Positions 1 to 45,534 of a stretch of 45,534 bases of DNA are shown here, piece by piece (positions within the stretch are counted from its first letter, which is position 1; each line of letters begins with the position of its first letter). The position numbers and the translations under genes are program-made. This DNA comes from Thermogemmatispora onikobensis (GTDB lineage Bacteria; Chloroflexota; Ktedonobacteria; Ktedonobacterales; Ktedonobacteraceae): NCBI RefSeq assembly GCF_001748285.1, contig NZ_BDGT01000059.1, positions 1 to 45,534 on the forward strand, in the 5' to 3' direction. The notes beneath the pieces are model-generated. The model had not been told where the DNA came from, did no database searches, and saw nothing but the letters and a program-made list of their open reading frames with translations.

Positions 1-373
1 CCGACGCTGCGGCATGCCTCGGAGCAGGTTGGCCACTGGAGATTTCAATCCCTCAGCGGGCTTACGCGGTGTTCCGACCTTGAGCTGCTGCTCTGCCTGG
101 TTGGCTTGCTGGTGTATTTCAATCCCTCAGCGGGCTTACGCGGTGTTCCGACGAGGCCACAAATCCGAGTACATTCGCTGTCCAGGCATTTCAATCCCTC
201 AGCGGGCTTACGCGGTGTTCCGACCTGGAGGCGGAGCGTATTCCGCGCAATCCTGCGTCGGTATTTCAATCCCTCAGCGGGCTTACGCGGTGTTCCGACG
301 CTGAAGAGGCGCTGCATTGCACGGCATTGAGCCAGGATTTCAATCCCTCAGCGGGCTTACGCGGTGTTCCGAC
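1..373 (-). CRISPR. CRISPR array A (partial, cut by window start)
   Basis: Five complete 37 bp repeats start at 42, 116, 188, 263 and 337, and the last 5 bases of a sixth occupy 1-5. Spacers are 35-38 bp. On the plus strand each repeat starts ATTTCAATCCC and ends GTTCCGAC, so the usual GGATTGAAA 3' end reads on the minus strand and the array is transcribed leftward from a leader at 374. All visible repeats are identical, which suggests an active or recent leader end. The array continues beyond the window. Confidence 0.97.
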
Positions 374-633
374 AGCCCCCTTTCTAGGGTAGCATCAGGA
401 GCGGCGTCCGTCAAGCTGTTTCGAGCATCCCACAAAAGCGGTCAGCAGTGACCGGTTGTGCGCGGCCATGATGCCAGCCCCTGTGGTCCTGCGGTGGCTT
501 GTGAGGCCCTTCGAGCATCGCTGCGTGGGAAGCCGGGTGCCGGGATGCTCGAAGCGAACGGCAACAGCGGCACCAGCGGCAGAGTGGGGTCTCGTGAGCA
601 GCGCTTGACAGCGACTGCGGGGGATGGTAAGGT
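374..633. promoter_or_regulatory. Leader A: CRISPR promoter plus divergent promoter
   Basis: Minus strand: a promoter for array A with -35 TTGACG (409-414), a 17 bp gap and -10 TACCCT (386-391), about a dozen bases before the first repeat. Upstream of it lies an inverted repeat CGGTCA-gcag-TGACCG (439-454). Plus strand: TTGACA (605-610), 17 bp, TAAGGT (628-633) leads into the coiled-coil gene. A decamer TTCGAGCATC occurs twice and once inverted, forming a potential long hairpin near 515-560. The same sequence family occurs at 4779, 15851, 16750 and 31780. Confidence 0.8.
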
Positions 634-660
634 AGAGGCAGCAGTGTTCAGGAGGGCCCG

Positions 661-1110
661 ATGGAGCAGCGGATTGCCGACCTGGAGCGGCGCGTCAGCG
701 AGCTGGAGTTTGTCTACCGGAACCTGGCGAAGGATACGACCATACTCTATGGCATCCTGCGGATGGATTTGGATGCCCTCAAGGAGCGGACAGAGCGGAT
801 CGAGCAGCGTCTCGACACGCTGAGTGGAGAGGTCGCGCAGGTCCAGGTGCGCCTGGATCGCCTGGAGCAGCAGATGGACCAGCGGTTTGCCCAGGTGGAC
901 CAGCGGTTTGCCCAGGTGGATCAGCGGTTTGCCCAGGTGGACCAGCGGTTTGCCCAGGTGGATCAGCGGTTTGCCCAGGTGGATCAGCGCTTTGATCGCC
1001 TGGAGCAGCAGATGGACCAACGGTTTGCCCAGGTGGACCAGCGCTTTGATCGACTAGAGCAGCAGATGGGGCAGATTCTGACGCTGCTCCAGAAGCAACA
1101 AGGCAGCTAG
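661..1110 (+). CDS. Leader-linked coiled-coil protein, copy 1
   Basis: 149 aa protein of unknown function. The start ATG at 661 follows AGGAGG at a good distance and a promoter at 605-633. It is hydrophilic and almost entirely predicted coiled coil: a leucine/valine heptad region (about residues 1-70, MEQRIADLERRVSELE at the start) followed by tandem DQRFAQV heptads (about 72-135) and an LEQQMGQILTLLQK end. No signal peptide, membrane segment or catalytic motif is seen. It is transcribed away from array A out of the shared leader, and a second copy sits in the same place beside array B, so it travels with the leader. A role in adaptation or array regulation is only a guess; it could equally be a passenger. 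Confidence 0.75.
   Translation: MEQRIADLERRVSELEFVYRNLAKDTTILYGILRMDLDALKERTERIEQRLDTLSGEVAQVQVRLDRLEQQMDQRFAQVDQRFAQVDQRFAQVDQRFAQVDQRFAQVDQRFDRLEQQMDQRFAQVDQRFDRLEQQMGQILTLLQKQQGS
874..1053 (+). repeat. 21 bp tandem repeat inside the coiled-coil gene
   Basis: A 21 bp unit (CAGCGGTTTGCCCAGGTGGA plus C or T) repeats in frame about six times from near 889, is interrupted by a GATCGCCTGGAGCAGCAGATG segment, then appears once more. Each unit adds one heptad (DQRFAQV) to the coil. The paralogue at 5009-5407 lacks the expanded block, so copy number changes readily. Confidence 0.9.
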
Positions 1111-1115
1111 CGTCA

Positions 1116-1158
1116 ATCAGCACGAGGATGCCGCCTACGCCCGCTTAGGGATTGAAAG
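1116..1158 (+). repeat. Degenerate CRISPR repeat
   Basis: The 20 bases ending at 1158 (GCCCGCTTAGGGATTGAAAG) match the 3' half of the array repeats; the 5' half is eroded, with an ATCAG at 1116 resembling the GTCAG repeat start. It reads on the plus strand, opposite to array A, and lies just after the coiled-coil gene. The stop codon of the neighbouring exonuclease remnant falls inside it. Confidence 0.6.
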
Positions 1159-1936
1159 GCAGCGCCAGGGGATCAAACTCCGCATTGTAGGCCCAGATAG
1201 AGGCACAGCCCTCCAGGACCGCACACAGCTCCCCCCACCTCTCCGTCAAGGGCGGCGCATGCTGGAGCGCCTCATCGCTGATCCCGTGGAGGGCCCGCGC
1301 CCCTGGCGTCACAGGCGCATCCGGCTGGATCAGCGAACGAAAGAGCAGCTTCCCCTTCCCATCGATCACCGCGATCTCTCCCACTTGGAAGCCCGGGTCT
1401 TCGGGCAATCCTGTCGTCTCCGTGTCAACAATGGCAATGTCCCGGGCCAGCTCTTCCCGCAGTCAGGCCCGTATCTCCTGCTGCTGCTGGCGCACCCGTT
1501 GCGCTTCCTCACACACCCAGCAGAGCCGGAGCCGCCGGCGGCGGCGCCCAGGCTCAATCTTCCCCCCACAGCTCTCGCAGGTCAGCCAGCGACGCCAGCC
1601 CTCCCTTGCCCGTTCCAGCGCTTGCCGCTGCGCTTCCGTCAGCGCCTTGGCTGAAGCTGCCTCATGGACCCAGTAGAGCAACACCTGCCGGGGGCGCCCC
1701 GCCGATCGCTCATAGCAGCCCGCGGGCTGCTGGCCCGGGGCCAGGCGCAACCCCCGGCGGCGCAGGCCGGAGACGGTTGCCAGCCGCTCCCAGTCAATCT
1801 GGGAGTACGCGAACACCCGCAGACCCCCACACTCCGTCCGAGGCTTTGCCTGCCACGTTTTGTGGCAGACGGTACATCGCCATCCTGTGGAAATCCGTTC
1901 GAGCTGATGTTCTTGATATTCCTGATGTTCTGCCAT
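1145..1936 (-). pseudogene. Zinc-finger/DEDDh exonuclease, broken by a stop and truncated
   Basis: One minus-strand frame encodes an N-terminal zinc-binding part (CTVCHKTW...; CESCGGK...CWVC) and a DnaQ-like 3'-5' exonuclease part: ExoI DIAIVDTETTGL and ExoII YNAEFD. A single in-frame TGA (1463-1465) splits it between the two parts. The exonuclease ends prematurely (…LALPFNP) at a TAA inside the CRISPR-like repeat at 1116-1158, so the ExoIII motif is missing. The start at 1936 has AAGGAG nine bases upstream; an ATG at 1957 is also in frame. Truncation by array-related sequence is inferred from this junction. Function was probably nucleic-acid trimming; the present gene should be inactive. Confidence 0.75.
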
Positions 1937-2092
1937 CGCTGGTCTCTCCTTCTTCATGACTTCGGCGCCGTGCTTCCGCAGTCCGAGGAGCGACGCACGT
2001 CGTCCCTCGGGAGCGGCAGCGCGCAGGGGTGGGCATGAGATCCCTGTCGTGGGTCGGGAGCAAGGGAGTGGAGCTGTTGGAGGTGGAGGATC
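1937..2092. other. Intergenic, no gene seen
   Basis: GC-rich sequence between the exonuclease start and the integrase-like duplicate. Only overlapping frames without recognisable protein features are present. Confidence 0.5.
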
Positions 2093-2185
2093 AGGGGATC
2101 AGCTCCTGCCAGTGGCTGGGTTCAGCGCACAGTCCTGCGCCACTGGGACACGCGCGTCGGGTCGCCTTGCGCCGAGGCGGCAGTC
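2093..2185 (-). pseudogene. Duplicated internal fragment of the adjacent recombinase
   Basis: About 93 bp (GGGGATCAGCTCCTGCCAGT onward) resembles 2599-2692 inside the recombinase gene at 2201-3070, in the same orientation, with scattered substitutions and small indels. It lies immediately 3' of that gene and carries only the stretch just before the first catalytic arginine, so it is the relic of a second recombinase copy or of a local duplication. Confidence 0.65.
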
Positions 2186-2200
2186 GATCCACAGAGGCAG

Positions 2201-3070
2201 CTAGCGCAGGTAGTGACGCAGCACCACCTCCACACGACGATGCCCGAGGGCCGACGCCACCGCCTCCACGGCTGCCCGATCATAGTCCGCTGGGCGCAGC
2301 CGGCCCCGAGCCGGTGGCAGCTCCCGTTCCGACAGCAGCCGATACAGCGCCTGCGCATACTCGCGCCGCAGGGCGTGCACGTCCAGATGGGACGGGATGC
2401 GTGCAAAGACCCGCTCCTCGGGCCGGCGCCCTGCCCACAGCCGTTGCAGCAGCTCCTCCACGCCCGGCAGCACGGGCGCCACCCGCGGGCGGCCTCCCTT
2501 GCCGTGGCGCACGAGCACCACCCCCGCTGCCAGGTTGAGATCCGCCACGCGCAGCGCCGCCACTTCTCGCCGGCGCAAGCCGGTTGCCCGCAGGAAGGTG
2601 ATCAGCTCCTGCCAGTGGGCCGGGTTCAGGTCGTGATCCTGTGCCACCGGGCCACGCGAGCGCCGGATCAGCTCCCGCCGCCGTGGCGGCAGTGTGACCG
2701 AGGCGGCCAGCGCCCGATCACCAAAGAAGAGCCGCAGGGCGGAACGGGTCGTCGCCAGCGTCCAGGGCGAGAGGCCCGTCTCTATTCCCCGCAGCAGATA
2801 GGCCGTGGCCAGCTCCTCGGCGCGCGCGTCTACCTCGGCCAACCGGCGCAGCCCAGAGGTGGCCCGCGCCCACTTCAGGAAGCGGATCACCTGCTCCTGA
2901 TAGACGGAGCGGGTCTTATAGGAATGGATGCGCCCCGTGGAGCAGGTCCAGGCGAGCTGCCCCTGCTGGCGAGCGGTCTGCTTGGCCGTATGCCGGCTCT
3001 CGCCGATGGCCATCAGGCCGTCGAGCCGCTCGATGGCTTCGCGGATCAGGCTCTTGCGATGCGTGGGCAT
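2201..3070 (-). CDS. Tyrosine recombinase / site-specific integrase
   Basis: 289 aa, normal length for XerC/D-like phage-type integrases. The N-terminal half (about 50-125) resembles a SAM-like core-binding domain. The C-terminal half has the catalytic set: Arg in TGLRRREVAAL, Lys in GKGGRPR, H-x-x-R in DVHALRREY, then LGHRRVEVVLRHYL with the second His and the nucleophilic Tyr three residues from the end. ATG at 3070 has GGAG five bases upstream. No attachment site or linked excisionase was identified. A partial duplicate of its coding sequence lies directly downstream, and CRISPR arrays flank the neighbourhood. Confidence 0.9.
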   Translation of the reverse strand: MPTHRKSLIREAIERLDGLMAIGESRHTAKQTARQQGQLAWTCSTGRIHSYKTRSVYQEQVIRFLKWARATSGLRRLAEVDARAEELATAYLLRGIETGLSPWTLATTRSALRLFFGDRALAASVTLPPRRRELIRRSRGPVAQDHDLNPAHWQELITFLRATGLRRREVAALRVADLNLAAGVVLVRHGKGGRPRVAPVLPGVEELLQRLWAGRRPEERVFARIPSHLDVHALRREYAQALYRLLSERELPPARGRLRPADYDRAAVEAVASALGHRRVEVVLRHYLR

Positions 3071-3189
3071 GCTGCTCCTGGTGCTCCTGCGGTGCTGGCT
3101 GGTGGCTGCCAGGCCAGCTCGTGCTTCCTTTCACCGCACGACTTGCCATCCCACGAGTTCAACCGTGTCCGTCCCTCTGCAGGGCGGCG

Positions 3190-3705
3190 GCCCTGGGCTG
3201 TCCTGTTCCCTCTGGACAGCGAGCGGGGAGGGGACGAGTCCCCCGTTCTCTTCTGTCGCTCTGTTTAGACCGCGGTGAAGCTGTCTGGAGCGCGCGAAAG
3301 GGTGCGTTCCCTTCCTGGCATCCCTGGACAGCGAGCGAGCGGGTCACCGACCTGGCGAGAGCGGGGCTCAACCAGCGCAGGCCGGCTGCGGCTGTCCGTG
3401 TCAGGCTGGTGCGGTGCGGCGTTCCAGCGGAGCGGTCCCCTTGCGAGCCAGGTCAGGCCAGGCACAGCGCCAGGGGCATCGTCTGTTCCTGCCCTGGGTG
3501 GGAGAGTGCTCTGGGATCAGGGGGAAACGCCGGCGGCAGCGCTTCGCCTTCCCGAGGCCGCAACACATTCGCAACACTGCAAGCATACCCGCGCGACCCG
3601 GGAACCACGCGGGAACGAGAGGGGAACACCCTGGGAAACAGACAGGAAGGAAACGGGAACGCAGAGGAAAGGGGTCCGTCCCCGAGCAGGGGAGAGCAGG
3701 AATGG
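3190..3705 (+). repeat. ~515 bp repeated element, copy 1
   Basis: Long stretch without a credible gene that matches 16097-16612 in inverted orientation over its full length, well conserved by eye. Shared blocks include GACGAGTCCCCCGTTCTCTT, CAACCAGCGCAGG, GGCGGCAGCGCTTCGCCTTC and GGGAACGAGAGGGGAACACC. Indels between copies are often not multiples of three, so a coding role is unlikely; a structured RNA or mobile repeat fits better. It abuts the distal end of array B. The frames open here show no conserved domain. Confidence 0.75.
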
Positions 3706-4778
3706 CTTTCAATCCCAGAGCGGGCTTAAGCAGCGTTCCGACTGTCGTGAGCAGCGGACGTCGAGTGCATCAAGCCGGTAAACTTTCAATCCCACATCGG
3801 GCTTAAGCAGCGTTCCGACATCATCCGCGGGATCGTCGGGATCTTCGCCGATCCGCTTTCAATCCCACATCGGGCTTAAGCAGCGTTCCGACAATGACGG
3901 CCAAGCAGCCGGGTCTACCCTCGTAGAGTCCTTTCAATCCCAGAGCGGGCTTAAGCAGCGTTCCGACTCAACGACTGCCGGACAGCAACCTTTTCTGGTC
4001 TCCTTTCAATCCCAGAGCGGGCTTAAGCAGCGTTCCGACCTTGAATCACCACCGCCCCACCTGATGAGGTTCCGTCTTTCAATCCCAGAGCGGGCTTAAG
4101 CAGCGTTCCGACGCGGCGAAAGCGGGTAATCGAGGTTACGCTCAGTCGCTTTCAATCCCAGAGCGGGCTTAAGCAGCGTTCCGACGTGAGATAGATAAGA
4201 CAGGTGAGTTGGATAAGACACTTTCAATCCCAGAGCGGGCTTAAGCAGCGTTCCGACACTGCCGCTTGTCCTGACACAGCCCCGCCTCGACAGCACTTTC
4301 AATCCCAGAGCGGGCTTAAGCAGCGTTCCGACTGTGTATATCGTGGCTCAGACGGCTGCATTGCTTGCTTTCAATCCCACATCGGGCTTAAGCAGCGTTC
4401 CGACCCAAGGCATCCCCAAGACTTATTGAAGCCTTCTCCCCGGCTTTCAATCCCACATCGGGCTTAAGCAGCGTTCCGACTGCGTTCTTTGTCGGGGTGC
4501 ACCGGCCTGGACACGGACTTTCAATCCCACATCGGGCTTAAGCAGCGTTCCGACCTATACGAGAGATAGTTAATGTGTGAAATGTGTAAACTTTCAATCC
4601 CACATCGGGCTTAAGCAGCGTTCCGACGCAGCCAGGGTAGTCGCTCACGACTAGTTTGCCTGACGACTTTCAATCCCACATCGGGCTTAAGCAGCGTTCC
4701 GACCCGCAAACGGCGCCGCGGGGGCCTGGGTCTGCGGAAGGCTTTCAATCCCACATCGGGCTTAAGCAGCGTTCCGAC
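3706..4778 (-). CRISPR. CRISPR array B, 15 repeats
   Basis: Fifteen 37 bp repeats start at 3706, 3783, 3856, 3931, 4003, 4076, 4149, 4221, 4296, 4368, 4444, 4518, 4591, 4667 and 4742, with 14 spacers of 35-40 bp. Plus-strand repeats start CTTTCAATCCCA and end CAGCGTTCCGAC, so transcription is leftward from the leader at 4779. Two repeat types differ at four central bases: AGAG (repeats 1 and 4-9) and ACAT (repeats 2, 3 and 10-15 counted from the left). The ACAT type occupies the leader end and shares its core with array D. Confidence 0.98.
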
Positions 4779-5037
4779 AGTCCCCTCTCTAGGGTAGCAT
4801 CAGGAGCGGCGTCCGTCAAGCTGTTTCGAGCATCCCAAAAAAGCGGTCAGCAGTGACCGCTGTTATGCGGTCATGATGCCAGCCCTTGTGGCCCTGCGGC
4901 AGCTTGTGAGGCCCTTCGAGCATCGCTGCGTGGCATGCCGGGAGCCGAGATGCTCGAAGCGAACGGCCCGAGCGGCACCAGCGGCAGAGTGGGTCTCAGG
5001 AGCAGCGCTTGACAGCGACTGCGGGGGATGGTAAGGG
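4779..5037. promoter_or_regulatory. Leader B: CRISPR promoter plus divergent promoter
   Basis: Close homologue of leader A. Minus strand: -35 TTGACG (4814-4819), 17 bp, -10 TACCCT (4791-4796) driving array B. Inverted repeat AGCGGTCA-gcag-TGACCGCT at 4842-4861. Plus strand: TTGACA (5009-5014), 17 bp, TAAGGG (5032-5037) facing the second coiled-coil copy. The TTCGAGCATC decamers and their inverted partner are kept. Confidence 0.8.
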
Positions 5038-5407
5038 AGAGGCAGTAGTGTTCAGGTGGGTCCGATGGAGCGAGCAGCGGATTGCCGACCTGGAGCGGCG
5101 CGTCAGCGAGCTGGAGTTTGTCTACCGGAACCTGGCGAAGGAGACGACCATGCTCTATGGCATCCTGCGGATGGATTTGGATGCCCTCAAGGAGCGAACA
5201 GAGCGGATCGAGCAGCGTCTCGACACGCTGAGTGGAGAGGTCGCGCAGGTCCAGGTGCGCCTGGATCGCCTGGAGCAGCAGATGGACCAGCGCTTTGATC
5301 GACTAGAGCAGCAGATGGGGCAGATTCTGACGCTGCTCCAGAAGCCGCGAGGTAGCAGGGCGGAAGACCGCTCTCGCCCGATGTGGGATTGCAATGAAAT
5401 GAAATGA
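5009..5407 (+). pseudogene. Leader-linked coiled-coil gene, copy 2, start frame disrupted
   Basis: Near-identical to the 661-1110 gene through the RIADLERRVSELEFVYRNL and LDRLEQQMDQRFDRLEQQM segments but without the heptad expansion. Relative to copy 1, four bases (GAGC) are duplicated right after the ancestral ATG (5065), so that start now leads out of frame. The coil frame stays open upstream to an ATG at 5009, which lies in the -35 box and so is an unlikely start; an in-frame GTG near 5049 is possible. The C-terminus runs on through RSRPMWDCNEMK, encoded by a CRISPR-like repeat. It may be translated from a new start, but it looks decayed. Confidence 0.65.
5359..5395 (+). repeat. Degenerate CRISPR repeat
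   Basis: GCCCGATGTGGGATTG (5376-5391) matches the 3' part of the array B (ACAT) and array D repeats exactly, followed by CAATGAAATG instead of AAAG. It reads on the plus strand and encodes the C-terminus of coiled-coil copy 2. Placement matches the degenerate repeat after copy 1. Confidence 0.65.
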
Positions 5408-5575
5408 AATAAATGAGGAACAAAATCAGACGCGCCTGGTCATCTGAGACAGAGGAGAATGAGAAGAGAGCAGGCTGGAAGGAACAGCCAGGGAGAGAGA
5501 GGGAGCGGTGCGAGGAATGCAGCGCTCCCTCTTGAGCGGAAAGAGGTTGCAACGGTTCTGATCTCCTTGGGGGTT

Positions 5576-6019
5576 CTATTCTCCAATGCTAGAGGTTTCT
5601 GAAAGAGAAGAAAGAAAGCGCTGGCTGATGCGCCTGATGGTTTCATAGGAGACGTTGTAATCCTGTGCAACCTGTCGTAGAGGTTCCTGATGCTCAAGAA
5701 CACGAGAAGCGATCACAGGCCACTCCTCGCGAGGGATACGAGGGTGAGGGGAAGGGGGAGCAGAGCGAGCGGTGGGCCTTGGCTGTGAGGGAGAAGCAGA
5801 GGGGAGAAGCGACTCCCCCGCCAGGGATTGCTGGAGGGTCTGAGCGAGGGGATGAGAAGGAAGGAGGAAAAGAGGGGCCACTGGTGAGAGAGAAATCGAA
5901 GCCCGTCGGTTCCGCTTTGGGTAAAATTCCAAGAATCCCCCTCTGCGACGAGATGAGGAGTCTTCGCGGAGGGGGATTCTCGTCTTCTCTTCTTCCTCCT
6001 CCTCTCCCTCTCTATCCAT
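5576..6019 (-). CDS. Small HTH-domain protein
   Basis: About 147 aa if it starts at the ATG at 6019; the frame is open up to 6115. The N-terminal two thirds is low-complexity and rich in Arg, Ser, Pro and Glu. The last ~50 residues look like a homeodomain-like/resolvase-type helix-turn-helix: REEWPVIASRVLEHQEPL then RQVAQDYNVSYETIRRI. It probably binds DNA, but no target or catalytic domain is visible. No strong ribosome binding site decides the start. It stands alone between array B and a decayed region. Confidence 0.5.
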   Translation of the reverse strand: MDREGEEEEEEKTRIPLREDSSSRRRGGFLEFYPKRNRRASISLSPVAPLFLLPSHPLAQTLQQSLAGESLLPSASPSQPRPTARSAPPSPHPRIPREEWPVIASRVLEHQEPLRQVAQDYNVSYETIRRISQRFLSSLSETSSIGE

Positions 6020-6323
6020 TCTCTCGGCTTGGTATCGCTCTGACCCCCTGAGTCTGCCCGCTTCCATCCCTGCCAGGCCGTGGCCCGCAGTCCATTGCCA
6101 GCCGTGCAAGAGCAATCGCGGTGGCTAGTGGCTCACACCGTGGACGCCTTGTATCAGACCAGCTGAGGCATCGTACGCCAGCCCCTGCCTGGGGAGGCAT
6201 ATCGTGGGAAGGAAGGAGATCGGAGAGAGAGGGGATCACCTGTCTCCTTTCGTACTCGAAGGAGGTCCCTGATGATACCCCTTCAAATACTGTCGGTGGA
6301 GTGCACTGAAAGGAGGAGTTTCC
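6020..6323. other. Intergenic, no gene seen
   Basis: No convincing coding region, hairpin or promoter recognised between the HTH gene and the degenerate repeat at 6324. Confidence 0.45.
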
Positions 6324-6360
6324 GTTTCAATCCTAGAGGGGCTTCTTCGCTGATTCTAAC
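6324..6360 (-). repeat. Degenerate CRISPR-like repeat
   Basis: A 37 base segment starting GTTTCAATCCTAGAGGGGC and ending GATTCTAAC has the length and both ends expected of a leftward-reading repeat, but its middle is diverged. The stop codon of the TrmB-like pseudogene (6356-6358) lies within it, as with the exonuclease remnant at 1145. Confidence 0.4.
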
Positions 6361-6918
6361 CGGCCCCTCCTCCAGGAGAAGCATCTGGAGCCGTCTCCGT
6401 CAAGACGGCAGTGTCTTGCGCATCAGGCGCAAAAGTTGCCATGAGCAAGGGGGCGGCATCTGTGATCACGACTAGAAAGCGCGTTGGCGCAGAGACGTTC
6501 TCTCCCAGAAAGGTGATGATCTGCCCATCCACCTGCGGAGCAGGTCCGATGCTGACAAGGCGCGGAACCACTCCACGGGCCACCGCCGCCCAGAGCTCAG
6601 GTGCTAACGCGGCCAGCTCTTGGAATCCTCCCATCAGGCCGAGCCGAAGCCGTGCGTGGGCGATGATCGGTCTGGGGGCGACCGGTGCATACTGCTGTGG
6701 TTCCCCTGGCTTGCACCTGATGCGGACCACAGCCTCCTTTGCCTCTAAGCGATCCAGAGTCTGGTAGACCATCGAACGTCGAACACCAAAGACAGTGCAG
6801 TGCTGAGTTGCGAGCCATTGAGGGGATGCTGGCACAGCAGGCCAAGGTAGCACTGGGCTTCGTATTGGGTAAAGCCAAGCTGTTGCAAGAGGTCAATCAG
6901 GGAATCCGGTTGCGCCAT
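6356..6918 (-). pseudogene. TrmB-like transcriptional regulator, frameshifted
   Basis: An ATG at 6918 with GAGGAG just upstream opens a frame reading MAQPDSLIDLLQQLGFTQYE…NGSQLS, a typical TrmB winged-helix start. Near 6797-6806 the frame is lost, and the recognition helix and wing continue in another minus frame: VFGVRRSMVYQTLDRLEAK…GEPQQYAPVAPRPII, followed by a ~110 residue effector-like region. TrmB proteins are sugar- or metabolite-responsive DNA binders. The C-terminus ends inside a CRISPR-like repeat. One indel would restore a full gene, so a sequencing error is a possible alternative. Confidence 0.65.
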
Positions 6919-8091
6919 CTCTCTCCTCGGGCCTCTTGCTCGATCAGTGAGGGCGTGCTACTCGATGCCGTCGTATGTTGTTAGTCTAATGACATCATTG
7001 TGCTTCCGAGGCTACAGAGCGCAACAAGAAGCCGTCCTACCACGTGGTGGTTTCCTTGCGTGGAAAACTATGCCGGGCTCCTGCACGGGCGCGACATCCT
7101 GGTGCCAGGGGCACCTGAGAGAGCAGAGCGTCGGAATCTCTCCGACAAGCTGGAGAGAGGGCCGCTTCGGCCAGGCTCCCGTGCATCTGTGCTATCCTCA
7201 CCATCAGCCAGAAGATCAGCGGAAAGGCACAGCCTGGCGAGGCCAGATCGTACAGCAGTAGAGCCGTGTCCCTGCCCAGGCCGGGCTTCAGGAAGGCCGC
7301 GTCGGTATCATAACAGGGTCTTCCTGTCTGCTCGCCCGCCTGCCCGTCTCCACGAGAGCGGACTCCCAGACAGCCGCATTGCTCCCGCGTGCCGCTGGCG
7401 GCCTCAGCGGCCAGGTCTTCTCTCTCCGCATCCGTTTCCTGCGGAGAGATCTCCGCTTCTTCCTGGTAGGTAAAGATTTCAGCGTAGTGCTCCCACTCAA
7501 TGATCGTTTGCAGCTGAGCCTCTGCCTCCCCCTCACTGGAATGCTCATGCAAGCGTTCGAGATAGTGCTCCGCATCCACCCGCTGCCAGGTCTTCCGCAA
7601 TGCGGCGCAGCAGGGCCACAAGTGCCAGGGCCTGCTGGCGGAAGAGTTGCTTCTCCTCCTGGACATCGGCCTCGGTATCGGATGGCAGCGGTGCAGAATG
7701 CCGGGCTGGCTAAGGCATCTTGTGCGTAGGGAAAGGAGCCGTCGGAGATGATGAGCAAGACTTTGCGGCATGGCTCAAGGAAACGACGGGCTGCCCTGTC
7801 CAGCGCCTCCTGAATCGAGACGGGCGAAGCAGGCCAACAGGCGGCGCTGAAGGCGACGCCTGGCTGATTCGTGCAGGGCCTGTTCAACGTAGTCCACCAT
7901 TTCACCAAAGGCGTTGGCCACAATGACCGTCTGCTCGAAGACCGTGCCGGCGACTGTTGCCATTGCGATGGAGAAGCTGCTGGAAGCGCGCCAGATCAGC
8001 CTGGCGCGTGACAGAGGCCGACCTATGGGGAAGGTGCTCAAGGCAGAATTACGCGCGCTATACCGTCCCCCAGCTCTGGAGCGTCCCCGCG
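6919..8091 (-). pseudogene. Decayed coding region with VWA-like remnant
   Basis: Protein-like pieces appear on the minus strand in shifting frames. One frame (about 7775-8000) reads FEQTVIVANAFGEMVDYVEQAL. The next (about 7700-7850) reads SIQEALDRAARRFLEP then KVLLIISDGSFPYAQD, where LIISDG resembles a von Willebrand A-type motif. A third (about 7260-7600) gives an acidic stretch. A hydrophobic segment (YDLASPGCAFPLIFWLMVRI) lies near 7200-7260. No single intact gene with a good start exists. I read this as one or two genes broken by several frameshifts; the VWA assignment is tentative. Confidence 0.4.
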
Positions 8092-8508
8092 CTATGTCGT
8101 CCCGGCTCTATCCTGCCGGGCTATGTCGCCTTTGCTTCGCCCCGGCACCGGCAGCAAGCCGTGGAACCAGGCGAATAGGATGAGAGCGTAGCCCGAACCC
8201 ATTAGCGTTGGCCAGCGGAGCCAGGCTCCCAGGTGCGTCACGCAGGTGCCGAGCATGCGCATGGCGACCACTGTCGGCGTCATATGGCGTTTCAGGTAGG
8301 CCCCTGCTGCAGAGCGTCGATACGGTTCCAGGTCGACCAGGCGCATGATCAGGAAAGAGGCCACGATCGGTGGCACTATGGCGATCAGCAGGCCGCTCAG
8401 CAGGCGCCGCTGCCAGCAGTAGTAGATAGAGATGATCTCGGCGCTGATATCTGTCAGAAGTTTCAGCGGGTGGATCTGGTGATACAGCGCTTTCTCACGC
8501 GGACTCAT
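8092..8508 (-). CDS. Hypothetical small membrane protein
   Basis: 138 aa from the ATG at 8508, which has GGAG about ten bases upstream; the frame extends to 8604 but that start is less likely. Two or three hydrophobic segments are visible: around residues 37-58 (SGLLIAIVPPIVASFLIM) and around 82-125 (MRMLGTCVTHLGAWL, then SGYALILFAWFHGLLPV). A short cytoplasm-like N-terminus (MSPREKALYHQIHPLKLL) precedes them. No family is recognised. It is the only apparently intact gene between about 6.9 and 9.9 kb. Confidence 0.55.
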   Translation of the reverse strand: MSPREKALYHQIHPLKLLTDISAEIISIYYCWQRRLLSGLLIAIVPPIVASFLIMRLVDLEPYRRSAAGAYLKRHMTPTVVAMRMLGTCVTHLGAWLRWPTLMGSGYALILFAWFHGLLPVPGRSKGDIARQDRAGTT

Positions 8509-9256
8509 AGGTGGCGGATCTCCTTTGTTTTTGGAGCGTGGCAAGCAGTAGGAGATGCTCCACGCACCAATGGTAATGGTATAACAGCTATGCCTGCTTG
8601 TCAACAGCGGTCACTACCGATTCTACAGGCAGCTCGGGCTGACCAGCGTTGGTCAGGACCCTACGGTCTGGCCTCGTCTGCTGGGTTGCGTCGCCTTGCG
8701 TCGCTCTGCCCGTACGATAATAAGGCCGCGGCGTTTTCTCGCTGGACTGGCCTCGGGAAGTGATGGAGATGCTGACAGCGCTGATGGATCTGCTAGCGGA
8801 TGATGCCCTGATGCGCCAGGATGCCTCCAGCCAGGATCTCTTCTCTGGCCGCCAGCCTCTACCGACCTCCCCTTCAGTGAGACAGCCGCGCTGTTCAGGC
8901 AGAGCGAGCGTCGGCGAAGGGGACAGACTCACCTCGTCACCGTCAGCTGCAGCTGACTGTCGGGGCGGGGTGCGTATGCTCTCATCAAGCTGACGCCAGG
9001 TCACTTTGCGCGTGGGCGGGCTCCTTGCCCTTCTCACCTCTTTACGCATCACAAAAGCAACCATGCGATAATAAGCTCCTCTCCAAAGAGGATACGCCAT
9101 AGATGCGCAGGAAATTCCTCCGTATCTTTCCTGCTCCCCTTTCAGAGAGCACCCTGGGGAGAAGAGAAGAAGGGCATCTGAGCGTTACGTCGTCCCGGCT
9201 TACCGTGCCTGCTTTCCTCTTCTCTTCCTCTCAATTCAGAGGAAAATCGATTACAC
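8509..9256. other. Intergenic or decayed, no supported gene
   Basis: Short open frames on both strands (for example a plus-strand helical stretch EVMEMLTALMDLLADDALM near 8757) lack ribosome binding sites, known motifs or a consistent frame. The sequence near 9050 resembles the start of a minus-strand gene that soon becomes low complexity. I see nothing I can call. Confidence 0.4.
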
Positions 9257-9356
9257 TTGACAGGTAGAGCTATTCTTGTTATACTCTTAGCCAGCAGGAA
9301 CCTTTTAAGGGAGAGTGATCATAACAGGAGGCATGGACGCAGTGCTGCACCTGTAG
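9257..9356 (+). promoter_or_regulatory. Consensus sigma70-type promoter with a 7-codon ORF
   Basis: TTGACA (9257-9262), a 17 bp spacer and TATACT (9280-9285) form the best promoter in the window. About 45 bases later AGGAGG precedes an ATG (9333) encoding MDAVLHL and a stop (9354-9356). No longer gene follows before about 9.99 kb, so the transcript is either a non-coding or leader RNA or the front of a lost gene. Confidence 0.5.
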
Positions 9357-9992
9357 TAGCTTTCTCCATGCGAACTGCGTTGAGGCTGTCGGTGTCAGGC
9401 AGGACGACGTTGTTTGCAAAGGTCCTTTATTTTCCTGGTACTTGAATGCCAATCATTCCTGAAGCCTGACCCCCACCTTGGTCATTCCCCTTCTCAGATG
9501 CTACAGCTCTTGTCGCTTGCTGCTGTCGAGAAAGGCTAACAGGAAGGAGCAATTACTGACGGCCTGCTTGCCTCTTTCAAGGAGAGGTCCTGGTTGCCAG
9601 CGTAGCCCAGGTGCAGGCAGATCCTTTTCCACGCGCTGCTTTTCTCCCCTGCTTCCCGAGACGTCAGCTTGTTTTGTCCCTCGCACGTGCTCGAGTCTGG
9701 AGCCAGGGATAGGGGAGACCGCCAATCCAGAGGAATAGCCTACCCGTGTGGTAGATGCGACAAAGGAGGAAGCGGTGTTCTCTCAGAAGCGTTGCGACCC
9801 GCCAGGGAGAACACCGCCCGCGGAGGAGCCTCCGCATAGCTTCAGTATACCATTGTGGGGGCTTCTCCTGTCTTCGGTAGAACTACAGAGTAGCTCTTTT
9901 TGCGCTGCTGAGGGATCAGCGGTTCTGTCTGGTCTCTTCCCCTTTTGCTCCGTGCGGAGCCAGCGCAGAGCGCACGAGGAAGGAGAGAGCCT
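9357..9992. promoter_or_regulatory. Non-coding region with stable hairpins upstream of rhs
   Basis: GCGGTGTTCTC (9772-9782) pairs perfectly with 9807-9817, and GCGGAGG-ag-CCTCCGC (9820-9835) forms a second compact hairpin. Neither is followed by a T-run. Together they could be a structured leader of the rhs transcript. No coding sequence was found in this stretch. Confidence 0.4.
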
Positions 9993-10676
9993 GTGGGGCA
10001 ATCACGACCTGCAGGGAGCCTGACCGTACGGAGGCGTCTCAGCCTGCGGAGCATTGTCTATGCCCTCATGCTTGTGCTTGTCCTGCCCAGCCAGACGCTC
10101 GTCGACTGGAGCACTGTCCCCCTGCCCCACTCTGCTGCCAGTGTGCCGCATGGGGCGCCATCGCGTCCTCATCGCGTGAATCCAGGAAGTGGAGCCGCCT
10201 CCCATCCGCGCGTCGTTGCTCCGGCTCCGCCCGGCAACGCTCCCGTTGGGGCGCCGCAGCAGATGAAGCGCAGCCTGCGCATGCCTATGCAGCCAGGGAG
10301 CATTACACTGAGCGCTGCCACAGCGAGCAGCTTTCGTGGCAGCGATGGCCGCTTCGAGGTCCAGATCCCAGCGGGGGCCATCAGCGCTCAGGACCTCAAC
10401 CAGGCTGGTGGCTCCATCTCCCTGCGCGTCACCCAGATTGCGCCGCCTTCCGGTTCCAACGCCGGGGGCAGTGGCCAGTTTTCGCTGGGTGCCTACCTGC
10501 TCCAGCTCGTTGACGCCCACGGCCGGCTGCTCAATCATGGGCTGCGCCAGCCGGTGCAGGTTCGTTATCATCTCCTGCCCAAAGAGCAGGCTCTCCACCT
10601 GGAGCATGCCTATCTCCTCCTCAATGGTGGGGTCGCCGATGACGCCCTGCGTATCCAGGGAGTACTTTGGCTATGA
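9993..10676 (+). CDS. RHS-type protein, N-terminal fragment
   Basis: 227 aa from a GTG at 9993 preceded by AAGGAG at seven bases; an upstream in-frame start at 9945 is less likely. A hydrophobic export segment (SIVYALMLVLVLPSQTL) follows a basic N-terminus. Then comes a Pro/Ala-rich linker and a beta-sandwich-like region (FEVQIPAGAISAQDL…RVTQIAPPSG) of the type found at the front of large secreted RHS/teneurin-like proteins. The frame stops at 10676 just where RHS-core sequence begins in the +1 frame, so the several-hundred-residue YD-repeat shell is missing. It could be secreted as a short protein, but is more likely the 5' end of a broken gene. Confidence 0.6.
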   Translation: MGQSRPAGSLTVRRRLSLRSIVYALMLVLVLPSQTLVDWSTVPLPHSAASVPHGAPSRPHRVNPGSGAASHPRVVAPAPPGNAPVGAPQQMKRSLRMPMQPGSITLSAATASSFRGSDGRFEVQIPAGAISAQDLNQAGGSISLRVTQIAPPSGSNAGGSGQFSLGAYLLQLVDAHGRLLNHGLRQPVQVRYHLLPKEQALHLEHAYLLLNGGVADDALRIQGVLWL

Positions 10677-11364
10677 CGTGCTGGGGAGTCTGGTGGTCGC
10701 CCTGGATAGTGGAAGAAACGTAGCAGGAACGCAGTTGTACGGGCCGTATGGGAACCAGCGGTACACGACGGGGAGCCTGCCGACGAGCCTGGGCTACGCG
10801 GGGCAGCGAGCGGACAGTGTGACAGGGCTGGACTATGATGTAGCCCGCTATTACGATCCAGTGGTGGGGCAGTTCCTGACGGCGGACACGGTACAGGGGA
10901 ACGAGCAGGGGCAGGACCCGTCTGCGTCCGTGGGAGGCAACCCAGAGACGCGGACCGATCCGACGGGACACTATTATACGACACTGGATAACAGTGGCCC
11001 GATTGGGCGGATCTTCTCCTCGGATGGAGGCCGAACAATGACGATTTCTACGCATGACCCGCTTGTAGATAAGGAGCCTATCACAAAGACTATGCCCAGG
11101 CACTCGAACCCCTCGAAGCCGACGCGTCCAAACCTGCGGCCCAACCCATGTGGAGAACTCTCTGTCTGTCACGGACCCATGCGCAATCCTGGCACCTCCT
11201 ACATGCGTCAAAGCGGCCTGAGCAGTACAGGAGACAGTCTAATAGCCATCGGAAAGAAAGGTTTGGAGGATGTATGGTTCCATCGTTTGGTGGATATGCT
11301 CCGTAACTGGTTTTTGCCCGAATTGATGATATGCGTGCACAGGTCAATTGGCCCTCGCTTCTAG
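10660..11364 (+). pseudogene. RHS core end and polymorphic toxin tip, out of frame
   Basis: Begins EYFGYDVLGSLVVALD and contains classical RHS-core end motifs: YGPYGNQRY, GYAGQRADSVTGLDYDVARYYDP, GQFLTAD, then a DPTGH junction at about 10960. After the junction ~130 variable residues follow, as expected for a C-terminal toxin. There is no start codon with a ribosome binding site, and the preceding gene is in another frame, so this is the 3' end of an internally deleted rhs gene. Near 11300 a second frameshift may join it to the frame at 11331-11741. The toxin activity is not recognised. Confidence 0.65.
10905..10971 (+). repeat. 67 bp direct repeat, copy 1 (rhs junction)
   Basis: Identical to 13102-13168. 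It encodes the conserved end of the RHS core (GQDPSASVGGNPETRTDPTG) just before the variable toxin. A perfect repeat at this exact junction is the expected recombination arm for swapping toxin tips. Confidence 0.95.
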
Positions 11365-11741
11365 GAGGAGTAGCCCTCAGTATGGCGGGCTTGATCATGG
11401 CAAACGGGACAGTCGCTTTTTTGGTGGGAGCAGCCGGGGCGATAGCCACAATTGCTTCTCAAATGGGGGGAGAGGCGGTCCAGTTCAATTCGAAAGAGGA
11501 GGTCCAAGAGTTCTTCAATATCTGGTATGATACTGTCTTCTTCCCGCAGCTGCAGCGGCCAGATGCTGACAACATGATCTTTGTCCTGTATGAAACGGAT
11601 ACCTATGCGACCGTGCCTGTTTACCGGTATGAGTATGCTCCAGGTTGGGGGCACGTTCCGTTTCGCATTCAGGTAGGAACGGAACTTGATTATGGAACCA
11701 TTGAACAGGCTGAATTTACGCTGTACGCGGTATCTCGCTAA
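11331..11741 (+). CDS. Hypothetical protein: rhs toxin end or immunity protein
   Basis: 136 aa if it begins at 11331; a start at 11382 after AGGAGGAG is also possible. It opens with a hydrophobic segment (SLLGGVALSMAGLIMANGTVAFLVGAAGAIATIA) and continues with a soluble acidic/aromatic domain (EVQEFFNIWYDTVFFPQL…YRYEYAPGWGHVPFRI). It overlaps the end of the rhs tip in another frame and ends 10 bp before the lipoprotein gene. It may be the real C-terminus of the rhs toxin after a frameshift, or a separate immunity gene; sequence alone does not decide. Confidence 0.5.
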   Translation: MRAQVNWPSLLGGVALSMAGLIMANGTVAFLVGAAGAIATIASQMGGEAVQFNSKEEVQEFFNIWYDTVFFPQLQRPDADNMIFVLYETDTYATVPVYRYEYAPGWGHVPFRIQVGTELDYGTIEQAEFTLYAVSR

Positions 11742-11751
11742 GGAGCATCCG

Positions 11752-13083
11752 ATGCGTGGAAAGCGGCAGGAATGCAAGCATGCTTTGGGAAAACTACTGG
11801 TATGTGCAATATTGCTGGTAGTGAGCCTGCTGGGCTGCCAGCAGGGGATGGCGACCGTGCCGTTAGAAACGGCTCCCTGTGCTGCGGCCCAGCTGCAGGT
11901 GCACGTCACCGGACTGGCTGGGCCTCTTGCCAGGAGTGAGGTGGCAACGCTCTATGTAGGGGGAGGGACCTGGCTCTATGCACTGGATGCCGGCAGTGGA
12001 TTCCCACGCTGGTGCCGGGTGCTGCAGTGGAGGGGACCCTCCCAGCAAAACCCGTTAATGGGGTTCGGCGCCATCAGGCATGTCGGGCAAGAGCTGTTCG
12101 CGGGCATACAGTATGGCTATCTGCTGGGGCTGGATGCGCAAAACGGGGCGGTGCGCTGGGGGGTAGAGATGGAGGCGGGTTCAGAGTTCTGGATGGAGCC
12201 GGCGGTGGATGAGGGAGCCGGGCAGGTCTATGGGGTGGGTTTGTCAGAAGTGAAGGCGCTGAAGCTGAGTGATGGGCAGGAGCGGTGGAGCTATCGGCTG
12301 TCGCAGAAGCGAGCTGACCGGACCACAACGCTCGTCCATCTGGCGCCAGTGGTAGGGGAGAAGGTGGTCTATGTAGTGGGGGATGATCTGGGGACGGTGG
12401 AGGGAAGGGCCTCGACTGTGGTGGCGCTGGATGTGAGCACAGGGAAACCGCGGTGGACCCGGAGCATTCCGGAGGGGAGAGCCGAGACGTATCCGTTGCG
12501 GGTGCCGCAGGCCCTGCTGCTAGGGGAAGGAGTTCTCTGCCTGGATGTGAACGATGAGATCATTGGAATGCGTGCTAGCGATGGGCGGCAGCTCTGGCAG
12601 GTGAACAGCTCGCAATGGGGGGACTACCAGCTGATTGGGGTGGGACAGGGCAGGCTGTATGTGGCGAAAGAAGGGAAGCAGGAGGGGAAGATACAGGTGA
12701 GTGGGCTGCGGCTGGAGGATGGACAGGTAAGCTGGTCGGTCGAGCTGGCGGGAGAGTTCGATCGATTCGCGGCACCGCTGCAAGGACTGATGGAGGGGCA
12801 GGTGTTGTATCTGGTGGATGGACAAGGGGGGGTGGAGGCGCTAGATGGGCAAAGCGGGCGAGTGCTCTGGCAAAGGAGGGTGGTAGAGGGGAGTGTGGGA
12901 GGGTTGGTTCCCTCCCGGCTGGTGATAGGTGAAAGAGATGTTTATGTGATGACTATGCAAAGGGATGAAAAGGATCAATTTATGCTGAATGTGCTAGATA
13001 AGTACAGCGGGCAGGCGAAATGGAAGGTGGAGCTGCCATTGCCTGTGGTGAAGGGATGGATACTTCCGGTACTGGCAATGTGA
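11752..13083 (+). CDS. Lipoprotein with PQQ-type beta-propeller
   Basis: 443 aa from an ATG at 11752 with AAGGAG six bases upstream. The N-terminus is basic then hydrophobic and ends in a lipobox (VVSLLGCQQG), so it should be a lipidated cell-surface protein. The remainder is a PQQ/WD-like beta-propeller with repeats such as TWLYALDAGSGFPRW, LLGLDAQNGAVRWGV, VVALDVSTGKPRW and VEALDGQSGRVLWQR, six to eight blades. Such propellers act as binding scaffolds. It lies between the two rhs toxin-tip modules and follows the preceding gene by 10 bp, so a role linked to the toxins is possible but unproven. Confidence 0.85.
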   Translation: MRGKRQECKHALGKLLVCAILLVVSLLGCQQGMATVPLETAPCAAAQLQVHVTGLAGPLARSEVATLYVGGGTWLYALDAGSGFPRWCRVLQWRGPSQQNPLMGFGAIRHVGQELFAGIQYGYLLGLDAQNGAVRWGVEMEAGSEFWMEPAVDEGAGQVYGVGLSEVKALKLSDGQERWSYRLSQKRADRTTTLVHLAPVVGEKVVYVVGDDLGTVEGRASTVVALDVSTGKPRWTRSIPEGRAETYPLRVPQALLLGEGVLCLDVNDEIIGMRASDGRQLWQVNSSQWGDYQLIGVGQGRLYVAKEGKQEGKIQVSGLRLEDGQVSWSVELAGEFDRFAAPLQGLMEGQVLYLVDGQGGVEALDGQSGRVLWQRRVVEGSVGGLVPSRLVIGERDVYVMTMQRDEKDQFMLNVLDKYSGQAKWKVELPLPVVKGWILPVLAM

Positions 13084-13101
13084 GAAAAGCGAACGCGCAA
13101 G

Positions 13102-13168
13102 GCAGGGGCAGGACCCGTCTGCGTCCGTGGGAGGCAACCCAGAGACGCGGACCGATCCGACGGGACAC
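13102..13168 (+). repeat. 67 bp direct repeat, copy 2 (rhs junction)
   Basis: Perfect copy of 10905-10971, here placed just after the lipoprotein stop with no RHS core in front. It marks the start of a displaced toxin cassette. Confidence 0.95.
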
Positions 13169-13759
13169 AGGTACGTTCCTATTGCAGATCCTCTGGATGA
13201 CACTGGGTCAGCGCCGGCGCCGGTGGTTGACGTGGATCAGGCAGGAGCCTGCAATTCGACAGTGTGCTACCAGCCGAATGGAACGGAGATCCTGCGCAGC
13301 ACACGGCAGCCTGTGGTGACACCACCTCACACTGGACCATCACAGTCGGGAAAGGGTCAGCAGCCCGGCTCGAAGCAAAATCCCCATCCCCGAAAGAAGC
13401 CATGGTGTCTCCTGGTGTGCGGAGGAGTGCAGAATTGGTGGTCATTTACTGGAGCTGCAGCTGAGACACTGGGTAGCCTTGTTGCATTAGGAGTGCTTAT
13501 AACTGGATTTATGGGAGCCCAGGCTACAACAGGTGGAGCTGTGACATTTTTAGCGAACTTTGTGTTGAGTGCAGGAGCGACATGGGTCCGATCAGTGATA
13601 GATGGTATTCAAGGAATAATGGATAGCTTTGCTGAGCATGATCCTGGTCTTGACCTCGTAGTGGATGGTGCCAGGCTAGGAAATGACTATGTTAACGTAT
13701 ATCTTCCCTATGCGCAAAGCCATGATCCATCGGCTGGGTGGAATACGAACATGTGGTGA
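13127..13759 (+). CDS. Orphan RHS C-terminal toxin module
   Basis: 210 aa from a GTG at 13127 within the 67 bp repeat. It begins with the GGNPETRTDPTGH junction and continues into a different C-terminus from the one at 10972: a Pro/Lys-rich linker (PPHTGPSQSGKGQQ…HPRKKPW), a long hydrophobic region (ETLGSLVALGVLITGF…VTFLANFVLSAGATWV) and a polar tail (DSFAEHDPGLDLVVDG). It lacks a core, signal peptide and clear ribosome binding site. This is typical of displaced rhs/CDI orphan tips that become active only when recombined onto the core. A membrane-active toxin is one possible reading of the hydrophobic part. Confidence 0.65.
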   Translation: MGGNPETRTDPTGHRYVPIADPLDDTGSAPAPVVDVDQAGACNSTVCYQPNGTEILRSTRQPVVTPPHTGPSQSGKGQQPGSKQNPHPRKKPWCLLVCGGVQNWWSFTGAAAETLGSLVALGVLITGFMGAQATTGGAVTFLANFVLSAGATWVRSVIDGIQGIMDSFAEHDPGLDLVVDGARLGNDYVNVYLPYAQSHDPSAGWNTNMW

Positions 13760-14032
13760 AGGCCCCATTAGGGAAGAAGACAAAGTGATGCTTTTCTACC
13801 CAAATAAAAAAGGAACATTTAGCAATCTAAGATGACTTTCAAGTAGGAGGTGGAAAGAAATAGTCGTATCTGCAACACCAGGTTGCTTGCTCGGGTTGCA
13901 TGCTTACTTGCTAGGCACATACCCGGTCCTGGGGTGTCCAGTTGACAGAGAGCCCGGTGCCAAGCAAGCAAGATTGGAAAGCGGCTCTGGCTCAGGTGGG
14001 CTGGAGGATAGGAAAGGAGAAGACTGGCTGCG
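13760..14032. other. AT-richer spacer downstream of the rhs tip
   Basis: About 270 bp of lower GC than its surroundings. A 15-codon ORF (13788-13835) starts MLFYPNKKG but lacks a clear ribosome binding site. Lower GC fits acquired toxin-immunity DNA. Confidence 0.35.
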
Positions 14033-15337
14033 ATGAACGGCGAGACGGAACCTGCTCAGAAAGAGGAACTGTCTCTATCCTATGGGTGCTGGCTCTCCAT
14101 GGACAGCGCCTTACTCATAGGGGCTCAGCTCGTGGCTGCTATCTACCGGGTGTTCTGGGGAGTGTTTGGAGCGTTGGTGCTGCAATTGCTCCTGTTGCAG
14201 CACTACGAGCACCTTGGTCAGAGAGCAGAGTCGCAGGGACAGGCAAGGCTGGCAATGTGGCGGGGGCAGCTGGGTCTGATGATCGGGGTCATGGTGGTGG
14301 AGATGGCCATAGGGGGGCTGGTTGCGTTGTCCCCAGGGACATGGATCTTTGGGATGTCCTTCTGGGTGCCCCTGTGGCCGTTACCGCTCTCCTTCTTCCT
14401 GGTGGAGGGGGTCAAGGCCCTGGCCCTGGGGGGGGTGGTCAGTCTAGGGTGGACAAGCCTGGCGCTCATGGGGATGGTCTCCTGGCAACCCCTGTTGCCG
14501 CTCTGCTTTCTGGCGGAGGGGGTGGTGGCCCTGGTAGCATGGGGACTGGCGAGAGTGCTGGTGGCCTGGCTGTATGAGGTGGCGCCAGACGAGGAAGTGG
14601 GGGCGGTGCAGAGGGGCGACGGGGGAGATGGGGAGGCAGAGGCGGAGCGGCTGGTGCTGGTTGGTGGTCCGTGTCTTGTGTGGTTGCTGGGAGCGTTGGT
14701 GTGGGGAGACTGGCCGCCTGCCGGGCCACATCTGCCCCGCTGGCTATGGGTGGGAGAGCAGGCGCCGGTGGGAGCGTTTGTGATAGGGCTGCTGGTACTG
14801 GAGCTGCGCATGGGCTGGCGGCTGGTGCCGGAGCTGGTCCGCCTGAGCAGGTGGGTGCTGCCGCGCTGGTGGCGTTGGTGGCGAGCCACAAGAAGGGGAG
14901 CCAGGAGCGTTGGCTCGCTGGTGCTCTGGTTGCTGGCGGTCGTCGTGGGGGTGGGTGGCTCGCTGTGGCTGGAGCAGGGGCTGCTCTGGCAACTGAGTCT
15001 GGGCGTGCTGCTGGTGGGGCTGGGAGCACTGGGGTTCCGTTTGCTGGTCTGGTTCTCGTGTGGTGAGCGCCGTGCGCGTTTCTGGGGGTCCCTGACGCGA
15101 GGGGGGATCTGGGTGATGGTGCTGGGAAGTGGAGGGTTCTTCGCGCTGGCGATGATACAGATCTGGTTCAATCTCTGGCCTGCCAGCGTGGGGCTGGCGC
15201 TGCCTGGGGGTGGCTGGCAGGTGGGGATGGAGGTGCTGCTGCTGCGGCTGGCCTTCTGGTGTCTTGCTGGCGCAAGTGGCAGATCTGGGAGCTGGTCCGG
15301 TGCAGGCGGCAGGAAGGAGAGCCCAGCTCGATGGTGA
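14033..15337 (+). CDS. Polytopic membrane protein of unknown function
   Basis: 434 aa, start ATG 14033 with AAAGGAG about 13 bases upstream. Roughly ten hydrophobic segments alternate with short basic loops, for example SALLIGAQLVAAIYRVFWGV (~24-43), GLMIGVMVVEMAIGGLVAL (~80-98), VLWLLAVVVGVGGSLWL (~300-316) and GIWVMVLGSGGFFALAMIQI (~360-380). No transporter signature is recognised. The acidic loop PDEEVGAVQRGDGGDG (~185) is probably cytoplasmic. A long antisense frame exists but is Ser/Pro/Arg-rich and looks like a shadow. Placed after the rhs tip, it could be an integral-membrane immunity protein; this is speculation. Confidence 0.65.
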   Translation: MNGETEPAQKEELSLSYGCWLSMDSALLIGAQLVAAIYRVFWGVFGALVLQLLLLQHYEHLGQRAESQGQARLAMWRGQLGLMIGVMVVEMAIGGLVALSPGTWIFGMSFWVPLWPLPLSFFLVEGVKALALGGVVSLGWTSLALMGMVSWQPLLPLCFLAEGVVALVAWGLARVLVAWLYEVAPDEEVGAVQRGDGGDGEAEAERLVLVGGPCLVWLLGALVWGDWPPAGPHLPRWLWVGEQAPVGAFVIGLLVLELRMGWRLVPELVRLSRWVLPRWWRWWRATRRGARSVGSLVLWLLAVVVGVGGSLWLEQGLLWQLSLGVLLVGLGALGFRLLVWFSCGERRARFWGSLTRGGIWVMVLGSGGFFALAMIQIWFNLWPASVGLALPGGGWQVGMEVLLLRLAFWCLAGASGRSGSWSGAGGRKESPARW

Positions 15338-15505
15338 GAGAGAATATAGCGTTGGGGTGAGGCGTTCAATCCGCCTTGAGAAGGCTCCTCTGCTCTGGAC
15401 CCCGGATTCGCAAGGAGCGCTTGCCTCCCTGGCCTGCTTCTGGTGGAGCTGTGAGGCAGGGGCTTGGGGCACAATGGTGCTGGCCTGTTGACCAGGAGCT
15501 GCTCT

Positions 15506-15820
15506 ATGAAGGAGAGATCAGGGAGGGAGCGCATGAAGCAGCGAGAGCGGTTACGAGGCCAGCGTGTCAAAGAACGTCAATGGCTCCGGATGGTGACCAT
15601 GACGATCGTGCTTGGAGGCAATAGCCTGCTTCTGTTGCTGGTCTGGAGACATTGGTCGTTGCTGCAGTGTGTCTCTGGGCAGCCCTGTCCTCTCCTGGAA
15701 GGTGCTTCCTTCCGATTGGATACCAGCATTGACTGTCGAGTTTTAATCTCAGGGAGCGGGCGCCACAGGCATGCTGACCTCGTAGCCCGTGTCCTGCAGG
15801 TTAGGGAAGCCCGGTTTTAA
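15506..15820 (+). pseudogene. Small single-span membrane protein with CRISPR-derived tail
   Basis: ATG 15506 has AGGAG eight bases upstream. A very basic N-terminus (MKERSGRERMKQRERLRGQR) precedes one membrane segment (MVTMTIVLGGNSLLLLLVW) and an outside segment LLQCVSGQPCPLLEGASF. From about 15740 the frame runs through a degenerate repeat and spacer of the decayed mini-array, giving a tail (CRVLISGSGRHRHADL…) that is not natural protein sequence. I read it as a gene whose 3' end was replaced by CRISPR sequence. It could still produce a membrane peptide. Confidence 0.45.
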
Positions 15821-15850
15821 TCCTACTTCGGGCGAGAACGGCCTTCTGAC
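15740..15850 (-). CRISPR. Decayed two-repeat mini-array
   Basis: Two repeat-like units read leftward: 15740-15778 (39 bp, eroded) and 15814-15850 (37 bp, GTTTTAATCC… ending CTTCTGAC), separated by a 35 bp spacer. The repeat has the same length and ends as the other arrays but a diverged core (GGATTAAAAC instead of GGATTGAAAC). It is followed immediately by a leader of the shared family. Confidence 0.7.
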
Positions 15851-16050
15851 AGCCCTCTTTCTAGCGGAGCATCAGGAGCAGCGTCCGTCAAGCCGTTTCG
15901 ATGCTCCCAACCAAGCGGTCAGCAGTGACCGTTTCCATGCGGCTCTGATGCCAGCCACGCTGGCCCTCCAACGGCTGGAAGACTGTTCGAGCATTCCACG
16001 CAGCAATGCTCGAAGCAAACGGCAGGAGCGGGAGCAAGAGCGATCGCCTG
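15851..16050 (-). promoter_or_regulatory. Leader E (decayed mini-array leader)
   Basis: Same family as leaders A and B: -35 TTGACG (15886-15891), 17 bp, weakened -10 TCCGCT (15863-15868), and inverted repeat CGGTCA-gcag-TGACCG (15916-15931). One TTCGAGCATT decamer and its inverted partner ATGCTCGAAG remain. The poorer -10 fits the decayed repeats. No coiled-coil gene follows. Confidence 0.7.
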
Positions 16051-16096
16051 AGAAAGGCGCGATGGTGCAGCAAGGCAACCAGGCCATTTGCTCCAC

Positions 16097-16612
16097 CGCT
16101 GCGCTTCCCTGCTCGGGGATGGAACCCCTTCCCTCTGCGTTCCCGTTCCCTTCCCAGGGTGTTCCCCTCTCGTTCCCGAGTGGCTCCCGGGTCGCGCGGG
16201 TCTGCTTGCGAGCAGTGTGAACGTGCTGCGGCCTCGGGAAGGCGAAGCGCTGCCGCCGGTACTTCCCCCTGATCCCAAGAGCACACTCCCACCGAGGGCA
16301 GGAACAGGCGACGCCCATGGCGCTGTGCCTGACCTGACCTGGCCCGCAAGGAGGACAACCCTCTGGAGCGCCGCCCCATTCTGACTCAGACAGCAGCGAC
16401 CTGCCTGCGCTGGTTGAACCCCGCTGCGCTCCCGCCAGGTCGCTGTCCTGCTCGCTCGTCCGCTTGCTGTTTAGGGATGTCAGGAAGGGAAGGCATCCCT
16501 CCGCTCCCCACAGACGGCTTCCACGCGGTCGAAACAGAGCGACAAGAGAACGGGGGACTCGTCTCTCCCCGCTCGCTGTTCAGAAGGGAAAGAAGCCATG
16601 CTGTTCCCCTTT
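16097..16612 (-). repeat. ~515 bp repeated element, copy 2 (inverted)
   Basis: Reverse-complement homologue of 3190-3705, lying between leader E and leader C with no supported gene. Conserved blocks and non-triplet indels are as described for copy 1. In both places the element adjoins CRISPR array or leader sequence. Confidence 0.75.
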
Positions 16613-16972
16613 CTGCGTTGGTGGACCGCTCTCTCACTGGCTGATCACTCGTGGTGATCGTGACCTCCCCACCAGCGACTGTTTTCCCGAACCCTGTCGC
16701 CTCTGCCTTCTCATCCCGAGCCATCGCCGTCACCCCTTGCCGAGGCGAGGCAGGTCCCTCTTGCTGCCGCTGTTGCCGCTGCTGCCGTTCGCTTCGAGCA
16801 TCTCGGCTCCCGGCTTCCCACGCAGCGATGCTCGAAGGGCCTCACAAGCCACCGCAGGGCCACAGGGGCTGGCATCATTGCCGTACAAAAGCGGTCACTA
16901 CTGACCGCTTTTTTGGGATGCTCGAAACGACTTGACGGAGGCCGCTCCTGATGCTACTCTAGAGAGGGGGCT
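16613..16972 (+). promoter_or_regulatory. Leader C: promoter of array C
   Basis: Plus strand: -35 TTGACG (16932-16937), 17 bp, -10 TACTCT (16955-16960), about 12 bases before the first repeat. A perfect 11 bp inverted repeat AAAAGCGGTCA-ctac-TGACCGCTTTT (16887-16912) followed by more Ts looks like an intrinsic terminator that would shield the array from upstream transcription. A hairpin TTCGAGCAT (16793-16801) / ATGCTCGAA (16828-16836) lies further up. Between about 16660 and 16750 the minus strand keeps a weak trace of the coiled-coil gene promoter and N-terminal sequence seen by leaders A and B. Confidence 0.8.
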
Positions 16973-18936
16973 GTCAGAACCGCGCTTAAGCCCGTTGAGG
17001 GATTGAAAGCTTTTCTAAGTGTATGTTCCCTAATAAATGTGATAATCGTCAGAACCGCGCTTAAGCCCGTTGAGGGATTGAAAGTCACGGGCGGGGCAAT
17101 TGGAAGTCGTCTCAGTTGATGAGTCAGAACCGCGCTTAAGCCCGTTGAGGGATTGAAAGGCCGCAATCGCTGCTAAGGGAGAGATCTACCATCGTCAGAA
17201 CCGCGCTTAAGCCCGTTGAGGGATTGAAAGCGACTCATCATCTCAGATTGTGGTGCCTCCTGTGCCAGAGTCAGAACCGCGCTTAAGCCCGTTGAGGGAT
17301 TGAAAGAAACCCGCCTTATCAAAGCTCCCTCAGATTCATCCATGTCAGAACCGCGCTTAAGCCCGTTGAGGGATTGAAAGGATCATGCGCGCGATAGTGG
17401 ATGCCCTGTCGATTGCGTCAGAACCGCGCTTAAGCCCGTTGAGGGATTGAAAGGGTTCGCCGATATTGGTACGTCGATGGGGTCTTTTTAGTCAGAACCG
17501 CGCTTAAGCCCGTTGAGGGATTGAAAGCCCGAATCGGCGGATGTATGCAGCGATGACCTCAGACCTGGTCAGAACCGCGCTTAAGCCCGTTGAGGGATTG
17601 AAAGGCAGCGCGCTGCGCGGCGAGAAGCGCCAGCCGGCGGATGTCAGAACCGCGCTTAAGCCCGTTGAGGGATTGAAAGTTTCCTATTGCCCCCTATATA
17701 TATTATGGTATCATATTGTCAGAACCGCGCTTAAGCCCGTTGAGGGATTGAAAGCACGCTGGACATCCAGTACCCAGAACCGTCCATCTTCCGTCAGAAC
17801 CGCGCTTAAGCCCGTTGAGGGATTGAAAGATGGCACGTGAAATTGAACGCCTGTATCGGCGAGGTCAGAACCGCGCTTAAGCCCGTTGAGGGATTGAAAG
17901 TCCATGCGAGGGAGCCACTGAAAACCCATTGTGGTCAAGTCAGAACCGCGCTTAAGCCCGTTGAGGGATTGAAAGGCTTCTGCGGTCTCGCCGCTGCTGA
18001 CTGGAGGCCGAGGTCAGAACCTCGCTTAAGCCCGTTGAGGGATTGAAAGGTAACGACCGAGCGCTACTTACGGTCGCTCCGTCCCGTCAGAACCTCGCTT
18101 AAGCCCGTTGAGGGATTGAAAGTGGCCAGTCCAATCGGATATCTGGCCTGGTCAGCTATCGTCAGAACCGCGCTTAAGCCCGTTGAGGGATTGAAAGCCC
18201 TCGCTTTCCCTTGCAAGGGAAGTGTCGCACTGAAGTCAGAACCTCGCTTAAGCCCGTTGAGGGATTGAAAGCCCTCGCTTTCCCTTGCAAGGGAAGTGTC
18301 GCACTGAAGTCAGAACCTCGCTTAAGCCCGTTGAGGGATTGAAAGGCAAACCGGCTGGGTCCGACCACTCACTGATCCGGGTCAGAACCTCGCTTAAGCC
18401 CGTTGAGGGATTGAAAGTGGCTGTGCCGATGGCCGCCGCTGTCACCGGCAAGGTCAGAACCTCGCTTAAGCCCGTTGAGGGATTGAAAGTCGACTTGCAC
18501 GGGCGTGATAGACCGTGCCAGTTGACGTCAGAACCTCGCTTAAGCCCGTTGAGGGATTGAAAGTCATAATCTTACAATAAAACTCTAACACTAATAACGT
18601 CAGAACCTCGCTTAAGCCCGTTGAGGGATTGAAAGACCAACGAGGCGCTCCTGAAATCGCTCGACGAGAGCGATCGAGTCAGAACCGCGCTTAAGCCCGT
18701 TGAGGGATTGAAAGCTTGAAATGAATACCGCACGCAACTACTCTGTTTCCGTCAGAACCGCGCTTAAGCCCGTTGAGGGATTGAAAGACCTCGTCCCAGG
18801 TGCCGCCCGGGCCGAGGATCTCGCGGTCAGAACCGCGCTTAAGCCCGTTGAGGGATTGAAGGGCCAGCTCCTCCAGTCGGCGCCGGATCTCGGAGTCATG
18901 TCAGAACCTCGCTCAAGCCCGTTGAGGGATTGAGAG
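16973..18936 (+). CRISPR. CRISPR array C, 27 repeats, beside cas2
   Basis: Twenty-seven 37 bp repeats run from 16973 to 18936 with 26 spacers (34-42 bp), rightward. Repeats begin GTCAGAACC and end GAGGGATTGAAAG. A single base separates two types: CCGCGC (repeats 1-14, 17, 24-26) and CCTCGC (15, 16, 18-23, 27). The last two repeats are eroded at the 3' end (TTGAAGG, TTGAGAG), marking the old end. It converges with the cas operon, and the cas2 stop is about 180 bp away. Confidence 0.98.
18198..18308 (+). repeat. Duplicated spacer within array C
   Basis: Spacers 18198-18234 and 18272-18308 are identical over 37 bp (CCCTCGCTTTCCCTTGCAAG onward), separated by one repeat. This indicates tandem duplication of a 74 bp spacer-repeat unit. 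Confidence 0.95.
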
Positions 18937-18961
18937 AAGGGATTGAAACCATCGGCACAAA

Positions 18962-19012
18962 CCGGGCGCGCCCGGCAAGCCTGGCCTCGCTCTACGACGA
19001 GACCAGGCTTGC
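18962..19012. terminator. Hairpins between convergent array C and cas2
   Basis: CCGGGCGCGCCCGG (18962-18975) is a perfect palindrome. GCAAGCCTGG (18975-18984) pairs with CCAGGCTTGC (19003-19012), a 10 bp stem. Lying between converging transcripts, these probably stop both; there is no T-run. Confidence 0.5.
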
Positions 19013-19049
19013 ATCAGAAGGCCGCTCAAGCCCGCTAAGGGATTGAAAC
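19013..19049 (+). repeat. Orphan CRISPR repeat after array C
   Basis: A 37 bp unit starts ATCAGAAGGCCGCTC and ends CTAAGGGATTGAAAC. Its ends match array repeats and its middle resembles the mini-array and solo cas-promoter repeats more than array C. A partial AAGGGATTGAAAC also occurs at 18937-18949. Confidence 0.75.
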
Positions 19050-19117
19050 AGTGGAGAAAGGGCTGGTGTTTTCCTGGTTGGAAGAGGATACAGAGCAGTG
19101 GCCTGACCGATCGCCCC

Positions 19118-19408
19118 CTAGGAAAAGTAGAGGCGCTCTTCGCGTGGTGGCTCGCCCCCCACGGTGACAACGCGCTTCACACAGGCCTGGCAGAGAGGAT
19201 AGATGCGGACACTATCCTCCCGCTCATTCAGGTGAGCTGCCAGGCGCGCACGGAGCAGCACAAGCTCTTTCCTGGTCAGGAAGCACTCGAATACCGAATA
19301 CTGGGTCCATTTGCCAAAGCCACAGAGGAGCTTGTGTACACGAGCGCGGCGCCGATCATCAGCGATATCGTAGGCAATGACATAGCAGCAAGTATCATGG
19401 GGTCCCAT
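19118..19408 (-). CDS. cas2: CRISPR adaptation endonuclease Cas2
   Basis: 96 aa, usual Cas2 length. The ferredoxin-like fold start is clear: CYVIAYDIADDRRRARVHKLL with the conserved Asp after the first strand, then GKWTQYSVFECFLTRKEL, and DSVRIYPLCQACVKRV near the end. Cas2 dimers bridge Cas1 dimers in the spacer integration complex. It is the last gene of the operon, 4 bp after the cas1 stop, and faces array C. Confidence 0.96.
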   Translation of the reverse strand: MGPHDTCCYVIAYDIADDRRRARVHKLLCGFGKWTQYSVFECFLTRKELVLLRARLAAHLNEREDSVRIYPLCQACVKRVVTVGGEPPREERLYFS

Positions 19409-19412
19409 ACGG

Positions 19413-20501
19413 TTACCTCACCAGGAACGGCTGATAGTGCGCGATCTCCCCAGTCAGGTACTTGGCCAGCAGACGCGCCTGCAACTCAAGGCAGCGCATG
19501 TAACTCACGCGATAGCCGAACACGGGATGGGTAATTTCCTCGTGAAAGCGCTCTTCGAGGGCAGCTAAAAAGCGCTTTTTTGGCTCTTTCTTGAGGCGAT
19601 ACGTGCCAAACAGCTCCTCGAAATCGTCTCGTCTCACCATGTGCTTATTCAGCAATTTCACCACGACGGAGTCGACGATGAGGGGACGAAACTCCTCCAT
19701 GAGATCGAGGGCCAACGCCGGACGACCATAGCCACTACTGTGGAGATAGCCGATATAGGGATCAAAGCCAACCAGCTGGACCGCCCCCGTGAGGCGGTTC
19801 GCCAGGACGGTGTAACCATAACTCAGCAGGGCATTGACGGGATCGGTCGGGGGACGCCTGGTGCGGCCCGGAAAGCGCCAGATGTCAGGCTCCACCAGCA
19901 TCTGCGGAAAAGCAGCGTAGTAGAGGGCGCTGCCTTGTCCTTCGAGGCCTAGCACCGTTTCCAAAGGGGTGCCACCGATCCCATGATCACCTGTGCTGAG
20001 ACGGGGCAGTGAAGAAGAGGAGACCGCTGCAGGCAGCTTGTGGAGCGACTCGATGATTGCCGCGAGATCCTTCAGGACCGCAGGTGACTGATTGGGAAAG
20101 CGCCGCTGGAGCAGACGCCGCTGATTCGACAGTTTCCCTCTGACAAAACAGGAGGCCAGCAAGAGCCGCCGCTGCAGATCGTGATGGGCCTGATGCTGAG
20201 CAATCCGCAAGAGCGCATTTTTCGAAGCCTCTGGAATCAGCGATCCCTGGAAACTCCCGTGCTCCCGCACGAAGTGCACAGGGATCTTGCGCTCTAGCAA
20301 GAGGTCTAGCGCAGCTGCTGTCAACGTGACATCTCCCATCACCACGACCTCATCCACCTTGATGAGAGGTATACGTTTTTTGATCAAAGCCGTTTTCTGT
20401 TCTCCATCGACCAGACGTTGCTCAGGAATGTGGATCAACAGGCAATCTTCCGTGTCTCGTTTTACCAGGCTATGGGCCTCCATCAGATAGAGCGTAGACA
20501 C
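19413..20501 (-). CDS. cas1: CRISPR integrase Cas1
   Basis: 362 aa from a GTG at 20501 (VSTLYLMEAHSLVKR) with AAGGAG six bases upstream. The frame extends further but the upstream part does not look like Cas1. The three metal ligands are in place: Glu in VLGLEGQGSALYY, His in GYLHSSGYGR, Glu in LDLMEEFRPLIVD. The N-terminal beta-sandwich (IPLIKVDEVVVMGDVTLT) and the RRPPTDPVNALLSYGYTVL helix are typical. It catalyses spacer integration at the leader end. It lies between cas4 and cas2 in the I-D order. Confidence 0.96.
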   Translation of the reverse strand: MSTLYLMEAHSLVKRDTEDCLLIHIPEQRLVDGEQKTALIKKRIPLIKVDEVVVMGDVTLTAAALDLLLERKIPVHFVREHGSFQGSLIPEASKNALLRIAQHQAHHDLQRRLLLASCFVRGKLSNQRRLLQRRFPNQSPAVLKDLAAIIESLHKLPAAVSSSSLPRLSTGDHGIGGTPLETVLGLEGQGSALYYAAFPQMLVEPDIWRFPGRTRRPPTDPVNALLSYGYTVLANRLTGAVQLVGFDPYIGYLHSSGYGRPALALDLMEEFRPLIVDSVVVKLLNKHMVRRDDFEELFGTYRLKKEPKKRFLAALEERFHEEITHPVFGYRVSYMRCLELQARLLAKYLTGEIAHYQPFLVR

Positions 20502-20556
20502 CTTCCGCTCCTTTCCTTTATTCACTCGATTACCATTGATGATAAGTAGTGGCTTT

Positions 20557-21228
20557 TCAGAAGATTTCAAGCAGAGATTTCGTCGCATTTCCCCGCTCTT
20601 GTTGTTCCTGGAGAGCGCGGACCTCCTCAGGTAAGCAGATCGGTAACAGACTGCAGTCGCGGCAACGCCTGGCAGTTTTCCCCTGAAGCGGAGCCGGTGG
20701 GCGCGGCTCTCTGGCCAGCGCCAGAGCAAGCTGAATACTTTCCAGGGTTTTCTGACGGAGCTCGGGGAGAAACAGAACCTGCTCACGTCGTCGTGAACCA
20801 AAGTAAAAAAGGTAGCCGTGCGAGAGCGGCGCCAGGTGCGGGAGATATTCCTCCAGACAGAGAGCTTGAGCGCAGAGCTGGATATGGTCGTTGAGCCAGC
20901 GTCCCTCTCGCCCACGCTTGTATTCGACAGGCACCAGCTTGCCCGCCTCCTCTTCAAGCGCGTCCAGGTAGCCAGCTATGTGCAGGCGCTCGCTAGCGAG
21001 ATAGAGGCGGTGGATGCGTTCCACACCTTTCTCGGCAAATACTGCAGGCTGATCTACCCGTTGGTGCAGGAGCTGACCCTCTAGCACCAAAGCATTCACC
21101 AGCATTTCTGCCTGAACATACTCGTAGTAGAAGCGTCTTGGACAATACTCCAAGGCATTCAGCGCGGAAAAGGGAACCATTATCTGCTCCCGTAACTCAA
21201 GGGAGCTCGGAGTGGTGGGCGACTGCAT
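20557..21228 (-). CDS. cas4: Cas4 RecB-like exonuclease
   Basis: 223 aa. A RecB nuclease core (GYLDAL; VPVEYKRG giving D and E-x-K) sits between a first cysteine (ALEYCPRRFYYEY, ~27-39) and the C-terminal CRDCSLLPICL cluster. Together these should hold a 4Fe-4S centre. Cas4 trims prespacers and selects the PAM for the Cas1-Cas2 complex. ATG at 21228 has GGGAGG close upstream. The stop is 55 bp before cas1. Confidence 0.95.
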   Translation of the reverse strand: MQSPTTPSSLELREQIMVPFSALNALEYCPRRFYYEYVQAEMLVNALVLEGQLLHQRVDQPAVFAEKGVERIHRLYLASERLHIAGYLDALEEEAGKLVPVEYKRGREGRWLNDHIQLCAQALCLEEYLPHLAPLSHGYLFYFGSRRREQVLFLPELRQKTLESIQLALALAREPRPPAPLQGKTARRCRDCSLLPICLPEEVRALQEQQERGNATKSLLEIF

Positions 21229-21245
21229 CTTCCTCCCTCACTGGT

Positions 21246-22226
21246 TCATTGGCGATCAAGCGCACTGGCCACAGTATCGCTGGCAGACGGTAGCTCCGCT
21301 GGCGAAAGGACGTTCAGGCAGCGCGTCTGCCCCATACCCATTGCCGTTTTGTAGCCCACCCCACTGAAGAGGGCCAGGCGAGCAAGTGAGGTCAGCCAGC
21401 GCGCTTGTGCTGCACCCCTCGGCCCTTTCACTTCATAGGTGATGCGTCCCAGAAAGCCCGTCTGTCCAAAGCGACTGGAGGGCAGGTACTGGGTGCGAAG
21501 CTCGTACTGAGACACAATCAGATGGTCTGCACACCAGTCAGCGATCTCTTGGGGGGTCAGACCAGCGGCAGCCAGGCGCAGGCGCTCCGGAGCGAAGAGA
21601 TCCCAGGAACGTGCCAGACTTTCGAAGACAGCAGCCGGCTCAGGAAAGAGCGTCAGCAGCTTCCCCCAGGAGCGCTGCCCTCTGCTAAAGGCGGTGGGAC
21701 TGGCGAATTCAAAGGCATAGTGCTCCTGAACCTCCTGCTCGCGGGCCAACTCCTCGAAGGAAGTGACGGCTACCCACGATGGCCCCTCATGTGTCGGATC
21801 AGGAGCAGCCAGCATACGTGTCACGAGAAGCGGTGTCTGCTCAACGGTCAGAGAGAGCTGCCGGGCCTGTTGAAGACAGGCCCGGAGAATAGCCTGTACC
21901 AGTCGCTCATCTAAGAGGGTCAGACGCAGCCAGTAGCGTTCCCCTGGTCGCACAGGCACTGGTTGCAGGTGGCTGGTGGCAATCTGTAGCTCCTTCACAC
22001 TGAGCTGGCGGAAACCCCAGAGCAAACTGAGGGTGTAGGGGCGACGCTGGTTAGGCTGGTGCAGCCAGGCCGACAGTTCAGGGTCAACCTGGCGCACCAA
22101 CTGCAAGAAAGCCGCCTGGAGCTGCGGGCCACAACTGGGCGTCAGCCAGCCCGGCTCTACTGGCTCTAGCCGCAGCAACATCGAGACCAATGGACCCTGT
22201 TCATCGCCGATAGATGCTGAAGACAT
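21246..22226 (-). CDS. cas6: Cas6 pre-crRNA endoribonuclease
   Basis: 326 aa RAMP protein, longer than minimal Cas6 but normal for I-D. The C-terminal glycine-rich loop GVGYKTAMGMGQTRCL and the preceding GRITYEVKGPRGAAQARWL are characteristic. It should cut each repeat before an 8-nt 5' handle (ATTGAAAG or ATTGAAAC). It is the only Cas6 in the window, so it presumably processes all repeat types present. Start at 22226 follows GGAGGAG. Confidence 0.93.
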   Translation of the reverse strand: MSSASIGDEQGPLVSMLLRLEPVEPGWLTPSCGPQLQAAFLQLVRQVDPELSAWLHQPNQRRPYTLSLLWGFRQLSVKELQIATSHLQPVPVRPGERYWLRLTLLDERLVQAILRACLQQARQLSLTVEQTPLLVTRMLAAPDPTHEGPSWVAVTSFEELAREQEVQEHYAFEFASPTAFSRGQRSWGKLLTLFPEPAAVFESLARSWDLFAPERLRLAAAGLTPQEIADWCADHLIVSQYELRTQYLPSSRFGQTGFLGRITYEVKGPRGAAQARWLTSLARLALFSGVGYKTAMGMGQTRCLNVLSPAELPSASDTVASALDRQ

Positions 22227-22359
22227 AGTTCTCCTCCTCTCTCTTGCTCATTGCTCAGCACACTGCTCTCTGCTTTTCTCGCTGACTACGGCTGGCTGCG
22301 CGAGGCCGTGCCGCTCTGTCTCTGTACTCTTCTTCCTTGTGCTGCCTCTCGCTTTCGCC

Positions 22360-25023
22360 TTAGAAGAAGAGCGGATCGCTCTCTCCCTGCTGTCCTCGCC
22401 GTCGATCACGCTCCAGGGCCCAGCGAGGGATCTCCGCCGCAAGCTGCCAGGCGAGTGGACCCAGCACAGCCTGGTAACGCGCCGTCCGATCAGCGAAGGA
22501 GATGTCCAGCGCCACAGGGAAGAAGCGCGCTTTCTGGCGCAGCGCTATGAGCCAGGCGACAGTACTGCTCTTCTCTGCGGCCACGAAGGCAGGAACAAAA
22601 CGCTCCTGGAAACAGCTACGCACGCAGGCAGGGAGACCGGTATCATCATTGATGAACTGCGGTCGCAGGCCCCAGAGGGCAGCAGGCCGGTAGGCCCACG
22701 CTGCTTCCCACTCTGCTTGTGAGTGCTCCGGCACCTCCAGACGCAGCCCCACCTGTCGCGGTTTCTCGCGTAAGGTCTGCAGGCGGCAGAAAAGGACCAC
22801 CTCCTCCGGGATGCTGACCTGCCGCTGCTGCTCCTTGGGGAAGCAGGCCCGCTGCCAGTCCTGGGCTGTGGAATAGAAAGTCGCATCATAGGAGCGCAGA
22901 ATGTGGAAGAGATCATAGGAGGTCACGTCCTCGTCTGACAGCCAGTGCTGGGGATCGAAGACCAGCACCTGGGGCGTCTCGAAGCCCTCGCGAAAGGTCC
23001 AGCGGGCATGCTCTCGAAAGTAGATGCTCAGATCCTCTTTGAGCCAGAGAAGCGCCTCCCGACTGCTCCGAGGCCGCTCTTGACGCTTCTGGAGTATAGC
23101 CAGGATGCGCTTCTCGAAGGCCCTCAGATAGGGGATCAGCGGGTCATCCTGCTTCGGCTCCCGTCTGTCGAGGAGAGCGGCGAACCGCTCAAAGGCGGCA
23201 GCGGGAATATGGGTGAAGCCTCCATAAACCTCGGCCCGTTCTTCATACTCCCTCAGCCAGGCGCGTAACTGACGATAGGTCAATGGGCGCTGGCGCTGTC
23301 CCTCTTCGCCGACAAACAACTGCTGCAGATCCTGCAAAAAGCTGTCGAGCAGGGGCAACTCCTCATCTGCCATCCCCTGACCCAGCAGCCCGAGTGTGCG
23401 GAAGAATTCCGCGATCACGCCGCTGCGCACATAGGCGGTCAGATCCTGCCGCGTCGGCATCTGGGCCGCCAGCTTCGCCAGTGTCGCCCGGTCAATCGTC
23501 TTCCCATCCCTGGACGGGTCAGGGCGGCTTTCTGACGCAGCATTCCCTCCTCCCAGATGGCCCTCGAAGAGCCGATAGGTCTCCTGGTCCACAACGACCC
23601 AGGCACGGCAGGGGCCACAGTCCTCTCCTGCAGGCAAGGCCAGGACCCTCCCAACGCGACCCAGGCGCTGGAGCAGTTCATCGCCCGACCAGGCGTCGAA
23701 CAGCAGGAAGTCGAGCGAAGGCCGTGGCTTGCCTGTAGCGGTGGGAGGGATGCCCTGCCCTGCTCGCGTGCGCTCAAAGTTGTAGCCAATATCTACTGTG
23801 GGCGTGGCCAGAATCAATTGGCACTCGCGGGCCTCCTCACGTGCCTGAGTACCCTGGGGACCAGTAATGCGGCCAATACGCTCGCCGGCGGCTGGCCAGC
23901 GCGCACGTAGCTCGCGATAGATCAGATTGATGGTGCGCAGCGAGTTGGAGAGAATGGCCCCTTCGACGGGGAAGCCATCGGCAGGCTGGGCCTCCAGGAG
24001 CTGGCGCAGCCTCGGCCACAGGTGCTGAGCCAGACTCAGCAGTGCATCGCCGGTCTGACGCTGGGTGCCCTGGCCTCCGCCCAGCTCGCCAGCACTGTAG
24101 ATCTCCAGCTCAACAGCGGTCAATGCTCGTACCGGTCGCACTTTGTCCGCCCACGCCTCGGGGACAGGGTCTTGTGGCTCAATCCACTCGGTCTTGATCC
24201 CGAGCTGCTCTAGAAAGCGGCGCATTGCTGGCGAAGGGGTGGCCGTCAACAGACAGATCTGGCGAGGGCTGTCGAGGGCATCGGAGTTGCTGAAGTAGCC
24301 GCAGAAGGCAGACAGCTTCAAAAAGAAGAGGAAGGCGGCGAGTTGCCGGGGACTGTAGTAGTGGACCTCATCGATGATCACCAGGCCAAAGTTCCGCAGC
24401 AGATCGGTCAGCAGCTCCCCGCGGTCAAAGCGATTGTAGGAAGCGGTCAGGATGTAATAGAAAATGTCGGGGTTGGTCACAAAGATGGTGGCCTGCGCCG
24501 TCGAGACATCTTCCTGCCGGGCCGTGACCGGATCGCTGAGCAGCTGACGCAGGTGCCAGCCACGCCGAGACCGCTCTTCAGCAGGCAGCTTCTGCCAGCT
24601 CTTCTGCAGATGGTCGCGCGTCACGGGGATCACCTGGTAGGGTAGTCCATAACGCCGACAGAACTCGCTGGCGCTGCGCACGTGTTGGTCGATCAGTTCG
24701 TTGGTGGGGGCGATGAATAAGGTGTCCCCCAGGCGCGGCGTCAACTGGTCCAGGCCGATCTGGCGCACACGCCCCAGTAAGCGCAGCAGAGCCCCCAGGG
24801 TTTTGCCTGTGCCGGTGGCATGGGTATTGATCACCAGCGGCGCGCTAGCCTGGTACATGCGCCACTGATGGTAGAGGAGCCGGCTCTCCTCCTCTGGTGA
24901 GGCGCCACCGCTCTGGCCTGCTCCCTGTTCTGGCCTGGCGGGAGGGACGGAACCGGTGAGGGCGAGCGGGTGCTCGCCCAACCAGAGGCGCTCGTCGTAC
25001 GGCTGCACGGTGACGGTCAGCAT
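22360..25023 (-). CDS. cas3: Cas3' helicase, type I-D (no HD domain)
   Basis: 887 aa superfamily 2 helicase. Walker A THATGTGKTLGAL (~residue 73), DEVH box FGLVIIDEVHYYSP, motif III LLTATPSP, and motif VI ELLQRLGRVGRVLA are all visible. No HD nuclease domain is present; in type I-D the HD lies on Cas10d, as here. The C-terminal ~300 residues are helical and family-specific. It unwinds target DNA after Cascade binding. It lies directly downstream of csc1, with AAGGAG ten bases before the ATG. Confidence 0.95.
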   Translation of the reverse strand: MLTVTVQPYDERLWLGEHPLALTGSVPPARPEQGAGQSGGASPEEESRLLYHQWRMYQASAPLVINTHATGTGKTLGALLRLLGRVRQIGLDQLTPRLGDTLFIAPTNELIDQHVRSASEFCRRYGLPYQVIPVTRDHLQKSWQKLPAEERSRRGWHLRQLLSDPVTARQEDVSTAQATIFVTNPDIFYYILTASYNRFDRGELLTDLLRNFGLVIIDEVHYYSPRQLAAFLFFLKLSAFCGYFSNSDALDSPRQICLLTATPSPAMRRFLEQLGIKTEWIEPQDPVPEAWADKVRPVRALTAVELEIYSAGELGGGQGTQRQTGDALLSLAQHLWPRLRQLLEAQPADGFPVEGAILSNSLRTINLIYRELRARWPAAGERIGRITGPQGTQAREEARECQLILATPTVDIGYNFERTRAGQGIPPTATGKPRPSLDFLLFDAWSGDELLQRLGRVGRVLALPAGEDCGPCRAWVVVDQETYRLFEGHLGGGNAASESRPDPSRDGKTIDRATLAKLAAQMPTRQDLTAYVRSGVIAEFFRTLGLLGQGMADEELPLLDSFLQDLQQLFVGEEGQRQRPLTYRQLRAWLREYEERAEVYGGFTHIPAAAFERFAALLDRREPKQDDPLIPYLRAFEKRILAILQKRQERPRSSREALLWLKEDLSIYFREHARWTFREGFETPQVLVFDPQHWLSDEDVTSYDLFHILRSYDATFYSTAQDWQRACFPKEQQRQVSIPEEVVLFCRLQTLREKPRQVGLRLEVPEHSQAEWEAAWAYRPAALWGLRPQFINDDTGLPACVRSCFQERFVPAFVAAEKSSTVAWLIALRQKARFFPVALDISFADRTARYQAVLGPLAWQLAAEIPRWALERDRRRGQQGESDPLFF

Positions 25024-25063
25024 GGGGTCTGGTCTCCTTCTTGCTTGACTGCTCTGCCCATAT

Positions 25064-25801
25064 TCAGGGCAGGGTTTCGACGCCGTAGTGCATCCCGGCG
25101 GGCAAGTGGACCACTTCGCCGCCAGGCAACCGTCCAGTCCAGAAGGGTCCCCGCAAGCGGGCCTGACGCACCAGGGGCGCCGGAGGAATATTGTAGAGGG
25201 TGAAGCTGCGGAGCGTAGAGAGCATGGCGTCCGGCAAATCGGCGGCGTTCAAAAAGAAGTCGACGACCTGCTCTTGCTCCTGCGGCTCCGACGTGAGCAG
25301 GTGCAGTGGCTGCCAGTCAAGGCGGGCCTTGCTGTTAAACTTGCCCAGGCGGATATAGCGCGGCAGGGCAGGCGCGGCCTCCCCAGGCAGGAGCGCGTAG
25401 AAGCGTGCCCGGCTCTCGGCGGCCAGCAGACGGATCTTGCCAGCCTGGGGAAAGTTCATGGCCCGCGCTTTGCGGCTGCGCTCCAGGGCAATGGCGTTCT
25501 GATCAAAACGGAAGTAGTAGCTATCCGACTGGGCGTTGAACTGGCTAAAGGCGAAGCGCAGACGACCGGGCAGAAAGGTCGCCGGCGTCACGTAGCGACC
25601 CTGGCGATTCAGCGGCAGCAGATCCTGCTTATAGCGTGGCGGACCATCCCAGTTGTAGGGAGACACACACCAGCCCAGGGCATAGGTCAGGGCATAGTTG
25701 CCGATCACTGGTTCGGTCTCGTAGAGCAGGCCCACCTCGCGGCTGGCAAAAAAGGTATGCTCCAGCAGGGTCAGGTCAACCTGATAGATGGCAAGCGTCA
25801 T
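25064..25801 (-). CDS. csc1: Csc1 (Cas5d) of type I-D Cascade
   Basis: 245 aa from an ATG at 25801 that has AGGAGG at six bases; the frame is open 38 codons further upstream but without such a site. MTLAIYQVDLTLLEHTFFAS followed by EVGLLYETEPVIGNYALTYALG is the usual Csc1 start. The RAMP fold caps the crRNA 5' end in the I-D effector. It lies between csc2 and cas3. Confidence 0.93.
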   Translation of the reverse strand: MTLAIYQVDLTLLEHTFFASREVGLLYETEPVIGNYALTYALGWCVSPYNWDGPPRYKQDLLPLNRQGRYVTPATFLPGRLRFAFSQFNAQSDSYYFRFDQNAIALERSRKARAMNFPQAGKIRLLAAESRARFYALLPGEAAPALPRYIRLGKFNSKARLDWQPLHLLTSEPQEQEQVVDFFLNAADLPDAMLSTLRSFTLYNIPPAPLVRQARLRGPFWTGRLPGGEVVHLPAGMHYGVETLP

Positions 25802-25916
25802 AGCAATCCTCCTGGCAGGAAGAGGGGAGCAGTGATGTGACCACCCTGGTCCCACGGCCTGCGCGTCTCTGGCTGGACCGCTGGCGGCCCCCTCTGCCCC
25901 TCTTCGCCCACGCACT

Positions 25917-26930
25917 TTACGGGAGATCTTTGTAGCTCGCCGTGACCTCCTCCAGCAGGCCCTTCAACCGCTCCGGCTCGCGATAGAGCATCAGGGTCTC
26001 CTCCAGCAGGCGGCCCAGGGCTTCACCGCGCACGACCAACGGCGGGCGCCCAACCAGGTCGCGCAAGAGCGTATCGGTTGCCTGCTGGACGCAGCGTTCA
26101 ACCAGGGCATCATTGAGGGGGACATCCAATTCGTTCCCCCCTTGTGCCTCCAACAGCAGATCATAAACCTCCTGGGTCAGTTCGAGATTCGAAAAGATCT
26201 CAGTATCGCTGAATATCACTGCCGTGATCATATTGCGTACACGCCCCTGACGGCTGCTGATGGCACCGTAGCGCGTGCTGCGCAGGATATTGCCAAGCAC
26301 GTATTGGAACTCTCCCGGCGTGACATCCTTGAGCGTCTCGGTATCGAGAAAATGGGTCTCGGGCAAGACATACTCGTCTTCGTTGATGGAGGTCGAAGCC
26401 TTGCCGTCGAAGGGATTGCGCATTGTCCCGTTATCGAAGGTGGCGTTGAAGGTGCGCGTGCCGGTCACCAGGCTGGCTGGAGCCAGCGAGTAGGCGTCAT
26501 CGGTCATCACGCGGCTCTTCTGCGCGCCACCGCCGCCGGCGGCATAACCATAGACCATACAGTCGATGCACTTGCCACAAGGGGCATTGGTGTTGAGTGC
26601 GCAGGGGCGCTGCTCGCGTCCGACCGTCACCGTTCCTAGCAGACCATGCTCGCGCAGCAGCTCGCGCCCGACGCGGCGCTCGACGGCGGTCTGTTTCCGC
26701 TTGCTGATGACCACGCGCTGGATCGGTTCGCGCGTGTCCTCCCGGCGACCGGCGGTCACCAGCTCTTTTACAAGGCCCTCGCCACTGCCTTCCGTACGGA
26801 AGATTGTCTCTGACTCGGTTTTGCGGATCAGGATGACGCTGACGTAGCGGCCATGCGGAAAGTTATCGTAGTGCTCCAGCAGATACTCGCGATAGTGATT
26901 GAGCACGGTGAATGTTGAGGTGACGCTCAT
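25917..26930 (-). CDS. csc2: Csc2 (Cas7d) backbone subunit
   Basis: 337 aa, normal Csc2 length. Recognisable parts include the RAMP start NFPHGRYVSVILIRKTESE, a cysteine cluster NAPCGKCIDCMVYGYA that should bind zinc, MTDDAYSLAP, GTRTFNATFDNGTMRNPF, and GNILRSTRYGAISSRQGRV. Multiple copies form the crRNA-binding filament of the I-D effector. It lies between the small-subunit gene and csc1. Confidence 0.96.
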   Translation of the reverse strand: MSVTSTFTVLNHYREYLLEHYDNFPHGRYVSVILIRKTESETIFRTEGSGEGLVKELVTAGRREDTREPIQRVVISKRKQTAVERRVGRELLREHGLLGTVTVGREQRPCALNTNAPCGKCIDCMVYGYAAGGGGAQKSRVMTDDAYSLAPASLVTGTRTFNATFDNGTMRNPFDGKASTSINEDEYVLPETHFLDTETLKDVTPGEFQYVLGNILRSTRYGAISSRQGRVRNMITAVIFSDTEIFSNLELTQEVYDLLLEAQGGNELDVPLNDALVERCVQQATDTLLRDLVGRPPLVVRGEALGRLLEETLMLYREPERLKGLLEEVTASYKDLP

Positions 26931-27054
26931 GGACGAATACCATCCTTTCTTCGGTGATGGATACGCTGGGCATGTTGCTTCTCTTGCACTCTCTTCTTCT
27001 GAGCAAGCTGCGACCTCGAGGCGGCGTGGCCTTGCTCACGCAGCGCAGCCTGGG

Positions 27055-27567
27055 CTAATCCAAGGCTGGACCGGCCTCTGCTGGTTCCCCTGCCTCCTCT
27101 GCTTCCTCTGTCTCAAGCTGGGCAAGCGCCTCCTCCGGTGATGCGGCCTGCTTTTTCTCCAGCAAGACGCGGGCCAGCTCCTGGCGCACGTAGACCAGGT
27201 AGGCGCTGCGCAGCGAGCGCTCGCGCTGGAGCAGTTTCCCTACATGGTTGCCAAGGGCCTGCTGGAGCACTTTCTCAAAAAACAGGTCGACGTACTCATA
27301 GATCGCTGCCTCCGAGACCCAGCCGCGAATGCGCTGGAGGTGGTCGAAGATCAGGCCCTTGCTGCTATCTCGGGCAAACTCCAGCTCCTTCGGATAGCGT
27401 CCCAGTTCAGCCAGAATGATGTCTAGGGGCTTCAGGAGGGAATTGCGCTTGAATGAGCGGCCTCGAATGGCTTGCCTGGCCGCGTAGACGGCCACCTCTT
27501 TGAGCGCCTGGGCCAGCAGATCCTCTCTGGCCTGGTGAGGGCTTGCCTGGGAAGGTGTGGACGTCAC
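27055..27567 (-). CDS. cas11d: Probable separate Cas11d small subunit
   Basis: 170 aa from a GTG at 27567 with AGGAGG six bases upstream; an upstream start at 27627 would overlap the cas10d stop. It is all-helical by composition: ALKEVAVYAARQAIRGRSFKRN, LKPLDIILAELGRY, IYEYVDLFFEKVLQQALG, RSLRSAYLVYVRQELARVLL, then an acidic Glu/Ala tail. In characterised I-D systems the small subunit is made by internal initiation inside cas10d. Position (cas10d-X-csc2), size and helical pattern fit that subunit encoded as its own gene. The assignment is from recalled resemblance to Cas10d C-termini and is not tested by search. Confidence 0.65.
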   Translation of the reverse strand: MTSTPSQASPHQAREDLLAQALKEVAVYAARQAIRGRSFKRNSLLKPLDIILAELGRYPKELEFARDSSKGLIFDHLQRIRGWVSEAAIYEYVDLFFEKVLQQALGNHVGKLLQRERSLRSAYLVYVRQELARVLLEKKQAASPEEALAQLETEEAEEAGEPAEAGPALD

Positions 27568-27626
27568 AATGAACCTCCTCTTCTGATCTGAGCTGCGAAC
27601 AGGTGACAGACAGATAGATGGACGCA

Positions 27627-30353
27627 CTAGCTGATCGCCTCCGCTGCCCCGAGCAGCTGCTCCAGCAGCGGGGCGACCTGGTAACTGAGCGTTAAAGGAT
27701 TCTGGCGCTGCTTGCCGGCTTTCTCCTCGATCAGGCGATCCACCTCATGGTACAGCGCCAGTGGGTCCTGGGCTGCTGCGGTGACCAGGTCATAGAGGAC
27801 TTTCACGGTCGACAGGGTGTCCGGCTGCAGCTTATGGGCCAGCTGATGCAGGAGGGCCAGGCGCCGGCAGAGGGCCCGCACCTGGGGACGGGTCAGTACC
27901 TGCTCGGGTAGTAACCAGACAAGCGCCTGGGGTATCCCTTCAGCCATGAAGGCCACTGGCTCGGACCCGATCATTTCCTGCTCCAGATTGAGCAGTGGCG
28001 TTGGCAGGCGCGAGAGCAGGACGCGGCAGTCAAACCAGGCCGCCAGCACGAGGGCTTTCTCCAGCGCGACCAGGTATTGGCGACCGTAGCCCTGCTGGTT
28101 GATGGTCAACGGCAGGACAGGCGTAGGGCCGAGTGCCTCCGCATAGCGCGGAAGGATCAGTCCTTGATGCAGGTCCATCCGACAGTGCAATTTGTAGAGG
28201 ACCTGACCAGCAGCCAGCCGTTGCCACTGCTCCTCGTCGCGCGTCTCCGGGTCGATCGCCACCGTGTCTTCTCCGATGAGACTCTCGACTGTCTGCCACC
28301 AGGCGCGCAGCAGCGGCTCGGGAAAGAAGCTGTAGGGGAACAGGTGGAGATAGAAGGTTTGCAGCTCGCTGCCCTGCTTGTCGCGATGTGAGGGCCAGGC
28401 CAGCTTTTCTAGCAAGAACTGCGTGCGGCAGATGGGACAGATGTTGCGCTTCGGCTCGCGTGGACTGCCGCCCTCCAGTCGGTTCGAGAATTGCTGCACG
28501 CCAATGCTCGGCGGCACCTGCAGCGCCATCCACTCCTCGGCAGGCAAGGGACTGCTGCAATAGCTGCACTGCCGATCGGTATAGCGCGGATCTGCATAGT
28601 GACGCAGGTTCGCCCGAAAGTCGACCGGCTGCTGCCGCTCCCCGCTGCTCAGATCCCAGAAGCTGAGATGGCGATCCAGATAGTCAAGGATTGCCTCCTC
28701 TTGGGGACTGCTCGTTGAGAGCGCCTGCAAGTCGTCTCCCGCAACTGTCAGCGGTGACGTGCTGGCATCTCCAGCCTCGGCTGCGTTGCTGCCCATTGCT
28801 GAACCCTGCTGGTTGTTGCTGTCGGCAGCGGCGGACTGGGGCGAGGGAGACGCTCTATTCCCCCGTTTACCGCCACGGCCAGTGCGTTGGGGAGCGGCTC
28901 GCTGTGCCTGCTCTTCCAGACGGGCAAGATCGGCCAGGGCGGCGGCTTCCATCTCGAGAAGCGGGGTTGTGGGCAGATCACGGGCCATAACGTAGCCACG
29001 CCGATAGGAGTTGATCAGGGCATAAAGCGGCTGTCGCTCCTCGGGCACCCCAAAGAGACGCGCCACTCGCTGCCAGGCATCCTCGTGCAGGCGCTTCAGT
29101 TCCTCGCCCCGGTGGGCATCGAGGAAGTTCCGGTAGGCCATGAGAAACTCGCCCCGCTGGAGCGCCTCGGGATCAGTGGGCAGCAGCTGCTGCTCCGCCA
29201 GCAGTGCCTGACACTGGGCCCGCAGAGCTGGATCAGCTGCCGCTTGCGGCGAGTTGAGGAAGGTCTCCAGGTCCTGGCGCGCCGCTGTCTCCCGCTCCTG
29301 GCGCCACTCATCGCGGTACTGCTTGCGCCTGACCACGTTGGTGATGCAGCCAAAGATCTGCTCGATGGGTGCGCCGCTCTGGAGGGCCGCCTCGTCGACG
29401 CTGATCCCGGAGGGCCGCGCCTTGATGAACTCCGTCAGCCCTTGCTGCTGCATCTTCGCCAGTCTGTTGACCACCCGCCGGGCCAGCTCGCGCTGCCACT
29501 CGCGCGTCCATTCAAAACGCATACTCCGGTCGAGCAGATAGTCGATGCCTTCGGCATGGAGGAGCAGGGGAATGCAGTGGTGTTCCCCGTAGTGTTCCTT
29601 CAGCATTTCGGCGACCTGGTTATGGATCGTGTTCGAGAGCAGGCCGCGCAGTTCGGCCAGGCGGTGGCCGATGAAGCGGTACCGCTGCCGCGCCCCGCTG
29701 AGATGGAGTCCCTCATTCAGGCGCTCAAGCGCCTTCTGATGAATATGTCGTTCATGACGGCTGGCCTGGTCCGAGCTGTGAGACAGGTCCAGCACGTCCG
29801 CGGTGCGCAGCAGCGCTCGGAGCGGCCCTTCAAGACGCGATCGAGGAAGACGGCACTGCTGCAAAAAAGAGAGGGAAAACTGAGAGATCTGGATTGCCTG
29901 ATCCTGCTGGCTGTCGACCAGAAATTTGATGTCGCGCAGATACTCCTGCCACTCGGGGAAGAAATGATCTGCCTGGAGGGCTGCTAGCTCGCTGGCCAGA
30001 TGCTCCAGGGTGGCCGCGTTGGCATAGCGGACAGCCTTGCCGCTGCTATCCTGGCCATAGGCAGGCAGCTTGTTAATGTCATGGACGGTTATGGCCAGGA
30101 GCAGACAGCGCAGCTCGGTGGCCTCCAGTTGAAAGAGGGGCCGCAGCCGCTCGATGATCGCCGCGCCATTGAGCACGTGCTGCCAGAGGCTTTCCCCTTG
30201 CTTGCTGCCCGTCTGAATGATCTCCTGGTAGCGCCGCAGCCCTTCGTCGGCAATCTGTTGCAGATACTGCTGAAAGACCTGGTCCGGGTCATCGCTCCTG
30301 TAGGTCAGTCCCAGGGCAAGCCAGGGCGAGGACTCCTCAGAGGCCGGGGCCAT
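27627..30353 (-). CDS. cas10d: Cas10d (Csc3) large subunit with HD nuclease
   Basis: About 908 aa from the ATG at 30353; a TTG at 30359 is also in frame and AAAGGAG lies upstream. The N-terminal HD domain shows HVLNGA (~61) and ITVHDINKL (His93-Asp94), the nuclease that cuts target DNA in type I-D. A zinc finger follows in the middle: CSYCSSPL…NICPICRTQF. No GGDD palm motif was seen, as expected for Cas10d. The C-terminus (LYHEVDRLIEEKAGKQRQN) is short, consistent with the small-subunit part being a separate gene downstream. It is first gene of the operon. Confidence 0.94.
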   Translation of the reverse strand: MAPASEESSPWLALGLTYRSDDPDQVFQQYLQQIADEGLRRYQEIIQTGSKQGESLWQHVLNGAAIIERLRPLFQLEATELRCLLLAITVHDINKLPAYGQDSSGKAVRYANAATLEHLASELAALQADHFFPEWQEYLRDIKFLVDSQQDQAIQISQFSLSFLQQCRLPRSRLEGPLRALLRTADVLDLSHSSDQASRHERHIHQKALERLNEGLHLSGARQRYRFIGHRLAELRGLLSNTIHNQVAEMLKEHYGEHHCIPLLLHAEGIDYLLDRSMRFEWTREWQRELARRVVNRLAKMQQQGLTEFIKARPSGISVDEAALQSGAPIEQIFGCITNVVRRKQYRDEWRQERETAARQDLETFLNSPQAAADPALRAQCQALLAEQQLLPTDPEALQRGEFLMAYRNFLDAHRGEELKRLHEDAWQRVARLFGVPEERQPLYALINSYRRGYVMARDLPTTPLLEMEAAALADLARLEEQAQRAAPQRTGRGGKRGNRASPSPQSAAADSNNQQGSAMGSNAAEAGDASTSPLTVAGDDLQALSTSSPQEEAILDYLDRHLSFWDLSSGERQQPVDFRANLRHYADPRYTDRQCSYCSSPLPAEEWMALQVPPSIGVQQFSNRLEGGSPREPKRNICPICRTQFLLEKLAWPSHRDKQGSELQTFYLHLFPYSFFPEPLLRAWWQTVESLIGEDTVAIDPETRDEEQWQRLAAGQVLYKLHCRMDLHQGLILPRYAEALGPTPVLPLTINQQGYGRQYLVALEKALVLAAWFDCRVLLSRLPTPLLNLEQEMIGSEPVAFMAEGIPQALVWLLPEQVLTRPQVRALCRRLALLHQLAHKLQPDTLSTVKVLYDLVTAAAQDPLALYHEVDRLIEEKAGKQRQNPLTLSYQVAPLLEQLLGAAEAIS

Positions 30354-30384
30354 GCGCAATCATCTCCTTTCGTTCGGTTCCAAT

Positions 30385-30422
30385 TTTTCAATCCCTCAGC
30401 GGGCGAGAGCGGCGTTCCGAAC
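30385..30422 (-). repeat. Solo CRISPR repeat in the cas operon leader
   Basis: One repeat-like unit with no spacer-repeat partner. On the minus strand it starts GTTCGGAACGCCGC and ends GCTGAGGGATTGAAAA, in the same direction as cas10d. It ends 31 bases before the cas10d ATG, so it should be in the operon's 5' UTR if transcription starts at or upstream of it. The 3' part matches array A and C repeats closely. Confidence 0.85.
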
Positions 30423-30435
30423 AGGTGATATTATG

Positions 30436-30472
30436 GCTGATTGATACGACAACATTCGTCGTATCAATCAGC
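30436..30472. promoter_or_regulatory. Perfect 15 bp inverted repeat upstream of cas10d
   Basis: GCTGATTGATACGAC (30436-30450), a 7 bp centre, and GTCGTATCAATCAGC (30458-30472). It sits between the WYL gene stop and cas10d. A CATAAT-like -10 (minus strand) lies just inside it, so a bound repressor would block the cas promoter. The WYL regulator next door is the obvious candidate. It could instead act as an RNA hairpin; no T-run follows. Confidence 0.7.
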
Positions 30473-30545
30473 GGTGGGATGACAGAGAGGATGGAAAACA
30501 AAGAACAAAGAGCTGACGCAGGCATGAGCGCGCTGGTCACCATCC

Positions 30546-31682
30546 TTATCGCTCCTCCTCCGGCGCCTGCATGCTGAGGCCATAGAGCCGTCCCATCTTG
30601 CTGACGACGCTGCGCATTTCCTCTCGCAACGACGCTGGCTCGACCAGCTCCGCTCTCTCCCCGTAGCGTAAGAGCTGGTGGATCACCCGCCACTCATTGT
30701 AGGCCGTCGCCCGAATGAGGATCCACCGCTCCTCTTGCCCTCGCTCGTTCATGCGCACCTCCTCTCGCTCAACCACTTGCGACAACCAGCGCTGACTGAG
30801 GCCGGGCTCAGCGATCCTCGCGTCCAGCCAGAAGCGAAAGGTCAGCACCTGGCGGGGCCGTGTCCTCCCAGTGAGCTGCGGCTCAATCTGCAGCGACTGC
30901 TCCTGAATGCGGTCGATGCGGAACTCCAGAAATTGCCCGCGCTCGGGGTGATACGCCACCAGGTAGAAATGGCCCTCCATATGGATCACGTAGGCGGGAT
31001 CAAGATGCTGATGGGTGATCTCTTTTCCCGAAAGAGGCCGGTAGGTAAAGCGGATGTGCTGGCGCTGCTTTATCGCTCGCGCGATCTTCCTGATCAGCTC
31101 TCGGTAGGGCAGATAGTCCATCACAGGCGCCACATTAAAGTAGACGTAGGGGGTGCGGGCCCACCGTTCAAAGCGCTGCTGCTGCCGCGGTGGCAGTTGC
31201 CGGGCGAGCCGCTCGATGAGCGCCTGCACCTCATCTGCAAACGGATGGCGCGGCTGTGGCTGTGGCAGCGCTTGCGTCGGGTCGGGAGGGGCCAGCCGAT
31301 AGGGGTCCGTGAACATCGAGGCCAGGAAGGCCAGACATTCTACCTCTGTATCTGACAGGGACCAGTGAGGGACGAGGCCCTGATCGTCCTCGAGGACATA
31401 GCGCGCCGGTTGCCTTCCACGCCGCTCCCGAACCAGCACCACGCCAATCTCCTCCAGGATCGCCAGATCTCGCTCGAGCGTGCGATGGGCCCGGCGGAGT
31501 CGGGCATCATCTGTGGCCTCCTCCCGATCGATGCCGTAGTGCAGCCCCAGGCTCTCGAAAATCTGCTTGCGGGTGCAAGGCCCTTGTCGCAGCAGTGCCA
31601 GCAAGCGCAAAAGCCGCTCGAGCCGGAGGACGGCAAGCCTTTCCTCTGAGGAAAAAGGTTCAGCGCGTTGGAAACCGGCCAT
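30546..31682 (-). CDS. WYL-domain transcriptional regulator of the cas locus
   Basis: About 378 aa from an ATG at 31682; in-frame ATGs at 31700 and further upstream are alternatives and no ribosome binding site decides. An N-terminal winged helix (LERLLRLLALLRQGPCTRKQI…RRAHRTLERDLAILEEIG) is followed by a WYL domain (YLVAYHPERGQFLEFRIDRIQ) and a C-terminal WCX-like part. WYL proteins sense ligands or nucleic acids; a WYL protein (Sll7009) represses the type I-D locus of Synechocystis 6803. Here it precedes cas10d on the same strand with a palindrome between them, and diverges from array D. Confidence 0.88.
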   Translation of the reverse strand: MAGFQRAEPFSSEERLAVLRLERLLRLLALLRQGPCTRKQIFESLGLHYGIDREEATDDARLRRAHRTLERDLAILEEIGVVLVRERRGRQPARYVLEDDQGLVPHWSLSDTEVECLAFLASMFTDPYRLAPPDPTQALPQPQPRHPFADEVQALIERLARQLPPRQQQRFERWARTPYVYFNVAPVMDYLPYRELIRKIARAIKQRQHIRFTYRPLSGKEITHQHLDPAYVIHMEGHFYLVAYHPERGQFLEFRIDRIQEQSLQIEPQLTGRTRPRQVLTFRFWLDARIAEPGLSQRWLSQVVEREEVRMNERGQEERWILIRATAYNEWRVIHQLLRYGERAELVEPASLREEMRSVVSKMGRLYGLSMQAPEEER

Positions 31683-31779
31683 GCACTGCTTTCCCTCCAT
31701 CAATGCAAGAGAGATGCCTTTTACCATAGAGTCTTGAGCGCCCGCTGTCAAGGTCCAGGCACCTCTGCTGTCGGGAAAA

Positions 31780-31990
31780 ATATGCTGCTGTTGCCGCTGC
31801 TGCCGTTCGCTTTGAGCATCTCGGCTCCCGGCTTCCCACGCAGCGATGCTCGAAGGGCTTCCCAGGCCGTCGGAAGGCCAGAGTGGCTGGCATCATGACC
31901 GTACAAATGCGGTCAGTAGTGACCGCTTTTTTGGGATGCTCGAAACCGCTTGACGGAAGTCGCTCCTGATGCTACGCTAAAGGGGGTGCT
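31780..31990 (+). promoter_or_regulatory. Leader D: promoter of array D
   Basis: Plus strand: -35 TTGACG (31950-31955), 17 bp, -10 TACGCT (31973-31978), 12 bases before the first repeat. Inverted repeat GCGGTCA-gtag-TGACCGC (31909-31926) is followed by TTTTTT. TTTGAGCATC/GATGCTCGAA hairpin arms lie near 31814-31856. Same family as the other leaders, with the WYL gene in place of the coiled-coil gene. Confidence 0.8.
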
Positions 31991-32698
31991 GTCAGAAAGC
32001 AGGACAAGCCCGATGTGGGATTGAAACTTCATCTGTATTGAGGAGGATCTCATGACTCACCGTCCGTCAGAAAGCAGGACAAGCCCGATGTGGGATTGAA
32101 ACCGCTATCGGGTCTTGGCTCTGCCCACCACCCTCGACGGGGTCAGAAAGCAGGACAAGCCCGATGTGGGATTGAAACTGACCAGTTTCGTAGATCGATG
32201 ACCACAGCACCGCAGGGTCAGAAAGCAGGACAAGCCCGATGTGGGATTGAAACTCAGCAGCGGCTGCTCGCTGACAACCGAGCCAGGTCAGAAAGCAGGA
32301 CAAGCCCGATGTGGGATTGAAACGTCGAGAGAGAGGGCGGGCTACGGCTCCGCCCCAAGACCGTCAGAAAGCAGGACAAGCCCGATGTGGGATTGAAACG
32401 ATGAGTACGTAACCGTGGCGCTCTACGAGCGCCGTGGCGTCAGAAAGCAGGACAAGCCCGATGTGGGATTGAAACTAAGAGGAATTTTTGATAAATAGTC
32501 GTAATATTCTGGTCAGAAAGCAGGACAAGCCCGATGTGGGATTGAAACCTTCCGACATGACTACTGATGGGAAGAGCGTAATGCGAAGTCAGAAAGCAGG
32601 ACAAGCCTGATGTGGGATTGAAACCTTGCAAGATGCGGAGCCTGATCCTGAAAGGGAGCGCGTCAGAAAGCAGGACAAGCCCGATGTGGGATTGAGAG
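31991..32698 (+). CRISPR. CRISPR array D, 10 repeats plus a truncated one
   Basis: Ten 37 bp repeats start at 31991, 32066, 32142, 32217, 32287, 32363, 32439, 32512, 32588 and 32662, rightward, with 33-41 bp spacers. Repeats begin GTCAGAAAGCAGGAC and end GATGTGGGATTGAAAC. Repeat 9 has one substitution (CCTGATG) and repeat 10 is eroded (TTGAGAGG). A truncated eleventh copy of the 5' part lies at 32759-32780. Confidence 0.97.
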
Positions 32699-32728
32699 GG
32701 ATTAGAAGGGGTTGAAGACGAGAGAAAG

Positions 32729-32902
32729 ATGGTGATGGACCGTCTGGACCTGCAAGCAATCAGAAAGCAGGACAAGCCTGTCAACTTCCCTCACATCGGA
32801 GTCCCCCACCGGCGGACCTCTGGTTTCGTCGAATGCAAGTACTCCGTTCAGCATGCGCAAGACGGAGTAGAAGACTGGATGGAGTTTTTGACGCGGCTCT
32901 GA
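32729..32902 (+). pseudogene. Short ORF crossing the truncated last repeat
   Basis: 57 codons from ATG 32729: MVMDRLDLQAIRKQDKPVN, then HIGVPHRRTSGFVECKYS and DGVEDWMEFLTRL. The middle is encoded by the truncated repeat at 32759-32780. The second half has natural-looking codon use and composition and may be the 3' end of a gene into which array DNA was joined. No family recognised. Confidence 0.3.
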
Positions 32903-33128
32903 CTTCCTTTCCTACATCATTAGAAGAAGCTCCCCGGCTCGACCAGCAGCCTTCCACATGGCGCCGCTCCTCAGAAGGAAGAGGCTACTCCCCATAAGGC
33001 AACCCAGCTGTGCCACAGGCGCCCTGCGCAGGAAAAATCTCACTCCCTCCACGAGGGAACCTCTCATCGACCAAAAGCAAAATCACGTCTTGCCTGCTTC
33101 CTCCCACCCTCAACCTGCTCCTCCTGCC
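32903..33128. other. Intergenic, nothing recognised
   Basis: Between array D remnants and the tetR stop. No hairpin, promoter or credible gene seen. Confidence 0.4.
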
Positions 33129-33761
33129 TCAGTTCCCAGATTCCTGCTTTGCCTGCCTTCCCTGCGAAACAAGCTGCTCCGGGGCTACACCCAAAACCGC
33201 AAAGATCGCTGGCAGCGTGAGCTTGCGCACCAGTTGCCCCATCTCCTCCGGCGTGTTCTGGCCTGGATGCTCAAGCCACCAGGTGATCGCCGTGTAGAGA
33301 GTCCCGCTGACATAACTGGCCAGCAGGCTGGTAGGAACTGCCGGCTCTCCAACAAGAGCCAGCAGCGGCCTCAGAAGAAAATGCTCTACCTGGCTCGTGA
33401 GGTAGGCCATGAGACGATGCCTGGCCAACGCCGCCCCCCTCTCGCTGAGAAGCACCTCATAGAGATGGCGATAACGCTCGACATGACGGAAAATCTGCTC
33501 ATTGAGCACCGGCCTCTCCTGCAGGAAATCCGCAGGACGCAGCGGCTCCAACTGCCGGGCCAGATCCTCCTGCAAACGCTGAATGGTTGCCAGGAGCAGC
33601 TGCTCCTTATCCCGATAGTGCAAATAGAATGTTGCGCGCCCCACATTAGCACGGTCTGTAATCTGCTGGATAGTAATACTCTCATAGTTGCGCTCCTCGA
33701 TCAGCTCCAGCAAAGCACGCTCCAGTAGCTGGCGAGTACGCTGAACACGTCGATCCTCCAT
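33129..33761 (-). CDS. TetR-family regulator, divergent from the P450
   Basis: 210 aa from an ATG at 33761 with AAGGAGG upstream; the frame extends to 33806 but through an operator. The N-terminal HTH is canonical: RTRQLLERALLELIEERNYESITIQQITDRANVGRATFYLHYRDKEQL shortened to its key parts SITIQQITDRANVG and TFYLHYRDKE. The C-terminal ligand domain resembles the TetR_C_8-type helices of small multidrug or lipid sensors. Two palindromes in the divergent intergenic region are likely its operators, so it probably represses the P450 and itself until a substrate-like ligand binds. Confidence 0.92.
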   Translation of the reverse strand: MEDRRVQRTRQLLERALLELIEERNYESITIQQITDRANVGRATFYLHYRDKEQLLLATIQRLQEDLARQLEPLRPADFLQERPVLNEQIFRHVERYRHLYEVLLSERGAALARHRLMAYLTSQVEHFLLRPLLALVGEPAVPTSLLASYVSGTLYTAITWWLEHPGQNTPEEMGQLVRKLTLPAIFAVLGVAPEQLVSQGRQAKQESGN

Positions 33762-33799
33762 ACGCTCCCCTCCTTGATCTAAATCACTGTCTACTAATA

Positions 33800-33812
33800 G
33801 ACACAATGTGTC
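33800..33812. promoter_or_regulatory. Operator 1 near tetR start
   Basis: GACACA-a-TGTGTC inverted repeat 39 bp upstream of the tetR ATG. Its half-sites resemble those at 33877-33891. Confidence 0.6.
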
Positions 33813-33840
33813 CAGGATCTCTATCTTCCCGCTCTCCCTC

Positions 33841-33891
33841 TTGACAGGCCGGGACCACTGGCCCTACAGTTCTTACTAGACAATGTGTCTA
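33841..33891 (+). promoter_or_regulatory. P450 promoter with operator 2
   Basis: TTGACA (33841-33846), 18 bp, TACAGT (33865-33870) is a plausible promoter. TAGACA-atg-TGTCTA (33877-33891) lies over the expected transcription start, ideal for repression. The resulting 5' UTR would be about 200 bases. Confidence 0.6.
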
Positions 33892-34080
33892 ATAAAATAT
33901 GCAATGTCAAGGATGTGCTCAATCTCCAATCAGGAGAGCAGCCTTGAGACGCCAGAGATCAAAGGCTGCTTGTCTCCTTCTCGTTGCGACACAGGGGCAG
34001 GAGCTGACAACCGCTACTGCATCCAGTGGGGAGCCGACCAGGTCGGACGAGAGGAGAAAGGCACCTCAAGAGGAGGAGCT

Positions 34081-37000
34081 GTGTCATTATCATCGCCATT
34101 CGCCACGATTCCGCAGCCTAAGCCAGATCCGCTGCTCAAAAATCTCAAAGAGCTTGATCCTGACAGACCTGTCCAGAGTCTGATGCGACTGGCCCGTCTC
34201 TATGGCCCCATTTTCCGCCTCCAGCTGCCAGGCAGAGAGATGCTAGTCGTCAGCTCGCAGGCGCTTGTTGACGAGCTTTGTGATGAACGGCGCTTTGATA
34301 AAAAGGTCCACGCGCCCCTGGAACACATTCGCGCCTTTGCCGGCGACGGCCTCTTCACCGCCTACACACAAGAGCCGAACTGGGCGAAGGCCCATCGCAT
34401 CCTCATGCCCGCCTTTGGGCCAGCAGCGATGCGCGAGATGTTCGAGCCGATGCTTGACATCGCCGAACAGATGCTACTACGTTGGGAGCGCTTTGGACCC
34501 CAGGCAGTCATCGATGTGCCCGATAACATGACACGCCTGACCCTGGATACCATCGCCCTCTGCGCCTTCGGCGAGCGCCTGAACAGCTTCTACCGGCAGG
34601 ACATGCACCCCTTTGTGCATGCAATGGTGGAGGCGCTGATCGAATCCGGAGCCCAGGCGCGGCGTCTGCCCATCCAGAACCAGCTGATGCTTCTCACCAG
34701 GCGCCGCTATGAGGAAGACATCCGCTCCATGCACCAGTTCGCCGACGAGATCATCGCCCATCGTCGGCTTGATCCCGAGGCGGCCAGTCGGCATGACCTG
34801 CTCAGCCGCATGCTCCAAGGACGCGACCCGGTCACCGGCGAAGGCCTCGACGACGAAAATATCCGCTACCAGCTGGTCACCTTTCTCATCGCGGGACACG
34901 AAACTACCAGCGGCCTGCTCTCTTTCGCCCTCTATGAGCTGCTCAAGAACCCTCACGTGCTGGCCCGCGCCCGGGCCCACGTCGATGAGGTGCTGGGCGA
35001 CGAAATCCCGCGCTTCGAGCACCTGGCCCAGCTCACCTATATCGATCACGTCTTGAAAGAGACGCTGCGCCTCTGGCCGACAGCCCCTGCCATCGCTTTG
35101 CAGCCCTACGAGGACACCCTGCTCGCCGGCACCTATCCACTTACCAAAGGCGAAACCATCCTGGTGCTCATTCCTATGTTGCACCGCGATCCCCGGGCCT
35201 GGGGCGAAGATGTAGAGCGCTTCGATCCCGATCGCTTCGAGCCAGCGCGCTATGCGCAGGTGCCCGCCAATGCCTGGAAACCCTTCGGCAATGGCCAGCG
35301 CTCCTGTATTGGCCGCCCCTTTGCCTTACAGGAAGCGACCCTGGTTCTCGCCATGATTCTGCAGCGCTTTGACCTGATCGAGCACGATCCCAGCTATCAG
35401 CTGCGCATTCGTGAGACACTGACACTCAAGCCCGAAGGCTTTTTCATCCGCGCCAGACGCAGAGCGGGCCGACCTTGCCCCCCGGCGGTCACCAGAGAGC
35501 GAGCCAGGTCCTCCCATCTGCAACCGCAGACGCAAACTGCCACGATCCCCGTCAGGCAGCCAGTGCCGGAGGAGGCGCTGACGCCCCTGCTGGTGCTCTT
35601 TGGCTCGAACGGCGGTTCATCGGAAGCCTTCGCTCGACGCATCGCCACCGATGCCAGCGTCCAGGGCTACAGCGCTAGCGTTGCCCCCCTCGATGAGTAT
35701 GTCGGGCGGCTGCCGACCGAGGGCGCCGTCGTCATCGTCACCTCCTCCTACGAGGGCCAGCCCCCTGATCAGGCCAGGCAGTTTGTGGCCTGGCTGGAAA
35801 CTCTCAAAGCCGGGGATCTCCAGGGGGTGCGCTACGCCGTCTTTGGCTGCGGTAACCGCGACTGGCTGCGCACCTATCAGGCCATTCCCAAGCGCATCGA
35901 TAGCGCTCTCGCCGCGGCAGGAGCCACTCGGCTCAAAGAGCGGGGTGAGGCAGATGCGCGTGGCGATTTCTTTGGCGACTTCGATCGCTGGTACGACACC
36001 TTCTGGTCGAGCCTGGCCCCCGTCTTTGGCAAGCAGCTGCAGCCGGTGGCCAGTCGTCGAACCTATGCAGTGGAGATTGTCCCCTCGGCGCGACCAGCGC
36101 TGCTACGCCAGGGAGATATGCAGCGCGGTACCGTCATCGCCAATCGCGAGCTGGTCAATCTCGCCTCTCCACTCGGACGCTCGAAGCGCGAGGTAGAGAT
36201 CGCTCTGCCAGAAGGGATGAGCTATCGAGCCGGAGACTACCTGGCTGTCTTACCAACGAATCCCGAGATCAACGTTGAACGCGCCCTGCGCCGTTTTGGC
36301 CTGGCTCCCGACACGCAGATCGTCCTGCACAAGGCCCGCCCCGATAGTCAAACCTCGCTGCCGACGGGTTATCCCATCGGCGTACGAGAGCTGCTAGCCA
36401 ACTATGTTGAGTTAGCACAACCAGCCACACGTAAGCAGGTTGCTGCGCTGGCAGCAGAAACAGCACAGCCCGAGGAGAGGGCGCGGCTTGAGACCCTGGC
36501 GCAGACGGATCGCTATGAGCAGGAGGTCCTTCAGCGGCGTCTCAGCGTCCTTGATCTGCTTGAGCAGACGCCCTCCTGCGCACTCTCCTTCGGAGCCTTC
36601 TTGGAGATGCTACCTCCTATGCATGTGCGGCTCTACTCGATCTCATCCTCGCCACTCTGGAGAGCAGATCACTGTACGATTACCTTCTCGGTGCTGCAAG
36701 CGCCAGCCTTCTCAGGCCAGGGCACCTATCTGGGGGTGGCCTCAACGTACCTGGCTGCTGCTCAGCCCGGCACCAGTGTCTCGGTCGCAGTCCGGCCCTC
36801 ACAGGAAGCCTTCCACTTGCCGAGCACACTCGACACTCCGCTCATCATGGTTTGCGCCGGAACGGGCATCGCCCCCTTTCGCGGCTTCCTGCAGGAACGT
36901 GCTATCCTCGCCTCTCACGGGCAGACTCTGGCTCCGGCCCTACTCTTCTTTGGCTGCGATCATCCCGCGGTCGACTATCTCTATCGTGAGGAGCTGGAGC

Positions 37001-37296
37001 AGTGGGAGCAAGCTGGCATCGTGCAACTACGACCGGCCTTCTCCCGCTGTCCAAACGGCCAGATCCGCTACGTGCAAGACCGTCTCTGGCATGACAGAGA
37101 GGAGATCGTCGCTCTGTTCAAGCGCAATGCGCGGATATATGTCTGTGGCGATGGGCAGCAAATGGCTCCGGCGGTGCGAGCCACGTTTGTCCGCATCTAT
37201 CAGGATGCCATGCATTGCTCGCCCGAAGAGGCCGAAGCCTGGGCGCGCGAAATAGAGCGCACCAGAACGCGCTACGTGGCAGATGTCTTCTCCTGA
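34081..37296 (+). CDS. Self-sufficient cytochrome P450 / reductase fusion (CYP102 type)
   Basis: 1071 aa from a GTG at 34081 (VSLSSPFATIPQPKPDPLL) with AGGAGG five bases upstream. The frame is open back to 33883, but that start lies at the operator. Layout matches P450 BM3: heme domain with LIAGHETTS (~269-277), ETLR (327-330) and heme loop FGNGQRSCIG with Cys409; flavodoxin domain from ~503 (LLVLFGSNGGSSEAFA); then FAD/NADPH reductase with RLYSISSSP, CAGTGIAPFRGFLQER and a C-terminal YVADVFS. It hydroxylates or epoxidises fatty-acid-like substrates using NADPH and O2 in one polypeptide. Soluble, cytoplasmic. Regulation by the divergent TetR is likely, as with other CYP102 genes. Confidence 0.95.
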   Translation: MSLSSPFATIPQPKPDPLLKNLKELDPDRPVQSLMRLARLYGPIFRLQLPGREMLVVSSQALVDELCDERRFDKKVHAPLEHIRAFAGDGLFTAYTQEPNWAKAHRILMPAFGPAAMREMFEPMLDIAEQMLLRWERFGPQAVIDVPDNMTRLTLDTIALCAFGERLNSFYRQDMHPFVHAMVEALIESGAQARRLPIQNQLMLLTRRRYEEDIRSMHQFADEIIAHRRLDPEAASRHDLLSRMLQGRDPVTGEGLDDENIRYQLVTFLIAGHETTSGLLSFALYELLKNPHVLARARAHVDEVLGDEIPRFEHLAQLTYIDHVLKETLRLWPTAPAIALQPYEDTLLAGTYPLTKGETILVLIPMLHRDPRAWGEDVERFDPDRFEPARYAQVPANAWKPFGNGQRSCIGRPFALQEATLVLAMILQRFDLIEHDPSYQLRIRETLTLKPEGFFIRARRRAGRPCPPAVTRERARSSHLQPQTQTATIPVRQPVPEEALTPLLVLFGSNGGSSEAFARRIATDASVQGYSASVAPLDEYVGRLPTEGAVVIVTSSYEGQPPDQARQFVAWLETLKAGDLQGVRYAVFGCGNRDWLRTYQAIPKRIDSALAAAGATRLKERGEADARGDFFGDFDRWYDTFWSSLAPVFGKQLQPVASRRTYAVEIVPSARPALLRQGDMQRGTVIANRELVNLASPLGRSKREVEIALPEGMSYRAGDYLAVLPTNPEINVERALRRFGLAPDTQIVLHKARPDSQTSLPTGYPIGVRELLANYVELAQPATRKQVAALAAETAQPEERARLETLAQTDRYEQEVLQRRLSVLDLLEQTPSCALSFGAFLEMLPPMHVRLYSISSSPLWRADHCTITFSVLQAPAFSGQGTYLGVASTYLAAAQPGTSVSVAVRPSQEAFHLPSTLDTPLIMVCAGTGIAPFRGFLQERAILASHGQTLAPALLFFGCDHPAVDYLYREELEQWEQAGIVQLRPAFSRCPNGQIRYVQDRLWHDREEIVALFKRNARIYVCGDGQQMAPAVRATFVRIYQDAMHCSPEEAEAWAREIERTRTRYVADVFS

Positions 37297-37518
37297 GCAC
37301 GACGCCCGGGAGCAAGAGCAGGCCGGGGTAACGGTCAGCGGTCGCTCGTGGGGACGGGCCAGTCTGGCAGGACATGCTTGTCTCCTGCTCTACCACCCGT
37401 CGCGCACCACACCTCATTGCCTGGCTCATCATGGGGCTTCCCCGGCAGCCTCCTTGTCCTTGTTGCAGCCGCGCATCAGACGCATGCTGCGTCCTGGGGC
37501 GATCGCCCCAGGCATAGA

Positions 37519-37562
37519 GAGAGGGTGTGATGGTGTAAACATCTGATCCATCACACCCTCTC
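37519..37562. terminator. 14 bp perfect inverted repeat downstream of the P450
   Basis: GAGAGGGTGTGATG (37519-37532), 16 base loop, CATCACACCCTCTC (37549-37562). No T-run follows, so it is either a hairpin terminator/stabiliser or a protein site. The remaining 37297-37829 holds no supported gene. Confidence 0.55.
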
Positions 37563-37829
37563 AGCTCTCCCGGACTCATCCATGCGCGGGGCTAGGAAAG
37601 GAGCGAGGTCACCGAGCGTCCTGGTCGGTGAGCCGCTGCCTCGCCTGACTGACTGGCCTGGCCCCCTGCTTCGCCCTGTCTCCCTTACTCTGGCCCATCC
37701 GGCAAACAGCCTGCTCGTGAGGGGTGAGCCAGGGCACCTGCCTCCTTCTGAAGGCAAAAGCGCTATCTCGGAGTTGTCTCGTCTTCTTGCCAGCCAGCTT
37801 TCAGGCGCCATATCGAGAGTGGCCGTTGC

Positions 37830-38192
37830 TCATATGGCAGGTGGAGGACTGTCAGGCTGGGAAGGATAGCCAGGCTGGGGCGTCGTTGCCGGTCCTCCAA
37901 CTCCGGGCGTTCCCGGCAGAGCAGACTGTCCTGGCTGAGGAGAGGGAGGCGTAGCTGGCGACTTGACCCAGGCATCGGCCTGCTTGTTGTCGACACGCAT
38001 CTGATGGCCACAGAGCGTACAGACCAGGAAGGTTCTGGTCATGATAGGAAAGAGAGGAATCCAGAAGAGCGTAAACTTGCGCTGTGAGCGTACCACTTGC
38101 TGCTGGGTCGTGCGCTGGCAGCGCTGGCACACTGCTGGAATCCGGCCCATTAACCACTGCTTAGTGCGATAGCCATAAACGATCACATACAT
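37830..38192 (-). CDS. Zinc-ribbon protein with proline-rich tail
   Basis: 120 aa from an ATG at 38192 (MYVIVYGYRTKQWL) preceded by GGGAGG. Two CxxC knuckles (AVCQRCQR, LVCTLCGHQ) flank a short hydrophobic strand region (FTLFWIPLFPIM), the pattern of the zinc_ribbon_15 family found beside membrane or housekeeping genes in GC-rich Gram-positive-like bacteria. The last ~45 residues are Pro/Gly/Gln-rich and disordered. Function unknown. Upstream in-frame codons to 38297 are less likely. Confidence 0.75.
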   Translation of the reverse strand: MYVIVYGYRTKQWLMGRIPAVCQRCQRTTQQQVVRSQRKFTLFWIPLFPIMTRTFLVCTLCGHQMRVDNKQADAWVKSPATPPSPQPGQSALPGTPGVGGPATTPQPGYPSQPDSPPPAI

Positions 38193-38850
38193 ACTTAATA
38201 CCCTCCCTGGTAGATGACAAGCTGTCTTCCAAAGAATAGCAACGTGAAAGTATCTGTACTGCCAATCAGCCAGAACAGCGCCAGCAGCAAAGCCCATCCA
38301 AGCTTATCAGGCATCGCCACCGTAATTAATTGCTGCATCAAGCAAGCAGAAACTCGTCATGCCAGTTCCTTACCTGCTCAGCGTACGTCTTTTCACTGCA
38401 GCTTATTCCTGCGCTGGCTGCTCCACAGATGCTGAAGCAATCGTGTGGCATCCCGGCCTAGACCTATATCTACTTGCTGGGTTCATGTTACCAGACCGTT
38501 GATAAATACGCTGTGATGTTTTTCACTTAACGAGAGGAAAAACATTGATAATGGTAACCATATCTGACTGCTCCTTTCTCTGAAGACTGGCCTTTGAAGC
38601 AGCAGCGAAGCCCCGTCAGGCTTTCTGCTGCTACTGTAGGGGAAGAGCAAGCCCTGCACACCAGTATTTCTTGATCGAGGGGAGAAATCTGGAAATGATC
38701 AGCGAGCGAGACAGTGAGCAGTATGCGAGCGACTCCCGAGAAAGGAACAAAAAGCGGCCTTCCGCGGGCAAAGAGCGATCAGCTCAAGCTGCGCAGAAGG
38801 CCAGTCTTCTGACAGTTGCCTGGCAGGCAGACCGGGCAGAGGCCGTCTGC
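38193..38850. other. Intergenic with two hairpins
   Basis: ATGTTTTTC (38516-38524) pairs with GAAAAACAT (38537-38545), and a stronger hairpin at 38598-38632 has arms AGCAGCA/TGCTGCT and GAAGCC/GGCTTTC. These may end transcription from the amine oxidase. Open frames here are short or shadows of that gene. Confidence 0.4.
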
Positions 38851-40257
38851 TCAGTAGTCTTCGAGGATCTCCTGGGCCGCGCGTACTCCCTCGCGGGCTG
38901 CGCCTTCCATGAAGCCCTGAAACTCGACCGAGCAATGTTCTCCAGCAAAATGGATCGGCCCCTCGCGCACTCTCTCATACCCGCTGAAGAGCGTATATTG
39001 TCCAACGCGCCAGCAAGAGTAGCTGCCGAGTAGGTAGGGGTCGCCTGTTGAATAGCTCAAGGCGGCTCTGCCCGTGTAGTGGACGCTGATACCGGGCAGC
39101 AGGTGCTCCAATTGCTGAAGGCAAGAGGCAGCGGCTTGCCTCACGGCCTCCGCGTCGAGTGAGGTTGCGTAAGGAGTTGGAGAGACCAGAGCAGCCCCTC
39201 GGCTGCCACTTCTGTAAGAGAGGAGCAGACCGCCTGAGACTCCCTGGCCATAGGAGACATCCCAGAGGGTTTGAAGCTCCAGGTCGGTCACGATGAAGCC
39301 ATTATGAGGATGGGGCCAGGGGCCTTCCTGATACCAGTACGGCTGGTCGAACTCCAGAAAGAGCTTAGAAACCGTGCCATAGCCAAGCTCGGCGATCGCC
39401 TGCTGCTTGAGTGGACTGAAAGCAGCGCGACGATAATCAACCTGTCTGAGTGTACTGAAAGGCAGCGTTAACAGGGCATGCTCGCAACGCACCTCCACAG
39501 GCCCCGAAGGCGTGACAAAGGTCAAAACGACCTCCCGCTCGTTCCGCCGCTCGATGACGACCAGACGGTGCTGCAAATGGATGCTTCCCTCGGGGAGGCT
39601 ACGCGCGATGGCCTGCAGCAGCTGCTCGTTCCCTCCCCGAATCTTACAGCTCTCTAGCTGCGGCCCACCACTGGTAGAACCCCGAGCCAGATCGCGGGGG
39701 GCAAACATATAAATCAAGTTGAGAGCGCTCTGCTCGCTGGTATCCAGGCCATAATAGCCGCTGCACATAATATCGAGCAGACGGCCAACAGGAGAACGAT
39801 GGCCATCCGCCACAAAGCGCTCGATCCAATCGTAAGCGCTCAGATGATCGAAGCGGTAGCCGGCAGCCGTATACTGCCTGTAGGTGGTCACCGGGCCGAT
39901 CTCCTGCAGCTGCTCTTGCAGCAGGGCGGCAACAGCTTGCAGCGGCTCTATTAGCTCATCTTCGCGATAGTAGCGGTTGAAGAAGTAGATCAGTCTGGGG
40001 GCCCGGCCTCGCTCGAGACTGATCGTCGTGAGGCCGAAGCGCCGGATCAACTGGTGCATCAGCTCATGATCAGCGTCGATGAATTCGCCGCAGCCTTCAC
40101 TGACCGCCCCAGACTGCCAGGTATGGGCATCGGAGCGGATACGCCCACCGATACGGTCGGAAGCCTCATAAAGAGAGCAGGACAGGCCCGCCTCCTGCAG
40201 CGTAAGAGCGGCCACCAGGCCGGCGATGCCAGCCCCAACGATTGCAATGCGTGGCAT
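38851..40257 (-). CDS. Flavin-containing amine oxidase (MAO-like)
   Basis: 468 aa. The N-terminus is an FAD Rossmann motif (IAIVGAGIAGLVAAL) with YEASDRIGGRIRS, the hallmark of the amine oxidase/phytoene desaturase superfamily. The C-terminus has the second FAD contact, PIHFAGEHCSVEFQGFMEGAAREGVRAA in pieces FAGEHCS and GFMEGAA, as in monoamine oxidases and related FAD enzymes. No signal peptide or membrane anchor. The substrate amine is not predictable from sequence. It is monocistronic by spacing. Confidence 0.9.
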   Translation of the reverse strand: MPRIAIVGAGIAGLVAALTLQEAGLSCSLYEASDRIGGRIRSDAHTWQSGAVSEGCGEFIDADHELMHQLIRRFGLTTISLERGRAPRLIYFFNRYYREDELIEPLQAVAALLQEQLQEIGPVTTYRQYTAAGYRFDHLSAYDWIERFVADGHRSPVGRLLDIMCSGYYGLDTSEQSALNLIYMFAPRDLARGSTSGGPQLESCKIRGGNEQLLQAIARSLPEGSIHLQHRLVVIERRNEREVVLTFVTPSGPVEVRCEHALLTLPFSTLRQVDYRRAAFSPLKQQAIAELGYGTVSKLFLEFDQPYWYQEGPWPHPHNGFIVTDLELQTLWDVSYGQGVSGGLLLSYRSGSRGAALVSPTPYATSLDAEAVRQAAASCLQQLEHLLPGISVHYTGRAALSYSTGDPYLLGSYSCWRVGQYTLFSGYERVREGPIHFAGEHCSVEFQGFMEGAAREGVRAAQEILEDY

Positions 40258-40907
40258 GAGATTGCTCCAGCAGCGATCTATGCTGATGGCAGAGGTCTGC
40301 GTAGCATTTGTGGTATTACTCTATCACATAGAGCCACCAGCTGGAGACCGCTGGGAACGCTGGCCTCCGCGCACCAGAACCGCCAGATGGCCGTATCCAA
40401 TCTAATAATCAGCATACGGAAATAGACGTATACACCAAAGCCTATAACTTTTTTGCTATGAGATGGTATCGAGAGAAAGACCCCTTCTTCATCTTTGCTA
40501 CACTGTATCATGAAGAAGACGGCCTGATAGAGATAAGAAGATGAACTTGCTCTACTGACCGTACTTCTTCAGAAAGGCCAAAAAAACACTCAAGACTGCG
40601 CACCTGCTTCCATGATGGCCCACCTATCTCCCGGGCCTTGCCTTGCCCTGATGGGCCGGCGGAAGTGGCAGCGGCGAGCTGAGACAGGCTCGGAGCCGGG
40701 CCAGACCGTCTCTCGGGGCACCAGGGATGGTCGGTATGGTGGGGTGGGGACTCATTGATCCCAATCCCATGTGGGGGACAGGCGGCCATGCCAGAAACGG
40801 CGCTCTGCGGGAGGAGCAGGTGAGCAGCCAAAAAGAGTGGATACAGCAGCAGGAGGCTGCTGGTTTGCTGTTTGTCAAGGAAGACGTGGAAAGGGATGGT
40901 GTAGACT
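40258..40907. other. Divergent intergenic region, no gene seen
   Basis: Separates the amine oxidase from the beta-propeller gene. AT-richer stretch around 40280-40520 probably holds the amine oxidase promoter. No convincing consensus boxes or coding sequence were identified. Confidence 0.4.
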
Positions 40908-42107
40908 ATGTTGGGTGGAATGCTCAAACGTTCTGGAGCGGTTCTGCTCTCCTGCGCGCTGGTAGCCCTGGTCACGCTCCTGATCTCGCGAGCGAGCGAG
41001 GGCACAGCCCACCTGACGTCAACGGTAGCGGCGGCCTCAAAGGCGCCTGCGCTCACCTGCGGGGCCTGGCGTCGCGTCCCTGACGCTGCCGAAGGGGCCT
41101 TAGTGGGCGTCACCGCCTTTGCCCCAGACAACGCCTGGATCGTCGGCAGTCAGGGATCGGTGCCTCTCATCGAGCACTGGAACGGCAAAGCCTGGAGCGT
41201 CGTGCCCAGCCCGGCCCCGAGCGAGCCAGCCTTGCTCAAGAGCATCTCTGGAAGCGCCCCCGACGATATTTGGGCTGTGGGCAGCACCACCAATACGCCG
41301 AATCACACCCTGGTCGAGCACTGGGATGGCAAGAGCTGGAGCATTGTGAGCGACGCCGTTAGCAATGGCCAGCTCAACGGCGTTGTGGCGCTGGCGCGCA
41401 ACGATGTCTGGGCGGTTGGCACCTCGAACAGCCAGGCTCTGATCGAGCACTGGGATGGCAAGAGCTGGAGCGTGGCCCTGCAAGCCAATCTGGCTGGCCA
41501 GGGCGATTCCCTGCTCGCCATCGCGGCCAGCAGCGCGCATGACATCTGGGCGGTCGGAACCAGCCTCAAGGTCAATTACAATTTCCAGGGCTACGGCGTG
41601 AATCTGAACATGAGTTCGATGGGCTCCGGCGTCATTGTCCACTGGGACGGTAACAGCTGGAAAGCGGTCAGTGGCCAGGGTCCCTCAACCCAGATGGTCA
41701 TGCTCAGCGGAGTGGCCGCCCTGGCTCCCGATAACGTCTGGGTAGTGGGCTCCGCCTTCCAGGGCTCTCTGCTCAACGGGATGCGGGCCAAAACGCTGGT
41801 TGAGCACTGGAATGGCTCGCAATGGAGCGTCGTACCTAGCTCCGATGCGCCCAATGCCTTCGCCAGCTATCTGACCGGCGTCGCGGCAGTCTCCCCGGGC
41901 AATGTCTGGGCCGTGGGCGGCGCCTTCAGCGGCAGCCACTTCAGTGCCCTGCTCGAAAACTGGGACGGCGCCCATTGGAACCTGATCCAGGCCCCCAATG
42001 CTGCCGATGGCCGTCAGCATATGCTGCTCGGAGCCGCCGCTGTGCCCAATACGAAGCAGGTCTGGGTCGTTGGTCTGCACGGTACGGTGTTGACCAACTG
42101 CGGCTAA
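40908..42107 (+). CDS. Secreted beta-propeller protein
   Basis: 399 aa. Signal-type N-terminus (MLKRSGAVLLSCALVALVTLLI; start at 40908 or the ATG at 40920). Then six to seven ~50 residue repeats, each with a NAWIVGS / DIWAVGS / DVWAVGT / NVWVVGS core and a following LIEHWDGKSWS strand. This is a tandem propeller seen in extracellular proteins of Actinobacteria and Chloroflexi. Likely a surface or secreted binding protein; no enzyme motif. A hairpin follows the stop. Confidence 0.85.
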   Translation: MLGGMLKRSGAVLLSCALVALVTLLISRASEGTAHLTSTVAAASKAPALTCGAWRRVPDAAEGALVGVTAFAPDNAWIVGSQGSVPLIEHWNGKAWSVVPSPAPSEPALLKSISGSAPDDIWAVGSTTNTPNHTLVEHWDGKSWSIVSDAVSNGQLNGVVALARNDVWAVGTSNSQALIEHWDGKSWSVALQANLAGQGDSLLAIAASSAHDIWAVGTSLKVNYNFQGYGVNLNMSSMGSGVIVHWDGNSWKAVSGQGPSTQMVMLSGVAALAPDNVWVVGSAFQGSLLNGMRAKTLVEHWNGSQWSVVPSSDAPNAFASYLTGVAAVSPGNVWAVGGAFSGSHFSALLENWDGAHWNLIQAPNAADGRQHMLLGAAAVPNTKQVWVVGLHGTVLTNCG

Positions 42108-42180
42108 CACCTCGCACCCCGTCGTTGTACTCTCGGCCCAGGCAGGAGCTGCCGAAGCAGCTTCTCTCCACTACTCTTGG

Positions 42181-42219
42181 GGGTCAGGGGCCTGCGCCTC
42201 TGACCCTATCTTCCTGCTC
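42181..42219 (+). terminator. Terminator after the beta-propeller gene
   Basis: GGGTCAGGGGC (42181-42191) pairs with GCCTCTGACCC (42196-42206) with one mismatch and a 4 base loop. A T-run occurs about 20 bases later, so termination efficiency may be moderate. Confidence 0.6.
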
Positions 42220-42425
42220 TGCTTTTTTAACTGCCTGTACCCTTTGTACTCTCATTGCTTTCCTTCAGAGTCTGCGCTAGACTATTGACAGCTCTTGCCG
42301 TTGGCAAGGCCAGGACAGGACAGGACGCAGCTCGTCCTGGCAAAGGGAACATGACGGCAACGGGCGGAGTGCGACCAGCTCCGGGCTTCGTCCGTTTTGG
42401 TAGTGAAGTCAGATCGAGCCTTCCT

Positions 42426-42447
42426 CACCCACTCTCGCGAGTGGGTG
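42426..42447. promoter_or_regulatory. Inverted repeat upstream of the MFS gene
   Basis: CACCCACTC-tcgc-GAGTGGGTG, 9 bp perfect arms, about 165 bp before the MFS start. Could be an operator or a 5' UTR hairpin. The rest of 42220-42610 shows no gene. Confidence 0.5.
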
Positions 42448-42610
42448 GCCTGGCGTTGTCGTACGATCCGGTCGAAGAGATTCCCCGCGCTGCCTGGCCG
42501 GGTGAGCACCTGGCGAGCAGGTGTTGCCTGCCGGGAGAGAAGCAGGGGGCGGCCACGGGCCGAAGGGGAAGAAGGGGAATCCTGACGACATCGGGTCCGA
42601 GGGGGTTTGC

Positions 42611-44104
42611 ATGAAGAAATTACTAGAGGGCCTGGCCGTCCTCCGCGTACTGCGCCATCCCGCTCTGCTACGCTTGTGGCTGGCCCAGGTGATCTATCTG
42701 AGTGTGCAGTTCACGGCAAGCTATGCCATGATCGTTCTGATCACCAATGAGACTCACTCGGCGGTCATGGTTGGATTGGTGATCATCGCGCTCAGCCTTC
42801 CGCTGGTCCTTTTCGGCGCTCCCGCTGGCGCCCTCGTTGATCGCCTCGATCGTCGCACCGTGCTCTGGGTGAGCAATGTCGTGCGGGCCTTTGCCACCCT
42901 CCTCTTTGTGCTCGCTCTCTTGCTGAGTCCTCATCAATATATTTTTATCTATATCCTGGCGTTCTTCTTCTCCCTGGTGGGCCTCTTCTTCTCGCCAGCG
43001 GAGGGGGCGATCATTCCGAGCCTGGTGGAAGAAGAGGAATTGCTGCCTGCGCTCTCCCTCTATAATCTGACGCTCAACACCAGTCAGGCGGTTGGTCTCC
43101 TCATCCTTGGCCCCCTGATGCTCAACTTGCTGCCTCCGCTCTCTTTATCGCTCTTAGGCACAAAAATAAATCTCATGCCTGTTGAGACCCTCTTCCTGCT
43201 CATCTCAGTGCTCTATCTGCTGGCCACCGCACTGACGGCCACCTTGCCACGTCAAAGTCGCTCTGGGCGCCAGAGCGGAGGAGCCAGCCCCTCCTCGTCT
43301 CCTGCGGCGCTAGCTGGGGCTGGAGGAGAAGCTGAGCGTACGCATCCCTACGAGGTACTCTCTGAGGAAGCCGGGGCCTTGCTCTCGGGCTGGCAGCGGC
43401 TGCGTCGGGACCTGGAAGACGGCTGGCGCCTGGTGCGCAACGATGGGGTCTTGTTGGATGCTCTCTTTCAGTCCTGCTTTGGCGGACTGGTCATGCTCAC
43501 CATCGCCGAGCTGGCGACAACGTTTGTGCAGCGGCTGCTGGGGCTGCCTGCCAGCAACACCACAGTCATCTTCGCGCCGGCGGGCATTGGTCTGGTAGCT
43601 GGCTCGCTGCTGGTGCCAGCGGTGGTGGCCCGCCTTGGCTCGCTGCGCACGATGCTCGTGGGGATGGTCGGGACTGGCCTCGGCATCGCTCTGATCCCCC
43701 CTTTGCAGTGGCTGGCGCGCCTCCTGCTTGCTCCCCACTGGGCCACACATCCCCTCTTCCTCCTCGTCCTGGCTGTTCTGACGGCTGCCGTCGGCTTCGG
43801 CCTTGATCTGGTGGTGGTGCCGGCCCAGACCCTGATGCAGCAGCGCTCGCCTGACGAGATGCGTGGGCGTGTCCTGGCCCTCTTTCAGGTCCTCTTTAAC
43901 GGCGGGGCCATTCCGGTCATGCTCTTTATGGGAGCCCTGACCGACTGGCTGGGCATCGTTCCGGTGACGTACCTGCTGGCCTGCTCCTGTCTGCTTACGG
44001 CTCTACTGACCGCGGGGCGTGCCCTGACCCGCAACAATCGCAATCGCTTCTCTGGCGGGCCCAGGCAGCAGGCCGAGGCCCAGGAGCGGCTACCAGTACC
44101 CTGA
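42611..44104 (+). CDS. MFS transporter
   Basis: 497 aa from an ATG at 42611 (MKKLLEGLAVLRVLRHPALLR) with GAGGGGG upstream; earlier in-frame codons lack this. Twelve predicted membrane segments, for example VIYLSVQFTASYAMIVLIT, VIIALSLPLVLFGAPAGALV, FFFSLVGLFFSPAEGAIIPS and PVTYLLACSCLLTALLTAG. The motif A-like loop GALVDRLDRRTVLW after helix 2 and the LPALSLYNLTLNTSQAVG segment fit the MFS_3 / macrolide-efflux-like exporters. A ~70 residue central loop (SRSGRQSGG…) separates the halves. Probably a drug or metabolite exporter; substrate unknown. Confidence 0.88.
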   Translation: MKKLLEGLAVLRVLRHPALLRLWLAQVIYLSVQFTASYAMIVLITNETHSAVMVGLVIIALSLPLVLFGAPAGALVDRLDRRTVLWVSNVVRAFATLLFVLALLLSPHQYIFIYILAFFFSLVGLFFSPAEGAIIPSLVEEEELLPALSLYNLTLNTSQAVGLLILGPLMLNLLPPLSLSLLGTKINLMPVETLFLLISVLYLLATALTATLPRQSRSGRQSGGASPSSSPAALAGAGGEAERTHPYEVLSEEAGALLSGWQRLRRDLEDGWRLVRNDGVLLDALFQSCFGGLVMLTIAELATTFVQRLLGLPASNTTVIFAPAGIGLVAGSLLVPAVVARLGSLRTMLVGMVGTGLGIALIPPLQWLARLLLAPHWATHPLFLLVLAVLTAAVGFGLDLVVVPAQTLMQQRSPDEMRGRVLALFQVLFNGGAIPVMLFMGALTDWLGIVPVTYLLACSCLLTALLTAGRALTRNNRNRFSGGPRQQAEAQERLPVP

Positions 44105-44184
44105 CCCCTCTCCTCAAGCTCAAGGAATGGGCGGAGCGCTGATAATCTATGGCCCTGCCCGGGGGCAGGCGAGGGCCAGGCAGC

Positions 44185-45105
44185 TCAGTCGTTGCGGTCT
44201 ACCTGCCTGCCTGCCGGTCTATCTGCCTGCGCAGTGCTCAGGCCCCGAGTCTGGGGAAGATGGCGCTCGATCCAGCTGTGTATGGCCTCCAGCAGGGCGG
44301 GCGTGGCCGGATCGTGCAGGAGGGAGTGGTAGGCGCCAGTCAGTGTGACCACCTCTACGTCGCGACTCCCAATCCTCCGTAGAAATGCCCGTGTGCCACG
44401 CTCGCGGGCAATGAAGTCGCAGCTCCCCCGCAGCAGCAAGAGGGGCAGGTGAATGGCTGGGGCCCGGCGCCGGGCGCTGGCCAGCCAGGAGCTGAGCAGG
44501 TTGAGAAAGCGCACGCTGACCAGACGCACAAAGAGCGGGTCCTGGCGCAGGCGCTCGTTGAAGGCAGGGTCACGACAGCCCAGCTCTTCCCGCCCGGTGA
44601 TCGGCATGGCGGGCCGAGTCGGCGCCGTCAGCAGGAGCCGGAGGTAGCGCAGGACCTCGCCGGGCCGTGGGGTAATAGAGGCGCTCAGCACGGGCGAGAT
44701 GAGGATCAGCCCGCTGACTTCCTGGACATGGGGCAGGTGACTGCTCAGATAGTGAATGGCGATCGAACTCCCCATGCTCTCGCCAAGCAAAATCAGCGGC
44801 AAGAAGGGCCAGCAACGGCGGACCCAGGCTATTGTACTGTCAACGTCCTCTAAATAGAGACGGAAGCTGGCGATGTCTCCCCGCCGCCCCTGCGATCGGC
44901 CATGACCACGCAAATCCGGGGCGACGATCTGGACCGTGGCTAGCTCAGGGGCCTGGGCCAGGACATCATAATAGCCGCCGTGCCCACCCAGCCCCTGAAT
45001 GCACAATAGAAGGCAGTTCGGCTGCTCCGTCTTCCAACTATGAACAGAGAGGGCGATTCCATCCCTCGTCGTCAACAGGGCTTCTTGCTCTTCCTTCTTG
45101 GCCAT
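44185..45105 (-). CDS. Alpha/beta hydrolase, monoacylglycerol-lipase-like
   Basis: 306 aa from the ATG at 45105 (MAKKEEQEALLTTRDGIAL). GGAG lies only one base before it, so an upstream start (frame open to 45210) is possible. The fold is clear: oxyanion region CIQGLGGHGGYYD, DLRGHGRSQGRR, nucleophile GESMGSS (G-x-S-x-G), acid in LLLRGSCDFIARE, and catalytic His in GAYHSLLHD. These match serine hydrolases acting on monoacylglycerol or lysophospholipid esters. No export signal from the preferred start. Convergent with the MFS gene. Confidence 0.88.
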   Translation of the reverse strand: MAKKEEQEALLTTRDGIALSVHSWKTEQPNCLLLCIQGLGGHGGYYDVLAQAPELATVQIVAPDLRGHGRSQGRRGDIASFRLYLEDVDSTIAWVRRCWPFLPLILLGESMGSSIAIHYLSSHLPHVQEVSGLILISPVLSASITPRPGEVLRYLRLLLTAPTRPAMPITGREELGCRDPAFNERLRQDPLFVRLVSVRFLNLLSSWLASARRRAPAIHLPLLLLRGSCDFIARERGTRAFLRRIGSRDVEVVTLTGAYHSLLHDPATPALLEAIHSWIERHLPQTRGLSTAQADRPAGRQVDRND

Positions 45106-45306
45106 GCTCCTTCCGGCGCGCACACACAAAAAGTCAAATGAATGCCGGCGATCAAACCAGCCAGTCAACAACCAGGTCAGCTCTGGGTCAATGACCGTGC
45201 CACGCTGCAAAACAATCTCTCAAAGCGCGCGACAGGGACCAGGAGACCGCCGGCCCCGGCCAGGATAAAGAAGCGGCGCCGCTGAGGGCAGACGCCACTC
45301 TCTGTA

Positions 45307-45534
45307 TTATAGCCGACGTCCATAGCGACTGACCAGCGTTGTCAGCTGAATCAGACGCCCGTGGACGCGCTCGCCCGCCGGCGCTGGCATCAGTGGCTGC
45401 CTGGCCTCCTTGCCAGCGCTGCGGCTTCTGGGCCGGAACTTCAAGATGTTCTGGCGTGAGAAAAGGCGCGTCAATGGCAGCGGAAGCCGCAGATGTGGTG
45501 GCGGCAGAGGACGGTAGTCTTCATAGATTTCATG
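45307..45534 (-). CDS. Unknown protein, C-terminal part (cut by window end)
   Basis: 76 codons open to the window edge on the minus strand, ending at a TAA (45307-45309): YEDYRPLPPPHLRLPLPLTRL then FSRQNILKFRPRSR and HGRLIQLTTLVSRYGRRL. Codon use is compatible with coding. No domain is recognised, and the start lies outside the window. A short Pro-rich linker followed by a basic helix is all that can be described. Confidence 0.45.
   Translation of the reverse strand, partial: HEIYEDYRPLPPPHLRLPLPLTRLFSRQNILKFRPRSRSAGKEARQPLMPAPAGERVHGRLIQLTTLVSRYGRRL

Follow-up and report, generated by a model that had tools for sequence, protein, structure and literature searches.

A solitary CRISPR repeat in the 5' UTR of a type I-D cas operon of Thermogemmatispora: remnant of an array or possible cis-acting element

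The type I-D cas operon of Thermogemmatispora onikobensis, a heat-loving soil bacterium, carries a single CRISPR repeat in front of its first gene, cas10d. This element is a genuine dispersed copy of the CRISPR repeat of the organism, of the array-terminal kind, and is fixed in the 5' UTR of the operon. Its best explanation is an action in cis on the cas mRNA, which is plausible rather than established and to which we give somewhat less than even credence; a relic without function has about the same probability. All positions given without a locus name refer to the window, i.e., the whole stretch of 45,534 nucleotides that was analysed.

On the minus strand, the order of the genes is WYL, (repeat), cas10d, cas11-like, csc2, csc1, cas3', cas6, cas4 and cas1. 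The presence of cas10d, csc2, csc1, cas3' and cas6, which are all recognised by NCBIfam equivalogs above cut-offs, makes this a type I-D locus. The large subunit gene cas10d/csc3 (27627..30353, minus strand; NCBIfam TIGR03174) starts with an ATG at 30353-30351, an alternative in-frame start being the TTG at 30359, and is preceded by the Shine-Dalgarno sequence (SD) AAAGGAG (30364..30370, minus strand), which is kept in relatives. The operon also includes cas6 (21246..22226, minus strand; NCBIfam TIGR01877 above cut-off), and the gene of the WYL-domain regulator lies at 30546..31751 on the same strand (Pfam WYL E 2.9e-15, WCX 1.1e-9). Among named relatives, T. aurantia A1-2 is the closest, with a near-identical genome and a Cas10d that is 99.8% identical. 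Besides the cas6 of the operon, each Thermogemmatispora genome holds a second Cas6-like gene away from it (G000:C2:35517-36338 and orthologues), which scores below the family cut-off.

The solitary repeat is 36 nt long (30421..30386, minus strand; TTCGGAACGCCGCTCTCGCCCGCTGAGGGATTGAAA) and is sense to cas10d. The first-pass annotation had rightly placed a repeat on the coding strand before this gene, but at 30385-30422, i.e., with one extra base on each side; the spacing of 31 bases that it gave holds between 30385, the end of this longer stretch, and the ATG. The repeat is identical at 31 of 36 positions to one array repeat of T. aurantia, and at 30 of 36 both to another array repeat of that species and to array 1 of the window. 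A match of at least 30/36 has a chance expectation of about 1e-6. When the window was scanned, the bulk of chance matches stopped at about 21-23 and, beyond the four arrays, no other site exceeded 28/36. Furthermore, only 0.18 occurrences of GGATTGAAA are expected by chance per window. Given this identity and these expectations, chance similarity was rejected.

Both ends of the repeat had been described as conserved. This is true of the 3' end, where the ATTGAAA handle is kept together with the CCC-N5-GGG mini-hairpin, but the conservation of the 5' end is partial, with TTCGGAAC where the arrays have GTCGGAAC. The centre of the repeat is TCTC, that of the array repeats GTAA or TTAA. The element is a solitary repeat unit in the usual sense of a single repeat-like sequence outside arrays that is similar to the repeats of the host. 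It had also been said to have no partner, which is correct for the gap between WYL and cas10d, where no second repeat was found, but not for the window, which holds other solos at six sites: 1122-1157(+), 5359-5394(+), 6324-6360(-), 15814-15850(-), 19014-19048(+) and, inside cas3', 23500-23536(-). The idea that a special central variant, GCTCTCGCCCG, marks the solos was dropped, since arrays of T. aurantia and HOG59 carry it too. A special RNA structure of the cas10d leader was rejected, this leader being no more structured than its shuffles (z-scores from -0.5 to +1).

The region upstream of the repeat contains a perfect palindrome, GCTGATTGATACGAC-N7-GTCGTATCAATCAGC (30436..30472), whose arms are 15 nt long, and the hexamer TAATAT (30428..30433, minus strand), a putative -10 of the cas promoter that ends 6 nt 5' of the repeat. 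T. aurantia and T. carboxidivorans share the core of the palindrome at this position. Since the block made of the palindrome and TAATAT is conserved before cas10d in T. carboxidivorans and altered in T. tikiterensis, which lacks the repeat, it probably corresponds to the promoter/operator region of the cas genes and not to a CRISPR leader. A scan of the region for consensus sigma-70 promoters found no match, so that TAATAT as -10 and the start site of the cas mRNA remain putative. As it is directly 3' of this conserved block, the repeat probably begins the cas mRNA, which agrees with its earlier placement in the leader of the cas mRNA; cas6 belongs to the same operon. Because WYL and cas10d are co-directional, it would also sit in any read-through mRNA.

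The palindrome is probably an operator of the regulator, presumably bound by the WYL protein. The first-pass annotation had envisaged a design that is not based on a classical repressor; this is weakened by the WYL regulator and the conserved palindrome, which indicate that such a repressor probably acts as well. Type I-D systems usually come with a WYL regulator, and a negative role was reported for one such protein (PMC10212523). The I-D locus of that study resembles the one described here by its WYL regulator but differs from it in that no repeat in the cas mRNA is involved.

Absence of the repeat from all close relatives, which had been proposed as a refutation, was not observed: T. aurantia carries it at the same place, where T. 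carboxidivorans holds a copy that has diverged. In T. tikiterensis and HOG59, cas10d is not preceded by a repeat. The copy of T. carboxidivorans has kept the 3' half GCCCG-N4-GGGATTGRAA (GCCCGCTCAGGGATTGGAA), while its 5' part is different. This retention could be due to constraint or to a separate origin, because array repeats too vary most in their 5' part. The sequences of the window and T. aurantia differ too little to reveal selection, and the base change that the window has in the centre of the repeat is not of the kind seen in arrays. About 93 nt that separate the promoter from the repeat in T. carboxidivorans are missing in the window and in T. aurantia, so that in these two the putative promoter abuts the repeat.

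The sequence that follows the repeat points to its origin. It reads GGGATTGAAAA-ATTGGAACCGAACG and includes a tail with a duplicated handle, ATTGGAACCGA (30374..30384, minus strand), like those found after leader-distal terminal repeats (for instance GGGATTGAAAAAGGGATTGGAACCGATGG in L034). On their leader-distal side, arrays of the same genome end with GGGATTGAAAAAGGGATTGGAACCGATGG or GGGATTGAAAAAGGGATTGGAACCTGC, and a doubled handle ends other arrays too. Thus, the cas10d solo looks like an array-terminal repeat. Such a tail is what would be expected from a leftover of array rearrangement, i.e., a terminal repeat that was inserted or left before cas10d and is transcribed without any function. 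This explanation, whose probability we place slightly below one half, also agrees with the decay or absence of the repeat before cas10d in relatives and with the scattering of arrays and solos in these genomes, several solos having no sense gene behind them. Some of the solos of the genus are antisense into gene ends or lie 3' of genes, as relics would, and are counter-examples to an arrangement in front of start codons. Furthermore, T. tikiterensis has an obvious array relic upstream of WYL, where a remnant of a CRISPR leader is fused to the 3' half of a repeat (L026:8367-8389, minus strand); the window has an intact array there (~31990-32700).

A collapsed array with its own leader is a different matter and was rejected for the cas10d repeat, since the block upstream is the probable cas promoter region and is present without the repeat in T. 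tikiterensis. No CRISPR leader was found directly 5' of the repeat, where array leaders do not match, unlike the leader-bearing solos L030-L033, which do show an array leader. Elsewhere in the window, a CRISPR leader followed by a single repeat with the handle GATTAAAA (15814-15976, minus strand) is an empty or collapsed array, and the same repeat is found in T. aurantia. Duplicated or triplicated 3' handles (GGGATTGAAAAGGGATTGAAA...) are seen on leader-distal terminal repeats and on many solos (window 18917-18948 and 32679-32705; L034:219-275; L032 and L033).

Solitary repeats are not limited to the front of cas10d. The cas operons of K. racemifer and of five Thermogemmatispora genomes (those of the window, T. 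aurantia, T. carboxidivorans and T. tikiterensis, and HOG59) were scanned for repeats by local alignment, and the sense repeats directly before genes scored 19-33, against a shuffle maximum of 13 (one rough shuffle per locus). A sense repeat directly precedes cas10d in the window, T. aurantia and T. carboxidivorans, whereas T. tikiterensis has a full-length one directly before cas3' (L026:15366-15402), HOG59 a degenerate one directly before csc1, and K. racemifer one directly before the SD of WYL (L028:8515-8550). The csc1-cas3' gap of T. tikiterensis (L026:15319-15428) is 75 nt longer than that of HOG59 (L025:5284-5318), a difference equal to one repeat-spacer unit, and the repeat lies in this gap; a whole unit may have been inserted. 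Within cas3' itself, a repeat-derived sequence in sense orientation (23500..23536, minus strand; 28/36) lies in a 16-residue in-frame insertion, which holds a whole sense repeat in the window, T. aurantia and T. carboxidivorans; T. tikiterensis, HOG59 and K. racemifer lack this insertion. Apparently, a repeat has entered a coding sequence here.

These solos do not seem to be general in the class. Other cas operons of Ktedonobacteria with known repeats of their own (L037, L038, L041, L043, L044 and L048) showed no convincing solo, the few scan matches in L041 and L048 looking like array tails; class-wide generality was rejected for these six loci, the array-less L042, L046, L047 and L049 lying outside this comparison.

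Besides cas genes, several unrelated genes of the genus are preceded by a repeat. Sense repeats stand directly before the start of a CopC/CopD gene in two species, before the start of an N6-methylase-domain gene in two species (the gene being apparently broken in one of them), and directly before the start of a gene of T. tikiterensis that we take to be PqqB-like from its N-terminal sequence. Coiled-coil genes beside or inside arrays are also preceded by repeats. In four species (L102, L112, L113 and L114), a truncated repeat immediately precedes the SD of a zinc-ribbon gene. When T. carboxidivorans and T. tikiterensis are compared, the ~53 aligned positions before the start of this gene differ only at two positions of the hairpin loop and by an indel that duplicates the handle, whereas the sequence further upstream is largely different; the UTR and its repeat are conserved across the four species. 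This is the best sign of constraint on a repeat, and it is suggestive, but it falls short of proof because part of the conserved stretch is the SD. The conservation across species of the zinc-ribbon and CopC UTR repeats argues against relics.

At the CopC/CopD, N6-methylase and coiled-coil genes, a CRISPR leader accompanies the repeat that directly precedes the SD. This could mean that array ends or leader-repeat units have been reused as 5' UTRs, the A-rich handle close to the SD aiding translation and the leader, where it is kept, supplying a promoter, without any need for Cas6; this is an improbable explanation in our opinion. Such a reuse would be in line with the frequent duplication of handles beside the SD. 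However, no leader can be recognised at the solos of cas10d, cas3' and the zinc-ribbon gene, and the hairpin half of the repeat is retained along with the handle.

The orientation of the solos was assessed by searching 47 genomes of the class for the pattern repeat handle - SD - ATG, with antisense matches as control. The six Thermogemmatispora genomes gave 13 sense matches versus 1 antisense. Outside this genus, K. racemifer being left aside, 11 sense and 10 antisense matches amount to background. Since seven of the 13 sense matches lie within arrays, the fair comparison is 6 sense versus 1 antisense, and three of these six are orthologues. The six are located outside arrays or at array ends, before real genes: cas10d (three times), the methylase gene and two coiled-coil genes. 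Counting by hand, ~8 of ~20 distinct solo loci of the genus combine sense orientation with a place directly before a start codon, for which the binomial probability is 3e-6 to 6e-3 with an assumed background of 5-15%, the solos having been found partly by their 3' half. This strong sense bias and the nearness to start codons in the genus, together with the balanced control outside it, speak against relics without function.

Cas6 enzymes use the small hairpin and the handle of repeats. If the cas10d repeat acts in cis, transcription from the promoter beside the palindrome would yield a cas mRNA that begins approximately at the repeat. The Cas6 of the operon would bind the small CCC-N5-GGG hairpin and cut before AUUGAAAA, as could be expected from Cas6 biology. 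The 5' end of the cut cas10d mRNA would then be AUUGAAAA, comparable to a crRNA handle, and 31 nt would separate it from the AUG. The pseudo-guide behind this handle, of about spacer length, would cover the SD and the AUG and would correspond to the part of a crRNA that Csc1/Csc2 normally coat. As the SD and the AUG survive the cut, cleavage alone would be no off-switch. Free Cas6 or free Csc1/Csc2 could occupy the pseudo-guide, and translation of cas10d would fall when Cas proteins exceed pre-crRNA, giving feedback. The recurrence of the same repeat-start arrangement at other cas and non-cas genes of the genus is consistent with this action, as are the location of cas6 in the same operon and the second Cas6 in the genome.

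It is rather unlikely, yet conceivable, that the dispersed sense repeats together form a post-transcriptional regulon in which the 5' UTRs of cas and non-cas genes are targets of Cas6 and/or Cascade subunits. Its non-cas members would be the zinc-ribbon, CopC/CopD and PqqB-like genes and that of the N6-methylase, a restriction-type enzyme, with the cas operon also under control. If the repeat acts in cis, nature would offer an example of protein-coding mRNAs, including that of the effector itself, under the control of CRISPR processing proteins, and mRNA control would be joined to solitary repeats, which so far are known mainly as phage decoys or trans guides. Even if the cas10d repeat is only a relic, the spread of repeats into cas operons throughout the genus, one of them within the cas3' coding sequence, points to an unexplained mode of repeat movement.

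Solitary repeat units of phages are RNA anti-CRISPRs (Racr) that bind Cas6f and Cas7f (PMC10651486). Like the Racr and solitary repeat units of phages and plasmids, the cas10d repeat is a single sense repeat, here after a putative promoter, and could in principle engage Cas6 and Cas7. Unlike them, it sits in the leader of the host's own cas mRNA and is followed at once by an SD and a start codon, with no mobile element seen, and the repeats of the genus precede host genes. A leader that titrates Cas6 and Cas7, and so lowers immunity instead of controlling its own mRNA, has the viral repeats as precedent, often directly after a promoter (PMC10651486). This is very improbable here: the repeat belongs to the host cas operon itself, a Cas7 filament would probably find almost no RNA upstream of it, and a decoy that is present once per cas mRNA would be weak.

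CreR and standalone repeats, which both give regulatory RNAs in cas loci, were reportedly described by Shmakov et al. in 2023. Such RNAs control cas promoters in trans (PMC12737573). The cas10d repeat resembles CreR as a CRISPR-derived element of a cas locus with possible autoregulation, but differs in being one repeat only, inside an mRNA, where it would act in cis rather than in trans. As guides of this type are known in type I systems (PMC12737573), the processed leader might load Cascade and repress a promoter in trans, which has in our view hardly any likelihood. CreR elements have two repeats flanking a spacer-like sequence, and only one repeat is present in the WYL-cas10d gap; their spacer is partly complementary to the cas promoter next to a PAM, and in the window no such match was better than those of shuffled guides with a GTN PAM. 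Within the locus, nothing stands out as complementary to the pseudo-guide that follows the cas10d-leader repeat. More widely, four solo pseudo-guides and the spacer of the K. racemifer mini-array were compared with their own loci, where their seed matches next to GTN, an assumed motif that may not be the PAM of the system of the window, were no better than those of shuffles; a trans guide with a target in these loci was rejected on this basis.

The closest parallel to control in cis is synthetic: in PERSIST, engineered Cas6/Csy4 sites in mRNA UTRs let a CRISPR endoRNase control the mRNA (PMC9095627). The window likewise has a repeat in an mRNA UTR, but this case is natural and the control putative. 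In a literature search of partial coverage, no account was found of a single repeat that occurs naturally in the leader of a cas mRNA and acts in cis.

Some coiled-coil genes have a peculiar relation to arrays. Two paralogous ORFs of the window with heptad-like repeats (661-1110 and ~5069-5404) lie beside CRISPR leaders, and each is then followed by a solo repeat (1122-1157 and 5359-5394). Small coiled-coil genes are also located between CRISPR repeats like giant spacers in T. tikiterensis (L104:5926-6543) and HOG59 (L103:4570-4911); one of them is inside a running array, and the SD comes directly after a repeat.
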